DNA from: an uncultured Anaerolineae bacterium
Lineage (GTDB): Bacteria > Chloroflexota > Anaerolineae > Anaerolineales > Villigracilaceae
Direction of reading: 5' to 3'
Assembly (NCBI GenBank): GCA_903908605.1
Contig: CAIVSQ010000220.1
Span: 1-32,061, forward strand
Length of the DNA stretch: 32,061 nucleotides
Positions 1 through 32,061 of the stretch are shown here, one piece after another. Numbering within the stretch: position 1 is the stretch's first letter; each line of letters starts with the position of its first letter. Both the position numbers and the translations under genes were made by a program. Under the pieces are notes generated by a model, which was not told the DNA's origin, did no database searches, and worked only from the letters and a program-made list of their open reading frames with translations.

Positions 1-2
1 CA

Positions 3-1130
3 TCCATCGATATCGAAACGATCGGATTGCTGCTTGGCATGATGATGATGGTCGCCATCCTGGAACCAACCGGTTTCTTTCAATACATCGCCGTCCAGGC
101 AAGCCGGTTCTCCAAGGGTCAGCCATTGCGACTGCTGCTCATGTTGGGCACACTCACGACGCTCTTATCCATGTTCCTAGATAACGTTACTACGGTCGTT
201 TTAATTGCACCTGTCACCATCCTAATCTGTGAAATCTTGGGAATTGCCCCCAGTCCTTTCTTAATCTCAGAAGCATTACTCTCCAATACCGGCGGGGTTG
301 CAACCTTAATCGGTGACCCACCCAATGTGCTGATCGGGTCTGCATCAGGATTGAGCTTCAATGATTTTTTAAGCCACTCCCTGCCGCTAATACTGGTGGT
401 CTGGGTGGTGATCTTTTGGCTGCTGATCCGCTTGTTCAAAAAAGAATTATCGGTCAGCCCACAAAACCTGGATGCCATTCTGAGCATGGATCCCTCCAGC
501 GCGCTTGAGGACCGGGAAAGCGCCCGCCGAGTGCTAATCATCCTGGGCTGTGCAATCCTGCTATTCTTCCTGCAAGAAAAACTTGATATCAGCCCGTCCA
601 TGATTGCCATGCTGGCCGCCTCAGCAACCCTGCTGTGGGTCCAACCAGATGTGCATAAATTGTTTGAAAAAATCGAGTGGAGTGTGCTAGGTTTTTTCGT
701 AGCGCTGTTTGTCATCATTGGTGGTCTGGAAGCAGCCGGCGTACTTGAAGATCTGGCCATGGTTCTGGCGATTATGGCCAATGCAAACCCACTCGTCATG
801 GGAGTATGCTTGCTGTGGGCAGTGGCTGGTCTCTCAGCTATCGTGGATAACATACCAATCACAATCGCCTTTATCCCCGTGATCCAAGGCCTGGGGGCCA
901 CTGGCATTAACATCACACCACTTTGGTGGGCACTGGCATTTGGCGCCGGGTTGGGTGGCAATGGCACCATTATCGGCTCAACCGCCAACGTCGTGGTTGC
1001 CTCACTCTCAGAACGAACTCACACCCCCATTACCCCCAAGCTGTGGAACAAGCGTGGTCTGCCAGTGATGTTGGTATCTCTCATCATAACCACCCTTATT
1101 TACGTGCTTGCTTACCGGTTCTACCAATAA
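3..1130 (+). CDS. ArsB/NhaD-superfamily (SLC13-like) membrane permease, 5' partial
   Basis: This is an integral membrane ion transporter of the ArsB/NhaD/P-protein group, whose members move Na+/H+, arsenite or organic anions. The reading frame is open to the window edge and the first complete codon is at 3, so the N-terminus is missing. The visible part begins with the family-typical segment leading into LEPTGFFQY. The diagnostic block follows: FLDNVTTVVLIAP, then NTGGVATLIGDPPNVLIGSA. A second-half repeat contains SAIVDNIPITIAFIP and GAGLGGNGTIIGSTANVV, matching the duplicated architecture of this superfamily. About nine or ten hydrophobic segments are present. A charged cytoplasmic loop lies near ELSVSPQNLDAIL. 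The substrate cannot be told from sequence; no arsenic-resistance gene is adjacent. A bidirectional terminator lies just downstream. Confidence 0.88.
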   Translation, partial: SIDIETIGLLLGMMMMVAILEPTGFFQYIAVQASRFSKGQPLRLLLMLGTLTTLLSMFLDNVTTVVLIAPVTILICEILGIAPSPFLISEALLSNTGGVATLIGDPPNVLIGSASGLSFNDFLSHSLPLILVVWVVIFWLLIRLFKKELSVSPQNLDAILSMDPSSALEDRESARRVLIILGCAILLFFLQEKLDISPSMIAMLAASATLLWVQPDVHKLFEKIEWSVLGFFVALFVIIGGLEAAGVLEDLAMVLAIMANANPLVMGVCLLWAVAGLSAIVDNIPITIAFIPVIQGLGATGINITPLWWALAFGAGLGGNGTIIGSTANVVVASLSERTHTPITPKLWNKRGLPVMLVSLIITTLIYVLAYRFYQ

Positions 1131-1160
1131 TAATTACCACCACAAAATGATGAAAAGAAA

Positions 1161-1191
1161 ACGAGCATCCTATTGTACCCAGGATGCTCGT
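1161..1191. terminator. Bidirectional rho-independent terminator between convergent genes
   Basis: There is a perfect 11-bp stem, ACGAGCATCCT paired with AGGATGCTCGT, with a 9-nt loop. It is followed by TTTGTGTTT on the plus strand and by TTTCTTTTC on the minus strand. It sits between the permease stop (1130) and the rhodanese stop (1218), so it can end both transcripts. Confidence 0.8.
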
Positions 1192-1217
1192 TTGTGTTTA
1201 AACCACTTTCAACTAAC

Positions 1218-1571
1218 TCAGGCCGCACTGCCCTTCTTTACTGGCAAACCAGCACGCATCCAGGCCGACATGCCACCGCTCATGTTGATGGCCTTGTAAC
1301 CGGCCTTGATGAGCTGCCTGGTGGCGGCTGTACTGCGGCTGCCCGAGGCACACACGCAGAAAAAATCCTGATCCTGGGGCAAATCCTTAAGACGTTGCCC
1401 CAGTTGCCCTAGGGGAATCAGCTTCGCCCTGGCGATATGCCCCTGCTGGTATTCTTCTGGCTCGCGCACATCAATCACCAGGGGAGCTTTTGCATTTTTG
1501 AGTTTTTCATTGAGTTCCTGCGCACTGATCGCTGGGATTGGGGCACCAAATAAACCTGAAAGAATATCCAT
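1218..1571 (-). CDS. Single-domain rhodanese-like sulfurtransferase
   Basis: This is a small cytoplasmic rhodanese of 117 aa, the usual size for a stand-alone GlpE/PspE-like domain. The fold markers are present: VIDVREPEEYQQGHI (the CH2A-type motif with its Asp and Arg), then the active-site loop CASGSR with the persulfide-forming Cys, then the closing GGMSAWMRAGLPV. Proteins of this type carry sulfane sulfur or accept it from thiosulfate; the acceptor is not evident here. The ATG at 1571 is preceded by a GGAG-type ribosome binding site about 12 nt upstream on the minus strand. The gene is monocistronic. Its neighbours, a permease and a nucleotidyltransferase-like gene, do not suggest a specific pathway. 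Confidence 0.9.
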   Translation of the reverse strand: MDILSGLFGAPIPAISAQELNEKLKNAKAPLVIDVREPEEYQQGHIARAKLIPLGQLGQRLKDLPQDQDFFCVCASGSRSTAATRQLIKAGYKAINMSGGMSAWMRAGLPVKKGSAA

Positions 1572-1823
1572 TTTGTTTCATCTCCGTTTTTTATTAGTTG
1601 GATGCAGCTGGGGGGGAAAAGTTGCTTTATTCACAAAAAACAGGCAAAACGTCGGTAATTCGTCTCTCACCCGGCGGGATAACGGTGGTTACAAACCCTG
1701 ACCGTGAAGCAATGCGGAGGTATGATTATAGGTGGTTGTTCCCCGGTAGTGTTTCCGTTCCTTACCTGGTGCCAAGCCACATCTGGCTGCACCCTTATCA
1801 ATACAATAATAGAAAGGTAACTC

Positions 1824-2120
1824 ATGCGACGCGATGATGCCATTCGAATACTAAAAGAACAGCAAAAAGAGTTTCGGGATCGATACAATCTTGTTTATCT
1901 TTCCCTGTTTGGACCGGTTGTACGCAGCAATGCCAACAAGCCCAACGATGGGGTGGGCATCCTGGTGAAATTCGCCCGACCAACCGGGTTGCTCGAATTT
2001 TTGGATCTCAAAAAACGAATTGAAGCCTTATTGGGCTGTAAAGTGGAAATGGGGAAACCACGCTCTCTAAAACCGGAAATCCGCACCAGGATACTGCAAG
2101 AAGCCGTACGCGTAATTTAA
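1824..2120 (+). CDS. Orphan MntA-like nucleotidyltransferase-fold protein with degenerate active site
   Basis: This 98-aa protein has the layout of the minimal nucleotidyltransferase (MNT) family, whose members are usually the antitoxin partner of a HEPN toxin. The helix-strand start is followed by YLSLFGPVVR, then ILVKFARPTGLLEFLDLKKRIEALLG, then LKPEIRTRILQEAVRV, which is typical of the family. The catalytic positions are altered. The usual GS motif is GP. The D-x-D metal-binding pair is G-V-G (in NDGVGILV). The third carboxylate reads V-E-M instead of V-D-L. Transfer of AMP or nucleotide therefore seems unlikely. No HEPN gene is adjacent on either side. The ATG at 1824 has a weak AAAGG ribosome binding site about 7 nt upstream and a possible -10 TACAAT at 1802-1807. 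The family call is confident; the present function is unknown. Confidence 0.75.
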   Translation: MRRDDAIRILKEQQKEFRDRYNLVYLSLFGPVVRSNANKPNDGVGILVKFARPTGLLEFLDLKKRIEALLGCKVEMGKPRSLKPEIRTRILQEAVRVI

Positions 2121-2156
2121 TCCCACTGAGCTTTCAGGAAACCTTCCTTCCCCAGC

Positions 2157-2197
2157 CACCTGCGCCACCCAGGATAACCCCCGGGTGCGCGCAGGTG
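2157..2197. terminator. GC-rich hairpin terminator between convergent genes
   Basis: The arm CACCTGCGCCACCC (2157-2170) pairs with GGGTGCGCGCAGGTG (2183-2197) with one bulged base, and TTGCATTT follows. It lies between the stop of the MNT-like gene (2120) and the stop of the VIT/VWA gene (2259), so it is placed to end either transcript. Confidence 0.6.
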
Positions 2198-2258
2198 TTG
2201 CATTTAATGGTTTGCCTTAAAACCTCTGTCCATTCACTAACTGGCGATAATTGATCCC

Positions 2259-4736
2259 CTATCGAAGCACCGCCGCAGCCAAGACGCGTGCCAGGCCTAC
2301 TTTCAATAAATCTGCCGGAATTTCCAGGTCGCGCGTGATAGTCACAACTGCCAGGCGTAAATCATTCAATGTCGTAATTTGCTTGGGCAATTCTACAAGT
2401 TCATGGCGTGAAATAGCCATAAAGGCTGTAGATTCCAGCTGCCCAGTGGGAGCGGGCAAGTCTTTCAGTGCCTGCTCAAAGGCGTCGGTGTGTTCTGAGC
2501 GGTTCGTGGCAGCTGCCAATTCCTGAAAAGCCAAAACACGCAGGAAAGCAGGGAAATCTTGCGCCATGCAAACTGAGAGCCAATCAAAAGCACGCATAAC
2601 TTGTTTTCGATAGAACCCGCTATCGGTGGTCTGGCCAGCACGTACAAAAGCCAGCAACGCTGCGGCGGTATGCTCAACGGAATCTGCCCAGGATCCATTC
2701 AGCTGCTGGGTGCGTGCCAGCTCACGTAGCAACCTCGATACATCCAAGTCTTCCGGTTTGGAAGATAACCTATCCAACAGCCGAGCCTGGGGTGAAATTT
2801 TTGCACTTGCAGACATATCTGCTATGGCCAGGGGTTCACTGACGGTGCCGCTAAGAGGAGCCGACATGGCCATCTGATAGAGGACGTTGGGTGATGATGG
2901 CATGGGTGCACTTGCAGCAACGAAAGGCGTAAAACCGTCCAAGTCTAACCCGGCGGGCAACGGATGAGCCACGTGAATCAGTTGTGAAGCCGCCCCACCA
3001 ACCTGTGTCTCGCTATCGACCGCCAGGAATGTGGTATGGGGGCTGAGCAGGGAATGTTCCAGGGCAAGCGCTATGATTTCGGCGCGGGCATCGTGCTGTG
3101 GTTTAAGACCCAGAGCCGAAAGTTCAACCAAATCATCCACGCGGGCATGCGCCCAAAGGCGTGGCAAGAGCGCAGTATCTGTTCTAACTTGAGTGGGGTG
3201 CACGCGCATTTCAACGCGCTTTCCATCACGCTGACCTGTGACCACCAGGGTCAATGGCAAGGACAGATCGAGGGATTCGCCAGCAGAAGCGCAGCGACCA
3301 ACCAACTCCAGAGGCCTGCCAGCATACAAATCTGGCAGGCGTGAGGGATAGATATCCCATGCTCGACCATTCTCCACGCTCAAGCTGAGATCAGTCAACT
3401 GCGGAAACATAATGCTATCCTGGAAGCGCAGAATTACTTCCTCAATATCTTCTTCCAGGCCGATAAACCCGGCCTCCCCACGCCCAACACGTGCTAACTG
3501 CTGCAAGAACGCCCGGTTAACAGAGGGGCCAATTCCAAAGGTAAAGACACGCGCCGTACCCGTGCCGCCGCGCAGTATTTTGAGGGTGGCCGTTTCGGCC
3601 GACACCGCGCCATCTGTTAAAAATATCACTAGACGGGCGCGCTCTGGGTCATTTTTTAGGGTGAGCGCTGCCTGCAAAGCCGGCATGATCTCGGTACCGC
3701 CGCGGCCATCCACCTGCCCCAAATGGGCGTCGGCCTTCTCAACCTCGGCCTGGTTAACCGGGCTAGGCTGAGTCAACCACTCCAGGCGATCATCAAATAA
3801 GAGGATAGCAAACGTATCCTGTGAATTGAGTGTGCGCAGGCAGGCCCGCAGCGCATTGACAGCCTGTCGGATTGGCGCGCCACGCATTGACCCGGAGCGA
3901 TCCAGCACAAATATATATTCGCGCGGGTCCGAATGAGCGGCGGGATCCGATAAGGGTGGGATGAAGGTAGCCATGAAATAGCCAGTAGTGCTACCACCAG
4001 TTTGCCAGGCCGGAATTTGAAGCTGGTCCGAGACTTGCCGCCAACGCAAGACAAAATCGTGATCAGGCAAATAGGCCCCATCCAATTCCACCCGGAAAGC
4101 CTGGGGCGTTGATTGACTAACGCGGATGGCATGAGACGGGCTTTCAGGCATCAGCCCAGACAAACCAGTCTCAACTTCGACAGAAATGGCGACATCCCCC
4201 ACTTGAGCCGGATCGAAGGCCAGTGTCGCATCCACGCCCACTGCTTCGTCTGGGTGCCCATCACGATGGTACCTGGGGGTCAACCCCATTGGATAAACAA
4301 ATTCACAGCGACCGTCGATATATTCCAGGCGCTGCTGGTAGCTAGTAACTGCTTCGATAAACTCACCCGGCTGTATGCCTGCCAACTGCAGAGAAAATAG
4401 GTTTGGACGACGACCCTCAAGCAATCCAACACGCTTGCCCTGCCGCCGGGCATCCTCGTAAAGGCGACGAGCCTGTTCAACTTCCTGGATGGTGGCAGAG
4501 ATAATGCGCTGTCCAACCCGCAGTTCAAAAGCCGTGACAGCCGCTTCATGTGGCAAAGGAAAAAGATATTCCAGGTCGGTCCGTCCAGGCAAGGGATTGC
4601 GAAAACGCTGGGTCACCACCACCGCAGCAGTAAGACCGGTCACCCGCGCAGTAATTTTGGTATGTTCTAGTGGCAACGAACTGGAAGATTCCCGAACAGG
4701 ACGCAGTTGCGGAAGAGCTGGTAATTCAGTTTTCAT
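2259..4736 (-). CDS. VIT domain and von Willebrand factor A domain protein
   Basis: This large 825-aa protein has inter-alpha-trypsin-inhibitor-like architecture. Residues about 10-140 form a VIT domain, with VVTQRFRNPLP, YLFPLPHEAAVTAFEL and an YEDARRQGK segment. Residues about 273-440 form a VWA domain with an intact metal-ion-dependent adhesion site: DRSGS near residue 278, the Thr of GGTEI, and the Asp of IFLTDG. A beta-rich middle follows. The C-terminal stretch (about 680-800) contains QLNGSWADSVEHTAAALLAF and similar helical repeats resembling alpha/alpha-toroid proteins. No signal peptide is seen, so it is probably cytoplasmic. It follows the MerR gene by 9 bp in the same operon and is presumably controlled by that regulator. 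VWA domains mediate metal-dependent protein binding; the partner is unknown. Confidence 0.9.
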   Translation of the reverse strand: MKTELPALPQLRPVRESSSSLPLEHTKITARVTGLTAAVVVTQRFRNPLPGRTDLEYLFPLPHEAAVTAFELRVGQRIISATIQEVEQARRLYEDARRQGKRVGLLEGRRPNLFSLQLAGIQPGEFIEAVTSYQQRLEYIDGRCEFVYPMGLTPRYHRDGHPDEAVGVDATLAFDPAQVGDVAISVEVETGLSGLMPESPSHAIRVSQSTPQAFRVELDGAYLPDHDFVLRWRQVSDQLQIPAWQTGGSTTGYFMATFIPPLSDPAAHSDPREYIFVLDRSGSMRGAPIRQAVNALRACLRTLNSQDTFAILLFDDRLEWLTQPSPVNQAEVEKADAHLGQVDGRGGTEIMPALQAALTLKNDPERARLVIFLTDGAVSAETATLKILRGGTGTARVFTFGIGPSVNRAFLQQLARVGRGEAGFIGLEEDIEEVILRFQDSIMFPQLTDLSLSVENGRAWDIYPSRLPDLYAGRPLELVGRCASAGESLDLSLPLTLVVTGQRDGKRVEMRVHPTQVRTDTALLPRLWAHARVDDLVELSALGLKPQHDARAEIIALALEHSLLSPHTTFLAVDSETQVGGAASQLIHVAHPLPAGLDLDGFTPFVAASAPMPSSPNVLYQMAMSAPLSGTVSEPLAIADMSASAKISPQARLLDRLSSKPEDLDVSRLLRELARTQQLNGSWADSVEHTAAALLAFVRAGQTTDSGFYRKQVMRAFDWLSVCMAQDFPAFLRVLAFQELAAATNRSEHTDAFEQALKDLPAPTGQLESTAFMAISRHELVELPKQITTLNDLRLAVVTITRDLEIPADLLKVGLARVLAAAVLR

Positions 4737-4745
4737 CGATTCACC

Positions 4746-5165
4746 CTATTCTGAAAAAATCTCGCTGACGGCCTTCAAAAGCTCAGCCAGTTTTTGGCGC
4801 TCCGCCGAATTGAGCGAAGCGGGCACGATCAATGTCATCCCAGCGGGCAGGCCGTAATGAGCAAAAGGCTGGGAAGTGGGCAAAAAAACGGGCGCCGGTG
4901 CTGCAGGTACATCCAAGTCCAAAATGAGCATGCTCATCTCGGTTTCATTCATACCCTGCAAACGCGCACGGATTTCATCCAACCGATACCCACCGCGTTT
5001 GAGAAGCGTGATGAGGCGCAGGCACATCAGGTGTTTATCAAAATAGCGAGTGCCCACCCCTGCACCCTCGGGTGGGGGCATCAGGCCTTGCTGGACATAA
5101 AAATGAATGGTCCGCCGTGGCAAACTGGTTTGTTCGGAAAGCTGTTGAATGGAATATTCAGTCAT
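4746..5165 (-). CDS. MerR-family transcriptional regulator
   Basis: This is a 139-aa DNA-binding regulator with an N-terminal winged helix-turn-helix: YSIQQLSEQTSLPRRTIHFYVQQGLMPPPEG, then a GTRYFDKHLMCLRLITLLKRGGYRLDEIRARL dimerisation-side helix. The C-terminal part, from about residue 75, is short and proline/alanine-rich, with a final amphipathic helix. It has no Cys residues suitable for metal sensing, so it is not a classic metal or redox MerR sensor. I chose the ATG at 5165 because GAAGGA lies 7 nt upstream. An in-frame ATG at 5180 (five extra residues) lies only about 6 nt from the predicted transcription start. The regulator is first in an operon with the VIT/VWA gene, and its own promoter is bracketed by a dyad, which suggests autoregulation. 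Confidence 0.85.
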   Translation of the reverse strand: MTEYSIQQLSEQTSLPRRTIHFYVQQGLMPPPEGAGVGTRYFDKHLMCLRLITLLKRGGYRLDEIRARLQGMNETEMSMLILDLDVPAAPAPVFLPTSQPFAHYGLPAGMTLIVPASLNSAERQKLAELLKAVSEIFSE

Positions 5166-5184
5166 AAGTACATCCTTCATAGTA

Positions 5185-5218
5185 ACACTTATATAGTAGC
5201 ACTGTTATTATAAAGTGT
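5185..5218. promoter_or_regulatory. Candidate MerR operator dyad
   Basis: ACACTTATATA (5185-5195) and TATAAAGTGT (5209-5218) form an interrupted inverted repeat whose outer half-sites are ACACTT and AAGTGT. The dyad spans from the -35 to just past the -10 of the merR promoter. A homodimer such as the MerR protein encoded immediately downstream is the obvious ligand, but this is inference. Confidence 0.5.
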
Positions 5219-5221
5219 CAA
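5193..5221 (-). promoter_or_regulatory. Consensus sigma70-type promoter of the merR-VIT/VWA operon
   Basis: Reading the minus strand, -35 TTGACA (5221-5216) and -10 TACTAT (5198-5193) are separated by 17 bp. The predicted start of transcription is near 5186, about 20 nt before the preferred ATG at 5165. Confidence 0.7.
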
Positions 5222-5272
5222 TATTATGCACCCCATTATTAACCCTTGAAAGATATTTTTGGAGATTGCAGG

Positions 5273-5278
5273 TACAAT
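5273..5278 (+). promoter_or_regulatory. Possible -10 element for the FKBP gene
   Basis: TACAAT lies 27 bp before the chosen ATG (5306). No convincing -35 at normal spacing was found; TTGAAA at 5246-5251 is 21 bp away. It lies next to the divergent merR promoter. Confidence 0.3.
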
Positions 5279-5305
5279 TACGACAAAACTTACCAGGAGA
5301 TAACG

Positions 5306-5641
5306 ATGATTACAAATAGTGGTCTTGAATATGTAGAAACCAAGGCGGGCACAGGCGCGCAGGCGAAAGCCGGCGATACAGTCCGCGTTCATTACACCGG
5401 CAAGCTAACCAATGGGAAGAAGTTTGACAGCTCGGTTGATCGTGGTGATCCACTTGAATTTAAACTTGGGGTCGGACGTGTGATTAAGGGCTGGGATGAA
5501 GGTATCGCGCTGATGAAAGTCGGCGGCACGGCAACGCTGACCATCCCCCCGCAGCTGGCCTATGGTGAACGCGGCGCTGGCGGCGTGATCCCCGCGAACG
5601 CCACACTTATTTTTGATGTTGAATTGGTTGGAATTAAATAA
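5306..5641 (+). CDS. FKBP-type peptidyl-prolyl cis-trans isomerase
   Basis: This 111-aa single-domain FKBP catalyses cis-trans isomerisation of prolyl peptide bonds and is predicted to be cytoplasmic. The characteristic core is complete: VRVHYTGKLTNGKKFDSSVDRG with the active-site Tyr and Asp, then FKLGVGRVIKGWDEGI with the pocket Trp, then IPPQLAYGERGAGGVIPANATLIFDVELVGI to the C-terminus. Its length matches minimal FKBP12-like enzymes, with no signal peptide and no insert-in-flap chaperone domain. I chose the ATG at 5306 because AGGAG (5295-5299) lies 6 nt upstream and the homology begins there; the frame extends upstream to a TTG at 5246 without family similarity. The gene is divergent from merR and convergent with the helicase gene. 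Confidence 0.95.
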   Translation: MITNSGLEYVETKAGTGAQAKAGDTVRVHYTGKLTNGKKFDSSVDRGDPLEFKLGVGRVIKGWDEGIALMKVGGTATLTIPPQLAYGERGAGGVIPANATLIFDVELVGIK

Positions 5642-5644
5642 ACC

Positions 5645-5663
5645 GGCGAAATTCGTTTACGCC
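5645..5663. terminator. Small TTCG-loop hairpin between convergent FKBP and XPB genes
   Basis: GGCGAAA, TTCG and TTTACGCC form a 7-bp stem with one bulge and a UUCG tetraloop in RNA. It spans the 15-bp gap between the two stop codons and overlaps the end of the XPB gene. There is no strong U-tract on the plus strand, so termination is only a possibility. Confidence 0.3.
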
Positions 5664-7339
5664 AGGATTTCATTCTCGTACAAAATCTCGTACTTGTAAC
5701 CTTGTTCGGTTAAAAAGCGCTGGCGGTTGGCGGCAAACGTCTGGTCAACCGTCTCACGGGTGACGATGGTGTAGAAATGCGCCATCGCCCCGTCGCTTTT
5801 TGGTCTCAATATCCGGCCCAGGCGCTGCGCTTCTTCCTGGCGGCTGCCAAAAGTGCCGGAAATTTCGATAGCCACACTCGCATCGGGCAAGTCGATGCTG
5901 AAATTAGCCACCTTCGAAACGACCAGCGTTTTCACCTGGCCAGTGCGAAATGCTTCGTATAATTTTTCCCGCTCACGAACCGGCGTCTGCCCATTGATCA
6001 AAGGCGCATTCAACAATGCGGCAATCTCATCCAGTTGGTCAAGATACATGCCAATGACCAGTGTATTTTCACCCGGATGTCGCGCCAGTATCGCCTGCAG
6101 TACGGGCAGTTTGCGCTTATTATGGGCCGCAACCGAGTATTTTTCCCGCTGAGGCGCTATGGCATACTCCATGCGGGCGCTTTCAGCCAGGGGCACCCGA
6201 ACTTCATGGCAAACTGCCGTGGCAATCCAACCCTGTTTTTCCAGGTCCCGCCATGGCACGTTATATTTCTGGGGACCAATCAATGAAAAAACATCCCCTT
6301 CCATGCCATCCTCACGCACCAAGGTAGCCGTCAGACCCAGCCGACGGCGTGCTTGAATTTCAGCGGTAATACGAAAAACAGGGGCAGGTAACAGATGAAC
6401 TTCATCATAAATAATCAGACCCCAATTGCGAGCGCCAAACAGACCGAAATGAGGGAATTCATCCCCTGAACCACGCTTGCGATAGGTAAGTATCTGGTAC
6501 GTGCTAACCGTCACCGGGCGTATGTCTTTTTGCAGGCCAGAATATTCGCCTACCATATCGGCGCCCAGGGTGGTTTTATCCAGGATTTCGGTCATCCACT
6601 GTCGCACGGCCACTGTGTTGGGTGTCAGAATCAGGGTGGACGTTTGCAATTGTGCCATGGCGGCCATGCCAACAATGGTTTTTCCCGCACCACAAGGTAA
6701 CACAATCACACCGCTGCCACCACGTTCAGAGCCCCCAGCGTGAAAAATTTCTGCAGCCTCGCCCTGGTATTTGCGCAACGTGAAAGGTTTCCCACCCTGG
6801 GTATCTGCACGCAGGCCTATGGGCAGGGCATCGCCTGCCACATACCCGGCAAGGTCTTCGGCCGGGTATCCAATTTGCAATAGCGCTTGCTTAAGATGCC
6901 CACGCCGGCCAGGGGAAACCAATGCGCGGCGCGCATCCAAACGTCCCTGGATATAGCGCGATGTGGTCTTGTGATTGAGAATTTCAACCATCAAGGTCTC
7001 ATCTTCACTGGTCACCAGCAGATTTTCGCCCTCCCGCACCAGCTTAACCCGTCCATAGCGACCGATGTATTCCTCTATATCGCGAACCACGTTGGAAGGC
7101 AGCCCATATTTTGAAAAATCGGCCAAACCCGCCAGGATCTCTGCCGCAGAAAGACCCGATGCGGCCGCATTCCAAAGCGACAAGGGGGTAATGCGGTAGG
7201 TATGAATATATTCGGGGGATTTCTCTAATTCTGCAAAACGTGCCAGCGAATCGCGGGCAGCTTCATAACGCTCATTTTGAACTTCAAGCAGCAGGCTTTT
7301 ATCGCCTTGCACTATGAGTGGATTACCTGGAGAAGCCAT
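5657..7339 (-). CDS. xpb: XPB/Rad25-type superfamily 2 DNA helicase
   Basis: This 560-aa 3'-5' DNA helicase/translocase belongs to the XPB family, known from nucleotide excision repair and TFIIH in eukaryotes and found in some bacteria and archaea. Residues 1-180 form the N-terminal region with damage-recognition-like and helicase-associated parts. Walker A is LPCGAGKT near 215-223, the DEVH box is near 312, and the XPB-specific RED triplet follows in LTATLVREDG near 342. Motif IV/V and motif VI (EEAQRLGRILRPK) lie near 500-512. All catalytic motifs are intact. ATG 7339 is preferred because AGGA lies 7 nt upstream, with TTG 7342 as the alternative. It is the last gene of a three-gene operon, 41 bp after its helicase-associated partner. 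Confidence 0.93.
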   Translation of the reverse strand: MASPGNPLIVQGDKSLLLEVQNERYEAARDSLARFAELEKSPEYIHTYRITPLSLWNAAASGLSAAEILAGLADFSKYGLPSNVVRDIEEYIGRYGRVKLVREGENLLVTSEDETLMVEILNHKTTSRYIQGRLDARRALVSPGRRGHLKQALLQIGYPAEDLAGYVAGDALPIGLRADTQGGKPFTLRKYQGEAAEIFHAGGSERGGSGVIVLPCGAGKTIVGMAAMAQLQTSTLILTPNTVAVRQWMTEILDKTTLGADMVGEYSGLQKDIRPVTVSTYQILTYRKRGSGDEFPHFGLFGARNWGLIIYDEVHLLPAPVFRITAEIQARRRLGLTATLVREDGMEGDVFSLIGPQKYNVPWRDLEKQGWIATAVCHEVRVPLAESARMEYAIAPQREKYSVAAHNKRKLPVLQAILARHPGENTLVIGMYLDQLDEIAALLNAPLINGQTPVREREKLYEAFRTGQVKTLVVSKVANFSIDLPDASVAIEISGTFGSRQEEAQRLGRILRPKSDGAMAHFYTIVTRETVDQTFAANRQRFLTEQGYKYEILYENEILA

Positions 7340-7380
7340 CAAGAATTCCTGGGAAAGGGCTGAATGAGCACACCTTCAGA

Positions 7381-9114
7381 CTACTGGCGCTCATCGATTT
7401 CAAATTCAAACAGATGATTGAGCCGCTGAAGAGACTGCTCAAAACGGGGCTGATCGGTGGAAAGGATGCTGAGGGAAAGTTGCGCCGGCTCAGTGTGGAA
7501 AGGACAGCGTTGTTCGGCCAGGTCTTTGCAGACCAGGTCAAATGTTTCCTTATCCGGGAACCGGTATGATACCACGATGGCGCGAGCTAGCGTTACCTGC
7601 CTGGCTTTTTGAGGCTCCAAAAGAACTGGTGTGTAACGTGGGAACAGGCTGGTCGCAACTTCAGGCAGCAGGCTAAAAGCCATTTCATCGTGATCCGTCC
7701 AGATTGGAACATGCCCGTGGGTCTCGAGCACAGAAAACACGATGGCAGGATCGCTCACCAGGGTTAAGGCTGGTGAGATTATTTCAGAAACATATTTTTT
7801 CAACTCCGCAGGGAAAGCCGCCGTTTCGAGCAAGGCAAAACCTTCATATAACGTAAATTGGTCAGCGTGACCTACCCATTCATCCAACTCAATCTGGACG
7901 TTGGGTGGCAGATCCCTGCCGCTCAAGTCTTTTAACAGACCGCTGACATCCAGATCGGACTGCTTTGCCTGGACTGCCGCTACCAGGTTTTTCTTTAGCT
8001 GAAAAATGCCTACGTATACCCCAGGCGTGCTATTGGAGGTTGAAACCAGCTCACCCATCGCCGCCAATTGTCGCACTATCTTATATGGGAAAAATTCCGA
8101 TTCCACAATCACATCAAAATTTGGCTGAACTGTCACCTTTGGTACAGGCTCTTCGTCTGAAAACATGCGGTGAAAACGTTCGGTAATTTTGAAAGCTTTA
8201 AGCACTCCCAGCGAAGGCAGATCACCCTTGTATGGCTCCCTGCTGTAGCCAAGTTCAACAAAACGCATCAAGAGGGGCAAATACTCCAGAAAACGCTCCA
8301 CATAACGACCCTCGACCCGTTCGAATGCATTTGGATCGTTGGCAGAAATCGAAACGCGACGAGTCTGGTCCACTGGTTTTTCCATAAAATTCTCATAGCG
8401 CTCAAGTGGGCGACCCCAGCGGTCCTTTTTTGGCAGCTCTTTCGGAAGAAGATAATGGGGGAACTCAGCCTTAAGGAAAGCCACAATTGAATCAACCTTG
8501 TACCACTGGCCAGCTTCGAACTGAAACAACACGTTCAACAAGAATTCCCGCACGCTGGAAAAATCAATCATGGTGACCGGGCCTTGACCCGAGCCCCAGC
8601 GATCAAAGGCATCCAGTATGCCTAACGGACCATAGTCATAAAATTCGTTGTGCAAGGAATTTTCCATGCGCGAGTTGGTCTTGGCAATGGTTATTCCAGC
8701 AAGGATTATTTTTTCCTGGTCGACAGGAGATAAATTTAAAAACTTATCCAATTCTGATTGCTTGACCAGGATGTAATTTTCCGTAAAAGTGGGGCCAGAA
8801 CTGCTGTAGCCACGGTATTCTCCATTTGTTTCATAAGATACCAGGTTTAGACTGCGCGCCAATGAATCGATAAAGTTGATCCAGAACGGGCGTGCATACA
8901 TCCAGTCATCTTCCTCCGGTGGATCAATATCCATCAACTTTGCCAGGCGTGTAATATCTGCACGAGGTATCTGGTTGGTACGTGTCATGCGCTTGACACT
9001 GCGCTGGGAAACATATTCCATGTAAATAAACAAATCTCGCAAAATATCGCGCTCATTGCGATAGATATCAAGTTCGGATGGATTGGGAGCAAGTGCAGAG
9101 TTGATTGACTTCAT
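7381..9114 (-). CDS. Helicase-associated (Helicase_C_3 / XPB-Ssl2 N-terminal-like) protein
   Basis: This 577-aa protein has no ATPase motifs of its own. The segment around residues 330-450 (VTVQPNFDVIVESEFFPYKI, then an FQLKKNLVAAVQ helix, then a DLPPNVQIELDEWV helix) fits the Helicase_C_3 family, named for similarity to the XPB/Ssl2 N-terminal region. Proteins of this type sit beside XPB in Actinobacteria, for example the neighbour of mycobacterial XPB. The N-terminal part (ILRDLFIYMEYVSQRSVKRMTRTNQIPRADITRLAKLM) resembles a winged-helix start. It overlaps the upstream gene by ATGA (9111-9114), implying translational coupling, and precedes XPB. A role as an XPB partner or regulator is inferred from this context; no activity can be assigned. 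Confidence 0.75.
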   Translation of the reverse strand: MKSINSALAPNPSELDIYRNERDILRDLFIYMEYVSQRSVKRMTRTNQIPRADITRLAKLMDIDPPEEDDWMYARPFWINFIDSLARSLNLVSYETNGEYRGYSSSGPTFTENYILVKQSELDKFLNLSPVDQEKIILAGITIAKTNSRMENSLHNEFYDYGPLGILDAFDRWGSGQGPVTMIDFSSVREFLLNVLFQFEAGQWYKVDSIVAFLKAEFPHYLLPKELPKKDRWGRPLERYENFMEKPVDQTRRVSISANDPNAFERVEGRYVERFLEYLPLLMRFVELGYSREPYKGDLPSLGVLKAFKITERFHRMFSDEEPVPKVTVQPNFDVIVESEFFPYKIVRQLAAMGELVSTSNSTPGVYVGIFQLKKNLVAAVQAKQSDLDVSGLLKDLSGRDLPPNVQIELDEWVGHADQFTLYEGFALLETAAFPAELKKYVSEIISPALTLVSDPAIVFSVLETHGHVPIWTDHDEMAFSLLPEVATSLFPRYTPVLLEPQKARQVTLARAIVVSYRFPDKETFDLVCKDLAEQRCPFHTEPAQLSLSILSTDQPRFEQSLQRLNHLFEFEIDERQ

Positions 9115-10457
9115 GCTTTGACCGTCTTAATGACAAAACCCGCTTTTTTTAGCACTTTTTCTACATTGGCTCTTACACCAATTGGAAATGCAATAAAGTT
9201 TTCATCCAACAGAATAATATTTTCTTTCAGCTCACGCTCCAGCTGAACCCGCAAACTTAGGTCGCGCACCCTGGCAAACAGGAGGTTTTCATGCAGGATT
9301 GTTTTCCCCCAACGCTGGTTGACATGCTCAACAGCAATGGCAAAAGCGGGAGCCTTCTGCGCCAACCACAGGTAAAGCGGGCAATTACGCTCAGCAGGTT
9401 CAACCCTGCCAAGTTTTTGGATGCTGGGCATAATAAGCAGGCGGCCACCTGCGACTTCAAAGTGCACCAACCGGTTAAGTTGCTCCAAATCACCAAGTGG
9501 GATACGGCGTAGATCCACGCTAATTTTCTCCGGGCTGGATAGGTTACCCGCCCAGCTGGAAAAAGAAGTTTCATCGGCGTATTCCGTCTGGCCGAAAAGC
9601 CGGTAATGTGGTTTTCCGTTTATCTCCATGCGGCAAAACAAGCCAAGCTCCCAGCCTTTTTGAAGCAATTTTTCACTTGAAAGCTCGTTGCTACCAAAGC
9701 AATAGATCTTTAAAGCAGGATCGAGGGTCTCTGGTTTTATCCAGCAATCCGTGCCGAGTAAACGAAATAATGCATCGCTGGCAGAGATCGAAGCAGGAAT
9801 GGAAGATTTGTAGATCTTCATGATTCGCTGCCATTCACTGGTCTGCCAGGCCCGAAAAGCTGAAATTGAGAAAGGCGTATCTTTCAGATATAAGCTGCCG
9901 TGCTTGACGCGAACCTTGGCTTGATCCTTGGGGGTCGCTGACTGATCATTCCCAAAAACTTCGTTGAGTTTCTGGCGGATGATACTATCGTTAAACTTGC
10001 CTGGTTGATCATTCTTAACCGAATTTAACGCGGGCAGGTACCTGGCAAATTCGGGCGGCAAGGCAAAACGCCAACGCTCAAGCTGGACAACGTCCATGCG
10101 TGTTTTCACTTCCGCCATCACTATTATTCCCCGGCGGAGCAGATTTTTCTTGACCGCATCGAAAATTGATTTATTATGCTGGGAATAGGTGCCGTATGGA
10201 TAGGAGGATGGGTAAACCCGACCGAAAAATGAAACATCCACTTCCCCGGTTTCATGCAGCAAACGTAAAGCCAGAACTTCTTCAACAGAAAGCGCTTTTA
10301 TGACCTGTTCCAATCCCACAGATGTGACAAAGAAATTGGCAAAAGAGGTTCGCGAGATCGTTTCATTGATGCTGAATCCGCGCGCCTTTCGAATGGCGTT
10401 CAGGTCAGTATCAGATAATTCCGCGCACATGGTATGTAATAATTGCTCGACGCTCAT
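9111..10457 (-). CDS. Second helicase-associated protein, first gene of the XPB operon
   Basis: This 448-aa protein is of uncertain family. Its N-terminal layout, LLHTMCAELSDTDLNAIRKARG followed by an ALSVEEVLALRLLHETGEVDV segment and a LLRRGIIVM turn, resembles the N-terminal portion of long actinobacterial helicase-associated proteins. The gene pair here may therefore be a split version of one longer protein. No enzyme motif is visible. A basic C-terminus (VEKVLKKAGFVIKTVKA) could contact nucleic acid. I chose the ATG at 10457: a consensus promoter ends 6 nt before it, there is no ribosome binding site, and the longer frame from TTG 10520 would start inside the upstream terminator. The mRNA is predicted to be leaderless. 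Its stop overlaps the next start by ATGA. Confidence 0.65.
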   Translation of the reverse strand: MSVEQLLHTMCAELSDTDLNAIRKARGFSINETISRTSFANFFVTSVGLEQVIKALSVEEVLALRLLHETGEVDVSFFGRVYPSSYPYGTYSQHNKSIFDAVKKNLLRRGIIVMAEVKTRMDVVQLERWRFALPPEFARYLPALNSVKNDQPGKFNDSIIRQKLNEVFGNDQSATPKDQAKVRVKHGSLYLKDTPFSISAFRAWQTSEWQRIMKIYKSSIPASISASDALFRLLGTDCWIKPETLDPALKIYCFGSNELSSEKLLQKGWELGLFCRMEINGKPHYRLFGQTEYADETSFSSWAGNLSSPEKISVDLRRIPLGDLEQLNRLVHFEVAGGRLLIMPSIQKLGRVEPAERNCPLYLWLAQKAPAFAIAVEHVNQRWGKTILHENLLFARVRDLSLRVQLERELKENIILLDENFIAFPIGVRANVEKVLKKAGFVIKTVKA

Positions 10458-10463
10458 GGTCTG

Positions 10464-10492
10464 ATTGTATGAGGAAGATGGCGAGGTGTCAA
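10464..10492 (-). promoter_or_regulatory. Consensus promoter of the XPB operon, predicted leaderless start
   Basis: On the minus strand, TTGACA (10492-10487), a 17-bp spacer and TACAAT (10469-10464) are followed by only six bases (CAGACC) before the ATG at 10457. Transcription should begin at or within a base of the start codon. Confidence 0.75.
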
Positions 10493-10495
10493 ATA

Positions 10496-10540
10496 AAAAT
10501 CTGGATGACAAGGCAGGCAAAGCCCGGTCATCCAGATTTT
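10496..10540 (-). terminator. Rho-independent terminator of the ECF/adenine deaminase operon
   Basis: A perfect 14-bp stem, AAAATCTGGATGAC (10496-10509) with GTCATCCAGATTTT (10527-10540), flanks a 17-nt loop 12 bp after the adenine deaminase stop. It ends only 4 bp before the -35 of the next operon. Confidence 0.8.
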
Positions 10541-10552
10541 AGGTGATTTATT

Positions 10553-12265
10553 TTAAACAAACAAATTGGTCAATTCAAATTTATCGACATCCACCAGGCC
10601 CAGATCGGTCAGCTTTAGGCTGGGAATGACCGAAAGTGCCATAAAACTGAGCGCCATGAACGGGTCGTGCAGCTGGGAGCCCAGACCCGCAGCTGCGATT
10701 GCTAATTGATCATATTGCTCACGCACTACTGCGACAGGCTGGTCGCTCATCAAACCGGCGATAGGCAGCGGCAGGCGTGCCAGAACACCCGTCGCATCCA
10801 CGACCACCATGCCGCCCTGCATGCCGGCAATCTCACGTACCGCGGCGAGCATGCTTTCATCATCCATACCAGCCACGACAATATTATGGTGATCGTGCGC
10901 CACCGTGCAAGCAATAGCGCCAGACTTGAGCCCCAGCCCCTGGATAAAGGCTTTGCCAACCCGCCCTGTGCCAAAGTGACGTTCCACCACCGCCAGCTTG
11001 GCAATATCGCGTGCAGGGTCAGCCACCGCACATCCATTCACCACCAGGGCTGACTCCACCAGGTTGTGGGTGATTAATTGGTCTGGCACCATGCCAATTA
11101 CGCGCACCTTGTTGGATTCTGCCGGAATGGAGAAATCCAGGGCATCCACACGCACATTGATCGTGCCACGGGTCTTGGTATTCGATTTTGGTCGTTCCCA
11201 GGGAGTAACCTGACCCTCCTTGGAAGCCAATTGCCCGCCACGATAAACCAGCTCCGGTTGCAAATCTTGCAGGTCAGAGAAGACCACCAGATCGGCACGC
11301 TTACCAGGTGCAATGGCACCGCGATCATACAAGTGGAAATATTCTGCTGGGTTGAGCGTACCCGCGCGAATGGCCATGACCGGGGGGACGCCATGGGCTA
11401 TGGCAAACCGAATCAGGTAGTCAATCGAGCCCTGGTCCATCAGGTCAGCCGGGTGACGATCATCGGTACATAAGCAAATACGAGACGCGTATTCCGGTTT
11501 GAAAAGCCCCAATAGCGGCTCCAGGTTGTGGGCATTGGTGGCTTCGCGAATAAAGATGGTCATTCCCAGCCGAAGCTTGGATAGGCCTTCCTCCAGATCA
11601 ACACATTCGTGGTCAGAGCCTACACCTGCAGCGCAGTAGGCATTTAAATCGCGACCGCTGACACCCGGGGCATGCCCATCAATCACACGGCCTTTAAATG
11701 CCTGTATCTTCTGTAGAATTCGCCGGTCTCCCTGGATGGTGCCAGGATAATTCATGACCTCACCCAGACCAATCACCCAATCATTGCCAAGCAGGGTGGC
11801 CAGGTCATAAAACTCCAACTGGGACCCACTGGTTTCCATGCTGGTGGCAGGCACGCACGAAGGCGCATCCACATACATGCTTAATGGTCCATATTTGGCA
11901 TCCTGGAGCATGAAGCGAATTCCCTCAAGGCCAAGCACATTGGCGATTTCATGCGGGTCTGAGATGACAGTGGTCACACCATGCGGCAGCACCACGCGCG
12001 CAAACTCACGTGGGGGTAACATCGAGCTTTCGATGTGGACATGTGCATCGATAAAACCGGGGCAAACGTAACGGCCTTGCAGATCAATGACTTCTTTGGC
12101 CTGATAGCCCTGCCCTATCGCGGCGATCTGTTCCCCGGCAATGGCGATATCAGTCGGGTAGATCTCTCCACTGTATACATTGATCAAACGAGCATTCTTG
12201 AGAAGCAAGTCGGCAGGTTGGTCGCCGCGCGCAATACGGATCAATTCCTCTGGTTCAATAGACAT
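10553..12265 (-). CDS. ade: Adenine deaminase
   Basis: This is a 570-aa member of the metal-dependent amidohydrolase superfamily, full length for bacterial adenine deaminase (adenine to hypoxanthine and ammonia; purine salvage). The N-terminal beta-sandwich leads into GFIDAHVHIESSMLPPREFA with the metal-binding His-x-His. PHEIANVLG, IDGHAPG, GSDHECV and the metal-site CTDDRHPADL follow, then the family-specific C-terminal domain with AHDHHNIVVAGMDD and GGMVVVD. All expected landmarks are present. It is the last gene of the operon, starting 14 bp after the ECF transporter gene, and a strong terminator follows. Adjacency to an uptake system suggests that the imported compound, or a product made from it, is an aminopurine or a related ring compound. 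That link is inference. Confidence 0.95.
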   Translation of the reverse strand: MSIEPEELIRIARGDQPADLLLKNARLINVYSGEIYPTDIAIAGEQIAAIGQGYQAKEVIDLQGRYVCPGFIDAHVHIESSMLPPREFARVVLPHGVTTVISDPHEIANVLGLEGIRFMLQDAKYGPLSMYVDAPSCVPATSMETSGSQLEFYDLATLLGNDWVIGLGEVMNYPGTIQGDRRILQKIQAFKGRVIDGHAPGVSGRDLNAYCAAGVGSDHECVDLEEGLSKLRLGMTIFIREATNAHNLEPLLGLFKPEYASRICLCTDDRHPADLMDQGSIDYLIRFAIAHGVPPVMAIRAGTLNPAEYFHLYDRGAIAPGKRADLVVFSDLQDLQPELVYRGGQLASKEGQVTPWERPKSNTKTRGTINVRVDALDFSIPAESNKVRVIGMVPDQLITHNLVESALVVNGCAVADPARDIAKLAVVERHFGTGRVGKAFIQGLGLKSGAIACTVAHDHHNIVVAGMDDESMLAAVREIAGMQGGMVVVDATGVLARLPLPIAGLMSDQPVAVVREQYDQLAIAAAGLGSQLHDPFMALSFMALSVIPSLKLTDLGLVDVDKFELTNLFV

Positions 12266-12279
12266 AGGTTGTTATCCTC

Positions 12280-14307
12280 CTATTTCGGACGGGTGGTTTC
12301 TAAGGCAACTACGCCATCACGAATTACAACAATTCGGTCCGCTTGGGCGGCCATTTTTTCGTCATGGGTTATCACAATAACCGCTTTTCCCTGTTGGCGT
12401 AATTCTCCGATCAGGTGATGCACTTTCGCTATCCCTTCAGCGTCCAGGCCTACCGTCGGTTCATCGAGCACATACGTGCTCAAATCGGTGTTACAGGCGG
12501 CAATTTCCAACATACGTACGTCAGCGGGGTGAAGATCGAGAGGGCAGTCTTCTTCGGCAAGACCGGTGAAGTGCAAGCCCTGCCTCACAAATGATTGTAC
12601 TCTTTCTTCCGGCCATTTCAAAAGTCTTGGCCCAAAATTCAATTCATCTGTCACAGTCATAGCCACAGTTTGTAATGCCGCATGTTGAAAGACGTAACCA
12701 ACCCGCCCTGCTGTGACCACCTTACCCTTCCTGGGGGCAATGGCACCCGCCAGTGTAAGCATGGCGGTGGTCTTACCGGAGCCATTCGGCCCCATGATGG
12801 CGACAAATTCACCCGCCCGCACACTAAATTGGACGCCCTTCAGGATCGGGTTATCTTCAAGCGTCACATGCACATCCTGAAGCTCAGCCACCACGTTGCC
12901 AATGGGTGCCGCCTGCAGGGCAGGGAGGGTTTCCACCAGGCTGGTACGCTGCAACCATTCCGAACTACCAAAAAAATCGCTGGGCGCCAGCTCCGTAATG
13001 ATCTGGCCATCCTCCATGACCACAACCCGATCGACATAGCTTTGTAGTTGGGGCCAGAAGTAATCCGTAACGATGATTGTGCAGTCCCGCCGTGTGCGCA
13101 GAATATTCAACGCATCCAGGAAAGCCGCTCGCCCATCAGGGTCAAGTTCCTGCATGGGAGAATCAAGCAGCAGTATTTTTGCATGCGAAGCAAGCGCACC
13201 GGCCAACACCAGCCGGACCTGCTGCCCGCCAGAGAGCTTGGTTGTTTCTCGCTGCCACAAATGGTCACCCAAGCCCATAGTGGCGAGGGCTGCACGCGCC
13301 TCCGCTTCTTCAGCAATCAGGAATCCAATTTCCTGCGAAATCGTCAACCCATGAATCGATGCAAATGGATCGGGTGCAATATACAAGGCCGAGCCACAAA
13401 TATTGGTCAGGGTTGTATCAGCGGTCACCAACCCTGAGACTTTAACCCCGCCATGATATTCTCCCATGATCCAGGAAATGACACCGCCCATCAGGCGCAG
13501 CAACGAGGTTTTCCCGGCCCTATTTTTCCCGGCCAGGTAAATAAACTCCCCCGGTCGTACAGCCAGGGAAACGCCGTGCAACACGTCTGGCAGATTAGGC
13601 GCATAGCGTACGTGAACATCCGCAATTTCGACACTACCATCTCCCTGGGCAGATGTGCGGTTGTGAGACTGGCTGGCAAAGGCAGCTTTTTGTGAATTAT
13701 CGACGATGCGAGGAATGATGGCAGATGCCAGGGGTACCAGATTGCGAATATTATTGGCCAGTGAATTCCATTTAAGTCCACGCATAAGCAGTGATTGGGT
13801 CAGTGCAATAAATTCCCGCTTGATAATCTGGATACCGCGCAAGATTCCGAGGACCCACTGACGGGCAGGTTTTATCCACTCAAGACCCTCATACATCTCT
13901 GGCAAAGGAGTTACAAATAACCAGGAAAAAGAAATCAGCATGACACCGCACAAACGCATACCCGTTACCAGGCCGCGCTCAAACCCGTTGGAATTTACTG
14001 TAAAGACCCACCAACTGACCCCGCCGTTCGCTGTCGGGGAGAGAATGGTGTTGTAAAACAGCAGAAATCCTCCCGAGATTGGAGCAGCCACAGCCAGAAC
14101 CCAGGGCCTGTTGGGATTTGCAAAAAACAGTACAATACCTGCCAGCATCAACAGAGCAGCACCCACCAGGTTATTAATAAAAATGAACAAAACACCCACC
14201 AGGAAAACAACCGCCAGGCGGGGCACTGGCGAAAGCATCCCCAAGCCCCAACCGCGTGGGTGTGAACCGGAGTTCTCAAACTGGTTTTCTGCGGCCTGAT
14301 TTTGCAT
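12280..14307 (-). CDS. Single-chain ECF transporter: T component fused to two ATPase domains
   Basis: This 675-aa energizing module of an energy-coupling factor vitamin transporter has all three energizing parts in one chain. Residues 1 to about 215 are EcfT-like: hydrophobic helices and the coupling motif SLLMRGLKW, but the second coupling motif reads AAFASQS instead of an A-R-G type. ATPase 1 (about 230-450) has Walker A GKNRAGKTS and signature LSGGQ. Its Q-loop Gln is Ala (YIAPDP), its catalytic Glu is Ser (LLLDSP) and its switch His is Asp (VTDYFWP). ATPase 2 (about 480-675) has Walker A GPNGSGKTT, Q-loop FQ, LDEPT and THD intact, but its signature reads LHPAD. ATG 14307 has AAAGGAAG upstream and is preferred over TTG 14331. 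It follows the S component. Confidence 0.9.
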   Translation of the reverse strand: MQNQAAENQFENSGSHPRGWGLGMLSPVPRLAVVFLVGVLFIFINNLVGAALLMLAGIVLFFANPNRPWVLAVAAPISGGFLLFYNTILSPTANGGVSWWVFTVNSNGFERGLVTGMRLCGVMLISFSWLFVTPLPEMYEGLEWIKPARQWVLGILRGIQIIKREFIALTQSLLMRGLKWNSLANNIRNLVPLASAIIPRIVDNSQKAAFASQSHNRTSAQGDGSVEIADVHVRYAPNLPDVLHGVSLAVRPGEFIYLAGKNRAGKTSLLRLMGGVISWIMGEYHGGVKVSGLVTADTTLTNICGSALYIAPDPFASIHGLTISQEIGFLIAEEAEARAALATMGLGDHLWQRETTKLSGGQQVRLVLAGALASHAKILLLDSPMQELDPDGRAAFLDALNILRTRRDCTIIVTDYFWPQLQSYVDRVVVMEDGQIITELAPSDFFGSSEWLQRTSLVETLPALQAAPIGNVVAELQDVHVTLEDNPILKGVQFSVRAGEFVAIMGPNGSGKTTAMLTLAGAIAPRKGKVVTAGRVGYVFQHAALQTVAMTVTDELNFGPRLLKWPEERVQSFVRQGLHFTGLAEEDCPLDLHPADVRMLEIAACNTDLSTYVLDEPTVGLDAEGIAKVHHLIGELRQQGKAVIVITHDEKMAAQADRIVVIRDGVVALETTRPK

Positions 14308-14370
14308 CGCTATCTTCCTTTCGATTACCAATTCAATGCAGGGACTTTTCGCACGAAAATCCTTTTATTA

Positions 14371-14410
14371 ATTGGCTGCCAGTCACAACAGGTTGCAACT
14401 GGCAGCCAAT
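14371..14410 (-). promoter_or_regulatory. Intercistronic hairpin between ECF S and ECF T-A-A genes
   Basis: A perfect 13-bp stem, ATTGGCTGCCAGT (14371-14383) with ACTGGCAGCCAAT (14398-14410), encloses a 14-nt loop. It lies 29 bp after the S-component stop. The minus strand continues TAATAAAAGGATTTT rather than a clean U-run. It could be a partial terminator or a stabiliser of the upstream mRNA. Confidence 0.6.
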
Positions 14411-14439
14411 CTTCAGAAACCTTCTTTGCCACAAGGCAA

Positions 14440-15213
14440 TTATTCAGCGATCCCAGCGTTACGCAAGCGGGTAGTGTAAAGTGGGAGGAGATAGAGACCG
14501 AGGATAGCGGAAACCAGATCACCTGCAAACCAACCAATACCGGGGTCAATCAGGGCGGCGGCAAGGGGTTTTCCACCCACCGCGGCACCCAACGCGCCGA
14601 TAAACGCGCTCACCACACAAATAATGACTGCAACCAGCAGACCGAAACCGAAATCGCGCATATTCATGGTCATGTTGGCAAACAATAACCAACCGCCCAC
14701 CAGCAATACCACCAGCGGAACCAGGTAACCCCAGACTCCTGGGATATTCAGGCGTGGGCTGAGCATGCCAGATGCCAGCACCAGGATGGTCAGGAGCAGT
14801 GCCCGCATTGCACCAGAAAGCACGTCAGAAGCCTTCTTGGCCCCGAGGGTGGGATCAATTTTCAATAGCTTAAATAACAACCAGGGTAGAAATGCATTCG
14901 CCAAACCGCCTGCGATTGGATTTTGAATAATATCAACCAGTCCCCAACCACCGTAGGACAGAATGCCCGCCGCATAAGCGCCAATTCCACCCGCCAGGGT
15001 TCCATAAACCGGACCAAGCCAGACACCCGCTACTAGTTGCAGCGCCGCAGGCAGCCAAAGGAAACTGGCTCCCTTAACAGTGGGCGATGAGGTAATGGTC
15101 ATCATCACCCAACCCAAAGCTGCAATTGCGACCGCCATGAAGATGGCAAAACCCACCTTCAAAGACGGGTCTCTTTTTGAAATATATTCCCCAGTACCTT
15201 TTGATACTGCCAT
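14440..15213 (-). CDS. ECF transporter substrate-binding (S) component
   Basis: This 257-aa integral membrane protein has about six hydrophobic segments, the size and topology of ECF S components, which bind a vitamin or metabolite and dock on the T-A-A module. The central block SFLWLPAALQLVAGVWLGPVYGTLAGGIGAY has the small-residue-rich pattern of S components, and NPIAGGLANAFLPWLLFKLL follows. Sequence alone does not identify the ligand; it is not an obvious BioY, RibU or ThiT. The neighbours (COG0212 pair and adenine deaminase) point to a thiamin-, folate- or purine-related compound. The ATG at 15213 has AAAGGAG about 7 nt upstream. The gene lies 103 bp after the second COG0212 gene and shares its energizer with no other S gene in view. 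Confidence 0.85.
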   Translation of the reverse strand: MAVSKGTGEYISKRDPSLKVGFAIFMAVAIAALGWVMMTITSSPTVKGASFLWLPAALQLVAGVWLGPVYGTLAGGIGAYAAGILSYGGWGLVDIIQNPIAGGLANAFLPWLLFKLLKIDPTLGAKKASDVLSGAMRALLLTILVLASGMLSPRLNIPGVWGYLVPLVVLLVGGWLLFANMTMNMRDFGFGLLVAVIICVVSAFIGALGAAVGGKPLAAALIDPGIGWFAGDLVSAILGLYLLPLYTTRLRNAGIAE

Positions 15214-15239
15214 TTGAATGCTCCTTTGGAACTATGCTC

Positions 15240-15287
15240 GTCACAAGTGTGACTACAAGATTAAATCCCCGGGAGCCTCCCTCCCAG
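15240..15287 (-). promoter_or_regulatory. Two small hairpins in the leader of the S-component gene
   Basis: The 103-bp gap holds GTCAC-AAGT-GTGAC (15240-15253) close to the ribosome binding site. It also holds a GC-rich stem of CCGGGAG (15269-15275) with CTCCCAG (15281-15287), which includes one wobble pair. I see no match to the TPP, purine or THF riboswitch consensus. Function is unknown. Confidence 0.35.
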
Positions 15288-15316
15288 GTTTTCCAATCAC
15301 ACAGGTAAAATCATCG

Positions 15317-16096
15317 TTAAGGCTTCACCTCCCTGTCCACGAAGTCCGGGCGCAGTTTTCCAACCTGCTCCAGCTGCTGCAGCTCTTGGAGGATGGATAT
15401 ACTCCCCATCATGCCTGGCTCCAGACGATCCCAATAAATACCGCCGGTTGGTTTTTGCGGTGACTCAACATGAAGAACCCGCGTAGGGGTTACGATGTAA
15501 TCGCATACCGTGTCGAAAATGGATATTTCCAGTTCTTCCTCTACGACCTGGCAATCATGGACCAGGTCAACAATGGGGGTGATCACATTTACGACGCCCA
15601 TGGAATATAGAGTGGCCCATTCAATATCAAAAAAACCGTGCCCCTTACCAAAGCGCGCACCCTGGTGGGTAACTGCCGAGCCCCCAGTGACCAGCAGATC
15701 TATATTTGGGTAACGCTGTTGAATTTCAGCCAGGCTGATAAAACGTCCAACGCGTTCAATGACATCTAGCATAATGGCCCAGGTCTCCATGCCTGGCTTA
15801 ACATCCCCGGGCAACAGTTCGATAAATCCGCGACGAATGCCATAGCTGGTCATCAGCAACACTTTCCCATCACGAATGGTCTGCGCGCGCAATAATTCGA
15901 GACAATTATCAGGTGTGATGAAAATCACCTGGGCGTTTTTATAGATTTCCATTTCTATCAGCCGCCGCGTGGCCTGATCACTCCCCTCAAAATCGGTGAT
16001 AAATTCCGAAAAATCGAAGTGGAATCGGCTGTCAGGGCGAGCCACTTTGCTCAATTCTTTCCATACATTTTGCCTGGCGGCGTTTCGATCTGTCAT
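15317..16096 (-). CDS. COG0212 (MTHFSD-like) 5-formyl-THF cyclo-ligase family protein, paralog with intact loop
   Basis: This 259-aa cytoplasmic protein of the 5-formyltetrahydrofolate cyclo-ligase superfamily is of the divergent COG0212/MTHFSD type rather than the housekeeping enzyme. Family landmarks run in order: VWKELSKVARPDSRFHFDFSEF, DFEGSDQATRRL, then YKNAQVIFITPDN. These are followed by DGKVLLMTSYGIRRGF, IDLLVTGGSAVTHQG, the glycine-rich RFGKGHGFFDIEWA, VHDCQVV and DYIVTPTRVL. The glycine-rich loop that binds nucleotide and substrate phosphate in this superfamily is intact. COG0212 proteins have been linked to thiamin metabolism by comparative genomics, but their reaction is not settled. 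The gene follows its paralog by 83 bp and precedes the ECF S component. The ATG at 16096 has a GGAG ribosome binding site. Confidence 0.88.
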   Translation of the reverse strand: MTDRNAARQNVWKELSKVARPDSRFHFDFSEFITDFEGSDQATRRLIEMEIYKNAQVIFITPDNCLELLRAQTIRDGKVLLMTSYGIRRGFIELLPGDVKPGMETWAIMLDVIERVGRFISLAEIQQRYPNIDLLVTGGSAVTHQGARFGKGHGFFDIEWATLYSMGVVNVITPIVDLVHDCQVVEEELEISIFDTVCDYIVTPTRVLHVESPQKPTGGIYWDRLEPGMMGSISILQELQQLEQVGKLRPDFVDREVKP

Positions 16097-16179
16097 TCAT
16101 TTCTCCTATCTATTCTTTCGGATGTTTGGGGTTTACAGTTAATTTTATAATAACGTTCAACCAGGTGAATAGGGATATG

Positions 16180-16902
16180 TTAATCACCCAGCTCACGCAA
16201 CAGCGGAACATCTTGTTTTATCTGCCAGGGTAACGTTCGAATGGAAGCGGATGATGGACGTGGGAAGGGGTTCCCGGTATCGATCTGACGTGTGGGCGTA
16301 ATAATTTTATCGATACTGATCCCATAAGGAAGTGGCGCAAAATACATATCCACCAATTGGCAGTCATGGACGATGGCCAATATAGGGGTTTGCTGGTTCA
16401 CCAGACCAAGAACAGAAAGGATGAGCCATTCCAGATCGAAGAAACTGGGGCCATGACTGACACGAACCCCCTGCATATTTAATACGGACGCGCCGGTGAC
16501 CATTAAATCCGGTCCCTGGGGATGGTCATCAATCGATACCAGGTAAGGCTGTCCAAAAACATCCAACCCATCCAGCGATGCAGCGTACGCTTCCTGACCA
16601 GTGGGCACATGTTGCCTTTCCAGCGACAGCAAACCGCGCGCCAGGCTGTAGGTGGGAACCACCAGGTACTTTTCATCCATAATGCAGCGAGCGCGGAATC
16701 CGGCCAGGCTGTTATCAGGCGCTACCAGAATGCGCTGCGCCTGTCGGTACTCAGGCGTATCACATAGCCGCTCAACACATTGAGCGCTACCTTCAAAATC
16801 CGGGATAAAACGGCTGAAATCCAGGTGGAACCGCGAGTCGGGCCGCGCTACTGTTTCAAGCTGGATCCATACTTGCCTGCGAAGGTTTTCTTTTTCATCC
16901 AT
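16180..16902 (-). CDS. COG0212 (MTHFSD-like) paralog with degenerate glycine-rich loop
   Basis: This 240-aa paralog of the next gene aligns from the first residue: VWIQLETVARPDSRFHLDFSRFIPDFEGS against the same block in its neighbour. It keeps PDLMVTGASVLNMQG, FFDLEWLIL, VHDCQLV and DKIITPTRQI. The glycine-rich loop reads RVSHGPSFFD in place of RFGKGHGFFD, losing the first and last glycines and the lysine. It may have lost catalysis or changed ligand, and could act as a regulator or heteromer partner. I chose ATG 16902 because it aligns exactly with the paralog's start and has GGTGAG upstream; a TTG at 16914 is the alternative. The gene begins 5 bp after the gntR stop, so the two are surely co-transcribed. 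Confidence 0.85.
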   Translation of the reverse strand: MDEKENLRRQVWIQLETVARPDSRFHLDFSRFIPDFEGSAQCVERLCDTPEYRQAQRILVAPDNSLAGFRARCIMDEKYLVVPTYSLARGLLSLERQHVPTGQEAYAASLDGLDVFGQPYLVSIDDHPQGPDLMVTGASVLNMQGVRVSHGPSFFDLEWLILSVLGLVNQQTPILAIVHDCQLVDMYFAPLPYGISIDKIITPTRQIDTGNPFPRPSSASIRTLPWQIKQDVPLLRELGD

Positions 16903-16907
16903 AGGTC

Positions 16908-17666
16908 TCACCAAATAGCGATCTTGTTGGAAGATTGGTCGGAATTGCGCAGCATTTGCAAATCAATCTTATCGGTAATGATGTTCAGTGTGGATTGAAA
17001 AATAGGGCTACCCTGGTCTGAAAGATAAAGCTCACCCAAAGCCAAGAGTGGATACCCTTTTGGAACCTGCAGAAAATCAGCAAGATGCTCATCAGCGCCC
17101 ACAGCTTTCAGAGCGGTCAGGCAATGCGAGATACTACTGCCACTGATTTCCCTGGCAAAACCCATCAAGCCTGAGAAGGCAGGCAAGGGTAACTCATGGG
17201 CGTATTTCGTCACAGCGGGAATTATTGCCTGCAGCCAGGCAGCCGGGACGCCTTCCAATAAATAGAGAATGCGTAAAGTCACCAGCGGGGCTCCTGGATC
17301 AATTTCGAGACTGGCTGCCTGGGATGCACTTGCTGTGCCAAGCGAAAACTCCAGCTTGCCAACCGAGGCAACAGCCCCACCGCGCTGCAGCAGGGCAAGC
17401 GGATCGTTCAGACCGTTGAGAGTGCGGGTAAGTTTATGAAAAGCGGGGCTGACGTACGTACCAGAGCCCTGGCGGCGAATTACCAACCGTCCACGCTCAA
17501 GCTCGGCCAATGCTTCACGAATGGTGGCGCGACTGGTGGAAAACATTTCGGATAACTCAGTCTCAGATGGTAATACTCCCCCAGACTCGTGAAGCCGGTT
17601 GGACTGGATCCAGCTTAGAATTTCCATATAAACCTGGTCTGCCAATGACTGACTGCGAGTGATCAT
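16908..17666 (-). CDS. GntR-family (HutC/UTRA subfamily) transcriptional regulator
   Basis: This is a 252-aa regulator. Residues 5-75 form the GntR winged helix: LADQVYMEILSWIQSN, LPSETELSEMFSTSRATIREALAELERGRLVIRRQGSGTYVSP. Residues about 95-250 form a UTRA-type effector domain (DPGAPLVTLRILYLLEGVPAAWLQAIIP, GYPLLALGELYLSDQGSPIFQSTLNII). UTRA domains bind small metabolites, so the likely inducer is the operon's substrate or a product of it. ATG 17666 has GGAGA upstream and is preferred over GTG 17681. It is the first gene of the six-gene operon. A consensus promoter with an overlapping perfect palindrome lies just upstream, consistent with autorepression of the whole unit. Confidence 0.92.
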   Translation of the reverse strand: MITRSQSLADQVYMEILSWIQSNRLHESGGVLPSETELSEMFSTSRATIREALAELERGRLVIRRQGSGTYVSPAFHKLTRTLNGLNDPLALLQRGGAVASVGKLEFSLGTASASQAASLEIDPGAPLVTLRILYLLEGVPAAWLQAIIPAVTKYAHELPLPAFSGLMGFAREISGSSISHCLTALKAVGADEHLADFLQVPKGYPLLALGELYLSDQGSPIFQSTLNIITDKIDLQMLRNSDQSSNKIAIW

Positions 17667-17709
17667 AATTCTCCACGGCACAACATGCTAGTCGTCTGAC
17701 AACTTTGTT

Positions 17710-17724
17710 CTATAAATATTATAG
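17710..17724. promoter_or_regulatory. Candidate GntR operator overlapping the -10
   Basis: CTATAAATATTATAG is a perfect 15-bp palindrome (CTATAA, ATA, TTATAG) that covers the -10 hexamer and the predicted transcription start. Bound protein here would block RNA polymerase. The AT-rich content makes chance palindromes more likely, so confidence is moderate. Confidence 0.45.
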
Positions 17725-17745
17725 ATAGGAAAAATTAAAAGTCAA
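17718..17745 (-). promoter_or_regulatory. Promoter of the GntR-COG0212-ECF-ade operon
   Basis: On the minus strand, TTGACT (17745-17740), a 16-bp spacer and a perfect TATAAT (17723-17718) lie upstream of gntR. The predicted start is near 17711, giving a leader of about 45 nt. Confidence 0.7.
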
Positions 17746-17841
17746 GTTAATGTTTTTTGTCTTTTTCACATTTTCCGTTTACGTAAACCCACCACTCAAC
17801 CATCCAGCCAGCATACGTGCAAGTTGTCGGATTAAGAAAAA

Positions 17842-17868
17842 GCGGCGCCTGTTTTTCACAAGCGCCGC
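17842..17868 (-). terminator. Rho-independent terminator of the PAP2 gene
   Basis: GCGGCGC (17842-17848) pairs with GCGCCGC (17862-17868) around a 13-nt loop. On the minus strand the stem is followed by TTTTTCTT, a classic U-tract, about 25 bp after the PAP2 stop. Confidence 0.85.
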
Positions 17869-17892
17869 CGATAATCATCCTTGGTTGAATTC

Positions 17893-18882
17893 TCAACCCT
17901 GACTATTTTTTGCCAATTTTAACTTTAAGAACAACCAGGGGGCTCCGCCGGAAACCCACAACCCAACTAGCGCATATCGCAAATAACGCAAAAAATATGC
18001 AAGGAAGGGATCATCTTGGTTGAAAATAATACGCAGACCAAAGTACAGAACAAAAATTCCTAACAAGCCCGGAATAAGGCGCAGCAACCGTTCTTGTACA
18101 GTTCCAGAAGCATCGTATCCACCTTGTGTTTTTATCCAGGCAGCCCCAGCCAACATCCCAAACAAGACTGCCGATAAGGTGATGGTTGTCTCAAGCGAAA
18201 CTGGTGCTGGCAATTCCTGAAAACCAGCCAACTGTGCATTCGCTAACCAGTCCGCAGGCAGCGACCAGGCATCCAGCGAGCGATAAGCAATCACGCCAGC
18301 AACCAACATTAGGACGGAGAGTAAGAAAGCCAGCCCTACCTGCTTAAGCAGGGTTTTCCTGGCTGCCCAAGCCGCCACAGGCTCCCATGCACTGACAAAA
18401 GCCCAGAGCGTGAGAGCACCAATTGCCCAGCCCAACAAAACATCATGCGGAAAGTGAACTGCAAGAAATAGCCGTGAAAGACCAATCATCAGGATGAGGA
18501 AAATCGCCACAAACCAGCCCCAGCGACGCTTTAGGGTTGCCGCCAACGTGCCCCATAACCCCATGGCGATTTGAGCATGCCCGGAAGGAACACCAAAGGA
18601 TGTTTCTGCAGCGTAGGCCTTGACCTGGCTACTGAACCAGTAGGGACGCGGGCCATGCAAGCTAAGCTTGAGAATGTCATTCAAACCACCAGAAATGAGG
18701 AACACCACCCCTATTCGCAGTCCAAGTCGCGCATCCACCACCCAATAAAGCAGGGGCAGCATGAACAGAAAGAAGTTTTCTGAACCCAGGAACGAAAAAA
18801 ACTTCATGGGCGTCACAAGCCAGCTGCCAAGGGACTGAAACCATACGATGAAGGCAATACCTGCGTTAAAAATAGCGTCCAT
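17893..18882 (-). CDS. PAP2-superfamily membrane phosphatase
   Basis: This 329-aa integral membrane lipid-phosphatase-like protein contains the three signature motifs of the PAP2/acid-phosphatase superfamily. These are KLSLHGPRP (motif 1, K-x6-RP), PSGHAQ (motif 2, with the catalytic His) and SRLFLAVHFPHDVLLG (motif 3, Sx-R-x5-H-x3-D with the nucleophilic His). All catalytic residues are intact. There are about seven or eight hydrophobic segments. The C-terminal 130 residues extend beyond the usual core as extra membrane helices. The substrate may be undecaprenyl or phosphatidyl phosphates, but this is not resolved. The ATG at 18882 has GGAGGA about 9 nt upstream. It is monocistronic, with its own terminator, and divergent from the transglutaminase gene. 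Confidence 0.9.
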   Translation of the reverse strand: MDAIFNAGIAFIVWFQSLGSWLVTPMKFFSFLGSENFFLFMLPLLYWVVDARLGLRIGVVFLISGGLNDILKLSLHGPRPYWFSSQVKAYAAETSFGVPSGHAQIAMGLWGTLAATLKRRWGWFVAIFLILMIGLSRLFLAVHFPHDVLLGWAIGALTLWAFVSAWEPVAAWAARKTLLKQVGLAFLLSVLMLVAGVIAYRSLDAWSLPADWLANAQLAGFQELPAPVSLETTITLSAVLFGMLAGAAWIKTQGGYDASGTVQERLLRLIPGLLGIFVLYFGLRIIFNQDDPFLAYFLRYLRYALVGLWVSGGAPWLFLKLKLAKNSQG

Positions 18883-18972
18883 TTCTTTATCCTCCAGGAT
18901 GCAAATTCCGGGGTATAAATGTCTTACTCATCCACAGCAAATTATTTCAAAATCGCCCCCTTATTTTGTCAT

Positions 18973-19002
18973 TTGACGCAGGGAACCATAGTATTGTACA
19001 CT
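18973..19002 (+). promoter_or_regulatory. Promoter of transglutaminase-cyclase operon, predicted near-leaderless
   Basis: TTGACG (18973-18978), an 18-bp spacer and TACACT (18997-19002) end 8 nt before the ATG at 19011. No ribosome binding site lies between them. Confidence 0.5.
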
Positions 19003-19010
19003 CATTACTG

Positions 19011-21347
19011 ATGAAAATGTATTCTCGTCCACGCTGGGATTGGCCAGCAGCAGCGTTAATAATTGCAGTCGTGTTCACCGCAGCGGTGCGTTTGGATGCC
19101 ACCGGCTGGACGCCCAACCTGGGTCAGGTCGAAGCATTAGCGGTCATGGGCGCCATTCTTGGCATGTTGCTGGGGTTAAGTAATTTCAAGAAGTATGGCA
19201 TTCGCCGGCTGATCTGGGCTTACTCGGTTGCCATATTGCCAATTTATTTAAGCCGGATCGTTACAGGAGAAGAGACCGCCATGGGGCGCATCATCAGCCT
19301 GGCGGGACGATTATGGGCTTCAATCAGCCTTATTTTAGAAAAGAAACCAGTAGAAGATTATATTTTCTTCGTCACACTCATGTCCATCTTGTTTTGGGGA
19401 ATTGGTATTTATAGCGGTTATCAACTAATCCGCAGCCGTTCTATTTTGAAGGTTCTGACGCCCTCAATCCTGCCCATGGTCATCATCCAATACTATGACG
19501 GCTATAAAGCCGAACGCATCTGGGGACTGGCTTTTTATTTCTTCCTGGGTCTGCTGCTAACTGGACGACTCAACTTATTAAATTCGCGCGATGATTGGGA
19601 AAAGAATGACGTGGTTGCAGGGAGTGACCCGGAATTTGACCTGAATAAATACATTGTCAGTGTGGCAGCAGTCATCATCCTGGCCGCATGGATGATCCCC
19701 TCCCCGGGTAATATCTACCCCGCTGCAGCCCGCGCCTGGCGCGAATGGAATGAGCCGTTTGAAAATTTCCGCAATCAAATGGACGATGTCCTGGCAGCAT
19801 TAAATTCAGGCCGGCTCAATACAACCACCAATGAAATGTACGGTTCTGCTATGGGGCTGGGACGTGCAGCTGGCAACAGCAGCAAGACCTTATTCAGTGT
19901 ATACGCCCCACAAAAAGACATCCCTCGTTTTTACTGGCGCATGCGCGCTTATGATCTATACAAAAACGGCACCTGGGAAATATCATACAGCCAAAGCAAT
20001 CTTTTTGACCCAGGGCAAGGCGATTTCATTCCCATTGATTTGCAAAAAAACAGCGCCACGGAATTTACGTTTATCTGGCAGGCCGGGCAAAGTATCTTGC
20101 TCGCCACCCCTCAGCAACCGGTTTGGGTGAGCCGGCAAGGTAGCGTGCAGATTACGCCCAGGTTGGATGGGCAAATCGATCAGCTAAGTTGGATGGTTTT
20201 GCCCGCCATCCGATCGGGCGACCAATATCAGGTTCGCGCCACACAGCCCAACCCTACCCAAAAGGAACTGCGTGAAAGCGGCAGCGAATATCCCGAATGG
20301 GTGAGCGAACATTACTTACAGGTTCCAGAATCAAATGCCAGCGCTTTCAAAAATCTGGCCGAGGAAATCACGAGCGGGTTGCCTAATAATTTTGACAAGG
20401 CCGAAGCAATAACAAAATACCTGCGCCAGACAATCACATATAGTGAAACCATCCCCGCGCCTCCGTCAAAAACAGACCCATTAAATTGGTTTCTACTTAA
20501 TTGGAGAAGTGGTTTTTGCAATTATTATGCCAGCGCAGAGGTTCTGCTGCTGCGCTCGCTGAGCATCCCCGCACGCATGGTGGTGGGTTTCGCTGAGGGT
20601 AAAAGCGAACAAAATGGCGTGTACAATGTGCGCGGCATTGACGCGCATGCCTGGCCCGAAGCGTATTTTCCCGGGGTAGGCTGGGTTCAGTTTGAACCGA
20701 CCACCAACCAGGCCGCCATTTTCCGCCCAAGTGGTGAATCGGGGTCAACAGGTCTTTCAGGCAACACCCAACCAAACCCGCCCGGTAGCATCCGGGATAA
20801 AGCCGGAATTGACCGCGAATTGGATAATTTCAATGGACCAGCAACTCCCGCCATATCAACCTACTGGGGTCTTACTCGAACACAGTGGGTTATAATTTCA
20901 ATCGTGATGATCGTGATTGCGGGTGTGTTTACCTGGCGGGTTCAACGCCACAAGCTCAGCCTTGCTTCACTTTCACAAAAAACCCCACGTGCCCTAAAGG
21001 CTTTTTACATACACAACAATCTGAAGCCACCTGCCTGGGTGGAGCAGTGGGTGCGCTGGAGCGAAGTTAGCAGCGCTGAGCGCGCTTTTCACGCGGTGAA
21101 CCAGTCACTCAGCTGGATGAAACAAGGCCAACCGGGCAATATCACCCCCATGGAAAGAGCTCAATTACTTAAAAACCTGGTACCAGGGGCATCAAACGAT
21201 ATTGATATTCTGGTCGCAGCCCTGGAAGAAACGCTTTTTACCAGGCATCAGGTGGATATTTCCAACATCATGCGTGCAAGCTGGCGACTGAGATTATTAA
21301 CCGTTCGCGCAATCATTCGGAAATGGCTGTACGGGAGTAGTTCATGA
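19011..21347 (+). CDS. Membrane protein with transglutaminase-like domain (TgpA-like)
   Basis: This 778-aa protein begins with about eight membrane segments in the first 240 residues (for example AAALIIAVVFTAAVRL, FFVTLMSILFWGIGIY, VSVAAVIILAAWMIP). An extracytoplasmic region of about 430 residues follows, then a last membrane helix (WVIISIVMIVIAGVFTW) and a cytoplasmic tail. The outer region holds a transglutaminase-like papain fold with a complete triad. The Cys is in RSGFCNYYASAEVLLLRSL near 503, the His in DAHAWPEAYFPG near 545, and the acidic position in VQFEPT near 563. The layout matches TgpA/DUF3488-type proteins. The substrate is unknown. I chose ATG 19011 because the longer frame starts at TTG 18966, upstream of the predicted promoter. 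Its TGA overlaps the cyclase start by ATGA. Confidence 0.88.
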   Translation: MKMYSRPRWDWPAAALIIAVVFTAAVRLDATGWTPNLGQVEALAVMGAILGMLLGLSNFKKYGIRRLIWAYSVAILPIYLSRIVTGEETAMGRIISLAGRLWASISLILEKKPVEDYIFFVTLMSILFWGIGIYSGYQLIRSRSILKVLTPSILPMVIIQYYDGYKAERIWGLAFYFFLGLLLTGRLNLLNSRDDWEKNDVVAGSDPEFDLNKYIVSVAAVIILAAWMIPSPGNIYPAAARAWREWNEPFENFRNQMDDVLAALNSGRLNTTTNEMYGSAMGLGRAAGNSSKTLFSVYAPQKDIPRFYWRMRAYDLYKNGTWEISYSQSNLFDPGQGDFIPIDLQKNSATEFTFIWQAGQSILLATPQQPVWVSRQGSVQITPRLDGQIDQLSWMVLPAIRSGDQYQVRATQPNPTQKELRESGSEYPEWVSEHYLQVPESNASAFKNLAEEITSGLPNNFDKAEAITKYLRQTITYSETIPAPPSKTDPLNWFLLNWRSGFCNYYASAEVLLLRSLSIPARMVVGFAEGKSEQNGVYNVRGIDAHAWPEAYFPGVGWVQFEPTTNQAAIFRPSGESGSTGLSGNTQPNPPGSIRDKAGIDRELDNFNGPATPAISTYWGLTRTQWVIISIVMIVIAGVFTWRVQRHKLSLASLSQKTPRALKAFYIHNNLKPPAWVEQWVRWSEVSSAERAFHAVNQSLSWMKQGQPGNITPMERAQLLKNLVPGASNDIDILVAALEETLFTRHQVDISNIMRASWRLRLLTVRAIIRKWLYGSSS

Positions 21348-23050
21348 CTGAGAACGTAGTATCGAGTGTGGACCAACGACTAAAAGGGCTAAGCCAGGCT
21401 GCCGGACATATCCGATCCTTGCTGCTCCCCAACCGCGCCAGCCTGCCACCAAACACCCTGGAGGAATTATCCCATCTCGAAGGCGATATTTTCCGCATAT
21501 CCCAGGAAGTTGCCACCTCTCTTGAGCAGCAAAAAAACTTATTGGCGCTGGCTGACATCGGACAGGTGGTCAATTCTACGCTCGAACTGGATGAAGTACT
21601 GCGAATCGTGATGGACAATATCATCAAATTGACAAGCTCAGAGCGTGGTTTCCTTATGCTTCGTGATGAAACCGGGCAAATGTCCACCCGCGTGGCACGT
21701 AACTGGGAACAAGAATCGCTTAATGAAAGAGAACATTCGGTCAGCCGCACAGTCATCCAGCGGGTGATTGAATCTGGCCAATCAGTTCTGACCACCAATG
21801 CACAACAGGACCCACGCTTCGGGGGGCAGGAAAGCATCATCGCCTTCAATCTGCGATCCATCTTGTGTGTACCACTCAAGGTAAAAACCGAGATTATTGG
21901 CGTCATCTACACCGATAACCGCATCCGCTCGGGCATTTTCAGCGAGTCAGACCGAAACTTGCTGGGGGCATTCTCAGACCAGGCCGCCATCGCCATTGAA
22001 AATGCGCGCCTGTTTGAATCACTGCGAAAAACCCTGGCGGAAGTAACCGGTTTAAAAAACATGATGGACAACATATTTGCTTCCATTGCCAGTGGAGTAA
22101 TCACAGCAGATATTGAAGACTTAATTACGCTCTGTAACCATGCAGCAGAAGGAATTCTGGGGCAAACTGCTCATCAAATAATCGGTCAAAAACTTGAAAA
22201 TGTACTACCCTCCATTGCTGGCGATATCCTGCCCCAGGTAGCCAATATCCGAGATCGCGATGCGACTATCACAGATCTGGAAATCAGCCATGAAACCCCC
22301 CAGCGTGGTGCGGTATCCTGGCGCTTGAACATGTCGCCATTAAAAGACGCGAACCGGGCCACCCATGGGGTTGCAATCGTCCTTGATGACCTGACCGAAC
22401 GCAAGCGCCTGGAAGGCCAGCGCAAATTATTTGAACGCATGGTATCCCCGGCCGTCATCCAGCAGCTAAATCCCGACAGCCTGGCACTGGGCGGCAAAAG
22501 AGTGGGGATCACTGTACTCTTCGCAGATATCCGCGGGTTCACCAGCTACAGCGAAAACCAGTCGCCTGAACAATTAGTTTCAGTCCTCAACCGCTACCTG
22601 GCAGCTGGCGCAGAAGCCGTGCTGGATGAGGAAGGCACCGTCGATAAATTCCTGGGGGACGCGGTAATGGCCTGGTTCAACGCCCCCATTCCGCAGGCAG
22701 ATCACACCTTGCGGGCTGTGCGCGCCGCGCTGCGCCTGAGAGAGCGGGTGGCTCAACTCCATGCCATCCTGCCGCCTGAAGCTCAGCTGGCTTTTGGTGT
22801 AGGCATTCATTATGGGGATGCCATCCTGGGCTTAATCGGAACCGAAAAAAGGCTCGAATATACGGCCATTGGTGACAGTGTCAACACCACCAAGCGCCTG
22901 CAAGAGAACGCTGGCAAGAACCAGATCGTGATCAGCCAGGTAGCTTACGAACGAGTAAGAGATTACATCAACGTAGTCGAAATGCAGCCGATGATCGTTA
23001 AGGGAAAACGTGACCCAATCCAGGTTTATGAAGTACTTGGATTACGCTAA
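21344..23050 (+). CDS. GAF-PAS-class III adenylate cyclase
   Basis: This 568-aa soluble signalling enzyme predicted to make cAMP has a GAF domain at about 55-225 (LDEVLRIVMDNIIKLTSSERGFLML, VPLKVKTEIIGVIYTDN, AFSDQAAIAIENARLF). A PAS-like domain follows at about 235-345 and a class III cyclase domain at about 385-565. The metal-binding Asp residues are in LFADIRGF (near 394) and GDAVMAWF (near 438). The purine-selecting pair is Lys in VDKFLGD and Thr in EYTAIGDSVN, a combination associated with ATP rather than GTP. The transition-state Asn and Arg are in DSVNTTKRL. All catalytic residues are present. The start overlaps the stop of the membrane transglutaminase gene, so translation is coupled. 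No cAMP receptor gene is in the window. Confidence 0.93.
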   Translation: MTENVVSSVDQRLKGLSQAAGHIRSLLLPNRASLPPNTLEELSHLEGDIFRISQEVATSLEQQKNLLALADIGQVVNSTLELDEVLRIVMDNIIKLTSSERGFLMLRDETGQMSTRVARNWEQESLNEREHSVSRTVIQRVIESGQSVLTTNAQQDPRFGGQESIIAFNLRSILCVPLKVKTEIIGVIYTDNRIRSGIFSESDRNLLGAFSDQAAIAIENARLFESLRKTLAEVTGLKNMMDNIFASIASGVITADIEDLITLCNHAAEGILGQTAHQIIGQKLENVLPSIAGDILPQVANIRDRDATITDLEISHETPQRGAVSWRLNMSPLKDANRATHGVAIVLDDLTERKRLEGQRKLFERMVSPAVIQQLNPDSLALGGKRVGITVLFADIRGFTSYSENQSPEQLVSVLNRYLAAGAEAVLDEEGTVDKFLGDAVMAWFNAPIPQADHTLRAVRAALRLRERVAQLHAILPPEAQLAFGVGIHYGDAILGLIGTEKRLEYTAIGDSVNTTKRLQENAGKNQIVISQVAYERVRDYINVVEMQPMIVKGKRDPIQVYEVLGLR

Positions 23051-23074
23051 TCACCTGTTCATTAATTTGAAATC

Positions 23075-24181
23075 TTAATTCCACAATCTACTGACAAACT
23101 GCACAATATGTTCGAGACCCAGGTCCACCTGACCGGTCTCGATGTATTCATTAATGGTGTGCGCACCACCCCCACGAGTCAACCCTAATACAAGCGCCGG
23201 GTAGCCCTGGCTAAGCGGAACATTGGCATCAGTCGAACCCATGGTCATAACGGGTAGCAAACCCTGCTCATACAGGCAACTCTCAGCCAGGCGAATGATT
23301 GGGTGATCGACACTGATCTCGCCTGGTGGGCGCCAGCCAATTGGCTTCATTTCCAGATCCACCCCTTCGCGCCTGCGTGATTCAACCAGGCTCATGACCT
23401 GCGAATACAGTTGGTCGAGCGCTTCGCGGCCTTCGGAGCGCAGGTCGAGTTCCATCCAGGCCTCAGCTGCAATGGTATTGATACTCGTGCCCCCACCAAT
23501 GCGTCCAACATTATAGGTGGTATGCGGATGAGCAGCAGGTTGTATGGAGGTTATGCCATCAATCAGCCCCGCTAATTCATGCACGGCAGAAGGCTTGCCA
23601 AAGTCCGCCCATGAATGACCACCCCCGGTACGGATACTGATCAAATAACGCCGAACCCCTATCGCTTTGTGATAAATATGCCCAAGAGACATACCCTCTA
23701 GCACCAGGTAGACGATAGGGGTGGAACCGAAACGCTCAACCAGCGCTTTCATGCCGCGCAAATCACCCAGCCCTTCCTCGCAAACATTGGCAACAAACCA
23801 GATATCGCCATCAGTCTGAATGCCACGCTCCCGCAAAGACCACAGCACACCAAAAAGAGCTGCCACACCCAGCGAGTTATCACCAATACCAGGCCCGAAT
23901 ATTTTTCCCTGGCTACGGGTGTAAGCAAGCGGTGTTTCCAGGGGGAACACAGTATCCATGTGCGCCGAAATCACCAACGGTTGCCCATTTCCTTTGCCAG
24001 GCAGGCAGGCCAGTACATTCCCAGCAAAATCGACCTGGATCTGTGTCAGGACACTGCCAGCTTCTTCAATAAACTTCTGTTTCACAAATTCAGCACGAAG
24101 ATACTCATTATGAGTAGGCGCCGGGACTTGTTGAATCTGGATGGCAAGTTCAAGCATTTGATCTACGAAATTGGTTTTCAT
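23075..24181 (-). CDS. M20-family metallopeptidase/deacylase
   Basis: This 368-aa zinc-dependent amidohydrolase or peptidase belongs to the M20 group (ArgE/DapE/PepT/carboxypeptidase G2). The two-metal site is recognisable: SAHMDTVFP (first His and the adjacent Asp), GIGDNSLGVAAL (bridging Asp), NVCEEGLGDLRG (catalytic Glu and metal Glu), LEGMSLGHIY and GGGAHTINEYI (last His). A lid/dimerisation domain sits between, with GGGHSWADFG and GRIGGGTSINTIAAEAWMELDLRS. Substrate specificity is not evident. The ATG at 24181 has AGGGA at good spacing; ATG 24187, two codons earlier, would overlap the pfkB stop by ATGA. Either way it is co-transcribed with the PfkB kinase. It is convergent with the cyclase gene, 24 bp away, with no clear terminator between them. 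Confidence 0.9.
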   Translation of the reverse strand: MKTNFVDQMLELAIQIQQVPAPTHNEYLRAEFVKQKFIEEAGSVLTQIQVDFAGNVLACLPGKGNGQPLVISAHMDTVFPLETPLAYTRSQGKIFGPGIGDNSLGVAALFGVLWSLRERGIQTDGDIWFVANVCEEGLGDLRGMKALVERFGSTPIVYLVLEGMSLGHIYHKAIGVRRYLISIRTGGGHSWADFGKPSAVHELAGLIDGITSIQPAAHPHTTYNVGRIGGGTSINTIAAEAWMELDLRSEGREALDQLYSQVMSLVESRRREGVDLEMKPIGWRPPGEISVDHPIIRLAESCLYEQGLLPVMTMGSTDANVPLSQGYPALVLGLTRGGGAHTINEYIETGQVDLGLEHIVQFVSRLWN

Positions 24182-24183
24182 GG

Positions 24184-25260
24184 TCATCCCTGTTTAACGA
24201 GATTTGATAAAGACTCGAGGCGTGCCCGCGCCAACCCTGGCATGGTATCCAGCATGTAGAACGCGCCGGACCCCTCGATGCAAAAAGAAGCCGATATATT
24301 CCCCTGCATGGCGGCTGCGAGTGGATCACCGGTGGCCGCCATACCCGCCAGGAAACCACCGCAAAAAGCATCCCCCGCACAGGTAGGGTCAACCAACCGG
24401 GACGGGTAAGCTGGGATCTCCCATTTTTTGGCACTTGAGCGCTCAAAAACATACTGCCCACGCCCACCTCGCTTGATAACGATCACTTCGCACCCAAAGC
24501 TGGCCAGCGTAGCAGCCATTTCCCATAAATCATTGGTTCGACCCCAAAACAGACTGCGGATCTCCTCTTCGGATGGCAGGAAGGCCGTCACACCCTGCAA
24601 CAACGACCGCAAATCGTCCAGGTAGTTGGCGGTCATATACCCAGGGCCAGGGTCGATGGTGACAATCTGCGCGCCAGCATGCCTGAAGGCTGGTGCCAGC
24701 TGGGTATGTGTCAACAGATCCAACGGAGCCAGGTGAACAGCCTTTGCCAGGTAATAATCATCTGGGATATCTGCGAGTTTTGGAGAATCCAGGTTGGCCA
24801 TCCTACGATTATCCTGTTCCGATTGAGGGGGCTGATAACCGAGCAAACCTTTTGGAAATGGCAAGCCCAGGCGCACAAAATGGGATACCGGGTTGGTGCG
24901 CTGATAATTCTGTTGATCTGTGTACACCATGAAGGTGCGCATATCAAGCGACCCCGGCAATATTTTGATTCCACGCGAGTCCAAGCCAAATTTTTGAAAC
25001 GATTTCAGCCAATCATGAGGATAATTTTCAGCCACACGGGAGAGAAGTAAAACAGAATCCGCCCAGAGCCGGGCTCCCGCACCGGCGTATAATAAATTTC
25101 CACCTGGAACATCCAGGAGAGGACGACCCTCGGGAGGGATTAAGTACTGGCGACGAAGTTGCCCGGCGAAGACGAGGGAATAATCCATGACTGTTAAATA
25201 ACCTGTGAAATAGAGTTCTTTGCGAATTCGCCATTGAAGTGGCGATGCATCTTCGAGCAT
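24184..25260 (-). CDS. PfkB-family carbohydrate or nucleoside kinase
   Basis: This 358-aa sugar-kinase-fold protein has the N-terminal PfkB signature region in LLDVPGGNLLYAGAGARLW. The C-terminal signature is VDPTCAGDAFCGGFLAG, where the catalytic Asp is kept but the first Gly of the usual GAGD anion hole is Cys. The middle carries IVTIDPGPGYM, FLPSEEEIRSLF and EVIVIKRGGRGQYVF, typical of ribokinase-like enzymes. The substrate is unknown. The ATG at 25260 gives 24 residues before the conserved MDYSLVFAG start. ATG 25188 is an alternative, and neither has a clear ribosome binding site. A consensus promoter lies upstream. It is divergent from the inositol-phosphate synthase gene and is followed directly by the M20 gene. 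Confidence 0.88.
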   Translation of the reverse strand: MLEDASPLQWRIRKELYFTGYLTVMDYSLVFAGQLRRQYLIPPEGRPLLDVPGGNLLYAGAGARLWADSVLLLSRVAENYPHDWLKSFQKFGLDSRGIKILPGSLDMRTFMVYTDQQNYQRTNPVSHFVRLGLPFPKGLLGYQPPQSEQDNRRMANLDSPKLADIPDDYYLAKAVHLAPLDLLTHTQLAPAFRHAGAQIVTIDPGPGYMTANYLDDLRSLLQGVTAFLPSEEEIRSLFWGRTNDLWEMAATLASFGCEVIVIKRGGRGQYVFERSSAKKWEIPAYPSRLVDPTCAGDAFCGGFLAGMAATGDPLAAAMQGNISASFCIEGSGAFYMLDTMPGLARARLESLSNLVKQG

Positions 25261-25616
25261 GACCGCGAAATTGCTTGGTAAACCTGATTAAGGCTCGCGT
25301 CTCAAGGCTGTGATTGTATTAATCTTATACTATTTGTCAAATATAAGCTAGAATTGTGGTGTCATCCCCATTATAATCAGTCAGGTCTTTTTCATTCGGC
25401 AAATACCTGTATCGATCCAGTGCTATGATATCGATTGAGATTTCATGGCATGGAAAAATCGAACAGACGGTGAATAACTGGTTTATATTAAGTGTTTTTT
25501 CAACCTGTTTTTGTTCCTGAGCCAAAATAAAAACATTTACCCCACGGCTCCAGATGTTTCTGCCAAAGTAAAGGGCAGAAAAAATTCCATCATTGGACTG
25601 CAAGGAGAATAACAAC
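25261..25616. other. 356-bp divergent intergenic region
   Basis: This region separates the divergent pfkB and ino1 genes. It holds the pfkB promoter (25313-25340, minus) and, on the plus strand, a perfect TATAAT at 25372-25377 with only a weak -35. If that -10 is used, ino1 has a leader of about 230 nt. Two ATCGAT palindromes lie within 25 bp (near 25414 and 25430). A 93-codon frame on the minus strand (25337-25618) has no family similarity I recognise and starts at the ino1 ATG; I do not call it a gene. Confidence 0.5.
25313..25340 (-). promoter_or_regulatory. Promoter of the pfkB-M20 operon
   Basis: On the minus strand, a perfect -35 TTGACA (25340-25335), a 16-bp spacer and -10 TACAAT (25318-25313) predict a start near 25306, about 45 nt before ATG 25260. 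Confidence 0.65.
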
Positions 25617-26693
25617 ATGAGTCAAAAGAAAGTCAGAGTGGCGATCATTGGTGTAGGCAACTGCGCATCCTCCCTGGTGCAGGGGCTTGAATACTACAAG
25701 AATACTCCCGATGATGCCTCTGTACCCGGGCTGATGCATGTTAACCTGGGTGGTTACCATATCAGCGATATCGAAATTACCATGGGTATTGACATCAACG
25801 TCACCAAGGTCGGCAAGGATATGTCCGAAGCCATTTTTGCCGAGCCCAACAACACCTTCAAATTCACCGAAGTCCCCCACATGAATGCCCCGGTGGTGCG
25901 AGGCATGACACATGACGGCCTCGGTAAATACCTTTCCCAGGTAATTACCAAGGCACCCGGCACAACAGCGGATATCGTCAAGCTGCTCAAAGACTCCAAA
26001 ACCGACGTGGTCGTCAGCTATTTACCAGTAGGTTCCGAGATGGCTACCAAGTGGTACGTGGAACAAATCATTGAAGCCGGTTGTGCGTTTGTTAACGCCA
26101 TCCCAGTCTTTATTGCCTCCTCTGAGTATTGGGGCAAACGCTTCAAGGATGCCGGCCTGCCCATCCTGGGCGATGACATCAAGAGCCAGGTGGGTGCCAC
26201 CATTATGCACCGGGTACTTACCAGCCTGTTTGTCGATCGCGGTGTTCGCATTGATCGCACCTATCAACTGAACTTCGGTGGCAATACCGATTTCATGAAT
26301 ATGCTTGAACGTGAGCGCTTGGAAAGCAAGAAAATCTCAAAAACCGGCGCAGTCACCAGCATGATCCCGTATGAAATCGCCCCAGAAAATATTCATGTCG
26401 GACCATCCGATTATGTGCCGTGGCTGACCGACCGCAAGTGGTGCTATATTCGCATGGAAGGCACCACCTTTGGTGACGTGCCGCTCAACCTGGAAGCAAA
26501 ACTGGAAGTTTGGGACAGCCCAAATTCGGCCGGTGTAATCATTGACGCGGTACGCTGCGCAAAGATTGCGCTTGACCGCGGGTTGAGTGGCCCTATCATT
26601 GGGCCATCATCCTATTTCTTCAAAACCCCTCCCAAACAGTTCAAAGACAATATCTGCCGGGATATGACCGAAGCATTCATCAAGGGTGAGTAA
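25617..26693 (+). CDS. ino1: Inositol-3-phosphate synthase (myo-inositol-1-phosphate synthase)
   Basis: This 358-aa NAD-dependent enzyme converts glucose 6-phosphate to inositol 3-phosphate (1L-myo-inositol 1-phosphate), the entry to inositol lipids and related solutes. It is of the short prokaryotic type seen in Actinobacteria and some Chloroflexota. Visible landmarks are the Rossmann loop [32 protein letters not shown], the [15 protein letters not shown] block with active-site Asp and Lys, [10 protein letters not shown], and the C-terminal [20 protein letters not shown]. Length and motifs are complete. The ATG at 25617 has AAGGAG at 25602-25607, and a long upstream region may carry its promoter. 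A strong terminator follows. The presence of inositol synthesis fits archaetidyl- or phosphatidyl-inositol lipids, or an inositol solute, in this organism. Confidence 0.95.
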
Positions 26694-26715
26694 GAAGCAA
26701 CAGGTAGCAAATCCA

Positions 26716-26752
26716 TATGTGGGGATATCCGCTCCGCGGGTGTCCCCACATA
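26716..26752 (+). terminator. Rho-independent terminator of ino1
   Basis: TATGTGGGGA (26716-26725) pairs with TCCCCACATA (26743-26752) and TTCTTTTTT follows. The inner CCGC/GCGG bases extend the hairpin. It begins 23 bp after the ino1 stop. Confidence 0.88.
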
Positions 26753-26775
26753 TTCTTTTTTGGCTCCCAATCGGT

Positions 26776-26781
26776 TAAAAT
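26776..26781 (+). promoter_or_regulatory. Possible -10 for a leaderless lipoprotein mRNA
   Basis: TAAAAT ends 7 nt before the ATG at 26789 and there is no ribosome binding site. No good -35 is visible; the expected position falls in the ino1 terminator T-tract. Confidence 0.35.
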
Positions 26782-26788
26782 CAAAGTC

Positions 26789-27988
26789 ATGACTTTCAAA
26801 GCAATTTTCCATACCACCCCTGGCAGTATTATCCAACTGGGCATTCTGCTGGTTACCGGTATTTTCCTGGGCTCGTGCGCGCCAGCCACCACCCCAACCG
26901 TGGTCGATATGGACACGGCCATCACCCAGGTTGTGGCAACACTCCAGGCAGGTGAAACACAGACCGCCCAGGCCATGCCAGCCACCGCAACCCCAAGCCC
27001 GACAAACATCCCCGCACCGACTGCGGTACGCACTCCACCGGCCTTGCCGGGCGATTTTTTCACAACGCGCCTCAACCCGCTCGATACGCCCCATGTTTAC
27101 GTTCAGGATACCTGCCAGGCACTCAAAACCAGGTGGGATCCACACAATGCCGAGCCAGGTACGGTGGTAATGCCGATTATGTTCCACTCCATTACCAAGG
27201 GCGAAGTGAATGCTGCAGATCAGATCAGCATTGGCGATTTTCGCAAATTGATGAACGACCTGCACGAAATGGGTTTTGAAGCCATTGACATGCAGCAAGC
27301 ATCGGATTTTCTTTATCACAACGCCAAAATACCCAAGCGATCCGTTTTACTCATCGTAGACGACCGAAAATACCGGGGATATTTTGACAAAACCTTCCAG
27401 GAATTTCACACCTCATGGGGCTGGAAAGTAATCAATGCTTGGATCAGCCACCCAGAAACAAACCAACAACTGTGGGCTGATAACGTCGCGCTTGAAACCG
27501 AAGGCTGGGTGGATCACCAAGCACATGGAGTAATCCACAATATAAACATGAATGACAATTCCACCGACGAGTTTCTTAAAGGCGAACTGCAGGGGTCAAT
27601 TGACGCATTCAATACCCACTTCAACAAGACCCCTATCGCCATCATCTGGCCTGGTGGTGATTTTGGCAGGAAACCTGTCGCGGCAGCCCGGCAGTACGGT
27701 TACCAACTGGGGTTCACCATTAATCCTCGTGGACCATTGATGTATAACTGGGTACCACTCGCGGACGCAAGCGACCCGATGCGCCCTTCTTACCTGCCGG
27801 ATGGTCCCATTGGCGACCCGCTGATGACCCTGCCGCGCTACTGGGATACCGACGCCCGCTCACACCTGGATACGGTCCGCAATATTAGTGATGAAGCAAG
27901 TGACTACATTCTAAAAAACAAATCCATAGAGCTGGAATATTACGATATTATGTGTGCCCCAAGCCTTGGACCACTACCGCAGAACTAA
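26789..27988 (+). CDS. Lipoprotein with polysaccharide-deacetylase (NodB-like) domain
   Basis: This is a 399-aa exported protein. Residues 1-30 are a lipoprotein signal peptide with hydrophobic core IIQLGILLVTGIFL and lipobox LGSC. A Thr/Pro/Ala-rich linker of about 50 residues follows (MPATATPSPTNIPAPT and neighbours). From about residue 125 the NodB-like fold begins: TVVMPIMFHSI, then motif 1 as VLLIVDDRK (usual TFDDG, with both Asp kept), motif 2 as AHGVIHN (H-x3-H metal ligands), and motif 3 as IWPGGDFG. Such enzymes remove acetyl groups from chitin-like or peptidoglycan sugars; the altered motif 1 makes the substrate uncertain. ATG 26789 is chosen because the earlier in-frame start lies inside the terminator hairpin. 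It is probably monocistronic and anchored outside the cytoplasmic membrane. Confidence 0.82.
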   Translation: MTFKAIFHTTPGSIIQLGILLVTGIFLGSCAPATTPTVVDMDTAITQVVATLQAGETQTAQAMPATATPSPTNIPAPTAVRTPPALPGDFFTTRLNPLDTPHVYVQDTCQALKTRWDPHNAEPGTVVMPIMFHSITKGEVNAADQISIGDFRKLMNDLHEMGFEAIDMQQASDFLYHNAKIPKRSVLLIVDDRKYRGYFDKTFQEFHTSWGWKVINAWISHPETNQQLWADNVALETEGWVDHQAHGVIHNINMNDNSTDEFLKGELQGSIDAFNTHFNKTPIAIIWPGGDFGRKPVAAARQYGYQLGFTINPRGPLMYNWVPLADASDPMRPSYLPDGPIGDPLMTLPRYWDTDARSHLDTVRNISDEASDYILKNKSIELEYYDIMCAPSLGPLPQN

Positions 27989-28056
27989 TACCAGCTTGTA
28001 TGCTGCGCGCCTTCGCCATTCACCTGTACTCACGAATTTCCTACCTACGGTATAAA

Positions 28057-28404
28057 ATGAATTCCAATTGCCTGTTTTGTAAAATCGCCTCGGGACAAAT
28101 CGCTGCAAAAATCGTTTACCAGGATGAACTGGTAACCGCCTTTCGTGACATTCGCCCAGTTGCGCCGACCCATGTGCTAGTGATCCCCAACAAGCACATC
28201 CAATCCATTAATCATGTGGAAGCTGACGATGAACAAATCCTTGGTCACCTCTTTACTGTTGCGCGCAGGGTGGCTGAGATGGAGGCAATTACGGAAAACG
28301 GTTATCGCACAGTCATCAATACCGGCACACATGGCGGGCAGACGATCTTTCACATGCACATGCACGTGATTGGTGGGCAGCCCATGAAACACCCGATGGG
28401 TTGA
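28057..28404 (+). CDS. HIT-family nucleotide-binding hydrolase (HINT type)
   Basis: This 115-aa protein is full length for the HINT branch of the histidine triad family, which hydrolyses nucleoside phosphoramidates and similar AMP derivatives. It starts with the typical CLFCKIASGQIAAKIVYQDE, continues with FRDIRPVAPTHVLVIPNKHI, then NTGTHGGQTIFHMHMHVIGGQPM, which holds the complete His triad. ATG 28057 is where the homology begins. No ribosome binding site precedes it, and TTCACC (28019-28024) with TACCTA (28042-28047) at 17-bp spacing may be its promoter, with a very short leader. The Elp3 gene starts 4 bp after its stop, so they form one operon. Confidence 0.93.
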   Translation: MNSNCLFCKIASGQIAAKIVYQDELVTAFRDIRPVAPTHVLVIPNKHIQSINHVEADDEQILGHLFTVARRVAEMEAITENGYRTVINTGTHGGQTIFHMHMHVIGGQPMKHPMG

Positions 28405-28408
28405 GTTT

Positions 28409-30076
28409 ATGACCATTTCTGAACGCCAAAAACAATGGAAAGCAGATAACACCCTTACCCCGGAGAAACTGGCCCTGGCACGTCTTGTGCTCGCGGATGT
28501 ACGCACCGGCAAACCAGTGCTGGATGCTCTGCGCGCTCACCCTCAAAAGGGTGGCGGCATCCTGAGCAAAGCAGCTTTATTCGCCGCTTACAGCGAAATG
28601 ATCGCCGCCAGCGAGCTGACAGCCGATATAGACCTGCTGGAAAAAATCCGCATGAAACCAGTCCGGACGCTCTCAGGGGTTACCACCGTCACCGTGCTAA
28701 CCAAGCCATATCCCTGTCCGGGTAAATGCATCTTTTGCCCCACGGATGTGCGCATGCCAAAATCGTATCTGCCCGATGAGCCAGGCGCAATGCGTGCGCT
28801 GGAACATAACTTTGATCCATACACCCAGGTGCGTTCGCGCATTGCCGCGCTAGAATCGCTAGGACACCCTACCGATAAAATAGAGTTGCTGATTCTGGGC
28901 GGCACCTGGAGTGCTTACCGCAGAGATTACCAGGAGTGGTTCATTAAACGCTGTTTTGACGCCATGAATAACTCCAATCCCGCGCCACTCACCCCACCAG
29001 AGGTGGTAGATCCAGAAGAAAATGCCAGCCCCGATTTAGCCATCGCCCAGGCATTAAACGAAAATGCGCTGCACCGCAATGTAGGGCTGGTAATTGAAAC
29101 CCGCCCGGATGAAATCACCCCCCGAGAACTGCTCTGGTTGCGTTACCTGGGCGTCACAAAGGTTCAAATGGGGGCACAAAGCCTGGATGACCGCATCCTG
29201 GAGATGAACAAACGTGGTCACGATGTAACCACCACACGCCAGGCAGTCAGCTTGCTACGGGCCGCGGGCTTTAAGATCGTTCTGCACTGGATGCCCAACC
29301 TGCATGGTGCCACACCCAAGGGAGACCGCGATGATTTTGCGCGATTGTGGGATGGTTTTTGCCCGGATGAGATCAAGATATATCCCAACCAATTGCTGGC
29401 CAATGCAGAGTTATATGAAGTTTGGCAGCGTGGGGAATACCATCCCTACACCACCGAAGAGCTGATAGAGTTGATTGCCGATATCAAGCCTGGTATTCCC
29501 AGCTACTGCCGGGTTAACCGGGTCATCCGTGACATTCCCTCAAACAATGTCGTGGAAGGAAATAAGCGCACCAGCTTACGCATGGATGTGCAGGCCGAAC
29601 TGAAACGACGTGGCACCAGCTGCCGTTGCATTCGCTGTCGCGAGGTGCGCGGTGGGCTGGTGGAATCCGCCAGCCTGCAATTGGATGATCATATCTATGA
29701 TACTGGTCAGGCGGAGGAACACTTTCTTTCATTTATCACTCCCGATGACCGGATCGCAGGATTTCTACGCCTGAGCCTGCCCGGCCCAAGCAGCCCGTCA
29801 ACCGGCATGAGCGATCTGGAACACGCCGCCCTGATTCGCGAGGTACACGTCTACGGTCAATCATTGCCCGTCGGAACGGAACAGGCCGGATCGACGCAAC
29901 ACAGCGGCCTGGGCACAAAACTATTGGCCGAAGCTGAAAAATTGGCCATAAAACAAGGCTACCAGCGCATAGCGGTCATATCGGCCATCGGTACACGGAA
30001 ATATTACATTGATCGTGGCTTCCAACGTGGTGAGTATTATCTGGTCAAACTGTTACCATCAGCCGGCGCAAGCTAA
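28409..30076 (+). CDS. elp3: Elp3-family tRNA uridine-34 carboxymethyl transferase (radical SAM plus GNAT)
   Basis: This 555-aa bacterial Elp3 protein uses a radical-SAM 4Fe-4S centre and acetyl-CoA to make the cm5U-type modification at tRNA wobble uridine. The cluster motif is CPGKCIFC near residues 102-109, followed by LPDEPGAMRALEHNFDPY, LLILGGTWSAY, NVGLVIETRPDE and VQMGAQSLDDRIL of the SAM barrel. A Cys-rich patch, CRCIRCREVRGG, lies near 410. The C-terminal GNAT acetyltransferase domain carries HSGLGTKLLAEAE and GTRKYYIDRGF, the acetyl-CoA loop and the conserved Tyr-rich helix. All motifs are intact. Bacterial Elp3 is sporadic and is well known from Dehalococcoides, also a Chloroflexota member. 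It sits between the HIT gene and the CHR-family transporter genes. Confidence 0.95.
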   Translation: MTISERQKQWKADNTLTPEKLALARLVLADVRTGKPVLDALRAHPQKGGGILSKAALFAAYSEMIAASELTADIDLLEKIRMKPVRTLSGVTTVTVLTKPYPCPGKCIFCPTDVRMPKSYLPDEPGAMRALEHNFDPYTQVRSRIAALESLGHPTDKIELLILGGTWSAYRRDYQEWFIKRCFDAMNNSNPAPLTPPEVVDPEENASPDLAIAQALNENALHRNVGLVIETRPDEITPRELLWLRYLGVTKVQMGAQSLDDRILEMNKRGHDVTTTRQAVSLLRAAGFKIVLHWMPNLHGATPKGDRDDFARLWDGFCPDEIKIYPNQLLANAELYEVWQRGEYHPYTTEELIELIADIKPGIPSYCRVNRVIRDIPSNNVVEGNKRTSLRMDVQAELKRRGTSCRCIRCREVRGGLVESASLQLDDHIYDTGQAEEHFLSFITPDDRIAGFLRLSLPGPSSPSTGMSDLEHAALIREVHVYGQSLPVGTEQAGSTQHSGLGTKLLAEAEKLAIKQGYQRIAVISAIGTRKYYIDRGFQRGEYYLVKLLPSAGAS

Positions 30077-30096
30077 TACCGGCGACAGGGAATCTT

Positions 30097-30615
30097 TTGG
30101 ACAAATTACTGCTTTTATTCTGGACATTTTTAAAAGTCAACCTGCTGAGTACATCGGGACCTGCTTCGGTAGGTTTGCTGTACAAGGAAGCGGTTGGCCA
30201 TTTTCTCACCGAGCAGCAATATATCCAGGCGGTCGGCTTTTCCACCCTGCTACCAGGATCAGACGCGCTGCAGTTGGCCATGTTTGTGGGGTTCACCGTG
30301 GCGGGTATTCCTGGCGGGACAGTTTCACTTTTGGGTGCCATCCTACCACCGACTGTCTTGATGTTCGGGGTTGTTTCGGTCCTTCACCGTATTCGCCGTG
30401 AATCATGGGTAACCAGCTTCGTGGAAGGACTGACACCAGCCGTCGCGGTGCTGATGCTCTTTGTAGCCTGGAAAGTGTTCAAAGGCGGCAACGGCGGGCT
30501 GGGATGGCAATCCCTGCTAATCGGCGCAGTGACACTGGTAGCACTGCTGTTTGAATTACCAGCACCCCTGGTGATATTTGCCGCAGGGTTGGCAGGAGTG
30601 TTTTTCTTCCGATGA
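30097..30615 (+). CDS. Short CHR-family (chromate-transporter-like) membrane protein, first of pair
   Basis: This 172-aa membrane protein has one half of the duplicated ChrA fold, as in bicomponent short-chain CHR transporters. The conserved order is FLKVNLLSTSGPASVGLLYKEAV, then EQQYIQAVGFSTLLPGSDALQLAMFVGF, then GAILPPTVLMFGVVSVL. Two family hallmarks are changed: the usual GGP near the start is SGP, and LPGP is LPGS. Chromate as substrate is therefore doubtful; a different anion is possible. It starts at TTG 30097, supported by AGGGA 5 nt upstream, and ends in an ATGA overlap with its paralog. Five or six hydrophobic segments are visible. The two proteins probably form an antiparallel heteromer. 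Confidence 0.82.
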   Translation: MDKLLLLFWTFLKVNLLSTSGPASVGLLYKEAVGHFLTEQQYIQAVGFSTLLPGSDALQLAMFVGFTVAGIPGGTVSLLGAILPPTVLMFGVVSVLHRIRRESWVTSFVEGLTPAVAVLMLFVAWKVFKGGNGGLGWQSLLIGAVTLVALLFELPAPLVIFAAGLAGVFFFR

Positions 30616-31151
30616 ATACCCCTTCAAAATTTTCAGTTTGGACAAAATTATTCTGGATGTTTCTAAAAGTTAACATCCTGACCACTTCCGGCCCGGCCTC
30701 GGTAGGGTTGCTTTATAAAGAATCAGTCGGCACAATCATGAGCGAAGCACAGTTTGTGGAAGCTGTTGGACTGTCTAATATCCTGCCAGGCAGCGAGGCT
30801 CTTAAGCTGGCCATGTTTGTTGGCCATGCTGCCGGTGGAATGCCGGGTGTCATGGCCGCACTGATAGGTGCGGTACTTCCCCCTACGATCATCATGCTCA
30901 CCGTGGTTTCCATCCTGGAACGCTACCAGGGTGAAGTCTGGATGCAAAATTTTATCAAGGGCATGTCACCAGCCGTGGGCGTGCTGATTGCACTCGTTTC
31001 CTGGCAAATCTTTAGATCCGATGCCAGTAAATCTATTGGCCGGCGCGCCTTGGCCATCGCCTTGGCAGCTTTTGTGGCATTATGGTTCGATCTGCCTTCT
31101 CCATTCGTTTTACTGGGTGCGGGGATACTGGGAGTCTTATTATTCAGATGA
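30612..31151 (+). CDS. Short CHR-family membrane protein, second of pair
   Basis: This 179-aa paralog of the preceding gene aligns over its full length: FLKVNILTTSGPASVGLLYKESV, EAQFVEAVGLSNILPGSEALKLAMFVGH, GAVLPPTIIMLTVVSIL. It has the same SGP and LPGS variants, so these changes predate the duplication or are required by the function. It has a slightly longer N-terminus (NTPSKFSVWTKL). Both ends overlap neighbours by ATGA (30612-30615 and 31148-31151), the tightest translational coupling in the window. With its partner it should make a complete two-chain transporter in the cytoplasmic membrane. The substrate is unknown. Confidence 0.82.
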   Translation: MNTPSKFSVWTKLFWMFLKVNILTTSGPASVGLLYKESVGTIMSEAQFVEAVGLSNILPGSEALKLAMFVGHAAGGMPGVMAALIGAVLPPTIIMLTVVSILERYQGEVWMQNFIKGMSPAVGVLIALVSWQIFRSDASKSIGRRALAIALAAFVALWFDLPSPFVLLGAGILGVLLFR

Positions 31152-32026
31152 AACCAAATATTATGATTTTTACCAATGGGTTTGAGGGCACCTGGCCTGC
31201 CATTCAGTATGGGGCATGGATAGCCAAATCGATGCATGCGCGGCTGCTGTTGACGGGCATAGTGGAAAGTGGCGATGAAAACCACCCGGTAGAGGATATT
31301 TTCAGCAAAGCAGTGTCGCTTTTCCAGGAATTTGAAATTGATTATTCCCTCGAACTGGAAAACGGCCTGGCAGAAGATGTCATCATGCGCCATACCGAGC
31401 TGCAGAAACCATCCCAAACCAATGATCCGGAACAAATGCTCATCCTGGGACCGTTCGGACGCGCACAAGTTCGCAAGCTCTTGGTTGGAAAATCCTTCCG
31501 CAAAATCATGTCAGCTGTGACCGCCCCCATCCTGTACATCCCTGCCATGCGAGTACCACTGAAACGCGTCTTAATTTGCATGGGCGGACTGGATTACTCT
31601 TTCGCTGCAGAACACCTCGGCCTGAAAGTAGCCCAAATGAATCAGTCCAGCATAACCCTGCTGACCGTCGTTCCACCCATAGATCTCGATTACCCCGAAG
31701 CACGGAAAATTCGCGATAACTGGAAGAACCTGGTAGAAACCGATACCACTCAGGGCCGTAGCTTGCGCGAAGGTTTAAAGATGGCACGAGAGACCGGTCT
31801 GGAGGCCAGGGTAACCGTGCGACATGGGAATATCGTCGAACAAATCCTGGCAGAGATCAAAGAAGGCGAGTATGACCTGGTTTGCATGGGATCACAATAT
31901 TCAACCAAGGGTCTGCGGCAATATTACACACCCAATATCACCGCTGATGTGGCCGAAAGTAGTGTATGTCCCATCCTGACAGTGCGTTACCTCGAAGCAC
32001 CAGGCAGCAACCCCACAACAGCATAA
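31148..32026 (+). CDS. Tandem-domain universal stress protein
   Basis: This 292-aa cytoplasmic protein has two Usp domains, one at about 1-140 and one at about 141-285. The first ends with MLILGPFGRAQVRKLLVGKSFRKIMSAVTAPILYIP, resembling the nucleotide-binding G-x2-G-x9-G-S motif. The second starts at KRVLICMGGLDYS and contains LVCMGSQYSTKGLRQYY and CPILTVRYLE, in which the glycine motif is weaker. ATG 31148 is favoured because it overlaps the transporter stop by ATGA; the longer frame from 31082 lies inside the transporter gene. Usp proteins bind ATP and are known to regulate partner transporters in several systems, so control of the CHR-like pair is plausible. It is the last complete gene in the window. 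Confidence 0.87.
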   Translation: MKPNIMIFTNGFEGTWPAIQYGAWIAKSMHARLLLTGIVESGDENHPVEDIFSKAVSLFQEFEIDYSLELENGLAEDVIMRHTELQKPSQTNDPEQMLILGPFGRAQVRKLLVGKSFRKIMSAVTAPILYIPAMRVPLKRVLICMGGLDYSFAAEHLGLKVAQMNQSSITLLTVVPPIDLDYPEARKIRDNWKNLVETDTTQGRSLREGLKMARETGLEARVTVRHGNIVEQILAEIKEGEYDLVCMGSQYSTKGLRQYYTPNITADVAESSVCPILTVRYLEAPGSNPTTA

Positions 32027-32061
32027 CCATTGAAAAAGTTCACAAGAATTATTACGTATCA

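What the first reader, a model, noticed from the sequence alone, without database searches (positions are those of the whole stretch)
10553..17666. Six-gene GntR-COG0212x2-ECF-adenine deaminase operon: a candidate undescribed uptake and salvage system
Seen directly: six minus-strand genes run from a consensus promoter to a 14-bp terminator with gaps of 5, 83, 103, 132 and 14 bp. Family knowledge: GntR/UTRA regulators sense metabolites, ECF systems import vitamins or precursors, COG0212 has been tied to thiamin metabolism by comparative genomics, and Ade deaminates adenine. Inference: the operon imports and processes one compound, perhaps a reduced folate, formylated purine/pyrimidine or thiamin-related aminopyrimidine. 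Pairing two COG0212 genes with a private ECF transporter is not a layout I know.
Basis: partly seen in the sequence, partly recalled or inferred. Interest (0 to 1): 0.75.

Follow-up and report, generated by a model that had tools for sequence, protein, structure and literature searches.

The report
Purine salvage operon with paired cyclo-ligases
A six-gene bacterial operon looks like a widespread but undescribed uptake system that brings in a damaged or unusual purine-type base and turns it into usable purine, possibly by an enzyme that closes a broken purine ring, a reaction I know of no enzyme for.

Summary
Confirmed: GntR/UTRA, COG0212a, COG0212b, ECF S, fused ECF T-A-A and adenine deaminase form one minus-strand operon. 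It is no one-genome oddity. The same order (GntR, a, b, S, TAA) recurs in a distant Chloroflexota MAG whose contig ends before any deaminase; S-T-AA-COG0212 recurs in another Chloroflexota lineage and in Thermoproteota. In Pseudomonadota and Actinomycetota the COG0212 gene(s) adjoin an NMT1/ThiY-type ABC transporter (57 of 80 loci), and 17 of 80 carry a differently built deaminase whose nearest solved relatives I recall as adenine deaminases. Two transporter types and two deaminase types around MTHFS-fold enzymes suggest a purine-type substrate that yields adenine. Best mechanism (inferred): ATP-dependent ring closure of a formamidopyrimidine (FAPy-adenine-like) to adenine, then deamination to hypoxanthine. 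Thiamin salvage fits worse: TenA or ThiC turned up only in Salinicola loci, and the window has no TPP riboswitch. Substrate and reaction are untested; 16 of 80 loci show neither transporter. Seven searches of one open-access library found no description.

The parts
16908..17666 (-). GntR-family regulator with UTRA ligand domain (252 aa)
   Evidence: PF00392 62.4 bits, PF07702 39.9 bits, both over cut-off
16180..16902 (-). COG0212a: MTHFS-like paralogue whose glycine-rich loop is degenerate (S150, H151, P153, S154 in window-b numbering)
   Evidence: PF01812 23.3 bits, below cut-off
15317..16096 (-). COG0212b: MTHFS-fold enzyme, proposed ATP-dependent cyclo-ligase
   Evidence: PF01812 43.8 bits; AlphaFold2 pLDDT 93.2; Foldseek top 11 rows: 8 titled as 5-FCL/MTHFS or related, 3 are chains of 1ydm
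14440..15213 (-). ECF-type S component (257 aa), family not described in Pfam/NCBIfam
   Evidence: no Pfam/NCBIfam hit; seven-helix model whose two best PDB matches are BioY chains, with RibU, PanT, ThiT among the following rows, none at E<=0.001
12280..14307 (-). ECF T (CbiQ) domain fused to two ATPase domains (675 aa)
   Evidence: PF02361 52.2 bits at 26-214, PF00005 112.1 bits with two stretches
10553..12265 (-). Adenine deaminase Ade (570 aa), the only Adenine_deam_C match in this (91% complete) genome
   Evidence: TIGR01178 618.6 bits, cut-off 472.5
17718..17745 (-). Promoter-like TTGACT-16-TATAAT
   Evidence: 11 of 12 consensus bases
17686..17703 (-). Candidate GntR operator GTTGTCAGACGACTAGCA; the 15-mer GTCAGACGACTAGCA is identical in L020
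   Evidence: one perfect copy of its 13-mer in the genome
17709..17725 (.).
   Evidence: not found upstream of GntR in L020
10496..10540 (-). Intrinsic terminator, 14-bp perfect stem and T-rich tail

Best explanation
The operon encodes import and salvage of a purine-type base, most likely a ring-opened formamidopyrimidine such as FAPy-adenine (4,6-diamino-5-formamidopyrimidine). The S component binds it and the fused T-A-A module drives it in. COG0212b, with the MTHFS fold, would use ATP to activate the formamide oxygen and close it onto the neighbouring amine, giving the imidazole ring of adenine; this is the same chemistry by which MTHFS closes 5-formyl-THF. Ade then deaminates adenine to hypoxanthine plus ammonia for purine salvage or nitrogen. 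COG0212a is a divergent partner or sensor. GntR represses at GTYGTCAGACGAC until ligand is present. Shown here: gene identities, MTHFS fold of b (predicted model), conservation of the module, repeated linkage to deaminases of two families, shared operator-like sequence. Inferred: substrate, direction, ring closure, role of COG0212a, repression.
For: (1) Layout conserved: L020 GntR-a-b-S-TAA; L128 S-T-AA-COG0212; ECF genes in 6 of 7 Thermoproteota loci. (2) The transporter is an NMT1/THI5-type ABC system in 57 of 80 loci. Two of its binding proteins were compared with the PDB: that of L042 matches only 3ix1, the formyl-aminopyrimidine (FAMP) binding protein; that of L022 matches 4nmy (ligand not named), then 3ix1, then THI5. 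(3) Deaminase replaced too: 17 of 80 loci carry an A_deaminase-type enzyme (51-100% identical to that of L060; four held only in part, two of these under 160 residues; 13 within 1.5 kb of COG0212). Three of the 17 were compared with the PDB (L060, L086, L038): each matches 3ou8/3pan/3pao/3pbm and 3rys at 1e-100 or better and the next entries only at 4e-32 to 1e-33. That these two are adenine deaminases (PA0148, AAur1117) is recalled; the PDB labels say adenosine deaminase. 15 of 15 chosen alphaproteobacterial genomes with this COG0212 branch (13 with the transporter) encode PF13382, against 6 of 14 control genomes. (4) The COG0212b model matches MTHFS, including the N5-iminium-phosphate complex 3hy4. 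R8, R148 and D157, aligning with human R14, R145 and D154, are kept in 63, 61 and 61 of 63 rows (the R8-R14 pairing and the roles of the human residues are recalled). (5) The genome has its own ordinary MTHFS-family gene (118 bits, C11), so these are probably not the housekeeping enzyme. (6) Distant S relatives sit beside Atz/Trz-type amidohydrolases in 5 of 11 contexts, four of the five from one family of genomes. (7) A nucleoside hydrolase adjoins COG0212 in L021, lies within 1 kb in L024, and is in this genome's C84 locus; AMP phosphorylase is the convergent neighbour in archaeal L076.
Against: No ligand or activity data. In COG0212b the position of human MTHFS K150 is histidine in 57 of 63 rows, so the ATP chemistry may differ; TM-scores to MTHFS are moderate (0.47-0.53 by query length). 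Ade itself adjoins the module only in the window. The Rhizobiales operons show no deaminase beside them. 16 of 80 loci show neither transporter (a few are cut by contig ends); among them L023, L031 and L097 carry COG0212b near formamidase-family and DUF1028 genes. In five Salinicola loci TenA or ThiC lies near. The S relatives beside amidohydrolases in L121, L123, L124 and L127 show no T or A genes next to them in the gene calls. The molybdenum hydroxylase beside S in L118 scores below every cut-off and its large subunit scores best with 4-hydroxybenzoyl-CoA reductase, not xanthine dehydrogenase. No enzyme closing FAPy bases is known to me, and the supply of FAPy bases in nature is unproven.
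Confidence: 0.4

Rival explanations
1. Purine-base uptake without ring closure: the transporter imports adenine or a modified adenine, Ade deaminates it, and the COG0212 pair performs another ATP-dependent step on a purine or a one-carbon unit.
For: Linkage to two deaminase families, nucleoside hydrolases, AMP phosphorylase and Atz/Trz-type amidohydrolases.
Against: Gives no reason for MTHFS-fold enzymes as the most constant part, nor for an NMT1 binding protein related to the FAMP binder.
Confidence: 0.3
2. Thiamin-pyrimidine (HMP or FAMP) salvage, the published reading of COG0212 as a family.
For: NMT1 protein related to ThiY and THI5; TenA under a TPP riboswitch next to COG0212b in Salinicola aestuarinus and ThiC within 8 kb in four other Salinicola loci (that of L047 confirmed by NCBIfam); plant COG0212 co-expressed with THIC (PMC4120688 and PMC5874261, passages read).
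Against: No Rfam hit in the window; TPP riboswitch in 1 of 11 relatives scanned, there on the opposite strand ahead of TenA; tblastn with the Salinicola proteins finds TenA in 1 and ThiC in 4 of 81 sequences, all Salinicola; adenine deaminases have no evident place in thiamin salvage. The published plant protein may belong to another COG0212 branch: three other COG0212 proteins lack the RPDSRF motif, but the plant protein was not compared.
Confidence: 0.15
3. Reduced-folate uptake: the COG0212 pair acts as true 5-formyl-THF cyclo-ligases on imported formyl-folate.
For: MTHFS fold.
Against: Neither protein reaches NCBIfam's MTHFS cut-off (27 of 84.9 bits for b, no match for a); a separate MTHFS-family gene exists; S shows no folate-transporter family hit; the deaminases go unexplained.
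Confidence: 0.05

Closest known systems
5-formyltetrahydrofolate cyclo-ligase (MTHFS, PF01812)
   Same: Fold, and arginine/aspartate positions of the ATP site
   Different: Below the MTHFS model cut-off; RPDSRF...PDFEG motif with invariant D22, R24, D35, F36 (63 of 63 rows); K150 position is His in 57 of 63; genome has a separate MTHFS-family gene
COG0212 'thiamin-associated' 5-FCL paralogue (Pribat et al. 2011, cited in PMC4120688; the paper itself not held)
   Same: Same COG
   Different: Here linked to purine-type enzymes, with thiamin neighbours seen in one genus only; whether the plant protein is in this branch was not tested
ThiXYZ / ThiY FAMP transporter (PDB 3ix1)
   Same: NMT1-type binding protein in the proteobacterial version
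   Different: Aligned with the solved relative 4nmy, its WTPNTNH and IFEGW stretches are exchanged (WINDAEF, DFTTN); no TenA found beside these operons except in one Salinicola; other thiamin-salvage genes were not searched one by one
Group I ECF transporters (YkoEDC type, recalled)
   Same: Dedicated S, T and A components in one operon
   Different: T and both ATPases fused; window S matches no described S family by Pfam/NCBIfam (an archaeal relative: QueT 20 bits, cut-off 33.7)
GTP cyclohydrolases that make FAPy nucleotides
   Same: Same type of ring-open intermediate (PMC12135143, passages read)
   Different: They open the purine ring; here closure is proposed

Membership tests
MTHFS / 5-FCL | MTHFS fold | tested here: met
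   COG0212b only: Foldseek top 11 rows, 8 titled 5-FCL/MTHFS or related and 3 chains of 1ydm (recalled as a 5-FCL)
MTHFS / 5-FCL | NCBIfam TIGR02727 equivalog cut-off | tested here: not met
   27 of 84.9 bits for b; no match for a
MTHFS / 5-FCL | Complete ATP-site residues (human R145, K150, D154; roles recalled) | tested here: inconclusive
   R and D kept in b, K150 is His; a has a degenerate loop
MTHFS / 5-FCL | 5-FCL activity | not testable with these tools
   needs enzyme assay
ECF transporter | T component and two ATPases | tested here: met
   CbiQ and two ABC_tran stretches
ECF transporter | S-component fold | tested here: inconclusive
   Best PDB matches are S components (4dve E 0.0085, probability 1.00) but none at E<=0.001
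Known vitamin S family | Family hit over cut-off | tested here: not met
   no Pfam/NCBIfam hit for window S
Adenine deaminase Ade | TIGR01178 cut-off | tested here: met
   618.6 against 472.5 bits
GntR/HutC regulator | GntR HTH plus UTRA | tested here: met
Thiamin salvage operon | TPP riboswitch or TenA/ThiC neighbours | tested here: not met
   no riboswitch in window and 1 of 11 relatives; TenA/ThiC by tblastn only in Salinicola
FAPy cyclo-ligase (proposed) | ATP-dependent closure of a FAPy base | not testable with these tools
   needs enzyme assay

The most novel reading that the evidence does not exclude
COG0212b and its kin are the first enzymes that re-close the imidazole ring of ring-opened purines: a transported FAPy salvage pathway spread over Chloroflexota, Pseudomonadota, Actinomycetota and Thermoproteota, with the a-paralogue turned into a ligand sensor (fused to a GntR DNA-binding domain in Actinomycetota).
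Probability: 0.3. Interest if true: 0.88.

Novelty: new variant of a known kind. Interest (0 to 1): 0.72.

Why it matters
COG0212 is a family of unknown function that has been tied to thiamin. A conserved module with two interchangeable transporter types and two deaminase families redirects it towards purines and makes a single-enzyme test possible. If the ring-closing reading holds, cells would have a route to recycle oxidised purine bases, using the same chemical step as the proposed prebiotic FAPy route to purines (PMC12135143, passages).

Tried and rejected
Searching genomes with the window S protein alone found only 2 of 301 Chloroflexota and nothing in genome contigs; a profile found 12 of 301. 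Riboswitch: none in the window. Housekeeping 5-FCL judged unlikely. The idea that all a-copies form one clade is not supported: Chloroflexota, Actinomycetota and Pseudomonadota a-copies form separate groups, while window b joins the proteobacterial second gene (SH-aLRT 98, quick tree without bootstraps, 69 of 134 sequences after 85% clustering). One search counted 55 loci with two or more COG0212 hits; this includes fragments, and the recount with full-length ORFs gives 50, of which 49 have both on one strand, the number used here. Archaeal L069, whose upstream ORF looks like an ECF ATPase by eye, was not counted as ECF; L076, whose T and A genes lie on opposite strands, was. Loci are species representatives but several share a genus, so 17 of 80 is not 17 independent events.
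Full report
OBSERVATION. The six genes, gaps, promoter and terminator are as stated. The window is contig 220 of a 5.77-Mb, 612-contig genome; the relatives found indicate Chloroflexota (inference: the same-class genome G443 and the named Anaerolineales MAG UBA6131 give the same locus). Six proteins were scanned against Pfam and NCBIfam: GntR-UTRA, two weak PF01812 proteins, a membrane protein without family, a CbiQ-ABC-ABC fusion and a full adenine deaminase.

IS IT CONSERVED? COG0212b finds relatives at E<=1e-12 in 7 of 396 genomes of its class, its own included, so the module is rare near home. A profile of its RPDSRF...PDFEG branch found 82 encoding stretches among 156 pattern matches in GTDB species genomes, of which 80 were kept as loci. 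Layouts: L020 (Chloroflexi Dive96_bin10.148) has GntR-COG0212a-COG0212b-S-TAA, the window's order, and its contig ends 0.2 kb after the ECF gene. L128, from another Chloroflexota family, has S-T-AA-COG0212. Thermoproteota have S-T-AA-COG0212 or parts of it (6 of 7 loci). Pseudomonadota typically have a divergent RpiR gene, then COG0212a, an NMT1 binding protein, an ATPase, a permease and COG0212b. Over all 80 loci: NMT1 binding protein in 57, ECF in 7, either in 64, neither in 16; two full-length COG0212 genes on one strand in 49, which are 48 loci with the NMT1 protein plus L020.

WHAT COMPOUND? Three lines of evidence point to purines. First, deaminases: 17 of 80 loci carry an A_deaminase-type enzyme, 51-100% identical to that of L060 (four held only in part), 13 of them within 1.5 kb of COG0212, in Pseudomonadota (16) and Actinomycetota (1). 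NCBIfam calls the L060 protein adenosine deaminase (NF006850 542 bits, TIGR01430 370 bits, both over cut-off), but the three compared with the PDB (L060, L086, L038) match 3ou8/3pan/3pao/3pbm and 3rys at 1e-100 or better and the next entries only at 4e-32 to 1e-33. I recall those two as adenine deaminases (PA0148 and AAur1117); the PDB labels say adenosine deaminase and no paper read here settles it. If they act on adenosine instead, the purine reading stands but the adenine step weakens. The window uses the other family, Ade. Of 20 genomes that I chose, Thiomonas (L065) and three Salinicola (L042, L044, L053), whose loci do not show the gene, have it elsewhere at 54-59% identity, while 6 of the 15 alphaproteobacteria show a match at E<=1e-40 and at most 35% identity. 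All 15 of those alphaproteobacteria (13 with the transporter, L046 and L081 without) encode PF13382, against 6 of 14 controls. This is a chosen, related set, so it is supportive only. Second, the S family: a profile and a 13-row alignment link the window S to distant relatives beside Atz/Trz-type amidohydrolases in 5 of 11 contexts fetched (L118, L121, L123, L124, L127). Four of the five come from one family of genomes (f28) and their S-like genes have no T or A genes next to them in my gene calls. The two amidohydrolases scanned (L118, L121) score best with 5'-deoxyadenosine-deaminase and N-ethylammeline-chlorohydrolase models, with 8-oxoguanine deaminase also high, all below cut-off. L118 also has molybdenum-hydroxylase subunits of the xanthine-dehydrogenase family, below every cut-off, the large one scoring best with 4-hydroxybenzoyl-CoA reductase. 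In L126 a nucleoside hydrolase lies 3.7 kb away. Third, a nucleoside hydrolase adjoins COG0212 in L021, lies within 1 kb in L024, and is in this genome's own C84 locus with a PnrA-like binding protein (L017); AMP phosphorylase is the convergent neighbour in L076 (TIGR03327 over cut-off).

WHY A RING CLOSURE? The COG0212b model (pLDDT 93.2) has 5-FCL/MTHFS entries in its top 11 rows: 8 titled so, including human MTHFS with N5-iminium phosphate, and three chains of 1ydm, titled only as a structural-genomics target. MTHFS (established chemistry, recalled) phosphorylates a formamide oxygen and closes a five-membered ring. The purine-type substrate on which that chemistry yields adenine is FAPy-adenine. 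The NMT1 binding protein that replaces the S component has 3ix1 (FAMP binding) and THI5 as its nearest relatives with a named ligand or role, i.e. an aminopyrimidine pocket lineage, although stretches aligned with 4nmy are exchanged. FmdA/AmdA formamidase-family genes lie near COG0212 in L023, L031 and L097 and 2.9 kb away in L083 (clusters; L097 and L083 confirmed by Pfam), again formamide chemistry. These are inferences; the reaction is not shown.

THE TWO PARALOGUES. Window b groups with the proteobacterial second gene. The a-copies of the window and of L020 have lost the glycine loop (S150, P153 and others), and the Actinomycetota a-copies of L083 and L086 have also lost R148 and D157; in those two the a-domain is fused to a GntR HTH (the COG0212 part of L086 is just below the Pfam cut-off). 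So in these phyla a may be a sensor or partner, whereas the proteobacterial a-copies inspected (L022, L042) keep the loop.

REGULATION. Upstream of both Chloroflexota GntR genes lies an identical 15-mer, GTCAGACGACTAGCA, part of the palindrome GTYGTCAGACGAC (perfect in L020, one mismatch in the window) just after the -10. One perfect 13-mer copy exists in the genome.

THIAMIN? Against it: no TPP riboswitch in the window, one in 11 relatives scanned, on the opposite strand ahead of TenA of Salinicola aestuarinus, ThiC only in four other Salinicola loci, TenA in one. For it: that very genus, the ThiY kinship, and plant co-expression (passages of PMC4120688 and PMC5874261).

LITERATURE. Searches (open-access PMC only; lists judged by title and start of abstract, PMC12135143 by passages) found no paper describing this operon or an enzyme closing FAPy bases; most subscription papers, including Pribat et al. 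2011, are not held.

VERDICT. A real, conserved and apparently undescribed uptake-salvage module; purine-type substrate likely (about 0.7), FAPy ring closure plausible (0.3-0.4), thiamin less likely (0.15).

Noticed in passing
L083:4929-5924 and L086:9016-9981: GntR DNA-binding domain fused directly to a COG0212 domain (no UTRA hit) in Actinomycetota: an MTHFS-like domain in the place of an effector domain.
   Followed up: partly
L017 (own genome, contig 84, 37-4950): A second GntR-COG0212 locus of another COG0212 branch with M42 peptidase, nucleoside hydrolase and a PnrA-like binding protein.
   Followed up: partly
L118:2866-12331: S-T-AA ECF genes between molybdenum-hydroxylase subunits and an Atz/Trz amidohydrolase: perhaps an ECF transporter for an oxidised heterocycle.
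   Followed up: partly
L097:8017-10726, likewise L023 and L031: COG0212b in Anaerolineales MAGs near DUF1028 and FmdA/AmdA genes, without a transporter seen.
   Followed up: no
L080 and L091: COG0212a, RpiR and (permease) hits fall in several pieces in both, so broken or mis-sequenced copies; described only.
   Followed up: no
window:30097-31151: Two adjacent paralogous ORFs of 172 and 179 aa that look by eye like half-size chromate transporter (ChrA) proteins.
   Followed up: no
window:23075-25260: M20 peptidase and PfkB kinase pair on the minus strand.
   Followed up: no
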